Shown: piece by piece, positions 1 through 64,000 of the stretch
Numbering within the stretch: position 1 is the stretch's first letter
Layout of the letters: each line of letters begins with the position of its first letter
From: Caryophanales bacterium
GTDB lineage: Bacteria > Bacillota_I > Bacilli_A > RF39 > UBA660
Assembly: GCA_016290885.1 (NCBI GenBank)
Contig: JAEEVN010000004.1
Coordinates: forward strand, 1 to 64,000
Length of the DNA: 64,000 nt
Direction of reading: 5' to 3'
Made by a program: the position numbers and the translations under genes
The notes under the pieces: generated by a model
Seen by the model: only the letters and a program-made list of their open reading frames with translations
Told to the model about the DNA's origin: nothing
The model's database searches: none

Positions 1-1102
1 AATTCAAGTTAGCTTTTAAAAGTGCTTCTTCTGCGTTTCTTGATTGAGCATTAGTACGATAGAATATTGCTATATCACTCTTGCTATATCCTTCATTTAA
101 AAGTTTGTTAATTTCTTCTAATACTAATGTTAGTTCATGCTTTTCATCATAAGCTCTTAAATACTTTAATTTTACCCCTTCTCCATTTTCACTAAATAAA
201 TTGACTTCCTTTCGTTCTTTGTTGTTTTGGATAACAGAGTTAGCAGCATTTAAAATCATGTTAGTACTGCGATAATTTTGATTTAAAGTAATAACTTCAC
301 ATCCAGGATAGTCTTTCTCGAAATTCAAAATATTTTTAAAATTAGCTTGTCTAAAAGCATATATTGATTGATTAGGATCTCCTACAATAAATATATTTTT
401 ATATTTATTTGCTAATAACTTAGATAACTGATATTGAACTTCATTTGTATCTTGATACTCATCAACTAAAATATACTGATACTTATCTTGATATTTATCC
501 AAAATATCTTCATTATTTAAAAATAATTCAACTGGTAATTTTAATAAATCATCAAAATCAACAACATTATTCTTTTTTAATGTTTTTTCATATTCAAAAT
601 ATACTTTTTTAGCAATTATTTCCATATCACTTAAAAAGTATTTATCTATTTCTTTATCACTTAACATTTCATTTTTAATAAAAGAAATTCTATTTCTAAT
701 ATATTGTGGTGATACTATCTTAGGATCATATCCTAAATTTTTTAATGTTTTTTTAATTACACTTAATACATCATCAGTATCTAAAATAGTAAAGTTTTTA
801 GATAATCCTAATTTTTGATAATTTTCTTTTATTATTCTTAAACCAAATGCATGAAATGTACCAATAAAAGCATAGTTATCACAAACTATTTTACTTATTC
901 TTTCTTTCATTTCTTTGCTTGCTTTATTAGTAAATGTAATAGCAAGAATATTACTACTTTTTATTCCATTAGAAATCAAGTATGCTACTCTTGTAGTTAA
1001 TACTTTTGTCTTACCAGAACCTGCTCCTGCTAGGACTAACATTGGTCCATCTAAGGTTTTAATTGCATCAAGTTGTCTATTATTTAGTCCTTCTAAATTC
1101 AT
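1..1102 (-). CDS. pcrA: ATP-dependent DNA helicase PcrA/UvrD, partial (C-terminus beyond window start)
   Basis: Minus-strand translation begins MNLEGLNNRQLDAIKTLDGPMLVLAGAGSGKTKVLTTRVAYLI (Q-motif plus Walker A GAGSGKT) and runs off the window with ...GYSKSDIAIFYRTNAQSRN. Confidence 0.93.
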   Translation of the reverse strand, partial: MNLEGLNNRQLDAIKTLDGPMLVLAGAGSGKTKVLTTRVAYLISNGIKSSNILAITFTNKASKEMKERISKIVCDNYAFIGTFHAFGLRIIKENYQKLGLSKNFTILDTDDVLSVIKKTLKNLGYDPKIVSPQYIRNRISFIKNEMLSDKEIDKYFLSDMEIIAKKVYFEYEKTLKKNNVVDFDDLLKLPVELFLNNEDILDKYQDKYQYILVDEYQDTNEVQYQLSKLLANKYKNIFIVGDPNQSIYAFRQANFKNILNFEKDYPGCEVITLNQNYRSTNMILNAANSVIQNNKERKEVNLFSENGEGVKLKYLRAYDEKHELTLVLEEINKLLNEGYSKSDIAIFYRTNAQSRNAEEALLKANLN

Positions 1103-1190
1103 TATTATCACCAATTATATTGTACCATATTTATGGTTAATTTTAGTTAAAAATATGGCATAAAAATATATTTTATGCTATTATATAAAT

Positions 1191-1268
1191 GAAGGAGTAT
1201 TTAGGTTTACCTAAATGCCTACCTTTTTGGGTGGACGCTTAAGCTAGCTTAAGTGTCATTTTTTTATT
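1191..1268 (+). ncRNA. putative short antisense RNA (antitoxin candidate) with intrinsic terminator
   Basis: Extended -10 TGC-TATTAT (1176-1184), predicted start ~1191, hairpin GACGCTTAAGCTAGCTTAAGTGTC (1234-1257) followed by ATTTTTTT; overlaps the 3' end/3'UTR of the minus-strand small ORF. Confidence 0.5.
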
Positions 1269-1348
1269 TCTACTATTATTAGTAATAGGAGTAATAATAG
1301 GATACATGAAAAGAGAAGAACTCTTAAGACGTAAATACGCTTTTTCAT
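1256..1348 (-). CDS. 30-aa hydrophobic peptide [30 protein letters not shown], type I toxin candidate
   Basis: Strong SD AAAGGAGG-TGGTATC-ATG, single membrane segment flanked by Lys/Arg, -10 TATAAT at 1405-1410 on the minus strand; too short for the supplied ORF track. Confidence 0.55.
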   Translation of the reverse strand: MKKRIYVLRVLLFSCILLLLLLLIIVEIKK

Positions 1349-1404
1349 GATACCACCTCCTTTCTAGAATGGAAGGTAGACACTTAGCAATAAATACTCC
1401 ATAT

Positions 1405-1410
1405 ATTATA
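1405..1410 (-). promoter_or_regulatory. -10 box (TATAAT) for the 30-aa peptide transcript
   Basis: Perfect TATAAT on minus strand about 57 nt upstream of the ATG; no clear -35. Confidence 0.45.
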
Positions 1411-1457
1411 TTCGCGAAAAAAAGAAAAATTCCCCCAGTTCACATAAAAAAAGAAGC

Positions 1458-1952
1458 CTATTTCATAGACTTCTTTTTACTGTTTTCATGGCTAAATGAA
1501 TCTAATCCAAATTTTTGGGCTATTTCTTCATCACTAGTACCTTTTTTTATTTCATCTATAATTTGCTTATAGCTTTCACAAACGGTTTCCATTTTCTTTT
1601 CTAATTCATTATTATTTGTGCTTTCTCCTGTGGATCCTTTAATAAAATAAGTATCACTCATGCTTCCGGCAAAATCAATTTCGTCAATATTATAAGCTCT
1701 TAATGTTCCTGTTTTATGTGCATTATAACCCCACATCATTTCATCTGGAAAAGCATCTTGTGGATTATCATATATACTAAAAAATACAACTCCATCTCCA
1801 ACTACTCTTCCTTTATATTTTTTGAATATTCCTTCAACTAAATTGAAATTTCCAACATCATCAATATTAAGCGTTTCATTTACTGGTAGACCATATTCTT
1901 TTAATAATGCTACCCTTTCATTATATTGATCAATTCTTTCTTGATTAGTCAT
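1458..1952 (-). CDS. hypothetical protein (164 aa)
   Basis: Intact ORF; no family recognised. Confidence 0.7.
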   Translation of the reverse strand: MTNQERIDQYNERVALLKEYGLPVNETLNIDDVGNFNLVEGIFKKYKGRVVGDGVVFFSIYDNPQDAFPDEMMWGYNAHKTGTLRAYNIDEIDFAGSMSDTYFIKGSTGESTNNNELEKKMETVCESYKQIIDEIKKGTSDEEIAQKFGLDSFSHENSKKKSMK

Positions 1953-2060
1953 ATCAAAAATCCTCCTAATAATAGTATATCATAAAAAAAATTGTTGGAA
2001 TATTCTAAAAAAACCGAATGTAGATTAATTGTAAACAAAAAAGACTCATTTGAGTCTTTT

Positions 2061-3161
2061 TTATTTGTTTACTACTTTTTGTAATATTGATTCTTCTCTA
2101 TGAGCTTCTTCAATTTGTAACGCAAGTACTCTTGAATTATGCCTTCTAGCATTAACATTTGTTAATGCTCTTCTATAGTCTTCCATATCTTTTAACATAC
2201 CCCATGCACCGAGAGAAGCATATATTGTTTGCTTATATGTACCTTCTCTAGTATCATTAATTGTACCTGCTAAGGATTCAAGCACTTTATTAGATATTAT
2301 TTTCGCCATAGGTTTAAAATATGTATGAACTGCATTTTGATATCTTGTATCTTCGATAAATCTTAAATCTACATAGTTTATACCATATTTTTTACATAAT
2401 TCTTCTAAATTAGAATTATATTCTAATACAAACTCATGGAATGGTATATCATATTCCCTTGTTTTAGAATATAAATATGCTCCTAGAGCTGCTACTCTAC
2501 TTTGGTCATTTAAACCTAGGATTTTATCAAAGTTTCTTTTATGACTATCCATTAATCTAGTCATACTTTCTACTCTTTGTTCACCCTTTGTTCTATCTGC
2601 AGAGTAATCATAGATTTCTCTTTCATTGTAATAAAGGTTCTTAGCATTAAATGGATTTATCCAAAATTCAGACATAATATCATTTATTCCAGAAGAATAT
2701 AGTATTATAGGTTCATTACTATTACGTATTGAACTAGATAATCTAAATTTATCTTTATCTTCTCTATCTTCATATGTTCTTAAAAGTAATTTACTTGCAA
2801 GGTTTCCAATATGTTCACTGAATAGTGATTCTTCTGCATCTTTTCCTAAGAAAGATTCTCCAATTGCATGTTTAACCTCAGTAATTGTTCCATATTGTTG
2901 TATTTGTTCAAGTTCTTTTTGAGATAAATTATTATCTATATAGTAATCTATATGTCTCATTTTATTAAAAAACATTGAAAATGCATTAAATACATCAATT
3001 CTATATTCTTCACTTTGTAATGCTTCTTTCATAAAAGTTAAACAACTCTTTTGAAGATTATAGCATCTGTCATCATTTAACCCCACGATTAACAAATGTC
3101 CATCTGCATTTTCTTCATAGTGTTGACGTATAATTTTTGAACTTTCTTCGTTTTTACTCAT
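2061..3161 (-). CDS. hypothetical protein, possibly SGNH/GDSL-hydrolase-like
   Basis: 366-aa ORF; SSGINDIM resembles the GxND block, and KKYGINYVDL...YQNAVHTYFKP resembles the late SGNH blocks; no clear N-terminal GDS motif. Confidence 0.6.
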   Translation of the reverse strand: MSKNEESSKIIRQHYEENADGHLLIVGLNDDRCYNLQKSCLTFMKEALQSEEYRIDVFNAFSMFFNKMRHIDYYIDNNLSQKELEQIQQYGTITEVKHAIGESFLGKDAEESLFSEHIGNLASKLLLRTYEDREDKDKFRLSSSIRNSNEPIILYSSGINDIMSEFWINPFNAKNLYYNEREIYDYSADRTKGEQRVESMTRLMDSHKRNFDKILGLNDQSRVAALGAYLYSKTREYDIPFHEFVLEYNSNLEELCKKYGINYVDLRFIEDTRYQNAVHTYFKPMAKIISNKVLESLAGTINDTREGTYKQTIYASLGAWGMLKDMEDYRRALTNVNARRHNSRVLALQIEEAHREESILQKVVNK

Positions 3162-3238
3162 AATAACTCCCTTTGATGAATCTGTATTCTACTATTTTAT
3201 CATAAAATTGTCAAAAAAAAAGACTGGTTAAGTCTTTT

Positions 3239-4141
3239 TTATTTATTTAAATAATTAATTGCATCTAGAGCAGCTATTGTACCATCTGCTACTGCAATAG
3301 TAATTTGAGCATATTTCTTAGTTCTTGAATCACCTGCTACAAATATACCTGGTACTTTAGTAGTTCCATCTTCAGATACTAAGTATCCTCTTTGATCTAC
3401 ATCTAATTTACCATTAACAAACCCATTTTGAGGAATTAATCCTATATTTAAGAATAATCCATCTAATTTAAGAGTTTGCATCTTTCCATCTGCTTCTAGT
3501 TTTACTCCTGTTAATGTATCATCTTCATATAAATATTCTTTAATACCTGAATTATAGATAATGTCTACATTATTACATTTTTCTAATTTATTAGCTAAAT
3601 CTTGTTCACATGTTAAATGATCTAAGTTTTGTAATATAGTTACATGCTTAGCTATATTAGACATAGAATAAGCATTTATGCAAGCAGAATTACCTCCACC
3701 TACTATAGCTACATCTTTATCTTTATAGAAAGGTCCATCACATGCTACACAGAAATGTATTCCATGACCTATTAATTCTTTTTCATGAGGAAGATTTAGT
3801 GTTCTATAAGAAGAACCACTTGCGATAATTATTGTTTTGGCTTTATATGTATTATCTTCTGTGATTACTTCTTTTATATCACCATCTACTTTGATGTCAG
3901 TTACTTCTTCTATTTCGAAATCTACTCCTAGTTCATCTACTTGATCAAACATAGCACTTGTTAAGTCTGATCCAGAGATAGCTTTAAAACCAGGATAATT
4001 TTCTATTAGGGGTGTAGAAGAAGCAGTTCCACCAACTGTTTCTTTCTCTATAATTAATACTTTTCTTCCATCTCTTAGAAGATAAAGGGCACTAGCAAGT
4101 CCTGCTGGCCCTCCTCCAATTATAATAGTATCGTATATCAT
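3239..4141 (-). CDS. thioredoxin-reductase-like FAD/NAD(P)H flavoprotein
   Basis: GGGPAGLASALYLLRDG, redox CVAC, VGGGNSA, ...GIFVAGDSR; follows nrdD in the same operon. Confidence 0.88.
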   Translation of the reverse strand: MIYDTIIIGGGPAGLASALYLLRDGRKVLIIEKETVGGTASSTPLIENYPGFKAISGSDLTSAMFDQVDELGVDFEIEEVTDIKVDGDIKEVITEDNTYKAKTIIIASGSSYRTLNLPHEKELIGHGIHFCVACDGPFYKDKDVAIVGGGNSACINAYSMSNIAKHVTILQNLDHLTCEQDLANKLEKCNNVDIIYNSGIKEYLYEDDTLTGVKLEADGKMQTLKLDGLFLNIGLIPQNGFVNGKLDVDQRGYLVSEDGTTKVPGIFVAGDSRTKKYAQITIAVADGTIAALDAINYLNK

Positions 4142-4142
4142 A

Positions 4143-6509
4143 TTATTTCTCTTCTATAAATTTCTTAATATTAGATACATTTTCGATTAATTTAGATTCA
4201 CCATTAGCATTAACTACTAATGTTGGAGCTTTTTTAACACCATATTGTTTTGTCATATCTGGCATTTCTTCTGCATCAACAAATTCATATGGCATAGATG
4301 CTTTTTCTAATAATTTTTTAGCCATTTTACAATTTGGACAAGTCTTTGTACCAAATAGTAATAAACCATCTTTAGCATCACTCTTTAGAATTTTTTTAGC
4401 AGATGCCTTTGGAACGTTTTTCTTTTTAGGTTCACAATTGCATCCATCAACTTTATATTCTTTTCTCATTTCATATTCTTTAGTCTTACCATCATTCCAG
4501 TTCTTTACTGGTCTATAGTAACCAGTTATTCTAGAATATACTTCTGTTTCTTCATTACAGATAGGACATTTCCATACTTCACCAGTTATATATCCATGGT
4601 TCTTACATACAGAATATGTTGGAGAAATTGTATAATATGGTAATTTATAGTTTTCTGCAATCTTTCTAACTAAGCTTGCACAAGTCTTCCAATCAGACAT
4701 TCTTTCTCCAAGGAATGTATGGAATACAGTTCCTGAAGTATATAATGTTTGTAATTCATCTTGAATATCAAGAGCTTTGAATATATCATCAGTATAACCT
4801 ACTGGTAAGTGTGATGAGTTTGTATAGTATGGAGTATCATCATCAGATGCAGTTATTATATCTGGATATAAACTCTTATCTTTCTTAGCTAATCTATAAG
4901 ATGTAGATTCAGCAGGTGTAGCTTCTAAGTTATATAAATCTCCATATTGTTCTTGGTAATCAGATAATTTTTCTCTCATGAAGTTAAGAACTTTCTTAGT
5001 CCATTTTTGAGCTTTTTCATGAGTTAAATCTTCCCCAACCCATTTAGCATTTAGAGAAGCTTCGTTCATACCTACTAAACCAATTGTTGAGAAGTGGTTA
5101 CTGAATGTTCCTAAATATCTCTTAGTATAAGGATATAATCCTTCTTCAAGTAACTTAGTAACAACATCTCTTTTAATTTTTAATGATTTAGCAGCTAAAT
5201 CCATTAAATGAGTTAATCTTTCAAAGAATTCATCTTCATTCTTTGATAAATATGCAATACGTGGCATATTAATTGTTACAACACCGATAGATCCAGTTGA
5301 TTCACCTGAACCAAAGTATCCACCTGATTTCTTTCTAAGTTCTCTTAAGTCTAGTCTTAATCTACAACACATAGATCTAACATCGCTTGGTTCCATATCA
5401 CTATTAATATAGTTTGAGAAATATGGAGTACCATACTTAGCAGTCATTTCAAATAATAATTTATTATTTTCTGTTTCTTTCCAGTTAAAATCTCTAGTTA
5501 TTGAATATGTTGGGATTGGATATTGGAATCCTCTACCATTAGCATCTCCTTCAATCATGATTTCGATAAATGCTTTATTTACCATATCCATTTCTTTTTG
5601 ACAATCTTTATATTTGAAGTCCATTTCTTGTCCACCGATAATAGCATTTAATTCTGCTAAGTCGTTTGGAACTGTCCAGTCTAATGTAATATTAGTGAAT
5701 GGAGCTTGTGTACCCCAACGAGAAGGTGTATTAACACCATATACAAATGATTGAATACATTGTTTAACTTGTTTATATGTTAAGTTATCTACTTTTACAA
5801 ATGGTGCAAGATATGTATCGAATGATGAGAATGCTTGAGCACCAGCCCATTCATTTTGCATTATTCCAAGGAAGTTAACCATTTGGTTTGTTAATGTTGA
5901 TAAGTGCTTAGCAGGAGATGAAGTTATTTTTCCAGGTACTCCTCCTAAACCTTCTTGAATTAATTGTTTTAATGACCATCCTGCACAGTAACCTGTAAGC
6001 ATTGATAAGTCATGAATGTGATAATCACAGTTTTTATGAGCATTAGCAATATCTTCTGGATAAACTTCATTTAACCAATAGTTAGCTGTAATAGCTCCAG
6101 AGTTAGAAAGAATTAATCCTCCTACTGAATAAGTAACTGTAGAATTTTCTTTAACTCTCCAGTCAGAAACATTTAAGTAACTATCTACTACATTTTTGTA
6201 GTCTAACATAGTGCTATTCATATTTCTTTGTTTTTCATGTAACTTTCTATATAAAATATATGCTTTAGCTACATCAGCATAATCAGATTTAATTAATACT
6301 GATTCTACTGAATCTTGGATATCTTCTACATCAATAATATCGTTTTTGATTTTATCACTAAAATCAGCTGTAACTTTTAATGCTAAGAAGTCTATAACAT
6401 TCTTATCATAATCTTTTTCTAAGCCTTCAAATGCTTTAATAATAGCATCGCTTATTTTGCTAATTTCAAAATTAACAATTTTTCCGTCTCTTTTTCTAAC
6501 CTTATACAT
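4143..6509 (-). CDS. nrdD: anaerobic ribonucleoside-triphosphate reductase with C-terminal redoxin domain
   Basis: ATP-cone start MYKVRKRDGKIVNF; MCCRL finger-loop Cys; Zn motif VCKNHG...KCPIC; glycyl-radical loop SRITGYYRP; fused C-terminal LLLFGTKTCPNCKMAKKLLEKA redoxin domain. Confidence 0.95.
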   Translation of the reverse strand: MYKVRKRDGKIVNFEISKISDAIIKAFEGLEKDYDKNVIDFLALKVTADFSDKIKNDIIDVEDIQDSVESVLIKSDYADVAKAYILYRKLHEKQRNMNSTMLDYKNVVDSYLNVSDWRVKENSTVTYSVGGLILSNSGAITANYWLNEVYPEDIANAHKNCDYHIHDLSMLTGYCAGWSLKQLIQEGLGGVPGKITSSPAKHLSTLTNQMVNFLGIMQNEWAGAQAFSSFDTYLAPFVKVDNLTYKQVKQCIQSFVYGVNTPSRWGTQAPFTNITLDWTVPNDLAELNAIIGGQEMDFKYKDCQKEMDMVNKAFIEIMIEGDANGRGFQYPIPTYSITRDFNWKETENNKLLFEMTAKYGTPYFSNYINSDMEPSDVRSMCCRLRLDLRELRKKSGGYFGSGESTGSIGVVTINMPRIAYLSKNEDEFFERLTHLMDLAAKSLKIKRDVVTKLLEEGLYPYTKRYLGTFSNHFSTIGLVGMNEASLNAKWVGEDLTHEKAQKWTKKVLNFMREKLSDYQEQYGDLYNLEATPAESTSYRLAKKDKSLYPDIITASDDDTPYYTNSSHLPVGYTDDIFKALDIQDELQTLYTSGTVFHTFLGERMSDWKTCASLVRKIAENYKLPYYTISPTYSVCKNHGYITGEVWKCPICNEETEVYSRITGYYRPVKNWNDGKTKEYEMRKEYKVDGCNCEPKKKNVPKASAKKILKSDAKDGLLLFGTKTCPNCKMAKKLLEKASMPYEFVDAEEMPDMTKQYGVKKAPTLVVNANGESKLIENVSNIKKFIEEK

Positions 6510-6518
6510 AATTTCCTC

Positions 6519-7196
6519 CTATACATATCTCACAGTAACGTTAGATTTTCCCTTAAAATATTCTTTTATATTCTTTAATTCTTCTTCAGTGAATCCTTCC
6601 ATCTTCTTAGCCTTTACTGTATCTTCCATTCTGAAGTTTTGTAAGTAGTAAGGATCACCGTCAACTAAATCAATCATTTTCTCTAAATCTTCTATAGTAT
6701 GCATTCCTTTAATTATAGTAGTTCTAAATTCGTGATCAATATTAGATTTTTTAATTAGTTCAATACTCTCTAATAATTTATCAGTATCAATATCTTTCTT
6801 GATGACTTTAAAATATTCATTAAATATTGCTTTTATATCCATTGCGATATAATCAACTAATTTATTATCAATAATCTCCTTTAATACTTCTGGTCTATAA
6901 CCATTAGTATCTAATTTGACTTTGAATCCATATTCTCTTATCTTTTTGATAAATGGTATTAAATCATCCCATATAGTAGGTTCTCCACCAGAGATAACTA
7001 CACCATCTAGCATATTTTTTCTTTCTTCTAAATAAGAAAATATTTCTTCTTCTTTTATCTCAGGAGCATGACATTCAACTAGATCTCTATTGTAACAATA
7101 GTCACAGTCAAAATTGCAACCTGATGTAAATATAATACATGCAAGATTTCCTGGAAAATCTTGAGTTGTTAATTTATTAAATCCGCCTATTCTCAA
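6519..7196 (-). CDS. nrdG: anaerobic RNR-activating radical SAM protein
   Basis: GFNKLTTQDFPGNLACIIFTSGCNFDCDYCYN (CxxxCxxC), VISGGEPT; directly upstream of nrdD. Confidence 0.92.
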   Translation of the reverse strand: MRIGGFNKLTTQDFPGNLACIIFTSGCNFDCDYCYNRDLVECHAPEIKEEEIFSYLEERKNMLDGVVISGGEPTIWDDLIPFIKKIREYGFKVKLDTNGYRPEVLKEIIDNKLVDYIAMDIKAIFNEYFKVIKKDIDTDKLLESIELIKKSNIDHEFRTTIIKGMHTIEDLEKMIDLVDGDPYYLQNFRMEDTVKAKKMEGFTEEELKNIKEYFKGKSNVTVRYV

Positions 7197-7260
7197 ATAT
7201 ACATCACGCTCTTCTCTCGCTCCCTAGCATCTTCATTTTATTACATAAATTAAAATTATC

Positions 7261-7280
7261 AATGTTGCAGATGCAACATT
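7261..7280. promoter_or_regulatory. palindrome AATGTTGCA-GA-TGCAACATT, putative Crp/Fnr-family operator
   Basis: 9-bp perfect arms; same core GTTGCA-NN-TGCAAC as at 13742-13755; -10-like TAAAAT lies downstream on the minus strand. Confidence 0.65.
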
Positions 7281-7415
7281 AGTGATTTTTTTCAAAAATG
7301 TTACAAAGGAGTGTAAATCGAACAAAAATTGTTCTCAATTCTGCAATATAAATATATCATACATGTGTTTGGAGTGCAATATATTTTTTAAAAAAAATTA
7401 AATAAAAAAGGAATC

Positions 7416-8432
7416 TTACGATTCCTTATAATCTAAGCATAAAGAAGGATTTATTCCAAGTGAATAATCACTAAAATCTTTCTTTAAAAACATATAGTAT
7501 CCACATGCTGCAATCATGGCTGCATTATCTGTACAATAAGCAAGTTTTGGTACTACCAATTTTATATTTTCTTTTTCACATAATTCTTTAAATTTTTCTC
7601 TAATTCCACTATTTGCAGATACTCCACCAGCAAGTAATAATTCCTTAACATTATATTCTTTAACCGCTCTCATAGTCTTAGAAGTTAAAGTCTCAATAAC
7701 TATATTTTCAAAAGAAGTACATAAATCTTCTTTATTAATTTCATTACCTCTTTGTTTTTCGTTATGAACTAAATTTATAACTGCGCTCTTTACTCCACTA
7801 AAGCTAAAGTTATAACTATCATTATCCATAGGAACTGGTAAATTATAACTAGGTTTACCTGTTTTACTTAGTTTATCTATTACAGGACCTCCTGGATAAG
7901 GTACATCTATTACTCTAGCTACTTTATCAAATGCTTCCCCTACTGAGTCATCTAAAGTACCACCAATCTTTTTAAAAGATAAATCTTCATTCATATATAT
8001 TATTTCAGTATGTCCACCACTAATAACTAGGCATATAAGTGGAAATTCCATCTTATCTACTAAACTATTAGCATATATATGTCCTGCCATATGATTAACG
8101 CCTATTAAAGGTTTATTATGGCATAATGAAAGAGTCTTAGCTGCTTCTAAACCTACAAGTAGTGATCCAGCAAGACCAGGTCCTTTAGTAACTGCAATAG
8201 CATCTATATCATCCCAAGAAAGTTTAGATTCAGTAATTGCTTCATCTATTACTATAGTAATACATTCAGCATGAGATCTACTTGCTATTTCAGGTACTAC
8301 TCCACCAAATTTTTTATGTATATCTATTTGTGATAATGTTTTAGTAACTATTTCTTCATTACCATTTTTAACTATTGAAACAGATGTCTCATCACAACTA
8401 GATTCTATACCTAATATATATACATCTTTCAT
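7416..8432 (-). CDS. tsaD: tRNA N6-adenosine threonylcarbamoyltransferase TsaD
   Basis: GIESSCDETSVSIV, HMAGHIYA, NFSFSGVKSA, GGVSANSGIR. Confidence 0.97.
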   Translation of the reverse strand: MKDVYILGIESSCDETSVSIVKNGNEEIVTKTLSQIDIHKKFGGVVPEIASRSHAECITIVIDEAITESKLSWDDIDAIAVTKGPGLAGSLLVGLEAAKTLSLCHNKPLIGVNHMAGHIYANSLVDKMEFPLICLVISGGHTEIIYMNEDLSFKKIGGTLDDSVGEAFDKVARVIDVPYPGGPVIDKLSKTGKPSYNLPVPMDNDSYNFSFSGVKSAVINLVHNEKQRGNEINKEDLCTSFENIVIETLTSKTMRAVKEYNVKELLLAGGVSANSGIREKFKELCEKENIKLVVPKLAYCTDNAAMIAACGYYMFLKKDFSDYSLGINPSLCLDYKES

Positions 8433-8821
8433 TCTTTCACCTTTAACATTAAAAACGCATCTTCTCCGTTATAATATCCTTTTCTAAGAGTGGTTTCTTT
8501 AAAACCTAGACTATTATACATCAAAATTGCATTTTTGTTATTAATATTTACTTCTAAAGTAATATTTTTAACATCTTTATTATCTATAATAGTATTCATT
8601 AGTTTTTTAGCTATACCTTTTCTTCTATATTCAGGTGTAACATAAATATCTATTATTTCTGCATTTTCATATAGAATTTGTCCCACAATAAAAGATACAT
8701 ATTTATTATCAATTTTATATGCATAAACCTTAGTATAATCATTAATTATAGGATCATAATTATCTTTATACTCATTAAATAAATCTTTTAATAAACTTAT
8801 GTCTTTTATTTCTTCTATCAT
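8429..8821 (-). CDS. rimI: GNAT acetyltransferase, RimI-like
   Basis: IYVTPEYRRKGIAKKLM acetyl-CoA motif; embedded in the t6A operon. Confidence 0.85.
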   Translation of the reverse strand: MIEEIKDISLLKDLFNEYKDNYDPIINDYTKVYAYKIDNKYVSFIVGQILYENAEIIDIYVTPEYRRKGIAKKLMNTIIDNKDVKNITLEVNINNKNAILMYNSLGFKETTLRKGYYNGEDAFLMLKVKE

Positions 8822-9426
8822 AATTTTTCTTCTACTTCTATTTTCTTTAAATAATTAGGTTTTAAATAATGTGGATTAATTTCAAAATCTTTATAATATT
8901 CCATTAATTTAATAACATCTAATTTAGGTTTAATAGTATTTTCTCCTTCTTCTGAGATAATTGCTATTTTTCCTTTTAATTTAGATATATCTTCTTCAAA
9001 TACTTCTAAATAATTATATTTATCAGTAACTATATCATTATAATCTTTATCATAAATACCATAATATAATCTATTTCCTTTATCTTTAATAATAGATACA
9101 TAATAATCATAATTATCTAAACTAAATATATATTGTTTTAAAGATGATACTGGTATTACATTAATATTATTTGAATAACAGAATGTTTTACCTACAGTAA
9201 CTGCAATTCTAGTACCAGTAAATGATCCTGGTCCAGTTACTACATAACACTTATTAACATCACTTGGTTTTAAATTATTTAGTTTTAATCCTTCATCAAT
9301 AGAAGGAACTAAATATTTAGAATGATCATTATTAGTAGTTATATTTTTTTCATAAATTATTTCATTATCTTTAACTATATAAACAGATAATGTTTTTGAA
9401 CTTGTATCTAAAAAAAGTGAGATCAT
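8818..9426 (-). CDS. tsaB: t6A biosynthesis protein TsaB
   Basis: FLDTSSKTLSVYI, VVTGPGSFTGTRIAV. Confidence 0.92.
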   Translation of the reverse strand: MISLFLDTSSKTLSVYIVKDNEIIYEKNITTNNDHSKYLVPSIDEGLKLNNLKPSDVNKCYVVTGPGSFTGTRIAVTVGKTFCYSNNINVIPVSSLKQYIFSLDNYDYYVSIIKDKGNRLYYGIYDKDYNDIVTDKYNYLEVFEEDISKLKGKIAIISEEGENTIKPKLDVIKLMEYYKDFEINPHYLKPNYLKKIEVEEKL

Positions 9427-9887
9427 AAAACGTCCTCACAAATTTCTTCATACTTTTCTCCATATGGAACAAGTTTTATTATTCTTTTATCTTCTTCAGT
9501 TACTTTGAAATAGATATCTAATCTTTCTTCTGGAAGATAATCTTTTATAAGATCAGCCCATTCGATTATGACTACTCCATCTTTATCAAAGTAATCAAGT
9601 AGTCCTGTAGATTCAATATCTTTTTCTAATCTATATACATCCATATGATAAAGAGGCATTTCTCCATCTTGATATTCTTTAATAATATTAAATGTAGGAG
9701 AAGTTATTGTTTCTTCAATACCTAGTGATGATGCAAATCCTTTAGTAAATACTGTTTTACCTGATCCTAGTTCACCATTTAAACATATAACCATTCCTGG
9801 AAATTTTTCTGATTCAATATTTTCTGCAATAGCTATTGTATCAGCTTCTGATTTTGAAATATATTTATATTCATCCATATATATCAC
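9423..9887 (-). CDS. tsaE: t6A biosynthesis ATPase TsaE
   Basis: GELGSGKTVFTKG Walker A, SPTFNIIKEY, VIIEWAD. Confidence 0.95.
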   Translation of the reverse strand: MIYMDEYKYISKSEADTIAIAENIESEKFPGMVICLNGELGSGKTVFTKGFASSLGIEETITSPTFNIIKEYQDGEMPLYHMDVYRLEKDIESTGLLDYFDKDGVVIIEWADLIKDYLPEERLDIYFKVTEEDKRIIKLVPYGEKYEEICEDVL

Positions 9888-9954
9888 CTAACTTAATTAT
9901 ATCAAAAAAAAAGAGTTATACAACAATATACACTCTTTTTTTATATTCTTTACA

Positions 9955-11304
9955 TTATCGCCATATATTAGGATAATTACCATCACCACTATATTGATTA
10001 GACATATCTATAATATATTCATATCTATAATAAAATCTACTATATGGTGAAGATATATCATATTGATCCAATACAACTCCTGGAAGTAATGATTCAGTCA
10101 CATATATATCAGTATCTGTTATCCATGCTATAACTGCTATATGTCCATCCCAACCTATTAAATCTCCTGGTTTAACACTACCTGAATGTAATAAGTCATA
10201 ATTAATATATTTTAATTCTCCCAGATCAGTCATATCATCTATACCAGTTACTCCAGCTCCTCTATCTCCTGGATCTAATCCCCCATTTTTAAGTATCCAT
10301 GCTACATATCCAGAACAATCAAATCCGTTTGGATAATATTCTCCTGGGCTACGTGTTCCATCAGAGAACCAGTTCATTAAAGAACATCCCCAAGAACTTG
10401 GCCCACTTAATACATTCTTAACTTCATTTTGTTTATCTACCCCTAAATATAATCCTTTATGATACCATCTTCCTTCTCCATCTACAGTTCTTTCTGTATC
10501 AGAAAGTCTACCATTTTCATAGAAATAAGGTATCTTATATGGAAATTCCATTGGTAAAAATGTAGCAGCAGCTACTACTCCTGCTCTTGTTCCAGGTCCT
10601 GCTTTTTCTACCTCAGAATTTAATATATCATCTAACATATCAACTTGTTCTTTAGTATATACATTACAACCTACTATTTCTTTATCATTATTTAATAATC
10701 TTGGTCTTATTAAACTCGTAGAAGTTAATTCAAATTTATCTTCTAAATTATTACTTGTTTTAGCACTAATAGTTACTTTTCCATCACTATTTGCATATAT
10801 ATCTCCTGTTTCATTTATTGATATAATATCAGGATTAGAAGATATATACGTAATACTAGTATCAACATCTCCTACATAATCAATAGCAGCATTAATATTA
10901 AAAGATCCCCCTACTGCTACATATTTCCTCTTTTCATTAATTTTAATAGATATAACTTTATCTATATTAAATTTCTTTTTATATTCTATAACTTTATCTT
11001 TGTTATATTTTATTTTAATTATATAATCTCCTGTTTTAATATTATAGGTACATTTTTTGTGATTAGTTTTAATCCAATCACTTTCTTCTTTTCCTATAAT
11101 AAATTTACAATATATGGGATTATTATTATAATTCTTTAAATCAATAGTTACATCTAATGTTTTATCATCATTATAATGATTTGCATAATTATAATTCTTA
11201 ATTACTGGTTCCTTATTATATATAAGTAAACCAAAAAGTAATACAAGTAGTATTGAAAATAGAATAATTAATATAATAACAAATTTATGTTTTTTCATAC
11301 TCAT
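9955..11304 (-). CDS. membrane-anchored NlpC/P60-type cell wall hydrolase with Ig-like (BIG2) region
   Basis: N-terminal TM; VAVGGSFNINAAI...SSNPDIISINETGDIYA (BIG2-like); FDCSGYVAWILKNGG and GDLIGWDGHIAVIAW catalytic motifs. Confidence 0.8.
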   Translation of the reverse strand: MSMKKHKFVIILIILFSILLVLLFGLLIYNKEPVIKNYNYANHYNDDKTLDVTIDLKNYNNNPIYCKFIIGKEESDWIKTNHKKCTYNIKTGDYIIKIKYNKDKVIEYKKKFNIDKVISIKINEKRKYVAVGGSFNINAAIDYVGDVDTSITYISSNPDIISINETGDIYANSDGKVTISAKTSNNLEDKFELTSTSLIRPRLLNNDKEIVGCNVYTKEQVDMLDDILNSEVEKAGPGTRAGVVAAATFLPMEFPYKIPYFYENGRLSDTERTVDGEGRWYHKGLYLGVDKQNEVKNVLSGPSSWGCSLMNWFSDGTRSPGEYYPNGFDCSGYVAWILKNGGLDPGDRGAGVTGIDDMTDLGELKYINYDLLHSGSVKPGDLIGWDGHIAVIAWITDTDIYVTESLLPGVVLDQYDISSPYSRFYYRYEYIIDMSNQYSGDGNYPNIWR

Positions 11305-11354
11305 ATTACTCCTATTATCTAAATTATATCAAAGTTTTAATAAAAAAAGAAGAA

Positions 11355-11627
11355 TTATTCTTCTTCCTTTATTTCTCCATTTGCTAGTTTATCTACTATA
11401 TCGCATAATCTATTGAATTCTTCTTCAGATTCAATACTTACTAACATATCTCCTTCAGGTGATGAAACTAATTCTAATATATATGAATCTGTTTCATTGC
11501 CTAAGTCATTTGCTATTACATAAGTTTTTCCATTATCATGAAAATGAGAAACTACTTCTACTTTTACTTTTGTTCCTTCATTATCAACCATTTCTACTAC
11601 TAGTGGGTTTTTATTTTCTTTTTCCAT
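11355..11627 (-). CDS. DUF1292-family protein
   Basis: ALELVSSPEGDMLV-type C-terminus; start set at MEKENKN because SD ACGGAGGAATTT precedes it (track ORF starts upstream). Confidence 0.75.
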   Translation of the reverse strand: MEKENKNPLVVEMVDNEGTKVKVEVVSHFHDNGKTYVIANDLGNETDSYILELVSSPEGDMLVSIESEEEFNRLCDIVDKLANGEIKEEE

Positions 11628-11692
11628 AAATTCCTCCGTTAAGAAATAGTATAACAAAAAAGATAAATTCCCACAAGAATTTATCTTTTATT

Positions 11693-13690
11693 TTAAAAAT
11701 CACTTAACGCTTTGTTTTCTTCTTTAATTTTAACTTTAGTATATAAAACATTATCAAATAAATATTTTATTTTTTCATCATCAAATTCTTCATCTTTTTG
11801 AAGTTCTAAGTAACATGCAGATCCACCTAAAGATAATTTAGATATTTCATTTTCTATTTTTAATCTTTCCATAGAATCTATATCCTCAAATGATGGTAAT
11901 AAATATGAATTAGTTATATATTCTCTATCAGTTATACCTTTTATTTTTCCAAATCTATCTCTTAAACATTTAGCAAATTTATAAGTAGTAGATTCAAGAG
12001 GTGTTGCATATAATAGATAATCTGAATCTTCATTATTTGTCCATGTATTACACATTTCATTCATATGATTCATTATATCTACTGCGAATTTCATACTTCT
12101 TTCACTATCACTAAATGAACGCCCTGTCATATATTTAACGCATTCATAAAGTCCTGCATATCCAAGAGAAATAGTAGAATATCCATGGTGTAATAATTCA
12201 TGAATACTTTCTCCTTTTTCAAGTCTTGAAAGTGCTCCAAATTGCCATAGAGTTGGGGCAACATCAGAAGTTACTTTTGATAATCTCTTATGTCTTATTT
12301 GTAATGCTTTATGGCATAATTCTAATCTTTCATCGAATATCTTCCAAAATAAGTCTTCGTCTTTTCCACAAGATAATGCAACATCTGGTAAATTGATTGA
12401 TACTGCTCCTTGATTAAATCTTCCATAATATTTACCTTTATTAGGTTTATAATTCTTAGCTTTAGCAATATTTCCAAGTTCAATAGTTCTATCTGGAGAT
12501 AGTAATGATATAAACCCAATAGTAGGATAACAATCACCTTCTCCATTAGAATTAATCATAGTTTGTTTCATTACTTTTTCTGATATATAATCAGGTGTAC
12601 TTCTTAATAAAGTACATTCTGATGCTAATTTAGTTAAATAATAATATTTACTATTTATATTAACATTATCATCCTCTAAAACATATATATATTTAGGATA
12701 TTCTGGATTAACTATTTCACCATTTTCATTTTTCATTCCTTCAATTCTTTGTTTAAAGAACTCTTCAATCATCATAGCAAGTTCTTCTTTATATTCTTTT
12801 GTTTCTCCTAAATACATAAATACTGATAAATATGGTGGTTCTCCACTAGAAGCCATAGTATTTATTTGATAAAGGAATGTTTGTACTCCATCATTTACTT
12901 CTTTCTTAAGATCCTCTTTAGCAAATGTAATAGCATCTTCTTCATTTAGTTTTCTTTTCTTATATTTATTCAAATAATATTCATAACTTGATTTAACAAA
13001 TGGTGCTAAATGTGTTAAAGATATTGTACATCCACCAAATTCTGATGTACTAACCACATTTATTAATTGAGTAGCAATTGTCATTGCAGTCAAAAATCTA
13101 TGTGGTTTTATTATATTTATTCCATTAACATTAGTACCATTTTGAAGCATATCTTCTAAGTTTATTAAAGATGAATTATGTAATGCGTTTTGTGCAAAAT
13201 AATCTGTATCATGAAAATGAATTATACCTTCATCATGAGCTTTTACTATATCTTCCGGTAGAAGGAATCTTCTAGTTATATCATTACTTGTGATACCTGC
13301 TAAATAATCTCTTTGAGTAGTTACTAATTTAGCATTTCTACTAGAATACTCAGTATTCCAAAATTCGTTTTCTCCATTAATTAGTTCTTTTATACTTAAA
13401 TCTGTAGTATTACTTCTTCTTACTAATTCTCTTGTATAACGATATGTAATATATGCTTTAGCAAGTTTATATTTACCTAAGGCCATTAATCTTATTTCTA
13501 TGATATCTTGTATATCTTCTACAAGCATTCTTTTCTTATTTAAACTTTCAATATATTTAATTATATTTTTTATTTGAATATCAGTTACTCTGTCTTCTTC
13601 AGGAACCTCTACATTAGCTTTATTAATAGCTATTTCAATTTTTTCTGGTATATAATCTACTATATGTCCATCTCTTTTAATAATTTTCAT
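11693..13690 (-). CDS. class III RNR (NrdD)-like protein lacking the catalytic finger-loop Cys and the glycyl-radical domain
   Basis: ATP cone KIIKRDGHIVDYIPEKI; KYYGRFNQGAVSINLPDVALS, HGYSTISLGYAGLYECV, ATPLESTTYKFAKCL; finger loop reads CYPTIGFISLL; ORF ends ...LYTKVKIKEENKALSDF before any Zn/glycyl-radical motif. Confidence 0.92.
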   Translation of the reverse strand: MKIIKRDGHIVDYIPEKIEIAINKANVEVPEEDRVTDIQIKNIIKYIESLNKKRMLVEDIQDIIEIRLMALGKYKLAKAYITYRYTRELVRRSNTTDLSIKELINGENEFWNTEYSSRNAKLVTTQRDYLAGITSNDITRRFLLPEDIVKAHDEGIIHFHDTDYFAQNALHNSSLINLEDMLQNGTNVNGINIIKPHRFLTAMTIATQLINVVSTSEFGGCTISLTHLAPFVKSSYEYYLNKYKKRKLNEEDAITFAKEDLKKEVNDGVQTFLYQINTMASSGEPPYLSVFMYLGETKEYKEELAMMIEEFFKQRIEGMKNENGEIVNPEYPKYIYVLEDDNVNINSKYYYLTKLASECTLLRSTPDYISEKVMKQTMINSNGEGDCYPTIGFISLLSPDRTIELGNIAKAKNYKPNKGKYYGRFNQGAVSINLPDVALSCGKDEDLFWKIFDERLELCHKALQIRHKRLSKVTSDVAPTLWQFGALSRLEKGESIHELLHHGYSTISLGYAGLYECVKYMTGRSFSDSERSMKFAVDIMNHMNEMCNTWTNNEDSDYLLYATPLESTTYKFAKCLRDRFGKIKGITDREYITNSYLLPSFEDIDSMERLKIENEISKLSLGGSACYLELQKDEEFDDEKIKYLFDNVLYTKVKIKEENKALSDF

Positions 13691-13713
13691 ATTTTCACCT
13701 TTAATATAAAATC

Positions 13714-13719
13714 ATTATA
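13714..13719 (-). promoter_or_regulatory. extended -10 (TGA-TATAAT) of the NrdD-like gene
   Basis: Minus strand TATGATATAAT, 24 nt upstream of the ATG; palindrome 13742-13755 is centred ~-41.5 from the implied start. Confidence 0.6.
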
Positions 13720-13741
13720 TCATACTTTAATTAATATTTCC

Positions 13742-13755
13742 GTTGCACTTGCAAC
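13742..13755. promoter_or_regulatory. palindrome GTTGCA-CT-TGCAAC in the divergent promoter region
   Basis: Perfect 6-bp arms; same core as 7261-7280; lies between the NrdD-like gene (-) and the Crp/Fnr gene (+). Confidence 0.7.
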
Positions 13756-13789
13756 ATTTTTTTGATAATATTTTATTAGAGGTATTTAT

Positions 13790-14422
13790 ATGGGAAATAT
13801 ATTTGAAGGAATATCTAATAAAAATAAAAGAAAACTATTAAAAACTCTTGGAGCAGATACTCTTCATTATAAAAAAGATACTTCTGTTATAAGATTATTT
13901 AAAGATGATAATATTATTAACTTTATTGTTAAAGGGAATGTTAAGGTTGTACTTAATACAATAAATGGTAACCAAATAATAACAGAAGATTTATCTGATG
14001 GAGATGTATTCTCTTCTACTATCAATTATATTGATGAAAATGAAACAGATGCTATAGTTACAGAGGATACAGAAATAATCAGTATGAATCAAAAAGATAT
14101 AATTGATTTTAAAGATAATTCAAAAAGTTATTATAATATTTTTATAAAGAATCTATTCATTATAATGACTAAAAAGATTAGTGAAAGAAATGAAAGAATT
14201 CAGATATTAACTAAAAAAACTATTAGATATAGATTACTAGAATATTTTGAAATAATGAGAAAAAAGAATAACTCTTTAAACATATATTTACCATATAATT
14301 ATATAGATTTAGCTGCTTATATAGCAGTAGATAGATCTGCAATGAGTAGAGAATTATCTAATCTAAAAGATGAAGGTTTTATTAATATAAAAGGAAAAAA
14401 AATCACTATATTATATAAGTGA
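13790..14422 (+). CDS. Crp/Fnr-family transcriptional regulator without cysteines
   Basis: Cyclic-nucleotide-like N-domain, C-terminal HTH YNYIDLAAYIAVDRSAMSRELSNLKDEGFI; no Cys in the 210 aa. Confidence 0.88.
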   Translation: MGNIFEGISNKNKRKLLKTLGADTLHYKKDTSVIRLFKDDNIINFIVKGNVKVVLNTINGNQIITEDLSDGDVFSSTINYIDENETDAIVTEDTEIISMNQKDIIDFKDNSKSYYNIFIKNLFIIMTKKISERNERIQILTKKTIRYRLLEYFEIMRKKNNSLNIYLPYNYIDLAAYIAVDRSAMSRELSNLKDEGFINIKGKKITILYK

Positions 14423-14430
14423 TTTTTTTA
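14395..14430. terminator. bidirectional intrinsic terminator
   Basis: AAAAAATCACTATATTATATAAGTGATTTTTTTA between convergent genes. Confidence 0.8.
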
Positions 14431-15394
14431 TTATTTCAATTATTTCTTCTTTATTATTAACTTTATTTAGAGCTTTATTAAAATCTCCAAGCATAATTAA
14501 TTCTTTAGCAGTGCTATCATCTATTCCTCTACTCTTTAAATAGAATAATTTATCTTCATCTACTTTACCTGTGGAAACGGAATGTGTACCACTAACATCT
14601 TCTTCATGACATAAAAGCATTGGTAATGATTTAGATATTGCTTTATCACTAAATAAAATACAATTTTCATTTTCATAACCAACAGCATTTTTAGAACCTT
14701 CGATAAAGTCAATTATTCCTTTAAAGTTTTTATTTGATTCATCAAATAAAGCACCTGCTATTTCAATAGAACTATTAGTTTTTTCTCCTTTATTAACCAT
14801 ATAATAATTCATATCTAATATATCTTTTTCTTTTCCTACATATATATTATTAAAAGTATTAGTAGTTCTATTTTCTAAAACAGAATAATAATTACTTACT
14901 TTTATTTTTCCACCTAAATCTATGAAATTAACATCTATATTTGATCCCTCATCAATAGAGTTTTCAAATGATATAAAAGATATACTATCTTTGGATAATA
15001 GATTTAATACTGTAATATTTGCTGTAGAATTTTTATTAGCATTAATGCATAGTTTTAAATTGTGGAATCCTTCTCCACCATACTTAATTACTATACTAGA
15101 ATTAGTATTCTCTCTAAGGTTAATATTAATTTGATCTATTAAATAATTAGTTTCTAAATCACTAGTTATTTCAATATCACTATCCTTAGATACATCTAAA
15201 TCTAAACATCTGTACTTAGTATGATGAAGATTAATTCTACTATTAAAATTATCTTTAATAGATTCACTATATTCTAGTCCTTTAACATTTAATTTAGATA
15301 ATTCTTTTTCTTTTATATCTAAATCTAGAGTTAAATCATTTATTTTAAAGTTATTAGAAGTTCTAACTGGTGTTTCATTTAAAATATATTTCAT
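14411..15394 (-). CDS. sufD: Fe-S assembly protein SufD
   Basis: SufB/D C-terminal motif SGTHSVSTGKVDEDKLFYLKSRGI; follows sufB. Confidence 0.85.
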   Translation of the reverse strand: MKYILNETPVRTSNNFKINDLTLDLDIKEKELSKLNVKGLEYSESIKDNFNSRINLHHTKYRCLDLDVSKDSDIEITSDLETNYLIDQININLRENTNSSIVIKYGGEGFHNLKLCINANKNSTANITVLNLLSKDSISFISFENSIDEGSNIDVNFIDLGGKIKVSNYYSVLENRTTNTFNNIYVGKEKDILDMNYYMVNKGEKTNSSIEIAGALFDESNKNFKGIIDFIEGSKNAVGYENENCILFSDKAISKSLPMLLCHEEDVSGTHSVSTGKVDEDKLFYLKSRGIDDSTAKELIMLGDFNKALNKVNNKEEIIEIIKKSLI

Positions 15395-15395
15395 A

Positions 15396-16787
15396 TTATC
15401 CTATACTCCCTTCTAATTCTAGATTAATTAATCTATTCATTTCCACAGCATATTCTAGTGGGAATTCTTTTGCTACTGGATCAGCAAATCCTCTTACTAA
15501 CATTCCAACAGCTTCTTCTTCTGAAAGACCTCTACTCATTAAATAGAAAATAGAATCTTCACTAATCTTACCTATTTTTGCTTCATGAGAGAATGTTACA
15601 TCCTTATTCTCAATATTACTTACTGGAATAGTATCACTTCTAGAATCACTATCAAGCATTAATGACTCACATGATAATGCTAATTTAGAATTATCAGCTT
15701 GTTTTTTAACCCATATATTACTTCTAAAAGTACATATTCCACCATCTTTAGATATTGATTTAGAATTAACTCTAGTACTTGTATTTTTAGCATTATGAAT
15801 TACTTTAATACCAGTATCTAAATTTTGTCCTTTACCTGCGAATGATACTTGTGTCATTTCACATTTAGAATTATCTCCATTAAGTATTGTCATTGGATAT
15901 AACATAGATATTTTAGATCCAAATGATCCCATTATCCATTCCATTTTAGAGTTAGTTCCTACTAATGCTTTTTTAGTATTTAAATTCATTAAATTCTTAG
16001 ACCAGTTTTCTATTGTAGAGAACTTTAAGTATGCATTATCCATTACAAATAATTCAACACATCCACAGTGTAAGTTTAATTCATTATAACCTGGTGCAGA
16101 ACATCCCTCGATAAATTCTAAAGAAGAATTATCTTCCACGATTATTAATGTATGTTCAAATTGACCCGCTCCTGGTGCATTAAGTCTAAAGTATGATTGA
16201 AGTGGATTATCTAGTTTAACACCTTTTGGTATATATACAAATGATCCACCTGAAAATAATGCATAATGAAGTGCTATAAATTTATGATCATTTATTGGTA
16301 CTATATGAGTAAAATATTTCTTTACTAAATCAGGATACTTTTTAACTGCAGTATCAAAGTTTTCATATATAACACCTTTAGACTCTAATTCTTTAGCAAT
16401 ATTATGATATACCATTTCAGAGTCATATTGTGCTCCTACTCCTGCTAAATCTTTCTTTTCTGCCTCTGGAATACCTAGTTTATCAAAGACATTTTTAATA
16501 TCTTCAGGTACTTCATCCCAACTATCAACCATACCATTAGTAGTTTTAACATAACTAGCTATATTACTTAAATCTAGTTCACTTAAATCTGGTCCCCAAG
16601 TTGGCATAGGTAAACTCTTATAAAATTCATAAGCTTTTAATCTGATATCTAAAATCCAATCAGGTTCACCTTTTTCCTTAGATATTTCTCTTATGACTTC
16701 TTCACTAAGTCCATATTTCTTTTTACCAGAGTCAGATGTTTTCATATTATAAATATTTTGGTTAATGTCATCTACTCTAGTTTTCAT
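15396..16787 (-). CDS. sufB: Fe-S assembly protein SufB
   Basis: GSFVYIPKGVKLDNPLQSYFRLN, HTLIIVEDNSSLEFIEGCSAP, VSFSHEAKIGKIS-type C-terminus. Confidence 0.96.
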   Translation of the reverse strand: MKTRVDDINQNIYNMKTSDSGKKKYGLSEEVIREISKEKGEPDWILDIRLKAYEFYKSLPMPTWGPDLSELDLSNIASYVKTTNGMVDSWDEVPEDIKNVFDKLGIPEAEKKDLAGVGAQYDSEMVYHNIAKELESKGVIYENFDTAVKKYPDLVKKYFTHIVPINDHKFIALHYALFSGGSFVYIPKGVKLDNPLQSYFRLNAPGAGQFEHTLIIVEDNSSLEFIEGCSAPGYNELNLHCGCVELFVMDNAYLKFSTIENWSKNLMNLNTKKALVGTNSKMEWIMGSFGSKISMLYPMTILNGDNSKCEMTQVSFAGKGQNLDTGIKVIHNAKNTSTRVNSKSISKDGGICTFRSNIWVKKQADNSKLALSCESLMLDSDSRSDTIPVSNIENKDVTFSHEAKIGKISEDSIFYLMSRGLSEEEAVGMLVRGFADPVAKEFPLEYAVEMNRLINLELEGSIG

Positions 16788-17511
16788 ATTCTATAAAACC
16801 CTTTTCATCTATTTCATTAGCAAGTTCTTTAGTACCTGTTTTAACTATTTTTCCATCTACTAATATATGTACATAATTAACATCTAGATCCTTAATTAAC
16901 TTTGTAGAATGTGTAATTATTAATACTGCATTTTTATCATTTTTAAATAGTTTTATACCCTTAGAAACAGTTTTAATAGCATCAACATCTAATCCAGAAT
17001 CAGTTTCATCAAGTATAGCTAATTTAGGATTTAAAGTTAATAATTGAAGTATTTCATTTTTCTTCTTTTCTCCACCAGAGAATCCTACATTAACTTCTCT
17101 ATTAATATATTTTTTATCTATATTTAATTTATCCATATTATCGTCTAGAGTATTTGCAAATTCAAATAAATTTACTTTTTCTCCAGTAATACTTGTTTTA
17201 GCAGATTTTAAAAATTCTGCATTAGTTATACCTGGTATTACTTCAGGTATTTGGAAAGACATAAATAAACCTTTTTTAGCTATTTTATCAGTATCTAAAT
17301 CAGTTATATTTTCTCCTTCAAATATTATTTCTCCACTTGTTATTTCATATTTAGGATTATTAAAAATAACATTTGATAAAGTACTTTTACCTGCACCATT
17401 TGGTCCCATGATAACATGTATTTCATTTTCGTTTATTTCTAAATTTAATCCCTTTATTATTTCTTTATTAGTTCCTGCAACTTTTGCATATAAATCTTTT
17501 ATTACTAACAT
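16777..17511 (-). CDS. sufC: Fe-S assembly ATPase SufC
   Basis: MGPNGAGKSTLSNVIF, GFSGGEKKKNEILQL; start MLVIKD chosen for SD GAGGTG. Confidence 0.95.
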   Translation of the reverse strand: MLVIKDLYAKVAGTNKEIIKGLNLEINENEIHVIMGPNGAGKSTLSNVIFNNPKYEITSGEIIFEGENITDLDTDKIAKKGLFMSFQIPEVIPGITNAEFLKSAKTSITGEKVNLFEFANTLDDNMDKLNIDKKYINREVNVGFSGGEKKKNEILQLLTLNPKLAILDETDSGLDVDAIKTVSKGIKLFKNDKNAVLIITHSTKLIKDLDVNYVHILVDGKIVKTGTKELANEIDEKGFIEYEN

Positions 17512-17519
17512 ATTACACC

Positions 17520-17918
17520 TCATAAATAAGTATCTAATGTCTTATTATCCATAACTTTAATTAATTCATTATTTAATTCTTTATATATAGGATAAGTAGA
17601 ACATTCATCTTTCTTTTCACATTTCTTTTCATCACATTCAGTTAATCCAAATCCTTCAAGTTTTCTAAGAATATCTCCTATTTTATAGTTCTTTGGATCA
17701 CTTTTTAATTTATAACCACCATTATTACCCTTTTTAACATCTAAGTAATTATCTTTATTAAGACTAATCATTAGTTTTTCTAAATATTTAAAAGATATAT
17801 CTTCATTTTCAGATATTTCTTTTAATGATATATATCTATCTTCTCTATAATGTTTTGCAAGATATGTCATTATAGTTATTCCATATCTACCCTTCGAGGA
17901 AATCTTCATATTCATCAC
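17520..17918 (-). CDS. Rrf2-family (IscR/SufR-like) regulator
   Basis: MKISSKGRYGITIMTYLAKHY, GGYKL wing, Cys cluster CDEKKCEKKDEC. Confidence 0.92.
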   Translation of the reverse strand: MMNMKISSKGRYGITIMTYLAKHYREDRYISLKEISENEDISFKYLEKLMISLNKDNYLDVKKGNNGGYKLKSDPKNYKIGDILRKLEGFGLTECDEKKCEKKDECSTYPIYKELNNELIKVMDNKTLDTYL

Positions 17919-17932
17919 CCAAAAGTATTATA

Positions 17933-17947
17933 CTACCGTTTTGGTAG
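17933..17947. promoter_or_regulatory. operator-like inverted repeat CTACC-GTTTT-GGTAG abutting -10 of the Rrf2/suf operon
   Basis: Minus strand CTACCAAAACGGTAG immediately followed by TATAAT. Confidence 0.65.
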
Positions 17948-17971
17948 GATTACAAGATAAAAAAAAGATAG

Positions 17972-18370
17972 TTATTTACTATCTTTATATATTTTATATG
18001 CTTTTTCCAGATATTCTCTATCAATATCATATGTTAAAGTTTCCATTGCATCCTCAATAGTGAAGAAATCACATAATGATACTTCTTCTAATTGTGGATG
18101 AAGATTTCCACCTGTTTTTACTCCTACAAAGAATAATACATCTTTTGTATGATTCTTTTTTGGAGAATAAGTATTAATAAATGGTATTTCATATATTATT
18201 CTTGCTTCTATACCTGTTTCTTCAAGTGTTTCTCTTATAGCTGTTTCTTCTTCTGTTTCACCCTTTTCTACATGGCCTTTAGGAAATGATATATGTCCAC
18301 CATTATGTTTAATTAATAATACTCTGTCATCATCAAAAACTATTATTCCACAAGATTTTTCTTTTTTCAT
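17972..18370 (-). CDS. NUDIX hydrolase
   Basis: GHVEKGETEEETAIRETLEETGI Nudix box. Confidence 0.93.
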   Translation of the reverse strand: MKKEKSCGIIVFDDDRVLLIKHNGGHISFPKGHVEKGETEEETAIRETLEETGIEARIIYEIPFINTYSPKKNHTKDVLFFVGVKTGGNLHPQLEEVSLCDFFTIEDAMETLTYDIDREYLEKAYKIYKDSK

Positions 18371-18379
18371 AATAGCCTC

Positions 18380-18679
18380 CTACTTAAATTGTTCTACTAG
18401 ATATTCTTTTCCTTTTAAACCTACTATAGTATTTACTAAATTACCATTTTCAAAAACTAATACTGTAGGTATAGACATAACATTATATTCTCTAGCAACA
18501 TCCTCATTATCATCTACATCAATTTTAAAGAATTTAGTTGTAGTTATTTCTTCAGATATTTCATCTAGCACTGGTGATAACATTTTACAAGGTCCACACC
18601 AAGTAGCAAATAAATCAACAACTACTTTTCCTTCTTTAATTACTTCTTTAAATTCATCCGAATTAATTTGTTTAACCAT
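18380..18679 (-). CDS. trxA: thioredoxin
   Basis: VVDLFATWCGPCKMLSPVLDEI, MSIPTVLVFENG. Confidence 0.96.
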   Translation of the reverse strand: MVKQINSDEFKEVIKEGKVVVDLFATWCGPCKMLSPVLDEISEEITTTKFFKIDVDDNEDVAREYNVMSIPTVLVFENGNLVNTIVGLKGKEYLVEQFK

Positions 18680-19557
18680 TATTCCATCTCCTTTATAGCA
18701 TATGTAGCAGCAAGAGCTCCATCTGAAGTAGCAGTTGTTAATTGTCTAAGAATTTTTACTCTAGCATCTCCTGCAACATATATTCCTTTTGTTTTTGTTT
18801 TAACTTCGTCAGTAGTTATTATATACCCTTTTTCATCAATATCAACAACATTTTTAAACATCATATTATTTGGTTCTTGGCCAATGGCTACAAAAAGACC
18901 TGAAACTTCTAATTCCGTTTCATCATTCATTTTAATCTTTTCCAAAGTTTCATTTCCAATTAATTCAGTAACTACTGAATTAAAATATAAAGTCACATTA
19001 CTCTTCGATTTAATTTCTTCTAGTTCTTGAAGTTCACCTTTATATGAATCTCCTCTGACAATACCATAAACATGATTTGCTATATCTGATAAATAAAGTA
19101 TATCATCAAGAGCAGTATTTCCACTTCCAATTACAGCAACATCTTTATTTCTATAGAAATTACCATCACAAGTAGCACAATAACTAATTCCTCTCCCAGT
19201 GAATTTATCTTCATTTGCAATTTTTAGTTTTCTGTTTTTTGATCCTACTGCTATGATTATTGATTTAGCTTCATAAGTATTATTTGTAGTATATACTTTC
19301 TTGTTTTCATCAACTTTCAAGACTGTTTCATATTTTATTTCTGCGCCTAACTCTAATACCTGTTTTCTCATATTTTCACTTAGATCAAAACCAGATATAT
19401 GTGCATATCCTGGATAATTTTCTACATCTTGTGCATTAACGATTTGACCGCCACATACATTAGCTTCAAGTACTAATACTTTTTTATTAGCTCTTCTTAA
19501 ATATATAGCACTAGTTAATCCTGCTGGTCCACCACCAATTATAATAGTATCGTACAT
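18679..19557 (-). CDS. trxB: thioredoxin reductase
   Basis: GGGPAGLTSAIYLRRA, CATC redox site, GIYVAGDARVKILRQLTTATSDGALAA. Confidence 0.95.
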   Translation of the reverse strand: MYDTIIIGGGPAGLTSAIYLRRANKKVLVLEANVCGGQIVNAQDVENYPGYAHISGFDLSENMRKQVLELGAEIKYETVLKVDENKKVYTTNNTYEAKSIIIAVGSKNRKLKIANEDKFTGRGISYCATCDGNFYRNKDVAVIGSGNTALDDILYLSDIANHVYGIVRGDSYKGELQELEEIKSKSNVTLYFNSVVTELIGNETLEKIKMNDETELEVSGLFVAIGQEPNNMMFKNVVDIDEKGYIITTDEVKTKTKGIYVAGDARVKILRQLTTATSDGALAATYAIKEME

Positions 19558-19649
19558 ATTATCACCTGCCCTGTTCTTTAATTATACCATTTAAAGAATT
19601 AATTATATAGGTTCTAATTAGATTTTGACTTAATAAATGTCAATTTATA

Positions 19650-19677
19650 TTGACAATATTCTAAAATCTAGTATAAT
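19650..19677 (+). promoter_or_regulatory. promoter TTGACA-16-TATAAT for tRNA-Gly
   Basis: Consensus hexamers directly upstream of the tRNA. Confidence 0.8.
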
Positions 19678-19697
19678 TAAAGAGTACTTTGATTTTT

Positions 19698-19771
19698 GCA
19701 GGTGTAGTTCAATGGTAGAACATTAGCCTTCCAAGCTAAATACGGGAGTCCGATTCTCCTCACCTGCTCCA
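19698..19771 (+). tRNA. tRNA-Gly(TCC)
   Basis: GCAGGTG...CTTCCAA loop...CACCTGCTCCA; CCA encoded. Confidence 0.96.
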
Positions 19772-19793
19772 TAAAAAAATAATCGAACTATTA

Positions 19794-20381
19794 CTAGTTC
19801 GATTTTTTTGTTTCATTATTTGTTAACGATAACACTTGCTTCTTTGCCATTACTTTTTTAACAATATTATCTAGTTCCGGATAAAGTTTTGGATCATCTA
19901 ATTTAGAACCTATATTAACAATTAATGGTGCTTCTTTTTTAAAATTAACTATTACTGAAGTTGTTATAAAATCTTTACCAGAATGTGAATATCTAGGGTC
20001 ATCTCTTACAACACAAACTATGTTATCATACTTATTTGCAATATCCTTATTAACATATTGTAAATAACTGTACGCCACCATAAGTGTCCCATTTGCTTGA
20101 TTTATTTCACATGAATAATTTTCAATATTATTATCTCTTAAATCTAATACCGGTACACCTTTTTCTGTTAACATAGCTTCTATATATGTTGATCCCTTTA
20201 TTCTACCTTTTTCCATTAATGCTTGGACAATTTGAATTCCTATGGATGCAGTTTCTTCAAAATCATCCCAATATTGGCCAAAGTATGTCATACATTCATT
20301 TCCATTGACTTTTTCGCTTTCTCCGCATAATAATCCATGCCCTGTATCCTCTACAAATACTGTTCTATTAATTTCTTCCAT
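19794..20381 (-). CDS. hypothetical protein
   Basis: Start MEEINRTVF set by SD AAGGAGGTATAT; no family recognised. Confidence 0.7.
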   Translation of the reverse strand: MEEINRTVFVEDTGHGLLCGESEKVNGNECMTYFGQYWDDFEETASIGIQIVQALMEKGRIKGSTYIEAMLTEKGVPVLDLRDNNIENYSCEINQANGTLMVAYSYLQYVNKDIANKYDNIVCVVRDDPRYSHSGKDFITTSVIVNFKKEAPLIVNIGSKLDDPKLYPELDNIVKKVMAKKQVLSLTNNETKKSN

Positions 20382-20484
20382 ATATACCTCCTTGAAAGAT
20401 TTCCTCTTTCTGATTTGATTATATTTCATTTTTTGATATAATAAAAATACATATTTGTTATAAGAACCATAACTGGAGGTTATT

Positions 20485-21387
20485 ATGAATATTAATTATG
20501 AATTATATAGAATCTTTTATGAAGTTGCCAATAGTGGAAATATAACACATGCAAGTCAAAAGTTAAATATTTCACAACCTGCGATTAGTAAATCAATTAA
20601 AAACTTAGAATCACAATTAGGTGGAGAATTATTTGTAAGAACACAAAAGGGTGTTGTTCTTACTGAAGAAGGAAAAATATTTTATAATCATATTAAAAAT
20701 GCTATTAATAATATAACTAATGCAGAAAATGAATTTTCAAATTTAATCAATTTAAATACTGGGTCAATAAGAATTGGAGTTAGTACTACAATAACCGAAA
20801 AATATCTTTTACCCTATTTAAAAAAATTCCATGAATTATATCCTAATATTACAATTCATATGTATACAGATATAAGTAATGAGTTACTTGATAAGTTAAA
20901 AAATGGGAGTATTGATTTAGCAATTGTTCACGTTATAGATAAGGATTATGGAAATGATATTGATATAAACAAAATCAAAAAAATACATAGTTGTTTCGTA
21001 GTTAATGAGTCTTATAAGAAATTGATTGAAAATCCAATATCTATTAAAGAATTAAAAAATTATCCTATAATTCTTCAAACAAAGGGTTCTAATAGTAGAG
21101 ATTATATAGAAAAAATAGAGGAAGATAATGGAATTATTTTTAACAATAACATTGAATCATCAAGTTATACATTGATATCTGAATTTGCTAAAATAGGTTT
21201 AGGTGTCGGAATATGTACGAAAGAATATATAGAGAATGATTTAAAAAATAAAGCTTTATTTGAGATTAAATTAAAAGAAAAATTACCTGATAGATTTATT
21301 TGTATTGCAACTTTAAAAAGTAAAAAACCTAATTTTAGTACTACAAAATTTATTGAAATATTAAATAATAAAAACGACTATAAATAG
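20485..21387 (+). CDS. LysR-family transcriptional regulator
   Basis: N-terminal HTH ELYRIFYEVANSGNITHASQKLNISQPAISKSIKNLESQLG; substrate-binding domain. Confidence 0.95.
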   Translation: MNINYELYRIFYEVANSGNITHASQKLNISQPAISKSIKNLESQLGGELFVRTQKGVVLTEEGKIFYNHIKNAINNITNAENEFSNLINLNTGSIRIGVSTTITEKYLLPYLKKFHELYPNITIHMYTDISNELLDKLKNGSIDLAIVHVIDKDYGNDIDINKIKKIHSCFVVNESYKKLIENPISIKELKNYPIILQTKGSNSRDYIEKIEEDNGIIFNNNIESSSYTLISEFAKIGLGVGICTKEYIENDLKNKALFEIKLKEKLPDRFICIATLKSKKPNFSTTKFIEILNNKNDYK

Positions 21388-21397
21388 TCGCTTTTTT
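21371..21397. terminator. bidirectional intrinsic terminator
   Basis: AAAACGACTATAAATAGTCGCTTTTTT. Confidence 0.8.
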
Positions 21398-21830
21398 ATT
21401 CATAAAATTTCTTTATATTTTCTAAATCTAGAATTTCTTTAACAAATTGATTTAGATTTGATAAACCTGCTATTGCTTTATCATTTGCATCCATAACAAA
21501 ATCAATGTTTTTCCATTCATAATGTCCTTCTTCATTATCATCAACCGAAGTCTCATTAACAGAATCATATATAACATTTAACCTTGTATTACTGTTCATA
21601 GGATTATCCTCTGGATAAACATATGTAACTAATAATTTAGGATTGTTCATAGAAATATTAGTTTCTTCCATGCATTCTCGTCTAGCAGCAGCAATAGGAG
21701 TTTCTCCTTCTTCTATTTTTCCACCAATTCCGTTCCAACAATCTTTATATGGTTTTTTATTTCTTTTTACAAGAAGAATTTTATCATACTCCTTATTAAA
21801 AAGCATTATTACTACATAATTCTTATTCAT
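21396..21830 (-). CDS. NUDIX hydrolase (MutT-like)
   Basis: GGKIEEGETPIAAARRECMEETNI. Confidence 0.92.
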   Translation of the reverse strand: MNKNYVVIMLFNKEYDKILLVKRNKKPYKDCWNGIGGKIEEGETPIAAARRECMEETNISMNNPKLLVTYVYPEDNPMNSNTRLNVIYDSVNETSVDDNEEGHYEWKNIDFVMDANDKAIAGLSNLNQFVKEILDLENIKKFYE

Positions 21831-21900
21831 ATTTTCTCTCCAAGATATTCTCCATCTAAATTATACAATAAATTTGAGTATGTCTCAATGTAATTACTTA

Positions 21901-22803
21901 CTAATTTTTAAATGCATCATTTATAACACCATTAATTAAATTTAAATCTGATGGAATAATCCACTTAACATTTGCCATTCTAAATAATACTAAAGGAATA
22001 ATAGCGCCACTTCTAGCACCATCCATCCATTTTGGATTATTTGGCATTAAGTTATGTAATTCATCGATTGAGATGTCATAGAATACTTTCTTAGTACCTT
22101 CAACATAACCATCTAGATTAATCATATATTTATGAATATTGTCATTAAATAAAGTATTTTCTACTAGATTAAATCCTGTTAGCAACTCAAATCTTTCTTC
22201 TCCACCAGTAAATATAGCACAGTCATAATCTTTATCTAGTTTTAAATCTCCCAATTTATCTACAACAAATTGTTCCATTTCTTCAACTGTATTACCACTA
22301 TATTCATCATTAACTTTATCAAAATTATTTAATAATTCTGCAACACCTACATTTATATTTTTTGTACCAGTTATATCTTTACCAACAAATGTAACTAATT
22401 CAGTAGTTTTACCACCCATATTGATAATTAATACTTTCTTATCATTATAGTCATTTTGCATTGCTTTACCTAAATAATAGTTTTCTATACCATGACTGAT
22501 AATATTAAAATGTAGATCAAATTTTTCATTAAATAATTTAACCATATCTTGTTTTCTTTCTGAAACAAGATTTCTAAAAATACCTGTTACAAATATTTCA
22601 GTATTATAGTATTTTAAATCATATTTAGATTTAATATTTTCAAAGTAATCACATAATTCTTCTAAATTATAATCACTTATACCCTTTTCTGGATCAAAAT
22701 CATTTTTAAAATAAATAGAGTTTTCCTCTAATAACTTTAATTCATCTTCATAACAATATACTTTTATAGTAGATGAACCTAAATCAATATAATATTTCTT
22801 CAT
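21901..22803 (-). CDS. Ppx/GppA-like ASKHA-fold protein
   Basis: YIDLGSSTIKVYCYE phosphate-binding loop, LIINMGGKTTELV, GGEERFELLTGF. Confidence 0.65.
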   Translation of the reverse strand: MKKYYIDLGSSTIKVYCYEDELKLLEENSIYFKNDFDPEKGISDYNLEELCDYFENIKSKYDLKYYNTEIFVTGIFRNLVSERKQDMVKLFNEKFDLHFNIISHGIENYYLGKAMQNDYNDKKVLIINMGGKTTELVTFVGKDITGTKNINVGVAELLNNFDKVNDEYSGNTVEEMEQFVVDKLGDLKLDKDYDCAIFTGGEERFELLTGFNLVENTLFNDNIHKYMINLDGYVEGTKKVFYDISIDELHNLMPNNPKWMDGARSGAIIPLVLFRMANVKWIIPSDLNLINGVINDAFKN

Positions 22804-22861
22804 ATATATGTATACTCCTTAATAATATTATATCAAAAATATATTTACTTGTCTTAATTTT

Positions 22862-22890
22862 TTGACTAAGTTATATATAAATGCTATAAT
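22862..22890 (+). promoter_or_regulatory. promoter TTGACT-17-TATAAT
   Basis: Upstream of the GDPD-like gene. Confidence 0.65.
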
Positions 22891-22914
22891 AACGCCATAA
22901 AAAGAGGGATTATT

Positions 22915-23601
22915 ATGGAGAAGAAGATAATATATCATACAGCTGGTATGCCAAAAAATCTTGTATCTCTAGATAGATTAGTTAATAGTGGATTCTCCAC
23001 AGTAGAACTTGATTTTACAAGTACTATTGATGGTAAATTTGTTTGGGAACATGATATTTTACCTACAAGTATTTTAAGTTCTAAAACTAAATCTATTAGA
23101 GAAAGATTATCATTGGAGGATGTTTTAGATATAAATAGACATCGTAGTAAGTTAATGCTTGATATAAAATATGTTCCAAGACATATTTTATATTCTAAAG
23201 ATTTTGAAAAACTATTAGAACATTTAAATAGTTATGATGAAATGCAAATACAAAGTTTAGATTTAGGATTTCTAAGCAAACTTGCTGATAAAAAATATAA
23301 AAATATAGAACCTGGTTTAATATTAAATGTTATAACAAGAGGTTGTATAAATGAATTAGGAATACCAAGAATACCTGATATAGGATTTATGGCAATTTCT
23401 AATGAATTATGGGAAGAAAAAGATGGAATATATATTGTAAAATGTAATGAAAAATATCCTGATGTAAAAAAATATGCTTGGACATGGGATAGAAGAATCG
23501 AAGATGAAGAAAGAATCCAAAACTTCCTTGATAAAGGTGCTGATGGTATTATTACAAGTAGTCCTAAATTAGTTAAATCTGTATTATTAAAAAAAGACTA
23601 G
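22915..23601 (+). CDS. glycerophosphodiester phosphodiesterase-like protein
   Basis: VELDFTSTIDGKFVWEHD; SIRERLSLEDVLD; C-terminal DKGADGIITSSPKLV. Confidence 0.75.
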   Translation: MEKKIIYHTAGMPKNLVSLDRLVNSGFSTVELDFTSTIDGKFVWEHDILPTSILSSKTKSIRERLSLEDVLDINRHRSKLMLDIKYVPRHILYSKDFEKLLEHLNSYDEMQIQSLDLGFLSKLADKKYKNIEPGLILNVITRGCINELGIPRIPDIGFMAISNELWEEKDGIYIVKCNEKYPDVKKYAWTWDRRIEDEERIQNFLDKGADGIITSSPKLVKSVLLKKD

Positions 23602-23620
23602 AATTATCTAGTCTTTTTTA
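23590..23620. terminator. bidirectional intrinsic terminator
   Basis: AAAAAAGACTAGAATTATCTAGTCTTTTTT. Confidence 0.8.
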
Positions 23621-24328
23621 TTAGCATGATGAAGGTCCAGTGCAAACATTTGCTTCATTTATACATTTAAATATACATTTTAATTGTTTTATAGAAGCTT
23701 TTTTCATTTCTTCAGTTATTTCTCCATATGGATCTTCTAATTTTTCAGAAACACCTTCGACCATTTCTTTAGCTTCTCCATTAACTACTGCAACTACATT
23801 AGGAGCATATATTCTTTTTTCTCCTGTATTAATCTTTTCATCACCATTTTTAACATTATAATCGCTTAATACATCACCATATAGTTCGATTAGTTTCATA
23901 TAGTCTTTATCGCCCTCTTTAGTTGTTTTTAATTCACCATCTACATATTCAATTGTATCTCTTATATCAAGTACATCAACATAATATATATCTATTTCAT
24001 TTTCAATTGATAAATCTATTAGATTTTCAATCATGCTTCTACACCAAGGACATTTAGCAAAGCCAAAATATACTACAAAAGTTTCATTTTTTTCAGTTTT
24101 TTCTACTATTTCTTTTGCTGTGGAATATTTAATTCTATTTTTCTTATCTATATTTAATTCTCTATATTTCTTTCCATTTCCATTATCTTCATTATTTAAA
24201 CTTTCATATTCTTGTTTAAATTTATAAGCATCAGTCTTTTTATAATCAGATTGCATTTTATGGATAAAAACAAATCCAACTCCAGCAATTATAATTGCTA
24301 TTATTAAAAATATTATTTTCTTCTTCAT
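23621..24328 (-). CDS. membrane-anchored thioredoxin-fold protein (CPWC)
   Basis: N-terminal TM; FVVYFGFAKCPWCRSMIENLIDLS. Confidence 0.75.
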   Translation of the reverse strand: MKKKIIFLIIAIIIAGVGFVFIHKMQSDYKKTDAYKFKQEYESLNNEDNGNGKKYRELNIDKKNRIKYSTAKEIVEKTEKNETFVVYFGFAKCPWCRSMIENLIDLSIENEIDIYYVDVLDIRDTIEYVDGELKTTKEGDKDYMKLIELYGDVLSDYNVKNGDEKINTGEKRIYAPNVVAVVNGEAKEMVEGVSEKLEDPYGEITEEMKKASIKQLKCIFKCINEANVCTGPSSC

Positions 24329-24379
24329 ATCTATACCTCTTAAATAAATTATACAATAAAAAAAAGGATATTTCTATCC

Positions 24380-25852
24380 TTATTCTATTATTTCTATATC
24401 TGATAGAAATTCATTTTCACAAGTTAAATTAATTTTTAACTCTTTAAATACTTTTCTATCACCATTTTCTACTATATATGTAGAATGTGCATCTGCATCT
24501 TTTAATTTACTTAAACAAGATAATGCTTTTTCAATCATAGGATTTGTTACTGAACAAATTTCAAGTGCAGTTAATACTTCAGGTAAAGTTAGTAATTTAT
24601 CTCCTTCTCCTAAGTTTTCATTTAAACTTCTAATAGGTTTTAATACTTTTGGAGATAATAAATCTATATCATCAGGTATTTTACTTAAATATTTAATTGC
24701 ATTTAATATAGCACTACTAGCTGGTGTTAATATTTCTGTTTGTCTACCAGTAATAATCTTTTTACCAACTTTAATAGCTATTACATGGCACTTCTTTTCT
24801 TCTTTTTTAGCAAGTGCTGGTTTAATTACATCTAAGTAATCTACATCTATACCTAATTCGTTCATTAATAGTTTAATCTTTTCACAAGTATTTTCATCAC
24901 TCTTACCTAATTTATAGTTATTAAGTTCATTATAGTATCTTCTTACAATTTCTTTTTTAGAAGCTTCTTCTACTATCTTATCATTAGTAATACAGAAACC
25001 TACCATATTAACTCCCATATCTGTAGGTGAATAATATAATGTTTTATCACTTACTTTAGATAGTATTTGTTTTAATACAGGGAACATTTCAATATCTCTA
25101 TTATAGTTAACTGCAGTTTTTCCATATTTTTCAAGATGAAATGGATCTATCATATTAACGTCTTCTAAATCTGCGGTAGCAGCTTCATAAGCCATATTTA
25201 CTGGATGCTTTAAAGGTAAATTCCATACTGGGAATGTTTCAAATTTAGCATATCCAGCATTTACTCCTCTTAGATTTTCATGATAAATTTGAGACAAACA
25301 TGTTGCTAATTTACCACTTCCTGGTCCTGGAGCATTTACAATTACTAATGGTTTAGTAGTTTCTATATATGGATTAGCACCATAACCTTCTTCACTAACA
25401 ATTGTATCTACATCAGTAGGATATCCTTTAGTAAATGTATGTACATAAGTTTTAATACCATTTCTATTTAATTTTTTAATAAATTTATCAACACTTGGTT
25501 GATTCTTATATAATGTTATAACAACTGAATTAACAGTAAATCCCATAGATTTAGACTTACTTACTAAAGTTAATAATTCATTGTCATAAGTTCTAGCATA
25601 TTCACTTCTAGTCTTATTTTTTTCTATGTCATTAGCATTAATGCAAAAGATTATTTCTAAATCATCTTTCAATTCTTTAAACATAGATATCTTCACATCA
25701 TTTTTAAATCCAGGTAATATTCTTGCTGCATGTGAATCATCAAATAACTTTCCGCCAACCTCTAGATAAAGTTTATCAAACATTTTTATTCTTTCTCTTA
25801 TTTTTTTGCTTTGAATCTTAATATACTTATTATTATCAAAACCGTTTCTCAT
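24380..25852 (-). CDS. DUF1846-family protein
   Basis: MFDKLYLEVGGKLFDDSHAARILPGFKNDVKI; ...NAPGPGSGKLATCLSQIYHE. Confidence 0.92.
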   Translation of the reverse strand: MRNGFDNNKYIKIQSKKIRERIKMFDKLYLEVGGKLFDDSHAARILPGFKNDVKISMFKELKDDLEIIFCINANDIEKNKTRSEYARTYDNELLTLVSKSKSMGFTVNSVVITLYKNQPSVDKFIKKLNRNGIKTYVHTFTKGYPTDVDTIVSEEGYGANPYIETTKPLVIVNAPGPGSGKLATCLSQIYHENLRGVNAGYAKFETFPVWNLPLKHPVNMAYEAATADLEDVNMIDPFHLEKYGKTAVNYNRDIEMFPVLKQILSKVSDKTLYYSPTDMGVNMVGFCITNDKIVEEASKKEIVRRYYNELNNYKLGKSDENTCEKIKLLMNELGIDVDYLDVIKPALAKKEEKKCHVIAIKVGKKIITGRQTEILTPASSAILNAIKYLSKIPDDIDLLSPKVLKPIRSLNENLGEGDKLLTLPEVLTALEICSVTNPMIEKALSCLSKLKDADAHSTYIVENGDRKVFKELKINLTCENEFLSDIEIIE

Positions 25853-25968
25853 TCTGCACCTCCCTATGATTTATCATCTATTATAATTATATCACTTGAA
25901 GGAAAATGAAAAAATGTTTTTTTAAAAAAAATGCAAAAAAAAACATAACTATACAGTTATATTAAAAA

Positions 25969-26045
25969 TGGTCGGGAAGACAGGATTTGAACCTGCAACC
26001 TCATGGTCCCAAACCACGCGCACTGCCAAGTTGTGCTACTTCCCG
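25969..26045 (-). tRNA. tRNA-Pro(TGG)
   Basis: Minus CGGGAAG...TTTGGGAC loop...CTTCCCGACCA. Confidence 0.95.
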
Positions 26046-26062
26046 ATATAATAAATAAAAAA

Positions 26063-26139
26063 TGGTGCACTCGGAGGGAATCGAACCCCCAACCTTTTGG
26101 TTCGTAGCCAAACACTCTATCCAATTGAGCTACGAGTGC
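26063..26139 (-). tRNA. tRNA-Arg(ACG)
   Basis: Minus GCACTCG...CTACGAA...CGAGTGCACCA. Confidence 0.95.
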
Positions 26140-26163
26140 ATAACTACTTTTTTATTAAAAAAG

Positions 26164-26239
26164 TGGTGGCTCCGGACAGGATCGAACTGTCGACACCAGG
26201 ATTTTCAGTCCTGTGCTCTACCGACTGAGCTACAGAGCC
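26164..26239 (-). tRNA. tRNA-Phe(GAA)
   Basis: Minus GGCTCTG...CTGAAAA...CGGAGCCACCA. Confidence 0.95.
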
Positions 26240-26252
26240 ATAAAATAAAAAA

Positions 26253-26328
26253 TGGCGGTTCCGAAGGGACTTGAACCCTCGATCTTCTGCGTGACAGGCA
26301 GACGTGTTAACCACTACACCACGGAACC
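26253..26328 (-). tRNA. tRNA-Asp(GTC)
   Basis: Minus GGTTCCG...CTGTCAC...CGGAACCGCCA. Confidence 0.95.
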
Positions 26329-26347
26329 AAAACCAAAATGCATATTA

Positions 26348-26377
26348 AGTATACTAAATTTTGCTCTCTCTTGTCAA
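26348..26377 (-). promoter_or_regulatory. promoter TTGACA-18-TATACT for tRNA cluster
   Basis: Upstream of tRNA-Asp on the minus strand. Confidence 0.7.
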
Positions 26378-26420
26378 TACTTTTTAAATAAAAAAACTAG
26401 CAACTGCTAGTAAATTTCAT

Positions 26421-26497
<77 letters not shown>

Positions 26498-26512
26498 ATA
26501 TAAATTTAAAAG

Positions 26513-26605
26513 TGGCGGAGAAGAAGGGATTCGAACCCCTGCGCCGCTTACACGACCTCCCGGTTTTCAAGACCGGTCCCTTCAGCCAGACTTGGGTACT
26601 TCTCC
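26513..26605 (-). tRNA. tRNA-Ser(TGA)
   Basis: Minus GGAGAAG...CTTGAAA, long variable arm...CTTCTCCGCCA. Confidence 0.95.
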
Positions 26606-26613
26606 AATAAAAA

Positions 26614-26702
26614 TGGTGCCTCAGGCCGGACTTGAACCGGCACGGGATTTGACTCCCGCAGGATTTTAAGTCCTGTGCGTCTACCAATTCCGCCACTAAG
26701 GC
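26614..26702 (-). tRNA. tRNA-Leu(TAA)
   Basis: Minus GCCTTAG...CTTAAAA, long variable arm...TGAGGCACCA. Confidence 0.95.
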
Positions 26703-26741
26703 ATTTTGAGCACCATTTCGTCCATTTCATTGGACTTTTTA

Positions 26742-26770
26742 AGTATATAATATTTTTAAAAAAATATCAA
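26742..26770 (-). promoter_or_regulatory. promoter TTGATA-17-TATACT for tRNA cluster
   Basis: Upstream of tRNA-Leu on the minus strand. Confidence 0.65.
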
Positions 26771-26805
26771 CACTTTTTCTATATTTTATAACAAAAAATA
26801 TATTT

Positions 26806-26882
26806 TGGTGACTCGTATGGGATTTGAACCCATGAATGCCACCTTGAGAGGGTGGTGTGTTAAACCACTTCACCAACGAGTC
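26806..26882 (-). tRNA. tRNA-Glu(CTC)
   Basis: Minus GACTCGT...CCACC-CTCTCAA-GGTGG...ACGAGTCACCA. Confidence 0.88.
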
Positions 26883-26914
26883 ATAAAAAATAGACTAATG
26901 TCTATTTTATATTA

Positions 26915-27442
26915 TTATTTTTCTTTTGTAAAGAATACTAATGCTAAAACTACAACTACTGATATTGCTGAAACGATAATGATTGGTAGAATAGATGTTG
27001 AACCTTTTTTATCTACTGATTCACCTTTTTTTACTGCAGCAACTACATCTTTATAGTCCTTATTGTCATATTGTGCTTTAATAGCAGCTTTTATTTTTTC
27101 TGGTGTTTGAGTAGCAGAGAATCCACTAAAATATTGATCACCAACTACTATAAAAGGAACACCTGAAGCTTCAGTACCAAGTTCAGTAGCTACTTCTTGC
27201 ATTAAATTACTATTGTTTTCATCATACCATACTTCATATTTAACTAATTCATAAAGATCTTTGTATTCTTCATCTTTAGATAATGAATCATTAAACCATT
27301 CAATAGCTTCTTCACAGTGAGGGCATCCTTCTCCTCTAAATAAATATACATTTACTTTTTTACTATCAGCATTAGCTACTGACATACCTACAAATGGTAA
27401 TATTAATAATAAACCAATAATAAATAATTTAATTTTTTTCAT
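26915..27442 (-). CDS. exported, membrane-anchored thioredoxin-fold protein (CPHC)
   Basis: Signal peptide; VNVYLFRGEGCPHCEEAIEWF; cis-Pro-like SGVPFIVVG; C-terminal TM. Confidence 0.8.
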   Translation of the reverse strand: MKKIKLFIIGLLLILPFVGMSVANADSKKVNVYLFRGEGCPHCEEAIEWFNDSLSKDEEYKDLYELVKYEVWYDENNSNLMQEVATELGTEASGVPFIVVGDQYFSGFSATQTPEKIKAAIKAQYDNKDYKDVVAAVKKGESVDKKGSTSILPIIIVSAISVVVVLALVFFTKEK

Positions 27443-27478
27443 GTTATAATCACTCCCAATAAAATTATATCATACTTT

Positions 27479-28336
27479 TTAATCAATTTTAATCATTCCT
27501 GTTACATTTGTAACATTAATTTCATTTACTTTAATTTTATCTGCACATATAGTATCAGATATCTTTGTTTTTCCACTTTCATTTGTGGAAACAATCTTAC
27601 AAACTGAATTTTCTACTATTTTTAAAATTATATCTCCCGAAACATTTTCAAATTTAGAATCTCCTAATGGACTAAAATTCATTATTTCTATGTCCCCTGT
27701 AATACTTTCAACATTAATATTACCTATCATGTTATTTATTTTTATATTACCTGTAGAACTTTCTACTTCTAGAATACCTTCTATATTTTCAAGAGAGATT
27801 TCTCCAGATACATCCTTTAGTTTTATATTGCCTGAATTCTTAAGAGTAAGACTACCTGCATTATTATTAATATATAGATCATTAACAATGTCTTCTCCTT
27901 GTACTTCACCAAATCCATTTATAATAGTTATTTTTCCAATATAGTTTTTAGGAATATAAACAGTATATTTTTTCTTTTGAGGATTTATTATAAAACTATC
28001 TTCTTCTAAATAAATATTACTTCCCTTTTCCTTATAATTAAGATGGAATTTTTCTTCTTTAGAATTTTGAATTATAACTAATTCTTCTTCATCAGTTATT
28101 ATAAAATTCGAATTAGCTTTCTTAAAATCAAATATTATATTTTCTACTTCTTCTAAAGTATAATTCTTAGTAATTATCTTCTTCTCTACAATATTTTCTT
28201 TCTTAGGCATAAGCATCTTTATTAGCGAAAAAACTACTACTAAAAGTAATAAGGTTAATAGGATACTACCAATAACTAAAATTTTCATTATAATACTTTT
28301 ATTTTTCATTATAGCCTCTAGAAAATATGGTAGCAC
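27479..28336 (-). CDS. DUF4097-like beta-helical membrane-anchored protein
   Basis: N-terminal TM then repeated short-beta turns (LKNSGNIKLKDVSGEISLENIEGILEVESSTGNIKINNMIGNINVESITGDIEI). Confidence 0.7.
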   Translation of the reverse strand: MLPYFLEAIMKNKSIIMKILVIGSILLTLLLLVVVFSLIKMLMPKKENIVEKKIITKNYTLEEVENIIFDFKKANSNFIITDEEELVIIQNSKEEKFHLNYKEKGSNIYLEEDSFIINPQKKKYTVYIPKNYIGKITIINGFGEVQGEDIVNDLYINNNAGSLTLKNSGNIKLKDVSGEISLENIEGILEVESSTGNIKINNMIGNINVESITGDIEIMNFSPLGDSKFENVSGDIILKIVENSVCKIVSTNESGKTKISDTICADKIKVNEINVTNVTGMIKID

Positions 28337-28439
28337 CCAATTTAATTTAAGTCAATAATATTAATTTTCATATTTTTTAAAAAAGTATTTTATTTTTTTT
28401 ATTTTATGATATAATGATTGTAGATAGGAGGAGTTTTTA

Positions 28440-28940
28440 ATGAATTACGGTTTAGATGCTTATAACACTACATCTTACAACACTGCTGGAGCTGAAGCTT
28501 TCGGAAGTGTATTAGCTGGATTTGGTATTGCTATGATATTTGTATGGATTATAGCAATCGCTGCTGCTGTTCTTGAAATAGTTGCTTTATACAAAATGTT
28601 CAAGAAAGCTGGTAAAAAAGGTTATGAAGCTTTAATACCAGGACATGATACATTTGTATTATTCGAATTAGCTGGAATCAATACAATTTGGATTCTTGGT
28701 ATAGTATTCGGTAGCGTAGTTTGCATTATACCAATTTTAGGTGCTATTGCTTACTGTGCATTCATAATCTTTATCGAAATCTGGCTAAATATAAGATTAG
28801 CTAAGGCTTTCGGAAAAGAAACTGGTTTCGGTGTACTTATGGCATTCTTCCCATTTGTTATGTATCCAATCTTAGCATTTGGAGATGCAAAATATACTGC
28901 ACCAGCTAAAGTAGTTAACAAACCAGGAGAAGATAAATAA
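28440..28940 (+). CDS. multi-pass membrane protein (DUF5684-like)
   Basis: LYKMFKKAGKKGYEALIPGHDTFVLFELAG; 3-4 TM segments. Confidence 0.75.
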   Translation: MNYGLDAYNTTSYNTAGAEAFGSVLAGFGIAMIFVWIIAIAAAVLEIVALYKMFKKAGKKGYEALIPGHDTFVLFELAGINTIWILGIVFGSVVCIIPILGAIAYCAFIIFIEIWLNIRLAKAFGKETGFGVLMAFFPFVMYPILAFGDAKYTAPAKVVNKPGEDK

Positions 28941-28959
28941 TTCTAGAATTATTTATAAG

Positions 28960-28988
28960 AAAAAGGATTTTTAAAAATCCTTTTTTTG
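28960..28988. terminator. intrinsic terminator
   Basis: AAAAAGGATTTTTAAAAATCCTTTTTTT. Confidence 0.75.
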
Positions 28989-29027
28989 TGCACAAAAAAA
29001 CTGACATAGTCAGTAATTATTATAAAA

Positions 29028-29103
29028 TGGTGTCTCGTATGCGATTCGAACGCATGACCCCTTGATTAAAAGTCAAGTGCTCTACCGGCTGAGCTAACGA
29101 GAC
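29028..29103 (-). tRNA. tRNA-Lys(TTT)
   Basis: Minus GTCTCGT...CTTTTAA...ACGAGACACCA. Confidence 0.95.
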
Positions 29104-29113
29104 ATATTAATAA

Positions 29114-29187
29114 TGGCTGCCTTGGCTAGATTCGAACTAGCGCATGTCAGAGTCAAAGTCTGATGCCTTACCACTTGGCTACAAGGC
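29114..29187 (-). tRNA. tRNA-Gln(TTG)
   Basis: Minus GCCTTGT...CTTTGAC...CAAGGCAGCCA. Confidence 0.95.
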
Positions 29188-29194
29188 AACACAC

Positions 29195-29278
29195 TGGTGG
29201 GAAGAGATGGATTCGAACCATCGAACCGTAAGGAACAGATTTACAGTCTGCCGCGTTTAGCCACTTCGCTACCTTCCC
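29195..29278 (-). tRNA. tRNA-Tyr(GTA)
   Basis: Minus GGGAAGG...CTGTAAA, long variable arm...CTTCCCACCA. Confidence 0.95.
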
Positions 29279-29285
29279 AAATAAG

Positions 29286-29361
<76 letters not shown>

Positions 29362-29369
29362 ATAAAAAA

Positions 29370-29446
29370 TGGTGGACTCTGTGGGACTCGAACCTACGAC
29401 CTCCTGCTTGTAAGGCAGATGCTCTAACCAACTGAGCTAAGAATCC
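29370..29446 (-). tRNA. tRNA-Val(TAC)
   Basis: Minus GGATTCT...CTTACAA...AGAGTCCACCA. Confidence 0.95.
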
Positions 29447-29468
29447 ATGTCATTCATTGACAATATAA

Positions 29469-29497
29469 ATAATAACAATTTTACCATTCTTTGTCAA
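29469..29497 (-). promoter_or_regulatory. promoter TTGACA-17-TATTAT for tRNA cluster
   Basis: Upstream of tRNA-Val on the minus strand. Confidence 0.7.
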
Positions 29498-29527
29498 TGA
29501 AAAATACTCTTTTTTTAACTTTTTTTA

Positions 29528-29890
29528 CTATTTATTTGTGTTTTCTATCTCTTTTTTAGTTTTATCTATCCATTCTGGTAATTTATCCTTTAGATTTTCA
29601 AAACCTTTTTCATCTTCTTCTAGTTCATTTTGAATATCTAAAGCAGGCATTATACCCTTTGTACTCAGACTTAATTGTTTCTTTTCTTCATCTATACCTA
29701 TTACTACAACTTCTACAATATTTCCTATTTTAAAGTATTTTGATATATCTTTTATATATTTACCTGTTATTTCAGAAATATGAATTAGTCCTGTATAACC
29801 ACCATCTGCATTTACAAATGCACCATATGGTGTAACAGAAGCTATAGTAACATAAATTACATCATTTACATTATATTTCATTTCTTTCAC
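29528..29890 (-). CDS. S1-domain RNA-binding protein
   Basis: VNDVIYVTIASVTPYGAFVNADGGYTGLIHISEITGKYIKDI...VVVIGIDEEKKQLSLSTKG. Confidence 0.9.
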   Translation of the reverse strand: MKEMKYNVNDVIYVTIASVTPYGAFVNADGGYTGLIHISEITGKYIKDISKYFKIGNIVEVVVIGIDEEKKQLSLSTKGIMPALDIQNELEEDEKGFENLKDKLPEWIDKTKKEIENTNK

Positions 29891-29967
29891 CTAGAAATAT
29901 TATACACCATAAATATATTTTTTTTGAAAATATTTAAAACTTAATGTATAATTGATTTGGGAGTGAT

Positions 29968-30204
29968 TTGATGGATATAATTGATCACATAAAATTTGTT
30001 ATAGATAAAATAAGACCATTCTTAGTAAGTGATGGTGGAGATGTCGAGTTTATTAAATATGAAAATGGAATAGTATATGTAAAATTAATTGGATCATGTG
30101 CTAATTGTGCATATGGTGATTCAGAGATTAAAGATACTATCGAAAGTATATTAACTTCTGAAATACCAGAGGTATTAGAAGTAAGAAATATAGCTAGTGA
30201 ATAG
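29968..30204 (+). CDS. NifU C-terminal-like Fe-S scaffold protein
   Basis: IRPFLVSDGGDVEFIKYENGIVYVKLIGSCANCAYGDSEIKDTIE (CxxC). Confidence 0.93.
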   Translation: MMDIIDHIKFVIDKIRPFLVSDGGDVEFIKYENGIVYVKLIGSCANCAYGDSEIKDTIESILTSEIPEVLEVRNIASE

Positions 30205-30233
30205 CTATATTTTTTTATACAAAAAAAGAAGCA

Positions 30234-31814
30234 TTATTTTGCTTCTTCTATTACTCTTGTTTCTCTAATTAAGACAACTTTAATTGTTCCTGGATATTGA
30301 AGATTATCTTCAATCTTATTCTTGATATCTCTAGCAAGTTTAACTGATGATAATTCATCAATTTCTTCAGGTTTAACAATTACTCTTAATTCCCTACCTG
30401 CTTGAACAGCATATGATTTTTCAATACCATCAAATCCATTAGCTACTTCTTCTAGATCTTGTAATCTCTTAATATAGTTTTCTAATGAATCATTTCTAGC
30501 ACCTGGTCTAGATGCACTTATTGAATCTGCTATTGCAACTAGTTCTGAAATAATACTAGTTGGTGCAGTATCTCCATGGTGAGACATAATAGCATTTAAT
30601 ACAACTTTATCTTCATTATATTTCTTAGCTATATTAGCACCTAAATCAACATGGCTTCCTTCAACTTCAAAGTCAATTGCCTTACCAATATCATGAAGTA
30701 ATCCTGCTCTCTTAGCAAGAGTTATATTTTCACCAATTTCTCCAGCCATAATACCACATAAATTAGCAACTTCAATTGAATGTTGTAATACATTTTGTCC
30801 ATAACTTGTTCTGAAATATAATTTACCAATTAATTCAATTAATTCAGGATCAACTTTACCTAAACCAAGTTTAAATACAGCTTCCTCACCTTTTTCTCTA
30901 ATTGTTTGTTTAAATTCTTCACAAGTTTTATCATATAATTCTTCAATTCTTCCTGGATGAATTCTTCCATCTTTAATTAAAGATTCAATAGTTACTTTTG
31001 CTATTTCTCTTCTTAATGGATCAAAGCTTGAAATAACAATTGCTTCTGGAGTATCATCAATTATTAAATCAACTCCTGTAACTGCTTCAATAGTTCTAAT
31101 ATTTCTACCTTCTCTACCAATTAATCTACCCTTCATATCATCATTAGGTAATGTAATAACTGATACTGTTACTTCATTAGTAACATCTGAAGAATATTTT
31201 TGCATAGAACTAACTAACATTTCTTTTGCTTTCTTATCAACGTCTAATTTTGCTTCTGCTTCTTTATCTTTAATATAAGCAGCAATTTCTTTAGTCATTG
31301 TTTCTTCAACAATAGACATTATTTCTTTCCTTGCTTGTTCTTTTGTTAAGCCTGAGATTTTTTCAAGTTTTTCGACTTCTTGCTTGATTAACTCATTCTT
31401 TTTATCTTCCAAATTTTGTAGTTCTTTCTGTCTTTGGATAATACTATTTTCTTTATCTGATAATAATTTTTCTCTATTTTGAAGCATTTCATCTCTTTTA
31501 TCAATTCCGTTTTCTCTTGCTTGCATTCTTTCTTCAAGTTCACGTGCTTCTTCTTTTTTCTCTTTCATTTCTTTTTCAAAGTCTTGTTTAACTCTTAGTT
31601 GTTCTTCTTTTAATTCTAATATAGAATCTCTTTTATATTTTTCAGCCTCTTTTTTAGCTTTTTCAATTATATTATCAGATTTTTTTTCTTTAGATTTTAG
31701 TAAAATAAATGTAATTATAACTGTTACAATTACTCCAAAAAGTAACCCAAATATGGAAAACAATAGTTTTTCTTCCATATTTTCCTCCATTAATTTGTAT
31801 ATATAAATATACAC
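30234..31814 (-). CDS. rny: ribonuclease Y
   Basis: N-terminal TM, coiled coil, [50 protein letters not shown]. Confidence 0.97.
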
Positions 31815-31876
31815 TTCTAGTATAAAATTTATTTATCGTAAAGTCAATAGAACAAAAAAAGAAGATTTAATCTTCT

Positions 31877-32893
31877 TTATTTTAATAATGGTAATCCGTG
31901 TTTTTCTCTTATTTTATTTTCTAATTCAGTAGCTAATTTTTTATTTTCTTTTAATAGTGCTTTAACTGTTTCTCTACCTTGGCCAATCTTTTCACCATTA
32001 TATGAATACCAAGAACCACTCTTTTCTAAAATTCCATCTTCAGCAGCTAAATCAATAATTTCTCCTTCTTTACTAACACCAGTTCCATATAATATTTCGA
32101 TATTAGCAGCTTTAAATGGAGGAGCTACTTTATTTTTAACTATTTTAACTTTTGTATAACTACCTACTACATTTTCACCAATTTTAATTTGTTCAGTTCT
32201 TCTAACATCTAATCTTATTGAAGAATAGAATTTTAATGCTCTTCCACCAGTAGTAGTTTCTGGATTTCCAAATAATACTCCTACTTTTTCTCTTAATTGG
32301 TTAATAAATATTGCTATTGTATTAGTCTTAGCAATAGTTCCAGATAATTTTCTTAATGCTTGAGACATAAGTCTTGCTTGAAGACCCACATGATTATCTC
32401 CCATTTCTCCTTCAATTTCAGCTTGTGGTACTAAAGCTGCAACAGAGTCTATTACTACGATATTAATTGCACCACTTTTTACTAAAGCATCACAAATTTC
32501 TAATGCTTGTTCTCCTGTATCTGGTTGAGATAATAAAAGTTCATCAATATTAACACCTAAGTTTTTAGCATATACTGGATCTAAAGCATGTTCTGCATCT
32601 ATAAATGCTGCCCTTCCACCTTGTTTTTGTACTTCTGCAATTGCATGTAATGCAAAAGTTGTTTTACCACTTGATTCAGGTCCAAATATTTCTATAATTC
32701 TTCCTTTAGGATATCCTCCTATACCAAGTGCAATATCAAGTGATAATGATCCACTTGGAACTGCATCAATCTCTAAATGGGAATCACTTCCAAGTTTCAT
32801 TACTGCACCTTTACCAAATTGTTTTTCTATATCAGATAATACTTGAGATAATATCTTATCTCTATCGTTAGTTTCTGTATTAGTCTTTGCCAT
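31877..32893 (-). CDS. recA: recombinase RecA
   Basis: [55 protein letters not shown]. Confidence 0.99.
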
Positions 32894-32960
32894 TTTTTAT
32901 CCTCCTAACTGAATACAATAATAATATATCATATTAAAAATAATAAATCAAGTCCTTTTT

Positions 32961-32974
32961 CAAACATTTGTTTG
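32961..32974. promoter_or_regulatory. SOS (LexA)-like box CAAACATTTGTTTG upstream of recA
   Basis: 14-bp perfect palindrome matching 11/14 of CGAACATATGTTCG; lies upstream of minus-strand TTGATT-17-TATATT. Confidence 0.5.
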
Positions 32975-33039
32975 TTATTTGTAAAATGGTGCAAAAATCC
33001 TTTAAATTGCAATAAAAAAAGGACTTTTTGCAAAGTCTT

Positions 33040-33648
33040 TTATTTAATTTTAAAATATTTTTTATATAAATTATAATACTCTATTCCAGATATTACTGAT
33101 AATACTGTAGCAGTAATTAAAAAGAAATCATCTAATGCAATATTAAGTAATCCCATTGGGAAGTTACCTATTAATTTTAAAGTTAATCCAATCATTAAAA
33201 ATGCTGTTTTAAACTTTCCAGTTTTAATTGCACCAACTACTTCTCCGTTATTACCTGCAATCATCTTAAATGTATTAGTTATTGTATCTCTTAATATTAT
33301 TATAGTAGGAATAATAGGACTAATATATCCTTGTCCACATAAAATAATTAATAATCCATTAACTAATATTTTATCTGCAATTGCATCCATTACTTTTCCA
33401 TAATCAGTAACTAAATTATACTTTCTAGCTATCTTACCATCAAAGTAATCAGTTATTGAAGCAACTACAAATAATACTGCAACTATTAATAGTTTAACAT
33501 CTAATATAATATTTCCATCAATTAAATATTTAGGTAAATTTATATTTACCATATCAAATGGAAATAACATAATTACAATTATAATAATTGATAATATTAT
33601 TCTTAATTTTGTTAGATTATTAGGTAAATTTTTATTAACAGTTTTCAT
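33040..33648 (-). CDS. pgsA: CDP-diacylglycerol--glycerol-3-phosphate 3-phosphatidyltransferase
   Basis: LPNNLTKLRIILS; DYFDGKIARKYNLVTDYGKVMDAIADK (CDP-alcohol motif). Confidence 0.93.
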   Translation of the reverse strand: MKTVNKNLPNNLTKLRIILSIIIIVIMLFPFDMVNINLPKYLIDGNIILDVKLLIVAVLFVVASITDYFDGKIARKYNLVTDYGKVMDAIADKILVNGLLIILCGQGYISPIIPTIIILRDTITNTFKMIAGNNGEVVGAIKTGKFKTAFLMIGLTLKLIGNFPMGLLNIALDDFFLITATVLSVISGIEYYNLYKKYFKIK

Positions 33649-34123
33649 GTATAACCTCCATCAAATAAGATACATCAAAAGATGAACTTCCAGTGTCTTT
33701 AAAGAATAAGTTATAACATAATATTCCTAGGAATACTATTAGTAATACTACTAAGGAAATAATTATTATTAGTGGAACCTTTTTAGGTTCTTCAGTAGCA
33801 GTATATGGAGATGCTATTTGATCATCTGTATCTTTATTCATATTCTTACTAGCTTTTGCTATTTCATCTATTGGTATTTTTGATGTAGATTCAAATACAA
33901 ATGTATTAAATTCATCTATTATTTCTTCTGGATCAAAACCTAAATATTTAGCATAATCAGAAATAATAGTTTTTAATAAAAATTTATCTTTAAAATCTTT
34001 ATAATTACCATTTTCTATTTCTTCTAATTGAGATACTTTATACTCTAAATCAATTGCAGCTTCTTCTAAGCTAATACCAGTTTTCTCCCTAGCCTCTTTA
34101 AACTTTTCTCCTAATTCTTTCAT
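33635..34123 (-). CDS. RodZ-like HTH/TM protein
   Basis: LGEKFKEAREKTGISLEEAAIDLEYKVSQLEEIENG...YAKYLGFDPEEI; single TM. Confidence 0.8.
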   Translation of the reverse strand: MKELGEKFKEAREKTGISLEEAAIDLEYKVSQLEEIENGNYKDFKDKFLLKTIISDYAKYLGFDPEEIIDEFNTFVFESTSKIPIDEIAKASKNMNKDTDDQIASPYTATEEPKKVPLIIIISLVVLLIVFLGILCYNLFFKDTGSSSFDVSYLMEVIHENC

Positions 34124-34151
34124 TTATTTCACTCCTTAATTAATAATAATT

Positions 34152-34497
34152 TTTAATAAGCCATGTTCTGTACTCTAAAAGAGTGTCAAACATTTATCTA
34201 TGATTACTCATCTTCCTATTTGATTCAATTCTCTCAAGGAAGTTCTCCTACCAAATTTTGGATTTCTCACTTGCGGGGTTTACCAACGTTTCATTCTTTT
34301 CTTTTCAAAAAAGATTCGTCACTGTGGCACTTTATGAAAAATAATCCATAGCTAAGCCTTAGGATTATTCTTCGCCGTTAGCATAAAGCTACTATAGGTT
34401 ATTTATTCCCTATACACAAACACTACTGCCATCGCAGAACAGTGTGAGCATGGACTTTCCTCTACATTACGTTTAAAATGCAGCGTTTGACTAAAAA
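34152..34497 (-). ncRNA. rnpB: RNase P RNA (Bacillus-type)
   Basis: Minus strand GTAGAGGAAAGTCCATGCTCACACTG...AGTGTTTGTG...GAAACGTTGGTAAACCCC...GTACAGAACATGGCTTA; directly follows gpsB. Confidence 0.9.
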
Positions 34498-34830
34498 TTA
34501 TTCATCTTTTTTACCATAAATTATTTTTTCTAGATCAGATATTCTCTTTAATATATCTAGATTAGTGATTTCTTTATCTCTATTTTTATATAATTCTTCT
34601 CTTTCGTTAGCTGATCTTAGTTGGTGTTTTAAATCAAGAATCTCTTCATTTAATGAAGCAATTCTATCTTCAAGAGCCTTAACTTTTCTATCATAAGCTT
34701 TATAATCACTTATGACTATGTCTAATGCCTTATCAACTTCTTGAGGTCTATATCCTCTAGCATCAATTTTAAAATCCCAGTTTAATAGTGTTTCAGGGGT
34801 TAACACAACTTCGTTTTTCAAATTAATCAC
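34498..34830 (-). CDS. gpsB: DivIVA/GpsB-family protein
   Basis: LTPETLLNWDFKIDARGYRPQEVDKALDIV. Confidence 0.9.
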   Translation of the reverse strand: MINLKNEVVLTPETLLNWDFKIDARGYRPQEVDKALDIVISDYKAYDRKVKALEDRIASLNEEILDLKHQLRSANEREELYKNRDKEITNLDILKRISDLEKIIYGKKDE

Positions 34831-34957
34831 CTACAAATAATTATATAAATATTAGTCCTTTTTGTCAATTGACTTTCCTGGTTCAATTAATTATTTTTTT
34901 TATCATTAAACCTACCAATTAATCAAAAAATATAGTATAATTATTTAAGGTGAATAT

Positions 34958-35506
34958 ATGAATTACCCAAATAAAAAAGAACATACAAATAAGACATATA
35001 TAGAATATGGAAATAGAGGAATGACTTTAGAAAGTGATATTAACAGTTCTAATAGTTACTATTTAGATAATAATATCGCGGTAATATATAAAAAACCTAC
35101 TCCAATAAAAGCAGTTAAAGTAGATTATTCAAAAAATAAAATAACTGAAGGTTATTATGAAATACCATCTACTACTGATTATAATGGAATATATAAAGGA
35201 AAATATATTGACTTTGAAGCAAAAGAAACAAAGTCTAAAACTTCATTCCCAATAAGTAATATCCATAAACACCAAATAAAACATTTAGTAAGAGTTATAG
35301 AACATGGAGGTATATCTTTTATCATTATAAGATTTACTATGGTAAATAAAACTTTTTTAATTTTTACTAAAGATTTTATTAGTTATTTTGAAAATAATAT
35401 TAAAAAATCTATTCCTTTATCTTATATAGAGGAAAAAGGTTATTTAATTAAAGATGGGTATAATCCTGTATTGGATTATTTAAAAATTGTAGATAAATTT
35501 ATATAG
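34958..35506 (+). CDS. recU: Holliday junction resolvase RecU
   Basis: MNYPNKK...NRGMTLESDIN, YYEIPSTTDYNGIYKGKYIDFEAKETKSKTSFPISNIHKHQIKHL. Confidence 0.95.
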   Translation: MNYPNKKEHTNKTYIEYGNRGMTLESDINSSNSYYLDNNIAVIYKKPTPIKAVKVDYSKNKITEGYYEIPSTTDYNGIYKGKYIDFEAKETKSKTSFPISNIHKHQIKHLVRVIEHGGISFIIIRFTMVNKTFLIFTKDFISYFENNIKKSIPLSYIEEKGYLIKDGYNPVLDYLKIVDKFI

Positions 35507-35508
35507 GA

Positions 35509-38500
35509 GTGTATATTATGATTAAAAAGAAAAATAAAAAGGTAGAAAAAATTGAAAAATTAGAATTAGAAGAAGTAGTATCTGAATTAGATACTAAAGA
35601 TAAAAAGATTAAAGAAAAGAAAGTAAAACCTAAAAAAGATAAACCAAAACTAAAAATAGATATTAAAAAAATATTTAGAGCTATTATAAGTTTTGTATGG
35701 TCACACAAAGTATTTACTATTATCAATATCTTATTCTTAGTTCTAACAATACTTGCTTTTATTAGAAAATTATTATTTGGTTTAGTAGTAATTGTTTTAT
35801 GGTTATTATTTATAGTAATTTATAGAGTAATTGGAGGTAAAATCGCAAAAGCTAAAAGTGAAATTGCGAATGAAGAAGATATGAAAAAATATAAAAGAAA
35901 AAAGAGAAGAATAATAAAATGGTTATTTAATTTTATATTATTAATGATTTTACTAGTGTTAATTGTTTCAATAGTATTTGCTATATATATAGTTATAAAT
36001 GCTCCTGATTTTGATCCGGAAAACTTATATAGAGCAGAATCATCTATAATATATGATAGAAATGGTAATCAAATAGCTAAAATAGGTCTAGAAAAGAGAA
36101 AGAAAGTTACTTATGAAGAATTACCAGAAGTATTAGTAGATGCTATTATAGCAACAGAAGACTCTAGATATTATCAACATAATGGATTTGACTTACCAAG
36201 ATTTACAAAAGCTGCTATAGGACAAGTAATTAATAAAATTACTGGACGTGGTAATGCTGGTGGTGGTTCTACTATATCAATGCAAGTTGTTAAGAATAAC
36301 TTTACTGATACAGAACAAACTGTTACAAGAAAATTTACAGATATTTATATTTCTATATTTAAACTAGAAAAGAATTATTCAAAAGAAGAAATTCTTGAAT
36401 ATTATGTTAATACTCCTTTCTTAGGAAATAGTTCTTATGGTGTTGAACAAGCATGCCAAAGTTACTTTGGAAAATCTGTTTCTGATATTAACTTATCAGA
36501 AGCTGCTATTATAGCAGGATTATTCCAAGCACCTTCTGCTTATGATCCATATAGATATCCTGAAGAAACTACAGCAAGAAGAGATACTGTTTTATACTTA
36601 ATGGTAAGACATGGATATATAACTCAAGAAGAAGCTGATTTAGCAAGTTCTATTCCAGTTGAATCATTACTTAGATCTTCTAATCCAGAATCTGGTGCTA
36701 ATCCATATCAATCATTTATAGATATAGTACTTGATGAAGTAGAAGAAAAGACTAATAAGAGTCCATATACAACAGGTATGAAAATATATACTACTCTTGA
36801 TACTGGTAAACAAAATGTTTTAAATGATATCATGAATGGTTATACTTGGGAATGGAAAGATGAATATATTCAAGCAGGTGTTGGTGTTATTAGTACACAA
36901 ACTGGTGAAATATTAGCAATCGGTGGTGGAAGAAACAGAAATGGTGAAAGAATGTTTAACTACGCTACTATGATTAACAAACAAATAGGTTCTACTGCAA
37001 AACCATTATTCGATTATGGTCCTGCAATAGAATATAACAACTTCTGTGAATCTACTCCATTCTATGATGGTCCATATACTTATAGTTCTGGTGCTAGATT
37101 AAAGAACTGGGATAATGGATATCAAGGTGTTATAACACTTAAAAAAGCCTTAGCAGAATCAAGAAATATACCTGCAGTTAAAGCTTTCCAAGCTGTTGAT
37201 AATCAAAAGATTAAGGAATTCGTTCTTAATTTAGGAATGACTCCTGAAATAGATAGTGAGGGCGGATTACACGAAGCACATGCACTTGGAGCATTTAATG
37301 GTACAAATCCAGTTCAACTTGCTGGTGCATATGCTGCATTTGGTAATGGTGGTTATTATACTAAACCATATTCTGTTTCTAAAATAGAATATATTGATTC
37401 TGGTAAAACAGTTAACTTAAAAAATAAAACTTCAAGAGTTATGTCAGACTCTACTGCATATATGATTACTGATACATTATTATATGCTGTTGAAAGTTAT
37501 GGTAACATTGGTGGTACTGTTTGGGGAGTAAGCCTAGCTGCTAAAACTGGTACTTCAAACTTCTCTGATGCTACAATAGAAGAATATGGATTCCCATATA
37601 GTGCGATTAATGACTTATGGACTGCTGGATATACTCCTGAAGTATCTGTAGCATTATGGTATGGATATGATACTCCAGTACGTGGTTATTATAATACTGG
37701 TGGTAATGTAAAGAATAACTTATATAGACAAATAATTAATGGTGTTGTTAATAGAGATGTTAAACAAACATTTGATATTCCTTCTTCAGTAGTTAAAGTA
37801 ACTGTTGAAAAGGAAACATATCCAGTTCAATTACCTGGAGATAATACTCCTGATGAAATGAAAATAACTGAATATTGTAAGGTTGGTACAGAACCAGGAA
37901 CTAAATCTATTAGATATAATAGATTAGATAATGTAACTAATTTAGCTGCTAAAGAAAGTGGTAATAAAGTTACACTTACTTGGAAAGCTGCACCAGAGCC
38001 AAAACAAACATCATTAGATTATTTCAAAGAATATTATAAAGTTTTATATGCTCAACATATAGAAGAAAAATTTGCAGAAATGCAAGCTGCTAACGGTTCA
38101 TTTGGTTATGAAATATTAGCACAAAATAATGGTACAGGTGAAACTGAAGTATTAGACTTCACTACATCAACTACTTATACTGTTAATAAAAGTGAATATG
38201 ATACAACATACTTTGTAAAAACTAAATATCAAAATAATGGTTATACTACAAGTACTGGTGTTTCAGTAGATGTTCAAGGTGACATATCTACTATTAAACC
38301 TGAAAACTATGATATAAGTATTGCAGAAAAAACTACTACATTAACTGTAGAACCTAATAGCACTGTTTCTTATGATATATCTACTGATTTAGATTCAATA
38401 TCAGTAATAGATAAGAATAATAAAGATATAAGTGCTAAATGTAATATTACTACTTCAAAGAGTTGTTCTACTGATGGTTCTTGTACAATAAGTGGTAATA

Positions 38501-38607
38501 CAGTAACTATTAATAAAGTTGGTACTTATAAATTAAATTATACTGTTACTTATAAAGATATAGAACTTGGTATAATTCAAAAGACAATTATAGTAAAAGA
38601 AAAATAA
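35509..38607 (+). CDS. class A penicillin-binding protein (PBP1A-type)
   Basis: Glycosyltransferase IATEDSRYYQHNGFD, GGSTISMQVVKN; transpeptidase GSTAKPLFDYG, AAKTGTSN; C-terminal fibronectin-like region. Confidence 0.96.
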   Translation: MYIMIKKKNKKVEKIEKLELEEVVSELDTKDKKIKEKKVKPKKDKPKLKIDIKKIFRAIISFVWSHKVFTIINILFLVLTILAFIRKLLFGLVVIVLWLLFIVIYRVIGGKIAKAKSEIANEEDMKKYKRKKRRIIKWLFNFILLMILLVLIVSIVFAIYIVINAPDFDPENLYRAESSIIYDRNGNQIAKIGLEKRKKVTYEELPEVLVDAIIATEDSRYYQHNGFDLPRFTKAAIGQVINKITGRGNAGGGSTISMQVVKNNFTDTEQTVTRKFTDIYISIFKLEKNYSKEEILEYYVNTPFLGNSSYGVEQACQSYFGKSVSDINLSEAAIIAGLFQAPSAYDPYRYPEETTARRDTVLYLMVRHGYITQEEADLASSIPVESLLRSSNPESGANPYQSFIDIVLDEVEEKTNKSPYTTGMKIYTTLDTGKQNVLNDIMNGYTWEWKDEYIQAGVGVISTQTGEILAIGGGRNRNGERMFNYATMINKQIGSTAKPLFDYGPAIEYNNFCESTPFYDGPYTYSSGARLKNWDNGYQGVITLKKALAESRNIPAVKAFQAVDNQKIKEFVLNLGMTPEIDSEGGLHEAHALGAFNGTNPVQLAGAYAAFGNGGYYTKPYSVSKIEYIDSGKTVNLKNKTSRVMSDSTAYMITDTLLYAVESYGNIGGTVWGVSLAAKTGTSNFSDATIEEYGFPYSAINDLWTAGYTPEVSVALWYGYDTPVRGYYNTGGNVKNNLYRQIINGVVNRDVKQTFDIPSSVVKVTVEKETYPVQLPGDNTPDEMKITEYCKVGTEPGTKSIRYNRLDNVTNLAAKESGNKVTLTWKAAPEPKQTSLDYFKEYYKVLYAQHIEEKFAEMQAANGSFGYEILAQNNGTGETEVLDFTTSTTYTVNKSEYDTTYFVKTKYQNNGYTTSTGVSVDVQGDISTIKPENYDISIAEKTTTLTVEPNSTVSYDISTDLDSISVIDKNNKDISAKCNITTSKSCSTDGSCTISGNTVTINKVGTYKLNYTVTYKDIELGIIQKTIIVKEK

Positions 38608-38629
38608 GAGTTTAAACTCTTATTTTTTT
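38601..38629. terminator. bidirectional intrinsic terminator
   Basis: AAAATAAGAGTTTAAACTCTTATTTTTTT. Confidence 0.8.
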
Positions 38630-38870
38630 ATTTATTAGTATTATGATAATAATTAAATTCTGCGATACTATTAGATACTTCTTCTAGATCTTCATAATCA
38701 TTTTCATTTAATATTTCATCTAAATTAAACATTAATTCTTCAATAGAAGTATTATAATTAATATCATATCTTTCTAGGACTTCTATTTCTTTATTTGTAA
38801 GATATAGATTATCATTAATTCTATTTAATTTAAGATCTTCATGAGTCTTTTTTACTATATCCTCAATCAT
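38628..38870 (-). CDS. hypothetical protein (80 aa)
   Basis: ORF overlaps the end of the upstream PLP-enzyme gene by 8 nt. Confidence 0.65.
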   Translation of the reverse strand: MIEDIVKKTHEDLKLNRINDNLYLTNKEIEVLERYDINYNTSIEELMFNLDEILNENDYEDLEEVSNSIAEFNYYHNTNK

Positions 38871-40092
38871 TTTCTATCTCCATTAAAGTACCTATTAAAG
38901 CAAGTTTGCCATATTCATAAGTCATACTACCTTGTTGATAAGCAATATATGGTTCTCTAAGAGGCCCATCACAAGATAATTCTATTGATGACCCTTGTGT
39001 AAATGATCCACTAGCCATAATTACTTCATCAGAATATCCTGGCATTGGACTTGGCATACAAAGTACATGTGAATCTATTGGAGAATTCTTTTGTATACCT
39101 TGTACATATTTAATTAACTTGTTTTTATCTTTAAATATAATATTTTGTACTATATCTACTCTTTCTTCATTATATTTAGGTTCTACTTCATACCCTAAAC
39201 TTTCCATTACTTTACTAGTTAAAACAGCTACTTTTAGGGAAGAAGCAACTACTGAAGGTGCTAAATATAATCCTTGAAGAATAGATCTATTAATACCTAG
39301 AGTTGGTCCTACCTCAGATCCTTCTCCAGGAAGAGTTAATCTTTCACCGCATAAATCTATTAAACTCTTTTTACCGACTATATATGCGCCATTTGGAGAT
39401 ATTCCACCTCCAAGGTTTTTAATTAGTGATCCTACTACTAAGTCTGCTCCTACTTCTGTAGGTTCTTTTTTAGTAACAAATTCACAATAACAATTATCTA
39501 TCATAACAATTATATCTTTATCAATAGATTTAATTAAGTTAATAACTTTTTCTATTTTATCAATAGATATACTTTTTCTTGTGGAATACCCTTTACTTCT
39601 TTGAATTTCTATTACTTTTACTTTATTATTTTTAATATATTCCTCTATTTTAGAATAATCAAAATCATTATCTACTAAATCTATTTGATCATATCTAACT
39701 CCAAAACTCTTTAATGAAGAATTATTATCTTTAATACCTATTACTTCATGAAGAGTATCATATGGAAGACCACTGATACTTAAAAGTAAATCATTTGGTC
39801 TAAGTAGTGCAAATAAAGCCACTGTAAGAGCATGAGAACCAGATATAAACTGAGATCTAACTAAAGCACTTTCACTCTTAAATATGTCTTTAAATACATT
39901 CTCAATAGTCTCTCTACCTTTATCATTATATCCATATCCAGTAGTAGAATTAAAATCAGTTTCAGATACTTTATTATCTTTAAATGCTTTTAATACTTTA
40001 TAACTATTATAAAAACATATATTCTCTATATTAGAATATATATCTTTTAATTCAGATTCTTCTCTATTAACAATTGTTTCTATATCAATCAT
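38863..40092 (-). CDS. aluminium-resistance/methionine gamma-lyase-like PLP enzyme (YnbB-type)
   Basis: SQFISGSHALTVALFALLRPND, VMIDNCYCEFVTKKEPTEVGADLVVGSLIKNLGGGISPNGAYIVG. Confidence 0.9.
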   Translation of the reverse strand: MIDIETIVNREESELKDIYSNIENICFYNSYKVLKAFKDNKVSETDFNSTTGYGYNDKGRETIENVFKDIFKSESALVRSQFISGSHALTVALFALLRPNDLLLSISGLPYDTLHEVIGIKDNNSSLKSFGVRYDQIDLVDNDFDYSKIEEYIKNNKVKVIEIQRSKGYSTRKSISIDKIEKVINLIKSIDKDIIVMIDNCYCEFVTKKEPTEVGADLVVGSLIKNLGGGISPNGAYIVGKKSLIDLCGERLTLPGEGSEVGPTLGINRSILQGLYLAPSVVASSLKVAVLTSKVMESLGYEVEPKYNEERVDIVQNIIFKDKNKLIKYVQGIQKNSPIDSHVLCMPSPMPGYSDEVIMASGSFTQGSSIELSCDGPLREPYIAYQQGSMTYEYGKLALIGTLMEIEND

Positions 40093-40817
40093 GGTCTTTC
40101 ACCACCATCAACTCTTATAATCGAATCATTAATATATGAACAAATAGATATATTATAAATAGCTTCTGCTATTTCTTCTGGTTCAGCAAATCTACCTAGT
40201 TTAATCTTAGGAGTTTCTTCATCGACAAGTTCTTGTCCTAATTCTTTATTCATTTCAGTATTAACCCATCCTGGACAAATAGCATTTACTCTTATATTAG
40301 GAGCATATTGATCTGCTAAATTATGTGTTAGAGATATTACTCCTGCTTTGGATGCATCATAATCAAGTGATTCAGTATATGTAGTATCTATACCATTAGT
40401 ACTAGATATATTCATTATTACACCTTTATCCATTATTTTAGCAGTATATTTAGATACTAAGAATGTTCCTATTAAATTAACATCTAATGTTCTTCTGAAA
40501 TTATCCACAGTCTTATCTTCAAAAGTAGTATCTATAGCAATACCTGCATTATTAACAAGTACATCTACTTTACCAAATACTTCTTTTACTTTATTAACCA
40601 TATCAATAACTTCTTCTTCATTAGATATATCACATTTAATTACTAATGTATTAACTCCTAATTCTTTAGCTAATCTTTCTACTTCTAAAGCTCCTTCTAA
40701 ATCAGAATTATAATTTATAACAACATCATATCCTTCTTTAGCATACTTTAATATAGTAGCTTTACCTATTCCTTTACTAGAACCAGTTACTAAAACAACT
40801 TTATTCATTATTATCAT
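40089..40817 (-). CDS. short-chain dehydrogenase/reductase
   Basis: VTGSSKGIGKATILKYAKEG, NNAGIA, YDASKAGVISLTHNLA, NAICPGWVNT. Confidence 0.93.
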   Translation of the reverse strand: MIIMNKVVLVTGSSKGIGKATILKYAKEGYDVVINYNSDLEGALEVERLAKELGVNTLVIKCDISNEEEVIDMVNKVKEVFGKVDVLVNNAGIAIDTTFEDKTVDNFRRTLDVNLIGTFLVSKYTAKIMDKGVIMNISSTNGIDTTYTESLDYDASKAGVISLTHNLADQYAPNIRVNAICPGWVNTEMNKELGQELVDEETPKIKLGRFAEPEEIAEAIYNISICSYINDSIIRVDGGERP

Positions 40818-41313
40818 TCCTTTCTTTATCTATCTTGTCTTTTAAATATTGTGCAAAATAGTCATAGTATTTATCTTGTAGTTCTTTTATCTTCCAATCA
40901 AATCCTGTGATTGTCCCTCTGCAATCAGGAGATCCGCATGTACATTCAAACGAATAATTTTCGTTATCAATAAAAGCATAATCCACTGTTAGTTCTTCAT
41001 CCTTTTTTATATCTCTCATTGCTACAAATGTAATCTCGCCATGTAGTCCAACATTTGGATTACATGAATGATTTTGATAAAGTTTAATACTTTCTTCTTC
41101 CTCTTTATTAGTAGAGCCTAGATAGTATTCATCACTAATGGGGAAATAACTATCACATATTCCTGACGAAAATATTTGATCCTTTGTCAAAATATGACCA
41201 CCTTTAATAAATACTATTTCGCCCTTTGTTATGTCTTCCTTAGCAAAAATCCCTTTTCCATTAATTGATTCATTTCTTACTTCTACTTTTGGTGACAATC
41301 TAGAACTAATCAT
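40801..41313 (-). CDS. SET-domain protein with post-SET Cys cluster
   Basis: GKGIFAKEDITKGEIVFIKGG, YQNHSCNPNVGLHG, DEELTVDYAFID, CTCGSPDCRGTITG. Confidence 0.9.
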   Translation of the reverse strand: MISSRLSPKVEVRNESINGKGIFAKEDITKGEIVFIKGGHILTKDQIFSSGICDSYFPISDEYYLGSTNKEEEESIKLYQNHSCNPNVGLHGEITFVAMRDIKKDEELTVDYAFIDNENYSFECTCGSPDCRGTITGFDWKIKELQDKYYDYFAQYLKDKIDKERNDNNE

Positions 41314-41367
41314 ATATACACCTCAAAAAAATTATACCATAAAAAAAATACTAATATTAGTATTTTT

Positions 41368-43689
41368 TTATTTATTTACCTTTAAAGTAAAGTTTTCTAT
41401 CTCTGGCATATCTACACCATATTCTTTAATATATTTATCATGTTCACTAAGCATATTATTACAATAATTAATTAAATTATCTTTATTATCATTATCAATA
41501 TACTTTAAAGCTGCCATTGCTATATGATATCTATCTATTTCATTTTTAACTCTTTGATCAAATGAAGTAGTAATAGTACCTTCCTCTTTATACCCATGAA
41601 CATGGAAATTATTGTTATATCTCTTATATATTAATTGATGTATTAAGTTAGGATATCCATGGAAATTAAATATAACTGGTTTATCAGTAGTAAAATAATT
41701 ATTAAAATCAAAATCAGTTAATCCATGAGGAGAATTAGTACTTGATTCTAATTTAAACAAATCTACTACTACTATTGTTCTTATTTTTATATTTGGGCAG
41801 AATTCTTTTATTAAATTATGTGCAGCGAATAATTCAAGTGTTGGTGTTTCTCCAGAAGATGCAAGTACTATATCAGGATCTTCTTCGCTTAACCAAGGAA
41901 CTATTATTAATCCATCTGTACATAGTTTAATAGCTTCTTCCTTATTAAACCATTGGAATCTAGGATGTTTAGAAGCTACAATAGTGTTTATATAATCTTT
42001 TGTTCTTAAACAATGATCTAATGTACTAATAAGAGTATTAGTATCACAAGGTAGATACATTCTCATTATTTCACTCTTTTTAGAAGTAATATGATTTAAG
42101 AATCCAGGATCTTGATGTGTATAACCATTATGATCTTGTTGCCATGCATGTGATGTTAATAATATATTTAAAGATGATATAGATTTTCTAAAATCTAATT
42201 CTTTAGATACTTTAATCCATTTTGAATGTTGAGATACCATTGAGTCAACGATTCTTATAAATGCTTCATAACTTGCAAATAATCCATGTCTACCTGTTAA
42301 AAGATATCCTTCAAGCATACCTTCACAGACATGTTCTGATAAAAATGAGTCAATTATATTTCCATCATGGCTTAAATTTTCATCTGTATCTAGAATTTCA
42401 CCATTAAATCTTCTTTTTTCTGTATCAAATATATTAAACAATCTATTTGACATAGCTTCATCAGGACAAAATAGCTTAAAATTATCATTTTTTGCCATAA
42501 TATCACGTATAAATTTACTAGCTTCTTCAGTATCTTGTTTGATAACCTTTCCAGGAGTATCAAAATCTAACATATATTTATGAAAATCTGGCATATCTAG
42601 CTCTTTTAAAAGCATTCCTCCATTGGCATAAGGACTACTTCCCATCCTTTTTTCACCTTTTGGAATGATTGATTTAATATCTTCAAGTAACTTTCCATCT
42701 TTATCAAAACAATTTTCTATATGATAACTCTTTAACCAACTTTCAAGAGGAATAATATTCTCTGGATGAGATTCATCCACTAGTAATGGAACTTGATGTG
42801 ATCTGAATGAACCCTCAACTTTTTTACCATCGACTACTTCTGGTCCAGTCCATCCTTTTAAAGTCTTTAATATTATCATTGGATAAATAGGTCTACTATC
42901 ATCAGAAGATTCTTTTATATTTTTTATTTTACTTATAACATAGTCCATAGCTAAAGACATATTACTTTGTAATGTATTTATATTATTTCCTTTAACTATA
43001 ATAGGTTCATATCCATATCCTTTAAATAAATTCTTTAATTCTTCATCACTTATTCTAGAAAGTATTGTAGGATTACTTATTTTATAACCATTTAGATGTA
43101 ATATTGGTAATACTACACCATCTTTATGTTTGTTTATTATCTTATTTATATGCCATGAAGTAGATAAAGGACCTGTTTCAGCTTCTCCATCCCCAATTAC
43201 ACATGCAGCGATTAAATTAGGATTATCAAGTACTGCACCATAAGCATGAGCAAGACTATATCCTAGTTCTCCACCTTCATTTATAGATCCAGGAACTTCT
43301 GGAGAACAATGTGAAGATACTCCCCCTGGGAATGAGAATTGTTTAAATAGTTTTTTCATTCCTTCTTTATCTTGAGTAATATTTGGGTATACTTCAGAAT
43401 AAGTTCCTTCTAAATAAGTATTAGCAATCATAGCATTTCCACCATGACCTGGTCCTGATATATAAATCATATCTAAATTATATTTAACTATTACTCTATT
43501 TAAGTGTTCATATATAAAGTTTTGCCCTACTGTAGTACCAAAATGCCCTACTATTTTCTTTTTTATATCACTTAATTCTAAAGGTCTTTCAAGCAAAGGA
43601 TTATCAAGTAAGTATAATTGCCCTACAGTTAAATAATTAGCAGCATCAAAGTATCGATTTAATAAATCTAATTCTTTTTCACTTATCAT
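41368..43689 (-). CDS. xfp: phosphoketolase
   Basis: YISGPGHGGNAMIANTYLEGTYSEVYPNITQD, SFPGGVSSHCSPEVPGSINEGGELGYSLAHAYGA. Confidence 0.97.
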   Translation of the reverse strand: MISEKELDLLNRYFDAANYLTVGQLYLLDNPLLERPLELSDIKKKIVGHFGTTVGQNFIYEHLNRVIVKYNLDMIYISGPGHGGNAMIANTYLEGTYSEVYPNITQDKEGMKKLFKQFSFPGGVSSHCSPEVPGSINEGGELGYSLAHAYGAVLDNPNLIAACVIGDGEAETGPLSTSWHINKIINKHKDGVVLPILHLNGYKISNPTILSRISDEELKNLFKGYGYEPIIVKGNNINTLQSNMSLAMDYVISKIKNIKESSDDSRPIYPMIILKTLKGWTGPEVVDGKKVEGSFRSHQVPLLVDESHPENIIPLESWLKSYHIENCFDKDGKLLEDIKSIIPKGEKRMGSSPYANGGMLLKELDMPDFHKYMLDFDTPGKVIKQDTEEASKFIRDIMAKNDNFKLFCPDEAMSNRLFNIFDTEKRRFNGEILDTDENLSHDGNIIDSFLSEHVCEGMLEGYLLTGRHGLFASYEAFIRIVDSMVSQHSKWIKVSKELDFRKSISSLNILLTSHAWQQDHNGYTHQDPGFLNHITSKKSEIMRMYLPCDTNTLISTLDHCLRTKDYINTIVASKHPRFQWFNKEEAIKLCTDGLIIVPWLSEEDPDIVLASSGETPTLELFAAHNLIKEFCPNIKIRTIVVVDLFKLESSTNSPHGLTDFDFNNYFTTDKPVIFNFHGYPNLIHQLIYKRYNNNFHVHGYKEEGTITTSFDQRVKNEIDRYHIAMAALKYIDNDNKDNLINYCNNMLSEHDKYIKEYGVDMPEIENFTLKVNK

Positions 43690-43750
43690 AACAATCCTCC
43701 TTATTCTTTAATATTATTATATACTATTTTTAAATAAAAAAAAAGAAGTA

Positions 43751-43999
43751 TTATTTACTTCCGTTTGTTCTTGCTAGACTAAGATTTCTAATCTTACCAC
43801 CTTGTCTTGTTTTAATACCCATCATTACTTTATTAGGGGCACCATCAAGTTTACCACAGTGTTTGCAATTTCTTACATAGTAATCTGTTGCTACTATAGC
43901 ATAAGACATACCTGCGATTGTACCTTCTTTTCGTTTTGTTTCGATTGTTCTCCAACCTGTATACTCGTGGAAACCTTTTACTTCACATGTTTTAACCAA
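43751..43999 (-). CDS. hypothetical protein (82 aa, one CxxC)
   Basis: ORF with CKHCG motif; no family recognised. Confidence 0.65.
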   Translation of the reverse strand: MVKTCEVKGFHEYTGWRTIETKRKEGTIAGMSYAIVATDYYVRNCKHCGKLDGAPNKVMMGIKTRQGGKIRNLSLARTNGSK

Positions 44000-44066
44000 C
44001 TCAATCCCTCCTTTGATGGCGTATATTATAACATATCAAAACTATTTGTAAATAAAAAAAGAATAA

Positions 44067-45029
44067 TTATTTATTCTTTTTATATTCTATACATACTTTA
44101 TCTAATTCCTTAATAATTTTTTCTATATCTTCAGGATTAGTTAATCTAGCTCCAGAGGCATATATATGTCCTCCTCCTCCAAATTTTTCTAAAGATGTAT
44201 TAATAATAGGTCCTCTACTTCTGGCATTAACCTTTATTAAATTATTCTTTTTGTCTTCCGTAAAGAATACCCATACTATTATTTCATTAATATTATTAAA
44301 ATTACCTATTATATTACCAGTAAGGGCTGTATCTCCACCGAATTTTTGGATTGTTTCATCATCAATGACTATATATCCAAGACCATTTTCAGTTACATTT
44401 AAATGTTCTGCTACATAACCATTAAATCTTACATCTACTAGATTTCTTCTATATAAAGTATCATATAATGGTCTAATAACTAGATCTTGTTCTTCAATTA
44501 AATTACCTATTAATTTAAATGTTTTAGGACTAGTATAATCATACATAAATCTATTAGTATCTGTTACTACTCCCATGAATAGTTTTTCAGCAGCTTCTTT
44601 GTTCATCTTTAAATCAGTATTATTTACTAATTCTATTAGCATTTGGCATACTGAAGAAGATGATTCATCTACCCATTTTAAGTCTTCAAAACATTCTATT
44701 TCTGGATGATGATCTATTTTAATAGTATATTTAAATTCGCTTGGATTAGTTATTCCATCGATTCTAATAGCATTTGGAGTATCTAGGATAATTAATAATG
44801 AATCTTTTATTTCTTTTTCATCTAATTTATCCATTTTACCCATATATTTGAATACAGAGGAATATGCTCCTACTACAGATACTTTTTTATTAGGAAAAGT
44901 ATTAATTATTATTTCTTTTAAACCTAATGTACTTCCTAAAGCATCTATATCTGCTCCTATATGTCTTGCTATTACTATCTTGTCATGTTCTTTAATTTTT
45001 TCATATATTTCATTATATATTTTTTTCAT
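44067..45029 (-). CDS. nrnA: DHH/DHHA1 phosphoesterase (NrnA-like)
   Basis: IVIARHIGADIDALGST, IKIDHHPE, GGGGHIYASGARL. Confidence 0.92.
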   Translation of the reverse strand: MKKIYNEIYEKIKEHDKIVIARHIGADIDALGSTLGLKEIIINTFPNKKVSVVGAYSSVFKYMGKMDKLDEKEIKDSLLIILDTPNAIRIDGITNPSEFKYTIKIDHHPEIECFEDLKWVDESSSSVCQMLIELVNNTDLKMNKEAAEKLFMGVVTDTNRFMYDYTSPKTFKLIGNLIEEQDLVIRPLYDTLYRRNLVDVRFNGYVAEHLNVTENGLGYIVIDDETIQKFGGDTALTGNIIGNFNNINEIIVWVFFTEDKKNNLIKVNARSRGPIINTSLEKFGGGGHIYASGARLTNPEDIEKIIKELDKVCIEYKKNK

Positions 45030-45041
45030 ATTTACTCTTTT

Positions 45042-46235
45042 CTATTTTACTAAATTATATGTATCTCTTACCATCATTAATTCTTCGTTAGTAGGTATAA
45101 CATATATATCTATACTTGATTTATCAGTACTGATTTTTCCCTCATGTATTTCTTTAAAACCAGCGATTTTAGAATTAAATTCTAAATCTATATCTAAACC
45201 TATTGGTTTTAATCTATTAGTGATATCTTCTCTCAATTGATCACTATTTTCACCAGCACCTGCGGTAAATATTATACCATCAACCTTACCACCTAAGTCA
45301 ATATAATAATCTACTATATATTTAGCTATTCTAGCATCATACATTTCTAATGCTAATTTACACATTTCATCACCAGACATAGCACCTTCAAGTACATCTC
45401 TTCTATCACTAAATGTAGATATACCAAGTAATCCTGATTCTTTATTTAATTTATTTGTTATTTCTTCTACAGTCATTCCTGATTCTTTAGATACATATTC
45501 AATTATAGATGGATCGATAGAACCACTTCTAGTACCCATCATAAGCCCATCTAGAGGAGTTATTCCCATAGTAGTGTCATAACACTTTCCATCTTTAACG
45601 CATGAAATACTAGCTCCTGAACCTATATGGCATATTATTAAATTAACATCTTCTTTATTTAACTTATCTTTCATATATTCAGTTATATATTTATGACTAG
45701 TTCCATGGAATCCATATTTTCTAACTCCATAGTTCTTATACCATTCATATGGAACTGGGAATATATATTTATCTTTTGGCATTGTTTGATGAAATGCTGT
45801 ATCAAATATAGCTACTTGTTTAACATTTGGTAATGCTTCTTTAAATGCTTCAATACCTGCTAAATTACCTGGATGATGTAGAGGTCCTAATTTAGTTAAT
45901 TCTTTTATATCATTTATTACTTCATCAGTAATAATAACTGATTCACTATATTTCTCTCCACCATGAAGTACTCTATTTGCTATTCCATCTATTTCATCAA
46001 GTGATTCAACTGCATGATATTTAAGTAATTCTTCTATAAGAACTTTAACAGCTTCTCCATGATCTTTTAAATATCTTTCACCTTTAATTTTTTCACCATT
46101 AACTTTAGTATTCCAAAAACTATCTTTTAAACCTATTTTTTCTATATATCCACTAATTACTACTTCTTCTTCAGGCATATTAACTAATTGGAACTTTAAT
46201 GATGAACTACCTGCATTTACTGCTAAAATTTTCAT
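45042..46235 (-). CDS. ackA: acetate kinase
   Basis: MKILAVNAGSSSLKFQL, NRVLHGGEKYSES, FDTAFHQTMP, KYGFHGTSHKY. Confidence 0.98.
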   Translation of the reverse strand: MKILAVNAGSSSLKFQLVNMPEEEVVISGYIEKIGLKDSFWNTKVNGEKIKGERYLKDHGEAVKVLIEELLKYHAVESLDEIDGIANRVLHGGEKYSESVIITDEVINDIKELTKLGPLHHPGNLAGIEAFKEALPNVKQVAIFDTAFHQTMPKDKYIFPVPYEWYKNYGVRKYGFHGTSHKYITEYMKDKLNKEDVNLIICHIGSGASISCVKDGKCYDTTMGITPLDGLMMGTRSGSIDPSIIEYVSKESGMTVEEITNKLNKESGLLGISTFSDRRDVLEGAMSGDEMCKLALEMYDARIAKYIVDYYIDLGGKVDGIIFTAGAGENSDQLREDITNRLKPIGLDIDLEFNSKIAGFKEIHEGKISTDKSSIDIYVIPTNEELMMVRDTYNLVK

Positions 46236-46289
46236 AAAATCACCTACCTCTATAATTATACAACAAAAAAAGCATATTTTAAATATGCT

Positions 46290-47126
46290 TTATACTAACT
46301 TTAATATTAAGTTTACTATAATAATTGCATATACTACAACTATTATACTAAGAACAAATATATCTGCAAAACCTGCATTTTGACTAGTTATAGGAGCTAT
46401 TTTATCTTCTGCTAAAGGTATTACTTTCTTTGGTTCTTCTTTAGTTGGATTTAATACAACTTTTACTTTATCTATATATTCCTTCATCTTTCTATTAATA
46501 TCTTCTTCAGTAATTTGTACTTGATCAGGATACATACTAGCAGCTTCTAAATATACTTTTAAGTTATTAAAACTACTTGCTATCTTTTCATCATCACTTG
46601 CATTAGAAAAATTAACATTTCCAATATATTTACCTGTTTTATCATAATTTTGTAAGTCTAAATCAAAATCATAATGTTCTTTAATAGATTTAACTACTTC
46701 ATCAATAGTATTTTTTTCTACTATATCGATAGCCTTATTTATATCTATTAAACCAGTAGATTCATTTACTGCAAAATCTTTTAATAAGTTATCTAATCCT
46801 GCTTTACTTTTAATTTCAGTTAATATCTTTATATCATTTAATGTTTCTTTATCTGATTCACTTGATATAACTTTAGGTTCTACCATACTAATTGGTTCTT
46901 CTTTTACTTCTTCTCTTAGGAATGTATTATTATTTAAAAAACTAATTACAGCAGTTTCATCAATAATATTTTCTAATTCATCAATAGAAATATTCTTAGT
47001 AAAACCATTATAAGATAATACTATTTCGCCAGTACTTTGATTTAATCCTTTAATATATTTTTGTATAAAAGGATTACTATTATAATAATTAACTAACCTA
47101 GTTTTTATATCCATAATACATACCAC
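46290..47126 (-). CDS. hypothetical C-terminally membrane-anchored protein
   Basis: Single TM at extreme C-terminus (FADIFVLSIIVVVYAIIIVNLILKLV). Confidence 0.7.
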   Translation of the reverse strand: MVCIMDIKTRLVNYYNSNPFIQKYIKGLNQSTGEIVLSYNGFTKNISIDELENIIDETAVISFLNNNTFLREEVKEEPISMVEPKVISSESDKETLNDIKILTEIKSKAGLDNLLKDFAVNESTGLIDINKAIDIVEKNTIDEVVKSIKEHYDFDLDLQNYDKTGKYIGNVNFSNASDDEKIASSFNNLKVYLEAASMYPDQVQITEEDINRKMKEYIDKVKVVLNPTKEEPKKVIPLAEDKIAPITSQNAGFADIFVLSIIVVVYAIIIVNLILKLV

Positions 47127-47200
47127 CTTATTATATATAATTATAACATAATATGTTTAAAAATGATATAAAAATAATAAAAAAAGAAGTCATAGACTTC

Positions 47201-48091
47201 TTATTTATCTTGTAATACGCTTAGGATTCCATCCATTTTCTTTTGAACACCAGTTAATTGTTCTTCTAATTCTTCATTTTTCTTTTTGATTTCTTCTTTT
47301 TCATTACTTAAACTTAATGCTTCTTTTTGTTTTTCAAATAAATCAAATTTAGTCTTAGATAATTCTTCTTCTAAATCTTCTATTTGTTTTTGTTGTTTAG
47401 CATATACATCCATTAATACTGGTTCAACTGTTTTCTTAAATTGATCTTCATAATCAACTCTTTGAACTCTAGATTCATATACTGGTTTTTCTACTACTGG
47501 TTTTGGTTCTATTATCTTAGGTTCAATTATTTTTGGTTCTTCTTTAGCAGGTTCTTCTACTTTAGCAGCTGTTTCCATAACAGATTGAATTGTTTTATTT
47601 CTTGCTTGCAATTCTTCAAAAGTAGGAATCTTTATAGTTTTTTCTATTTCAGGTTCTTTAGTTTCTACTACTGGTTTTTCTAAAGTTACAGGAGCTACTT
47701 CAGTTTCTTCACTATACTTAGAGCCAATAACATCAGCGAATTTCTTAGATACTAATAGTTTCTTTGGCTTTCTTACTGCTATTTCTTCTCCTACTAATTT
47801 AGCATCTAATTTTATATTTTCTGGGAATGGTTCATCTTCAGATTTAGCTAATGTTTTTAATACTGATTTAAGATTATTCCATTCTTCATCAGTAGTTATT
47901 TCTCTTGAAGAATAATTACCACCTTCTGATACTAAACCTGTAACATATATTTTAATCATTCCTTCTTCATTTAATTCATTTAATGAGTAAACTATATAAT
48001 CATTTGCATTAGCTAATCTAAATTTTGAAAGAATAGTTGCATCTTGTCTAACACCATCTTCATTTATTATATATATTAATTTATCAGTCAT
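47201..48091 (-). CDS. hypothetical coiled-coil protein
   Basis: Pro/Glu-rich linker then C-terminal coiled coil. Confidence 0.7.
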   Translation of the reverse strand: MTDKLIYIINEDGVRQDATILSKFRLANANDYIVYSLNELNEEGMIKIYVTGLVSEGGNYSSREITTDEEWNNLKSVLKTLAKSEDEPFPENIKLDAKLVGEEIAVRKPKKLLVSKKFADVIGSKYSEETEVAPVTLEKPVVETKEPEIEKTIKIPTFEELQARNKTIQSVMETAAKVEEPAKEEPKIIEPKIIEPKPVVEKPVYESRVQRVDYEDQFKKTVEPVLMDVYAKQQKQIEDLEEELSKTKFDLFEKQKEALSLSNEKEEIKKKNEELEEQLTGVQKKMDGILSVLQDK

Positions 48092-48126
48092 ATTTATATA
48101 CTCCTTTTACTATAAAAATTATAACA

Positions 48127-48420
48127 CTATTTATTCTTTTTCGCAACAAAATATTTGCATCCAAAAGCGCAATTTTCCTCTAAATACTTATCTAAATTGC
48201 TATATTTATTAATTTTATTTGCTTTAGGATTTTTATCATCATAGAAACCTTTTAATCTAAGTTTTCCATAAGCCCAATCTCCTACTACATAATCAAATTC
48301 ATAAAAATAATCCGTAAGTTTATTTTTAAAGTCTTCAAGAACAAATCCATCTCTATTATTCTTTATTATTTCATACTTTATATTATCTATTTCTACTTGT
48401 TTATTCATATATATCACCAA
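48127..48420 (-). CDS. YutD-like (DUF1027) protein
   Basis: YDYVVGDWAYGKLRLKGFYDDKNPKA...ENCAFGCKYFVAKK. Confidence 0.8.
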   Translation of the reverse strand: MVIYMNKQVEIDNIKYEIIKNNRDGFVLEDFKNKLTDYFYEFDYVVGDWAYGKLRLKGFYDDKNPKANKINKYSNLDKYLEENCAFGCKYFVAKKNK

Positions 48421-48453
48421 TTTAATTATAACATAAAAAAATAGGTTTATAAC

Positions 48454-49206
48454 CTATTTTAATATATATGTTTTTATTATATAGTATGCTGCTACTAGAA
48501 CACCTATTATTAATATGACTATTAGTGCTTTAATGAATCCATTAGTTCCTTTTAATGATTCTTCTAATTCACTATCAATAAAGTCTTTTTTATTAAACAT
48601 AAATGTATTTGTACTATATTCTTTAGTTTGTTTTTTATCATCTTCAGGAGTTTCTTCATTTTCTTCTTTAAGCTCTATTTTCTTGCTTTCTGAAGTTAAA
48701 TCTTTATAAGCTTCCTTTATATTAGTACTAGTTTTAGCACTAGTAAGAGTATTCATTATATCAAGCAGTTCTGTTTCTTCTTGAATTAATTTATCATATG
48801 CTTGTCTTGTCTTAGTTAATTCTTCTTCTATTTCCATATGTGGATCATATCTACTATTTTTTCTTTTTTCAGAAGCATCTAGAATTATATCTCTTTTTTC
48901 TTTAGCTTCTTTTAATACTTCATTAATATTATATACTTTTTTATTATCTTCTTCTGTTTGCCTATTGTTTAATTCTTCAAAGTTAATTGAGGGTCTTTGT
49001 TCCTTTTTTTCACTTAGTTTTCTTTCTTTATCTACAATCTCTTTAATCTTAGATATATCTATCTCTTTACTTTGATCTATAACAACAGAATTAGTATAAT
49101 TCATAGTATCATATAATTCTTCATAAAGTTTTTTATTTCTACTGCTTCTACTTTCATTAGAACTAATGGATGAATACTTATCCATTCTAGTACTCATAGA
49201 TATCAC
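48454..49206 (-). CDS. hypothetical C-terminally membrane-anchored coiled-coil protein
   Basis: Charged coiled-coil body; C-terminal TM ALIVILIIGVLVAAYYIIKTYIL. Confidence 0.7.
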   Translation of the reverse strand: MISMSTRMDKYSSISSNESRSSRNKKLYEELYDTMNYTNSVVIDQSKEIDISKIKEIVDKERKLSEKKEQRPSINFEELNNRQTEEDNKKVYNINEVLKEAKEKRDIILDASEKRKNSRYDPHMEIEEELTKTRQAYDKLIQEETELLDIMNTLTSAKTSTNIKEAYKDLTSESKKIELKEENEETPEDDKKQTKEYSTNTFMFNKKDFIDSELEESLKGTNGFIKALIVILIIGVLVAAYYIIKTYILK

Positions 49207-49298
49207 CTACTTTACTCTTTATATAAAAATAATATCATATTTTTAAATAAATTTCTACTTTTTGTAGTATAATTAATATAATGTGTTAAGGAGGAAAA

Positions 49299-49502
49299 AT
49301 GTTTAAAGTAGATAATGATAAGTGTTTAAGATGTGGAATGTGTACTGGTATATGTCCAGACGTATTCTCATTTGATGATGAAGGAAATATTAAAGTTAAT
49401 AATGAAATTATAAATGAAGAAAATATTGATTCAGTTAATGAAGCTGTAAGTGCTTGTCCAGTAACTGCAATTAGTAAGGAAGAAAAAGAAAACAAGGATT
49501 AA
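49299..49502 (+). CDS. ferredoxin (single [4Fe-4S])
   Basis: CLRCGMCTGICPDVFSF...AVSACPVTAI. Confidence 0.93.
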   Translation: MFKVDNDKCLRCGMCTGICPDVFSFDDEGNIKVNNEIINEENIDSVNEAVSACPVTAISKEEKENKD

Positions 49503-50230
49503 CCTTGTTTTTTTATTTCTGAATATAATACTTTTACTTCATGAATAGATAGTTTTCTATATTTACCCGATGGTAAATCTCCTAAAGTTATAGATCCATA
49601 GGATAATCTAGTTAGTTTTAATACATCTAAATTAAAGTATTCAAATATCTTCTTTATTTCATGATTTTTACCTTCATGAATAGTTATTTCTACCATACTA
49701 ATATTCTTAGCTTTATCTATCTTTTTAACCTTTATTCTGTCTATATTATAAGATATTCCTTTAACTTTAATACCTTTCTTTAAAGTGTTTATTTCTTCTA
49801 AAGAAAGAATACCATTTATTTTAGCCAAATAAACCTTCTTAATATTAGAACTAGGTTTCATCATTAAATTAGCAAATTCTCCATCATTAGTTAGTAATAT
49901 AATACCTGTAGTATCATAATCAAGTCTTCCTATTGGATATATTCTTGTATCTATATCAAAGTAATCAAGAATAGTCTTTCTACCTTTATCATCACTAGTA
50001 GTGGATACTACTTCTCTTGGTTTATTGAATACATAGTATTCTTTTTCTTGTTTAGATAAAGTTACTCCCTCAACTTCAATTATGTCATTTGTATCAACTT
50101 TAGTACCTAGTTCAGTAACAACTGATCCATTAACCTTAACTAATCCTTTAACTATTAGTTCTTCAGCCTTACGTCTTGAACAATATCCTAAAGCACTGAT
50201 TTGTTTTTGTAATCTTTCCATAAAAATCAC
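49499..50230 (-). CDS. rluB: rRNA pseudouridine synthase (RluB/RsuA family)
   Basis: S4 domain LGYCSRRKAEELIVKGLVKVNG; IGRLDYDTTGIILLTNDGEFAN. Confidence 0.92.
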   Translation of the reverse strand: MIFMERLQKQISALGYCSRRKAEELIVKGLVKVNGSVVTELGTKVDTNDIIEVEGVTLSKQEKEYYVFNKPREVVSTTSDDKGRKTILDYFDIDTRIYPIGRLDYDTTGIILLTNDGEFANLMMKPSSNIKKVYLAKINGILSLEEINTLKKGIKVKGISYNIDRIKVKKIDKAKNISMVEITIHEGKNHEIKKIFEYFNLDVLKLTRLSYGSITLGDLPSGKYRKLSIHEVKVLYSEIKKQG

Positions 50231-50342
50231 CTAGAAGTAGTATAACATTTATTTACAAATGAAACAACAATTATTTTTACTTATACAACTCTTCCGGTGT
50301 TTCATATTATATAATAAAAAAAGATATTCAATGAATATCTTT

Positions 50343-52994
50343 TTATTTCTTTTTATTATAAACTATTAAACCTACAATTATAGTTACTACTACTAGAATA
50401 ACTCCAGCATACATAATTCTTTGTTTTCCAGTTTGAATGTTTATAATTAATTCTGCGAATGCGCTATCGTCTTCTTTAACAATCTTTTGGTCTATTAATA
50501 CTAATAATCCTGATGCATTACCATATTCATCTATATAGGCAGTTGCAGTATCTTTAGTAGATGCTTTTGTATATCCTGCTGGAGCAACTGTTTCTATGAT
50601 TCTATATGTAGTAGATGGTTCCATTTCGATAAATGTTGCAACTCCTTTTGTTAGAGTGAATTGAATCTTACCATTCTTTTCATCTGCTTTATATATATCA
50701 GCATTTGGATTATAAGTACCATCATTTTCTACTTCAACTAATTTTAAATCAACATATTTTTTAGTCTTTTTATCATATTTTTGAAGTTTATATTTACCTG
50801 TTGTTAATGCATTACCTGCAGTATCTCTTTTATAGAAGTTAAATGAATTTAATGAGTTAGAAATGAATATAGTATCTAATAAATAGTTACCATCAATTGA
50901 AACTCCCTTTTCATCAAGTCCTATAACTACTTTAGTATATACACCCTCACCTTGTGGTAAAACATATGGTGTTGGAGTATATATTTCTTTAAAGTAATAT
51001 GTACCTTCAGGTAAGTTATTAATAGTTATTTTACCATTAGAATTAGTAACATATACATAATTATCTACTGATGCTTGGTCATCTACATATGTATAAAGAC
51101 CTGGAGCATCAACTGTACATTTTAACTTCTCTGATTTATCTTCATTATAAAGTTCAAATTGAACACCTTCAAGTGGATTACCATAACCAGTTTTTTCTAT
51201 ATTTACTTTAGTTATATAGTTAATAATTCTTACATTTCCATCATTTGCAGGAACATAACTATTATTACTATTTTTAACTAATAAATCTCCGTTTACAACC
51301 TTTATATATGTTGTTCTAGCAGCTTCATCCTTTGGTATTCTGTAAGGAGGAAGAACAGCAGTTTCTACTATCTTATATTCTCCATCTTCTAATAATGAAA
51401 TTGAATATGAATATGTAGTAGGAAGATATAAACTAGTAAGACTTCCATTTTCATTATATTCAAATACATTTCCATTTCCTTTGTTAAATTTCATTACTTT
51501 ATCTTTTGAATTTCTTATTTCAAATGTTGCTCCATTAATTGGATTATTTGATTTATCTACCTTTAATATTCTAAAGTTTTTAGCAACATTTGTAACAGTT
51601 AATTCAATAGCACTATTATTATAAGATACTTTAACTAAACCACTTAAGCATGATGTTATATTACCTGCATTATCTTTTCTTGCTTCATCACAAGCAGTAA
51701 TTTTATGAGTTATAGCATCTATCTTAATATTAAAGTCTCTTATTCCAGAATATCCAGAAGGAGTTTTTGATTCTCTAACTCTGTATTCACCACTATAGTT
51801 TAAACTATATTTAGTTGTAGTATTAGAATCTATTGTTACAGAATAATTAGTATTAGTTATATGTGTTAAATTAAATTTAGCTCCATCAATTGATCTTCCA
51901 TCTGCATCAACTTTCTTTATAGAGAAATCTGTATTTTCAGAACTTACATTAAATGAAGCTTTATATATTCTCCATCCAGTACCATAAACCATATCTTGGT
52001 TATCATTTGGATTTTTCTTAAATCTAAAGTATTTGAATGATTCTGTTGTTTCACTAGAAGAAGGTCCAGATCCTCTCTTATAGCTACATGTTATTTTAGC
52101 ATTTTGTATTGTTTCATTAGAAATTAATGTAACAGTACCTGCTCTTTCATCAACAATAGGTGTTGATATCTTAGAATTATCAGATTCACAAGTTGTATAA
52201 TCTCCTATACCAGATACTACTACTTTATATTTCTTGTTTGCATTATCCCATTGCATTGTATAATGATCTTCATTAAATGCAGGTGCAGGTTTTACTTGGT
52301 CTTCTAATCTAGCTGCATTTATATAGCTTGTATAGTAATAATATAAAGTGTTTGGTGTAGTTGGACTACTTGCACCATTTGGTACAATTACTTGATTATA
52401 GAAACTATATTCACCATTCCAATCAGGTTCAATAGTATCAAATGATGTTCTTCCGCCTTCCATAACTTCCCAAACTAGAATTTGCATTGCTATTAATTTA
52501 GTTTGAGCATATTTATCCTCAGTTATTATTGTATCTAATGTCTTTCTTCTTTCAGGATCTGGATTATATCCCCAAAGAAGTAATTTCTTTAATAAATTTA
52601 TTCTTTTTGTTTTTTCTGCTTGAGATAGACTAGAATCAGAGAATTTAATTGAATCTAGTGTATTATATTGTGTTAAATCTCCGTCCCTTATCCAGTCTTT
52701 ACTCATATTTAAACAGTAAGATATATAACGAGTAGACCCATCTACTACTGTGTAGTAGTTCCAGTTACCATATATATGCTTACATGAGAATGAAGCATTA
52801 TTAGCGCATAAATCATGACCATCAGTTGCTTCATACCAGTTTGTAGTAATTAATGATTGGTTTTTAAAAGTATTTAAGCTATCAGAATGATATACTTGGA
52901 ACTTTGGAGCAGCACTTACACTTGTAATACCTACCAGGAAGAATAATACAACTACTAATAATATTTTTGATATTTTTTTCATCATATTACTCAC
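50343..52994 (-). CDS. surface adhesin: thioester (TQXA-like) domain plus CnaB/SpaA repeats
   Basis: Signal peptide; YISYCLN Cys and LIAMQILVWEVMEG Gln motifs; repeated CnaB starts (FRILKVDKSNNPINGATFEIR, VNIEKTGYGNPLEGVQFELY, FNFYKRDTAGNALTTGKYKL); C-terminal TM and KKK tail. Confidence 0.85.
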   Translation of the reverse strand: MSNMMKKISKILLVVVLFFLVGITSVSAAPKFQVYHSDSLNTFKNQSLITTNWYEATDGHDLCANNASFSCKHIYGNWNYYTVVDGSTRYISYCLNMSKDWIRDGDLTQYNTLDSIKFSDSSLSQAEKTKRINLLKKLLLWGYNPDPERRKTLDTIITEDKYAQTKLIAMQILVWEVMEGGRTSFDTIEPDWNGEYSFYNQVIVPNGASSPTTPNTLYYYYTSYINAARLEDQVKPAPAFNEDHYTMQWDNANKKYKVVVSGIGDYTTCESDNSKISTPIVDERAGTVTLISNETIQNAKITCSYKRGSGPSSSETTESFKYFRFKKNPNDNQDMVYGTGWRIYKASFNVSSENTDFSIKKVDADGRSIDGAKFNLTHITNTNYSVTIDSNTTTKYSLNYSGEYRVRESKTPSGYSGIRDFNIKIDAITHKITACDEARKDNAGNITSCLSGLVKVSYNNSAIELTVTNVAKNFRILKVDKSNNPINGATFEIRNSKDKVMKFNKGNGNVFEYNENGSLTSLYLPTTYSYSISLLEDGEYKIVETAVLPPYRIPKDEAARTTYIKVVNGDLLVKNSNNSYVPANDGNVRIINYITKVNIEKTGYGNPLEGVQFELYNEDKSEKLKCTVDAPGLYTYVDDQASVDNYVYVTNSNGKITINNLPEGTYYFKEIYTPTPYVLPQGEGVYTKVVIGLDEKGVSIDGNYLLDTIFISNSLNSFNFYKRDTAGNALTTGKYKLQKYDKKTKKYVDLKLVEVENDGTYNPNADIYKADEKNGKIQFTLTKGVATFIEMEPSTTYRIIETVAPAGYTKASTKDTATAYIDEYGNASGLLVLIDQKIVKEDDSAFAELIINIQTGKQRIMYAGVILVVVTIIVGLIVYNKKK

Positions 52995-55900
52995 CTCCCT
53001 CAGTATTACCAGTGCCTGTATTTAAAGCGCCAAAATCATATACTGGTAATTCTTCGCCCATTAATGTTATATCTCTTGCACTTACTATATTTCTATAAGT
53101 ACCTGCTTCTTTTAAATCTAAATCAAGTACTAATGTGAAATATTGTTTTTCATTAGGTAATAATAATTTTCCAGATAATCCATTGTAATATAATAAATTA
53201 TCATACATTGCCCAATATTGATTTTCTTTTAAACTTGGATTAAATGTCATTCCTGCTGGAGGATTATCTACAATCATTCCAATATATCCTGGGAAGTATT
53301 TTGTATTTTCCACAGTGAATGTATATTTAACTCTTACTTTAGTATCTTTTGGATTAAGTACTGATATTGATACTTGTGTAGCATTTTTATCAGAATAATC
53401 ATAAGTATCTACTTTACCATTCTTAGCAACTTGAACTTCAGTAATGTATTTATTTAATGAAATTGCCATTTCTTTCTTAATTGCAAGTCCTAAGTTAATA
53501 CCAATTTCATTTGATCTACCACTTGGGTTTTCTGATTCAAAGCTTATAATCTTAGAAATTGCTTTATTAGTATTAGGTAATTGAGATGCTTTAGAATTGT
53601 TATTTTCTGAATCAGGAATACTATCACTAGATTTGTTTATACCAGTAACTATATATTTAGTATTATCAACAGTATAACTAACATAATAGTTTCCACTTGC
53701 TAAACCACCAAAATAGTAATTTCCATTTTCTCCAGTTACTGTAGCTCCAACTAATGTATCATTTTCATTAACAAATGTAGTTGGATCTGTTATATCATAA
53801 CCTTCTGGGATATCACCAATTTTATATAATGAAACAGGTATATCTTTTAATTTAGATTCATTTTCTGTATAAATACCATTATAATCATAGTCTTCAAATA
53901 CAAATCCTGAAATTGTTCTTGCATAAATAGATGTTACTGATGATGATGAAGCATAATTTGCTTTTACATTCATTGATTCATCACAGTAATCTGGGTTTTC
54001 TGCTGGATTTTGGCAATCAGCATTATATCCATCAGGTTTTTGTGCTAGTATATGGAATTTGTTATAGAATACATTACCATCACTAGAACCAACTGTTTCT
54101 ACATTTACAGTTAATCCTTCATTAGAACCAAAGTATGTTCCATAAGTAAATGGTGTATCTTTTACTACTTTTATTGCTATAACATTTGATACTGGTGTAT
54201 TTGGGTCTTCCCATGCTTTCCAGATTGCTGATGGTTCAGCATCTACTCTCATTTCATCCGCAATTATATTTGATGGATTTCCAGTTGTAGCATAGTAGAA
54301 TTTATATGTATTTGTATCTACTGTTCCAACAAAATTTACTTTATATTTTGTTATTCCTATATTTGAACTCATATCAACAGATAAATCTCCATCATATGGT
54401 AAAACATAGTATAGAGTTGCATTTGGATAAGTATATCCTCCTGCTACTGTTGTTTCTGAGTGGTTATAAGCTAACATATTAAATGTATAGCTTCCATTCT
54501 TTTCAATATTCTTTGGTGTAGATGAAGCTTTTGTTATTACTGCTGATGAGTTATATAAAGTTATAGTATTTAATTCATTTGATCTTTCTACTAATGATGA
54601 TATTGGATAGAATATTGTTGAAATAACTCCACCTTCATCATCAGCCATATGTTTAACTGCTTTAAAATCAACTGTTGTAAATATTTCTGGTTGAACCGCA
54701 TTTGGTGTATTAATTAAATCAATATCTGCATATACTACAAAATTAGATAATATACCTTTTTGTAGATTTGATATTTCATCCTCAGTCATACCTTCAGTTT
54801 CTGCAGATAAAGCATAATGATATACTACATAGTTAGCATCAACTGCAGGTGTGCCTTTACCAAGTGCACCATATATACTAGATAAAAGTATAGTATCTGT
54901 AGTATATGGTTTTTCATTTTGGTTACCATAGTTAGATTCTATATACATATATTCAGGCATGTATATATCTACATAAATAGTATCATATCTTAAATCTGTA
55001 TCACTTCTAGAAGCATTTGCATTAATTTTTAATGCTATTGGATAATAATAGAATTGACTTTCTGGTTGAGTTAAATCTATTGATTTATGTGCGCTTATTA
55101 CTGGTTTAGTAGCTTTAATACCAGAAACTATAATTGAAGCTCCTGATGTTGCACATCTATCACTTATACATGCATTATTATTTCTTGTAACTAAATATCT
55201 ATTTGTGAAATCATATACTGATTTAACAAAGTTACTAGAATTAGTTAATAATGTTTCTCCACTATATGCTTCATTACCTAGATATCTATAATCATTACTA
55301 TTCTTACCATATGCAGTAGCACTTGTTGTAATTTGATATACATTATTAGCTAAAGTATATTCATCAACTACTGTACCATATAATTCTATAGTTCCAGAAG
55401 CTCCTGGTTCTATATACTCTGTGTTATAAGAAATATATGTTGATTTAACAACTAATGGTCCTTTTGTTGATTCGATAGGATTTCCATCAATATCATTTTC
55501 AGATACTGGTGAATATGCCCATTTAACTGTATTCTTTTCTACTATACATGGTCCACCATATAAATTCATTAATTGTTCTTTTGTTAATGAACTAACTGAT
55601 GCTGGACAATTTGATGGAGCATTAGCAGCTATTTCAAAATAGTTACTATTCCATTCACCAAATCCAAAATATACTTTTGGATGTGCTGTTCCATCATTAT
55701 CTATTTTAATTGAAGGAGTTGAAGTAATTTCTCCTGCAACAAAGTCATATCCTTTATTTGAATCTTTATCATTTATTAATTTAAATACATCATTATCTAT
55801 TTTTACATAGTTAGTTAAACTTGTTAATCCATCTCCTAAAGATGTAGATCTACTTGAATAATCAAATTTAGTTTTTAATATAAAATCTGATCCATAGTTT

Positions 55901-57189
55901 AGAACTGCTTTACCATATTCTAAAGCATCTCCCATAGTTTCAGAAGTTAAACTACTTTCATAAACATCAATATTAGAAGAATAATTTCCTAATATATAAT
56001 CATATGAATCTAATATTTGAACATTAGTTACTGTATCAGCACTATTATTTTTATTTCCAGTTAATGTAACAACTATATCTGCATAATCATGATCTCCTCT
56101 AGTTGCTAATGTAGATAAGAAATAATTTGTTGAGAAATAATAGAATTGAACTTCAGAGTTTTCTGTATATGCATTTACTAAATAATCTTTTATGTTATTA
56201 ACATTAATAGTTAAAATACCATCATTTAATGAACTAGTTATATCTCCATTATTTATTTCTGGCATTTCTCTACCATTTGTATCTATATTTATTTTATAAT
56301 CATCTGTACTAGAATAAGTTCTATAAACTCTTTCAGAATTTTCATTAAATGTTAATTTTGTATCATCTGAATTAGTTATAGTCATAGTTATAGATTTTGG
56401 AACTATTAAACCTCTAATTCCTTTATCACCATAAGTTTTTAAGCCCATTAATAACCCAACAGGTACTGTTCTATCTTTCTTAGTACCAGAATACATATTA
56501 ACAAAGTATTCTTCTCTACCAGTAATAGTTACATCACAAGCAGAAGAATCAGCTAATTCACAAGATATATCTCCTGGTAAAGTACTAACAGTTTTAATAC
56601 TTGGTGTATCTTGATCTGTTGTTTCTTTTATAAATATTAATGGTTTAATGCTATTATTAGTAGTTATATCATTTGTATTAATACTTTCTAAATAGAAATC
56701 AAATGTTGATGGATCATTTAATGCTTGAATTTGAACTTCAAAGCTTCCATAGTAATATGTATTACCATCGAATGTTAATACATTTTCAGCATCCATTCTT
56801 TCATCCATTCTTACTGTAACATTTTCACCATATTTTAGAGTCGCTTCATAAGAAGTAGGAACTAATACTTCTACTAATACTTTTCTTCCTTCAATATTAT
56901 GAGAAGTTGTTTGACCATCTTTTTCCATTAATCTATATTCAACGGAATACTTTATATTATCAAATGTTCTTACTCTCTTGTTTGAATTACTAGAGTCATT
57001 ACCTGCATCATCATTCAAATCGAATGCTCCTGCACCATCCTCTATACCAACAATTTTTTTGCTAGTAACAGTAAATTTATTATCATCCCCAGCATCTGCC
57101 AATACAAAGAAATATATTGGAACAAATACTATTGCTAGTGAAACAATAATAGTAACTAGTAATATGTGTTTTCTATAACTTTTATCCAT
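52987..57189 (-). CDS. large secreted/surface protein with SdrD-B-like domain
   Basis: N-terminal signal/TM; SGFVFEDYDYNGIYTENESKLKDIPVSLYK...GNYYFGGLASGNYYVSY; stop overlaps next gene start by 8 nt. Confidence 0.8.
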   Translation of the reverse strand: MDKSYRKHILLVTIIVSLAIVFVPIYFFVLADAGDDNKFTVTSKKIVGIEDGAGAFDLNDDAGNDSSNSNKRVRTFDNIKYSVEYRLMEKDGQTTSHNIEGRKVLVEVLVPTSYEATLKYGENVTVRMDERMDAENVLTFDGNTYYYGSFEVQIQALNDPSTFDFYLESINTNDITTNNSIKPLIFIKETTDQDTPSIKTVSTLPGDISCELADSSACDVTITGREEYFVNMYSGTKKDRTVPVGLLMGLKTYGDKGIRGLIVPKSITMTITNSDDTKLTFNENSERVYRTYSSTDDYKINIDTNGREMPEINNGDITSSLNDGILTINVNNIKDYLVNAYTENSEVQFYYFSTNYFLSTLATRGDHDYADIVVTLTGNKNNSADTVTNVQILDSYDYILGNYSSNIDVYESSLTSETMGDALEYGKAVLNYGSDFILKTKFDYSSRSTSLGDGLTSLTNYVKIDNDVFKLINDKDSNKGYDFVAGEITSTPSIKIDNDGTAHPKVYFGFGEWNSNYFEIAANAPSNCPASVSSLTKEQLMNLYGGPCIVEKNTVKWAYSPVSENDIDGNPIESTKGPLVVKSTYISYNTEYIEPGASGTIELYGTVVDEYTLANNVYQITTSATAYGKNSNDYRYLGNEAYSGETLLTNSSNFVKSVYDFTNRYLVTRNNNACISDRCATSGASIIVSGIKATKPVISAHKSIDLTQPESQFYYYPIALKINANASRSDTDLRYDTIYVDIYMPEYMYIESNYGNQNEKPYTTDTILLSSIYGALGKGTPAVDANYVVYHYALSAETEGMTEDEISNLQKGILSNFVVYADIDLINTPNAVQPEIFTTVDFKAVKHMADDEGGVISTIFYPISSLVERSNELNTITLYNSSAVITKASSTPKNIEKNGSYTFNMLAYNHSETTVAGGYTYPNATLYYVLPYDGDLSVDMSSNIGITKYKVNFVGTVDTNTYKFYYATTGNPSNIIADEMRVDAEPSAIWKAWEDPNTPVSNVIAIKVVKDTPFTYGTYFGSNEGLTVNVETVGSSDGNVFYNKFHILAQKPDGYNADCQNPAENPDYCDESMNVKANYASSSSVTSIYARTISGFVFEDYDYNGIYTENESKLKDIPVSLYKIGDIPEGYDITDPTTFVNENDTLVGATVTGENGNYYFGGLASGNYYVSYTVDNTKYIVTGINKSSDSIPDSENNNSKASQLPNTNKAISKIISFESENPSGRSNEIGINLGLAIKKEMAISLNKYITEVQVAKNGKVDTYDYSDKNATQVSISVLNPKDTKVRVKYTFTVENTKYFPGYIGMIVDNPPAGMTFNPSLKENQYWAMYDNLLYYNGLSGKLLLPNEKQYFTLVLDLDLKEAGTYRNIVSARDITLMGEELPVYDFGALNTGTGNTEGGE

Positions 57190-57323
57190 AGTAACCTCCT
57201 ATGATTATTATTCTATTCTATATATAATTAAAACATTTTTTTTGTAAAAAAGCAATAAAAATGGCGTAAATCACGCTTTATTATTTTGATAAAATATTAT
57301 ATAATATTCTAGGAGATGATAAA

Positions 57324-58121
57324 ATGTTAGCAATACAATATTTAGTATTAGGTTTAATACAAGGATTAACTGAAACAATACCTGTTTCATCAAGTGGTCA
57401 TTTAATGATTTTTAAAAGATTAATGGATGCAAACATTGATTATAATACTATAGCAATTATGACTAATTTTGGTTCTTTAGTAGCTATAATCATTTTATTT
57501 AGAAAGGATATATTTAGATTAATAAAGAATTTCTTTAAATATATTAAAACTAAAGATAGTTCTATCAAAAGTGATTTCAATTATTGCTGGATGATAGTAC
57601 TTGGATGTATACCAGCAGGATTAATGGGATTAGTTGTTAGTAAATTAGATTTATTTGAAAAAATAGAAAACAATATTAAAGTTGTTGGAATATCTTTAAT
57701 AGTTACAGCTATTCTATTATTTATTGTTAGAAACTTTAATGGTAAAAAAGATGATTCTAAACTAGGTATTAAAGAAGCTTTAGTAGTTGGATGTTTCCAA
57801 ATACTAGGATTATTCCCTGGTATAAGTAGAAGTGGATCTACTATAGTAGGTGGTATGACTGCCGGTTTAAAAAGAGATACAGCATTTAAATATTCATTTA
57901 TGTTGTATATTCCTTTATCACTTGCAGCAATGGTTTTAGAATTAACTGATATTAGTATTTCAAAAGAATTAATTTTATTCTATATAGCAGCTACTATAGT
58001 AGCTGGAATTGCTACATTCTTAGTAACTAAATGGTTTAGAAGAATCGTAGTAAAAGGAAAACTAATATACTTTTCAATATATTGTTTATTAGTAGGATTA
58101 CTTGTTTTATTATTCCTATAA
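57324..58121 (+). CDS. uppP: undecaprenyl-diphosphatase
   Basis: GLIQGLTETIPVSSSGHLMI, LFPGISRSGSTIVGGMTAGL. Confidence 0.97.
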   Translation: MLAIQYLVLGLIQGLTETIPVSSSGHLMIFKRLMDANIDYNTIAIMTNFGSLVAIIILFRKDIFRLIKNFFKYIKTKDSSIKSDFNYCWMIVLGCIPAGLMGLVVSKLDLFEKIENNIKVVGISLIVTAILLFIVRNFNGKKDDSKLGIKEALVVGCFQILGLFPGISRSGSTIVGGMTAGLKRDTAFKYSFMLYIPLSLAAMVLELTDISISKELILFYIAATIVAGIATFLVTKWFRRIVVKGKLIYFSIYCLLVGLLVLLFL

Positions 58122-58147
58122 AAAAACTACCAAATGGTAGTTTTTTT
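58120..58147. terminator. bidirectional intrinsic terminator
   Basis: AAAAAAACTACCAAATGGTAGTTTTTTT. Confidence 0.8.
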
Positions 58148-59222
58148 ATTCCTCTTCTTTCATTTCTATTTCTTTTATATCTACTTTATTAATACTATCA
58201 AATCTCTTTGATATTTTTTCTGTAGTAGTATGAATATCAAGTACATCTTTATTAACTGATTCAATAGATCTAGATAATTTATCCCATCTATCTCTATATC
58301 TTCCAAACTCGATAGATAATTTTTGTAATTCTTCTTGAATTATCTTAGCGTATTTATCTCTTTCTTGATTTTTAATTATTACTTCGATAGTAGTTAAAGT
58401 ACTCATTAATGTAGTTGGAGATGTAATCCATACTCTTTTTTTATAAGCATATTCAATTATATCATCATGATATGCATTTAATTCTGCAAATATAGCTTCT
58501 GCCGGTAAAAACATAATTGCTTGATCAGATGTAACACCTGGAATTATGTATTTAGAAGCAATTGCATCTATATGTTTTTTAACATCATTTTTAAATAATT
58601 TAGAAGCAGCTTCTCTAGATAATTTATCTTGATTCTTATCAACCATTATTCTATAGTTTTCAAGCGGGAATTTAGAGTCTATTGCAATAGTACCTAATGG
58701 TTCTGGTGCAAATAAAACTGCATCTGCTATTGATCCATTTTCAAATGTATATTGTAATTGATATACTTTATCATTCGAATCTCCAAATACCGAAGATAAT
58801 ATATGAGTTAAATTAACTTCTCCAAATATACCTCTACTCTTTTTATCTGTTAATATACCTTGTAGAGATACTATATCTGTAGATAGACTATCTATTTTCT
58901 TTTGAGCTTCATCGATTTTAGCTAATTTTTCTAATACATTATTAAATGTTTTATTAGTCTTCTCAAAGTTCTCATCTAATCTTTCATTAACCCTATCATT
59001 AATAAGATTAAGTCTATTATCCATTCTTTCACTTTGTTTATTAAAATCATCATTTAAATTTCTTGTAATATCAGTCTTAAAATCACCTAGTTCTCTAGTA
59101 ACATTATTTTCTAGATTACCTAGTCTTTCTGTTATTTTACCCTCATTAATATTTTTAAATAAAGATATTATTACTAGTACTAAAATAACTGCTAATACAC
59201 CTATAATAATATAATCTAACAT
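58146..59222 (-). CDS. rmuC: DNA recombination protein RmuC
   Basis: N-terminal TM and coiled coil; LTDKKSRGIFGEVNLTHIL; IAIDSKFPLENY. Confidence 0.92.
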   Translation of the reverse strand: MLDYIIIGVLAVILVLVIISLFKNINEGKITERLGNLENNVTRELGDFKTDITRNLNDDFNKQSERMDNRLNLINDRVNERLDENFEKTNKTFNNVLEKLAKIDEAQKKIDSLSTDIVSLQGILTDKKSRGIFGEVNLTHILSSVFGDSNDKVYQLQYTFENGSIADAVLFAPEPLGTIAIDSKFPLENYRIMVDKNQDKLSREAASKLFKNDVKKHIDAIASKYIIPGVTSDQAIMFLPAEAIFAELNAYHDDIIEYAYKKRVWITSPTTLMSTLTTIEVIIKNQERDKYAKIIQEELQKLSIEFGRYRDRWDKLSRSIESVNKDVLDIHTTTEKISKRFDSINKVDIKEIEMKEEE

Positions 59223-59230
59223 ACAACCTC

Positions 59231-59761
59231 CTATTTAATTATTTCATCAAACATTTTTACTACTAAATTTCTATATTCAAGATCATGTGGAGCAAATTCA
59301 TCAGAGAATAATAGCTCTTTAAATTCATCATAAGTAAACCATTTAACTTCTGATACTTCTGATTCTTGTAATTTAAAATCATTAGTATTTAATCTTAATA
59401 AATAAACTTGTGCTAATTCATAACCCGGTTCATATATGTATTCAAACATAAATTTATAATCAGATTCTTTTGTTTTAACACCTAATTCCTCATATGTTTC
59501 TCTTATTGCACCTTCAAGTGATGTTTCACCAGCACGAACATGTCCTGCACTAGGCATATCCCATGTATACGGATATTTCTTCTTTCCGGATTTTCTTTGA
59601 ACTAATATTTCATTATTATCGTTTATGATCCATATCCAAACAGGTTTATGATAAAAACCTGGATTTTCGCTATGACAAACAGATTTTTCTTTAGTACCTA
59701 AATATTTACCTTCTCTTGTGTATATATCAAATATTTCTTCCATTATTTCACCTTTAGTCAT
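59231..59761 (-). CDS. NUDIX hydrolase (Idi-like)
   Basis: SAGHVRAGETSLEGAIRETYEELGV. Confidence 0.9.
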   Translation of the reverse strand: MTKGEIMEEIFDIYTREGKYLGTKEKSVCHSENPGFYHKPVWIWIINDNNEILVQRKSGKKKYPYTWDMPSAGHVRAGETSLEGAIRETYEELGVKTKESDYKFMFEYIYEPGYELAQVYLLRLNTNDFKLQESEVSEVKWFTYDEFKELLFSDEFAPHDLEYRNLVVKMFDEIIK

Positions 59762-60314
59762 TATTTATAAATTTATTAACTACCATACTAACTAAGTAAG
59801 TAATAATAAGCATTATTGCTATTTTAACAAGTATAGTCCAATCTGTTAAACTCTCTTTTAAACTTGCTCCTATAAAGGACCAGAAATATATCATAGGTAA
59901 TTTACCTATTAATACTGCTATCATAAATTTTTTAAAATCATATCCTGTTAAACCTGCTGCTATATTAATAGCAAAAGCTGGAGTAAAAGGAATTGCTAAA
60001 ATAACCACTAATACTGGTAGTTTTGTCTTTCTTAATTTCTTTTTTAAATCTCTAACTTTTTGATTACCTTTATATTTTTTTTCAAAATAATTATTAAATT
60101 TACTGCATAGATAATACGCACACATACATCCTACTACTGTCCCAAAATATGAAACAATGAATCCTGCTATATTTCCATAAGTAAATATATTTACTGCAAC
60201 AAATACAGATAATGGTAATACTGGAATCATAGATTCTAGAAAAACTAATAAGAATCCTGAAATATATCCAAATTGACCAACAAAATTTGTTAAAGTATTT
60301 ATTAGTTCACCCAT
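59754..60314 (-). CDS. TVP38/DedA-like membrane protein
   Basis: FLESMIPVLPLSVFVAVNIFTYG, AIPFTPAFAINIAAGLTGYDFKKF. Confidence 0.85.
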   Translation of the reverse strand: MGELINTLTNFVGQFGYISGFLLVFLESMIPVLPLSVFVAVNIFTYGNIAGFIVSYFGTVVGCMCAYYLCSKFNNYFEKKYKGNQKVRDLKKKLRKTKLPVLVVILAIPFTPAFAINIAAGLTGYDFKKFMIAVLIGKLPMIYFWSFIGASLKESLTDWTILVKIAIMLIITYLVSMVVNKFINND

Positions 60315-60367
60315 TTCTATTCCTCCATATATATTATAGCATAAAAAAATAAGTTATTTTAAATAAC

Positions 60368-60991
60368 TTATTCATTTAACCAATCATAGTCATATACTTC
60401 TATTATTTCATCATCTACATCTTGTTTTCTTTTAACATCTTCTGGCTTTTTATAGCCTTTTTTAGTCCAATTAAACAAAATAGTATCAATGTATCTAATA
60501 TTATGAACACCCGATAAAATAGCTTCTTTTAATGCTTCTTTTATAAGATCTTCACTAATACCATTTTCTATCCAATTGTTAATAGAAGCAAATTCAGTTG
60601 GACTAAGTGTTCTACCAAATTCTTTTTCAAATACTGAATATAAATCAGTTTCTTTATCATTAGAAACATTATCCATTAGCATTGAAGACATCTTATTATA
60701 AAATAAATCTGTAGAAATATATTCTTCTATAACACCATTATTTTTTTTCATTTCAATAGAGATATAATTTTTTTCATTTAAAGAGTTAATTATTTCTAAT
60801 ACTTTAGAGGAATCTAAATTTAAATCTAATGCTATTTTATTAACATCAAAAGGGACATTATTCTTTTGATTAATAAAATATATAAGCATTATAAAATCTA
60901 GGCCTTCTAGTCCTATTTTTTCATAATTCTTAATAACATAATTAGGTATTATAAAGTTATCATTTACTTTAATTAGATCATTTATATTCAT
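60368..60991 (-). CDS. DnaD-domain replication protein
   Basis: FEKEFGRTLSPTEFASINNWIENGISEDLIKEALKEAILSGVHNIRYIDTILFNW. Confidence 0.9.
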   Translation of the reverse strand: MNINDLIKVNDNFIIPNYVIKNYEKIGLEGLDFIMLIYFINQKNNVPFDVNKIALDLNLDSSKVLEIINSLNEKNYISIEMKKNNGVIEEYISTDLFYNKMSSMLMDNVSNDKETDLYSVFEKEFGRTLSPTEFASINNWIENGISEDLIKEALKEAILSGVHNIRYIDTILFNWTKKGYKKPEDVKRKQDVDDEIIEVYDYDWLNE

Positions 60992-60993
60992 AA

Positions 60994-62088
60994 TTAACCT
61001 CCATAATTCTTTATTATATACTCTTTTAATTCTTTTTCATTATTTTTTAACTTATTAGATAATATTTTATATTCAATATCTTTTAATATTTCTTTTGTTT
61101 CATATGATGGTTCTCTTCCAAGGATACCTGCAACATCAAGATTATCAAATACCATATCTTCTTCTGAATGAATTGCTAGTTTTTCATAATCTTTTAATAT
61201 TTGTTTTTTATCTATTCCTAATATTTCTCCAACAGTTAATGATATTAATATACCATATTTATATAAAGAATAGTTATCTATTTTGTTATAAACTAACATT
61301 TCTCTTATTTTTTCTATAGTTTCTCTTTCTAATCTAGAGAATGGATATTCATCACTATAACTAATTTGAGCCCACATACCTAGTACATCAGATGTTTGTT
61401 TTAACTTCTTTAATTTTGATATTTCTAAGAATTTATCTAGTTTATATTTAGTTATTAAAGATATACCATATTCATAATTATTAGATCTAAATATATAGTT
61501 TAATTCTTCTTTTTTTCTGTGGAAAGATAATGTTTTTAAACTAGGTAAATTCTTTTTAATAGCACGTTCTAATTCTTTATCTATTTTAAAATTTAATACT
61601 GTTGCAAATCTAATTGCTCTAAGAATTCTTAGACTATCTTCTTCTAGTTTCTCATTTGCATTTCCTACGCATTTAATTACTTTGTTATTAATATCCTTTT
61701 TAGCATTAAATACATCAATAATATTACCATCTTTATCCATACACATAGTATTTATAGTAAAATCTCTTCTATTTAAATCTTCTCCTATAGTATCTACATA
61801 TTCTATTTCAGATGGTTTTCTATTATCTTTATATTTTATATCTCTTCTAAAAGTAGTTATATCAAAACAAGCATTTTTATAATTTAATTTAGTAGACCCA
61901 TACTTTTCATCAATTATTATATTCTTTTTGAAAATTTTTATTAAATCTTTAGGAGTAGCAGATGTTGCAATATCTATATCTGAGGCGTTTAAAGACAAAT
62001 ATATGTCTCTAACGTAACCACCAACTATATATGCCTTAAAACCCTTTTTTTCAATTAATTTTAATACTTCAATAGCCTTTTCAAACAT
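60994..62088 (-). CDS. cca: CCA tRNA nucleotidyltransferase
   Basis: AYIVGGYVRDIYL, DIDIATSATP, RRDFTINTM, EDSLRILRAIRFA. Confidence 0.95.
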   Translation of the reverse strand: MFEKAIEVLKLIEKKGFKAYIVGGYVRDIYLSLNASDIDIATSATPKDLIKIFKKNIIIDEKYGSTKLNYKNACFDITTFRRDIKYKDNRKPSEIEYVDTIGEDLNRRDFTINTMCMDKDGNIIDVFNAKKDINNKVIKCVGNANEKLEEDSLRILRAIRFATVLNFKIDKELERAIKKNLPSLKTLSFHRKKEELNYIFRSNNYEYGISLITKYKLDKFLEISKLKKLKQTSDVLGMWAQISYSDEYPFSRLERETIEKIREMLVYNKIDNYSLYKYGILISLTVGEILGIDKKQILKDYEKLAIHSEEDMVFDNLDVAGILGREPSYETKEILKDIEYKILSNKLKNNEKELKEYIIKNYGG

Positions 62089-62157
62089 AGTTACCTCCTT
62101 AAATAATTATAACATATTTGTTAATATATGTTATAATATATAGCCAATGAGGTTTAC

Positions 62158-63075
62158 ATGAGAAAGATAAGAAAAAAGAGATTATTTCAACTTGAACCCA
62201 TAAAAAATGAACATAAGGAATATATTCCAGAGCCTTATGATTTTTGCTGTTACAGTGAATTACCAAAAGTTCTTGTAAAAAACGATGATTTAAAATATAT
62301 AGTCAGACATTTCGATGAATTATGTAAACGTAATTATGATGATCTTTGTATTATTCTAAATTATTTAAGACAAAATACATATAGAATAAAAGATAAAGCT
62401 TTCTTAGATAAATTAAAGAATTCTTTAATTTATAATCATATGATATATGAGAGGCTTTGCGTGGATGAGGATGATGTCGATAGATTAAGATTTATAATTG
62501 AAGAAGCAGCACAAAAAGAAGGTGTAGATTTCTTTGAATTAAGAGAATTTAGCCGTGGCTCATATTCCACAGTATATAGACTAGGAAATAAAGTTGTTAA
62601 ATTTGGAAAAAGACGTGTAACTGGTATTGTTGATAATAGTAGAATATTGATACCAGATCAAATGATAAGAATTGGTGGAAATGTAATAGAAATTAATGAT
62701 TATGTTAAAGATGTAAGAAGCGCCACTATTGAAGAAGTATACAAAGTATATAAAGAATTAAGAGAACAAGGAATTGTATGGATGGATCCTTGGTTTTCAA
62801 ACCTTGGTAGATTAGATAGTAGAGTCATAGAATCCCAAAAAGAAAAGGCTAAAAATAGAGGGAATTTGCCTTTTATCATTGGAAATAGAAAATTTAAATA
62901 TAGAGAATTGAAATATAATGACTATGTAATTGTTGATTTAGACCATTTTGTCGATGAAGATGATAAAAAAACAATAAAATGGCTTGAGAGTGAAGTTCTA
63001 GATGAATTTAGAATAGAAGCAAGAAAAGATTTTGAGCATAGATATAGATTAGAAAAGAAAAAAGCCATTGAATAA
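62158..63075 (+). CDS. atypical protein-kinase-fold protein
   Basis: FSRGSYSTVYRLGNKVVKFG resembles Gly-loop and VIK Lys; GIVWMDPWFSNLGRL resembles HxDxxxxN loop; YVIVDLDHF resembles DFG segment. Confidence 0.65.
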   Translation: MRKIRKKRLFQLEPIKNEHKEYIPEPYDFCCYSELPKVLVKNDDLKYIVRHFDELCKRNYDDLCIILNYLRQNTYRIKDKAFLDKLKNSLIYNHMIYERLCVDEDDVDRLRFIIEEAAQKEGVDFFELREFSRGSYSTVYRLGNKVVKFGKRRVTGIVDNSRILIPDQMIRIGGNVIEINDYVKDVRSATIEEVYKVYKELREQGIVWMDPWFSNLGRLDSRVIESQKEKAKNRGNLPFIIGNRKFKYRELKYNDYVIVDLDHFVDEDDKKTIKWLESEVLDEFRIEARKDFEHRYRLEKKKAIE

Positions 63076-63086
63076 TGGCTTTTTTA
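63058..63086. terminator. bidirectional intrinsic terminator
   Basis: AAAAAAGCCATTGAATAATGGCTTTTTTATT. Confidence 0.8.
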
Positions 63087-63093
63087 TTTTATA

Positions 63094-63369
63094 CTACTTA
63101 TTTACTGCAGCTTTTAATTTAGAACCAGTTTTGAATTTAACTGATGATGAAGCAGCGATTTTAACAACTTCACCTGTTCTTGGATTTCTTCCGCTTCTAG
63201 CAGCTCTTTTTGATACGCTGAATACTCCGAATCCAGTTAAAGTAACTTTGTCACCTTTCTTTAAAGTATTAGTAACAGTTTCAATGAAAGCTTCAACTGC
63301 TCTTGATGAATCAGCTTTAGTTAAACCAGATTTAGCTGCGATTGCATCGATAAATTGTTGTTTTGTCAT
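63094..63369 (-). CDS. hup: HU-family DNA-binding protein
   Basis: MTKQQFIDAIAAKSGLTKADSSRAVEAF, GFGVFSVSKRAARSGRNPRTGE; start set by SD TGGAGGTAATTAAT. Confidence 0.97.
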   Translation of the reverse strand: MTKQQFIDAIAAKSGLTKADSSRAVEAFIETVTNTLKKGDKVTLTGFGVFSVSKRAARSGRNPRTGEVVKIAASSSVKFKTGSKLKAAVNK

Positions 63370-63390
63370 ATTAATTACCTCCATGTGACA

Positions 63391-63429
63391 TATTTTTAAT
63401 AAGCATACTATGCTTACATATTAAAAATA
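63391..63429 (-). promoter_or_regulatory. large hairpin in the hup 5' leader
   Basis: TATTTTTAATAAGCATA-C-TATGCTTA-CATA-TTAAAAATA: 17-nt arms, right arm carries a 4-nt insertion; lies just upstream of the hup SD. Confidence 0.55.
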
Positions 63430-63526
63430 CCATTTTTTCCTTTTAAAATCAATACATTTTAAGAAAAAAGTGTTAAAAAACGCAATAAAATCAACATTTT
63501 TTTACAATTAATAAAAAAGAAGAAAA

Positions 63527-63796
63527 CTATTTCAAATTTTCTTCTATGTTAATCAATGATATTAATTCCTGCTCAACATTATATATGTCTTCATATAAGA
63601 ATGTTAATATTTCTGCTTCAGATAAGTCTTTATCCTTTTCAATATCATAGTTCTTAATACTTGTTATTGGAATAATGCCATATTTAGTTTCTATCTGTTT
63701 AATTAGTTCATGAATAGTAATTAACTCATTACTTATTTGATTTCTCTTCTCATTAATATTTAATATATCAAAACTATTTAGTAATTCAGTACTCAT
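63527..63796 (-). CDS. hypothetical protein (89 aa)
   Basis: ORF overlaps upstream stop by 1 nt. Confidence 0.6.
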   Translation of the reverse strand: MSTELLNSFDILNINEKRNQISNELITIHELIKQIETKYGIIPITSIKNYDIEKDKDLSEAEILTFLYEDIYNVEQELISLINIEENLK

Positions 63797-63999
63797 TATA
63801 AAGGCATACCTCCCATATTATTACCATTTTTTATTTGTTCTCCCCTTAATTCCATCATTCTGTTCCAGTCAGCCTTTCTTGTTGCAAAGAAGTGTTCTAA
63901 TCTTTCTTTTATTTTTTGTTCTTTTGGAATATTTTGTGATACTTTTTTTGATGTGGATTCAACCCATTCTGGGCTTATAGAAGATAAATTTTGATGCAT
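63796..63999 (-). CDS. hypothetical protein, possibly partial at window end
   Basis: ORF reaches the window boundary; true start may be outside. Confidence 0.5.
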   Translation of the reverse strand: MHQNLSSISPEWVESTSKKVSQNIPKEQKIKERLEHFFATRKADWNRMMELRGEQIKNGNNMGGMPL

Positions 64000-64000
64000 T

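Follow-up and report, generated by a model that had tools for sequence, protein, structure and literature searches.

Based on computational analysis of a 64,000-nucleotide stretch of DNA (the window), we consider, with a probability of about 0.82, that the locus at positions 1147 to 1410 belongs to a previously undescribed family of type I toxin-antitoxin modules and works by the mechanism proposed below; the family may still prove to be listed in T1TAdb. The initial annotation had read the locus as a candidate type I module, and this reading was supported by all computational tests that we applied. The elements on which it rests are as follows.

1147-1410, both strands: whole unit, with convergent genes.
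1256-1348, minus strand: candidate-toxin reading frame with ATG start and TGA stop, encoding a hydrophobic peptide of 30 residues that has homologues.
1356-1363, minus strand: Shine-Dalgarno (SD) sequence AAAGGAGG, read in the sequence and kept in two sets of alignments of relatives, GGAGG being part of the search pattern for one set and not for the other.
1405-1410, minus strand: -10 element TATAAT of the peptide mRNA, read in the sequence and conserved in position in relatives.
1147-1400, minus strand: predicted full-length peptide mRNA, both ends placed by prediction, which folds with a 5'-3' closing helix (z = -6.5).
1375-1387, minus strand: element a, the 5' leader word CTAAGTGTCTACC, the pairing partner of element d, containing the anti-SD side.
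1247-1257, minus strand: element b, GACACTTAAGC, immediately 3' of the stop codon and one arm of the antisense terminator.
1234-1244, minus strand: element c, GCTTAAGCGTC, the second arm of the antisense terminator.
1210-1223, minus strand: element d, GGTAGGCATTTAGG, the 3' partner of a, complementary to the 5' region of the antisense RNA.
1194-1268 (model span), plus strand: antisense RNA of ~70 nt and candidate antitoxin, with a 5' hairpin and a terminator hairpin, supported by a covariance-model score of 67 bits and by its fold.
1176-1184, plus strand: extended -10 element TGC-TATTAT of the antisense RNA, read in the sequence and conserved in relatives.
1234-1265, plus strand: intrinsic terminator of the antisense RNA, GACGCTTAAGCTAGCTTAAGTGTC-ATTTTTTT, found by terminator scan.
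1158-1178, minus strand: hairpin GCATAAAATATATTTTTATGC followed by CATATTTTT, the likely terminator of the peptide mRNA, proposed from sequence and fold.
1194-1203 with 1391-1400, 1219-1225 with 1373-1379, and 1247-1257 with 1379-1388: three nested inverted repeats.
GGAR(N)ATTTA/GGAACATTC: predicted 5'-end sites of the two convergent transcripts.

When the sequence was re-read, every element that the initial annotation had described was found where it had been placed: the minus-strand frame translates to the peptide given, the SD sequence, both -10 elements and the three nested repeats are present, and the plus-strand hairpin is one of two terminators found by a scan in which 0.1 were expected. 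The T-run of this terminator is the complement of the final lysine codons of the peptide. On the minus strand no T-run follows the shared hairpin, so transcription of the mRNA has to continue beyond the antisense terminator. Conservation among relatives, set beforehand as a check on the reading, was found for the peptide, the SD sequence, the two promoters, the two RNA hairpins and the pairing between the 5' and 3' repeats, with compensatory changes.

The pairing of the two mRNA ends that had been proposed was recovered in the predicted fold of the minus-strand RNA (1140-1400; -68.2 kcal/mol, z = -6.5, with none of 200 shuffles as good), where the first ~30 nt pair with a region close to the 3' end; the suggested masking of the SD sequence and the long-range folding were likewise seen in predicted folds. 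The plus-strand RNA (1194-1266) folded at -26.7 kcal/mol (z = -4.5) into three hairpins, one at the 5' end, a small one in the middle and the terminator. Across an alignment of 78 units, the two antisense-RNA helices were paired in 98.8% of cells as compared to 89.9% in shuffled alignments, with 9 pairs showing two-sided changes, and structures slid along the alignment fell to 19-41%. The mRNA carries four alternating words in the order a (leader), b and c (antisense terminator arms), and d, and a:d together with b:c pairing was predicted in 88 of 93 mRNAs. The alternative pairing a:b with c:d was rejected as the main fold because of this dominance, and is preferred by a few units.

The 13-bp a:d helix, which joins the 5' leader to the 3' end, was paired in 95.4% of cells versus 87.4% after shuffling, and 8 of its 13 pairs showed two-sided changes (52 such cells versus 11.6 in shuffled sets); the rows of this test are distinct a/d combinations, of which some come from weaker classes and were read by eye, and related rows are not independent. 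Element a also pairs better with its own d than when a and d are drawn from different units. Since a and d flank the gene on either side, the fact that they change together is informative, and it could partly stem from a shared origin of the two arms.

Both predicted promoters are kept in relatives. A -10 element with at least five of six matches was present for the antisense RNA in 80 of 85 relatives (5 of 85 after shuffling), and at the expected place for the toxin mRNA in 75 of 93, compared to 21 of 93 in shuffled upstream sequence. With its conserved -10, covarying hairpins and terminator, the plus-strand unit appears to be a gene in its own right that overlaps the toxin gene. A small dyad, CAAGTTTCCTTG, lies ~50-80 nt downstream of d in many units (e.g. 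L022 and L065), just upstream of the antisense -10, and is substituted in other units by GAAG/CTTC, GAGA/TCTC or CGAA/TTCG; it may be either a 3' hairpin of the mRNA or an operator.

We propose the following mechanism, in which the production of both transcripts, the toxic action of the peptide, its repression and the way the switch operates are inferred. The minus strand would give an mRNA for a positively charged, single-span membrane peptide of 30 residues, and the plus strand a constitutive antisense RNA of ~70 nt whose complementarity to the mRNA extends from the stop codon into the 3' region. In the full-length mRNA, leader a would pair with the 3' element d and thereby pull the anti-SD stretch off the SD sequence. 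The antisense 5' end is nearly identical to the mRNA leader, and the antisense RNA would outcompete the leader for the 3' end; the displaced leader would free the anti-SD stretch, which would close the SD sequence. By analogy with systems of the known kind, the long duplex would then be decayed by RNase III, and exhaustion of the antisense RNA would allow the peptide to be made and the membrane to be damaged. Using nearest-neighbour energies, opening of the SD sequence and start codon cost a mean of 9.7 kcal/mol in the full mRNA, 11.9 kcal/mol when the antisense-covered region was removed (higher in 75 of 91 units) and 13.0 kcal/mol when d alone was destroyed (higher in 85 of 91), while predicted accessibility of the SD sequence was low in all states. 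These higher costs without the 3' end or d suggest that closure of the mRNA occupies the anti-SD stretch, and that antisense binding would release it to shut the SD sequence. As this direction rests on differences of 2-3 kcal/mol in a thermodynamic model, we give it moderate weight.

A variant of the main reading, with which it shares part of its probability, keeps the same layout and reverses the switch as in AapA/IsoA: the closed mRNA would be silent, a 3'-trimmed form would be translated, and the antisense RNA would act on the trimmed form. The full-length AapA3 mRNA is indeed inert through a 5'-3' interaction and is activated by 3' trimming (PMC6733600), and the SD sequence of our units is costly to open even in the closed form. 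However, removal of the 3' end lowered SD accessibility in our model, and the long-range helix engages the anti-SD stretch rather than the SD sequence itself, so that we regard the reversed switch as rather unlikely.

Among known systems, the family would appear to work most like BsrG/SR4 and AapA/IsoA. BsrG/SR4 and TxpA/RatA of Bacillus subtilis also have convergent genes with the antisense RNA over the 3' end of the toxin mRNA. The bsrG SD sequence lies in a hairpin, and SR4 binding extends its sequestration from 4 to 8 bp (PMC6562991), which parallels the mechanism proposed here. In comparison to both systems the present peptide is shorter (30 residues) and has no significant family-model match, and its mRNA has a leader that both resembles the antisense 5' end and pairs with the region targeted by the antisense RNA. 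The AapA/IsoA modules of Helicobacter and other Epsilonproteobacteria likewise have a toxin frame of 30 codons, several chromosomal copies, 5'-3' long-range pairing and module-specific antisense RNAs (PMC6733600), and a 5'-3' interaction of the full-length toxin mRNA is what the predicted folds and covariation indicate for our units. The AapA modules belong to another phylum and have other RNA sequences, and their long-range pairing hides the SD sequence itself, whereas here the anti-SD side of the leader is engaged. Convergent RNAs, a short hydrophobic peptide and repeats common to both RNAs are also features of par/Fst (RNA I/RNA II of pAD1) and its relatives (PMC4147584). However, the par repeats are direct, its RNAs are complementary at their 5' parts and it has a shared terminator (PMC4147584), whereas in our units the repeats are inverted, the RNAs start near-identically and the mRNA extends beyond the antisense terminator. 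We consider the mirrored leader to be unusual within the known kind of type I module; the family also comprises several word classes, described below.

Peptide statistics were based on 145 units gathered with a DNA pattern. In 142 of them a start codon stands beside the SD sequence, and 132 of these 142 encode exactly 30 residues. The consensus, MKTKTFIIKVLKLIAIILFLLIIMIVVIKK, has a basic N terminus, a single membrane span and a C-terminal KK. With 30 residues, a GRAVY of 1.67, a net charge of +5 and a 17-residue span at 3.56, the peptide is short, hydrophobic and single-span, as type I toxins usually are. KK at positions 29-30 is invariant within the 30-residue set, a conservation that is partly imposed because these residues lie under the antisense T-run and were included in the search pattern; elsewhere there is almost no variation at positions 4 and 9 (K/R), 6 (F/Y), 11 (L) and 16-18 (IIL). 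Leaving out the last codons, the coding frame had a pN/pS of 0.40, lower than in any of the other five frames; reverse-strand frame -1 gave 0.42, so the signal of coding selection is supportive and not decisive. In agreement with the initial annotation, which had not recognised the peptide as a member of a named family, 16 peptide members gave no significant match to Fst, Hol_Tox or other toxin families in Pfam and NCBIfam, and the peptide, RNA and DNA family was absent from Rfam, Pfam, NCBIfam, PHROGs, PADLOC and the PDB sequences. In Rfam no antisense-RNA match reached the gathering score, the best sub-threshold match having half of it.

An identical layout would suit any tightly controlled membrane peptide, and the peptide appears to be under purifying selection; a rival reading is that it is no toxin and instead a useful small membrane protein, such as a regulator of a membrane enzyme, tuned by the antisense RNA. 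Three features fit a dispensable, addictive toxin better, namely the presence in one genome of numerous copies whose peptides fall into divergent classes, the patchy occupation of the same site among related genomes, and decay that drops the peptide and retains the antisense RNA; we consider a useful peptide improbable.

Decay was followed in the complete class-sample list of antisense matches, taken without preselection for the peptide. We inspected 76 matches, of which 4 were cut by contig ends, and among the remaining 72 an intact, SD-preceded peptide was present in 60 (L216 and L232 were counted as intact by eye, their SD falling below the cut-off of the script) and lost or broken in 12. 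The leader and start were deleted in L247, ATG had become ATA in L252, L228 carried a frameshift, and the 5' half was replaced or eroded in the second copy of L219 and in L223, L224, L226, L233, L245, L250, L272 and L274. The reverse was sought by peptide-profile search of the same genomes, inspecting matches without a model hit, and no clean case of an intact peptide with a lost antisense RNA was found: the copies either retained the antisense half, were interrupted by a contig end or were truncated on both sides. The exceptions were L276 and L277, with an intact peptide and an insertion sequence inside the antisense terminator, which counts against the toxin-antitoxin reading, and L278, which had lost its own leader as well. 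That the peptide is lost first matches the prediction for a toxin-antitoxin pair, and this pattern, in small numbers and between two search methods that differ in sensitivity, is the best hint from the sequences that the peptide may be toxic. Copies with a conserved promoter region and terminator and no intact peptide (L219 at 417-496, L224, L226, L233, L051, L053, and L047 at 1633-1703) are possibly stray antitoxins. Insertion sequences or their remnants (ends like TGAACCCC...TTGGACA) lie within the antisense terminator of L276, L277, L275 and the L021/L249 locus, as if this hairpin were a preferred target.

The source assembly (1.11 Mb; the window is its contig C5) holds at least five diverged copies of the unit, five being found by the antisense-RNA covariance model, at 69-79% identity, including copies that share 79% and 72-74% along most of its length. 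The assembly has two full pcrA/uvrD-like genes that are ~69% identical (window 2-1102, minus strand, and G000:C45:214763-215792), while other genomes of the genus mostly have one full-length match; together with an estimated contamination of 5% this suggests that the bin holds two species, in which case the copies of the genome itself may derive from two organisms. BLAST against 60 relatives gave dozens of units, among them tandem pairs. A further reading takes the unit for a mobile repeat of MITE type that contains a short reading frame by chance. The unit does have genuine inverted repeats at its two ends (GGAGTATTTA...TAAATACTCC), and genomes carry several copies, of which some lie near contig ends. 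This reading is nevertheless very improbable and disfavoured: within one genome the copies are 69-79% identical, short of the near-identity expected for a recent mobile repeat; the conserved parts are the reading frame, the promoters and the RNA helices; covariation is seen in the inner helices and the terminator; and tandem copies stand ~300-500 bp apart.

A DNA pattern of leader, SD sequence, fixed spacing and A-run with stop matched at least 120 genome-contig stretches; those listed came from MAGs labelled as uncultured Bacilli, Tenericutes or Erysipelotrichaceae and from further MAGs without classification, with Ca. Onthousia and Ca. Ventrenecus among them, and many derived from samples of animal gut or rumen. 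With the covariance model, 29 of 397 genomes of the class sample were positive, 28 of them in the family of the window, and in a phylum sample of 396 genomes the positives were confined to this family. Of 199 genomes sampled from this family, 118 were positive, as were 84 of the 124 genera represented, with up to 10 copies per genome. One genome of a different family (G222) carries an intact unit, L192, through either transfer or mis-binning. Searches of plasmid and phage collections with the peptide and the DNA gave no match, the peptide searches being weakened by a low-complexity filter that may mask the peptide.

The module directly adjoins pcrA in five genomes of the genus (the window, G005, G007, G010 and, in tandem, G002), and this site holds no module in seven others. 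Two minus-strand genes lie between the module and trxB in the window: 1458-1952, for a 164-residue protein without Pfam match, and 2061-3161, for a 366-residue protein with a sub-threshold GDSL-lipase match only. In G005 and G007, unlike in the window, a trxB-like gene apparently follows the module directly. Further on, a minus-strand gene at 4143-6509 encodes an anaerobic ribonucleotide reductase (ATP-cone, NRDD) with a fused C-terminal glutaredoxin/thioredoxin-like domain at residues ~703-773; it adjoins a thioredoxin-reductase-like gene (3239-4141) and an activase-like gene (6519-7196).

Weaker covariance-model matches were units of the same layout with different words and peptides. The main class pairs GAGTGTCTACC with GGTAGACATTC; further classes pair GAGTGTCATCC with GGATGACAC, GAGTACTTGCC with GGTAAGTACTC (peptide MKKKDLLISFLILIIILLIVSLMILSIKK), GGGTGATACC or GGGTGCTGCC with GGTAACACTC (peptide MSKKDFLIFSLIFIIFLLIALLFVILK), and AGGTGCCTGCC with GGCAGGCATTTAG (peptide start MAKKDLLIFIQNITIILLVIIVMILAAK). 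Both repeat arms change together between classes, and multiple classes occur within a single genome, e.g. G031, which looks like a set of orthogonal specificities. Three points go beyond the initial annotation, namely the number of copies and their spread through the family, the existence of classes with other repeat words, and the loss of the peptide with retention of the antisense RNA. The layout and its conservation, the covariation of the helices, the class-specific words and the asymmetric decay can all be read from the sequences. At somewhat less than even odds, we tentatively suggest a wider view, in which these are clade-wide type I modules whose toxin leader is a built-in copy of the antitoxin 5' end that competes for the same 3' element; the arms would have co-diverged into several distinct pairs, yielding several orthogonal modules side by side within a small genome, and the stray antitoxins may serve as anti-addiction RNAs.

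Families of small peptides and RNAs of this sort elude gene callers and family databases, and we found no literature on toxin-antitoxin systems in the RF39 group. The covarying natural variants make the specificity of type I antitoxins, and the gating of toxin translation by the mRNA ends, directly testable. The host family consists of uncultured, largely gut-associated Bacilli with genomes of ~0.8-2 Mb, and as more than half of its sampled genomes are occupied, with up to 10 copies each, these reduced genomes would bear a heavy load of unannotated toxins.
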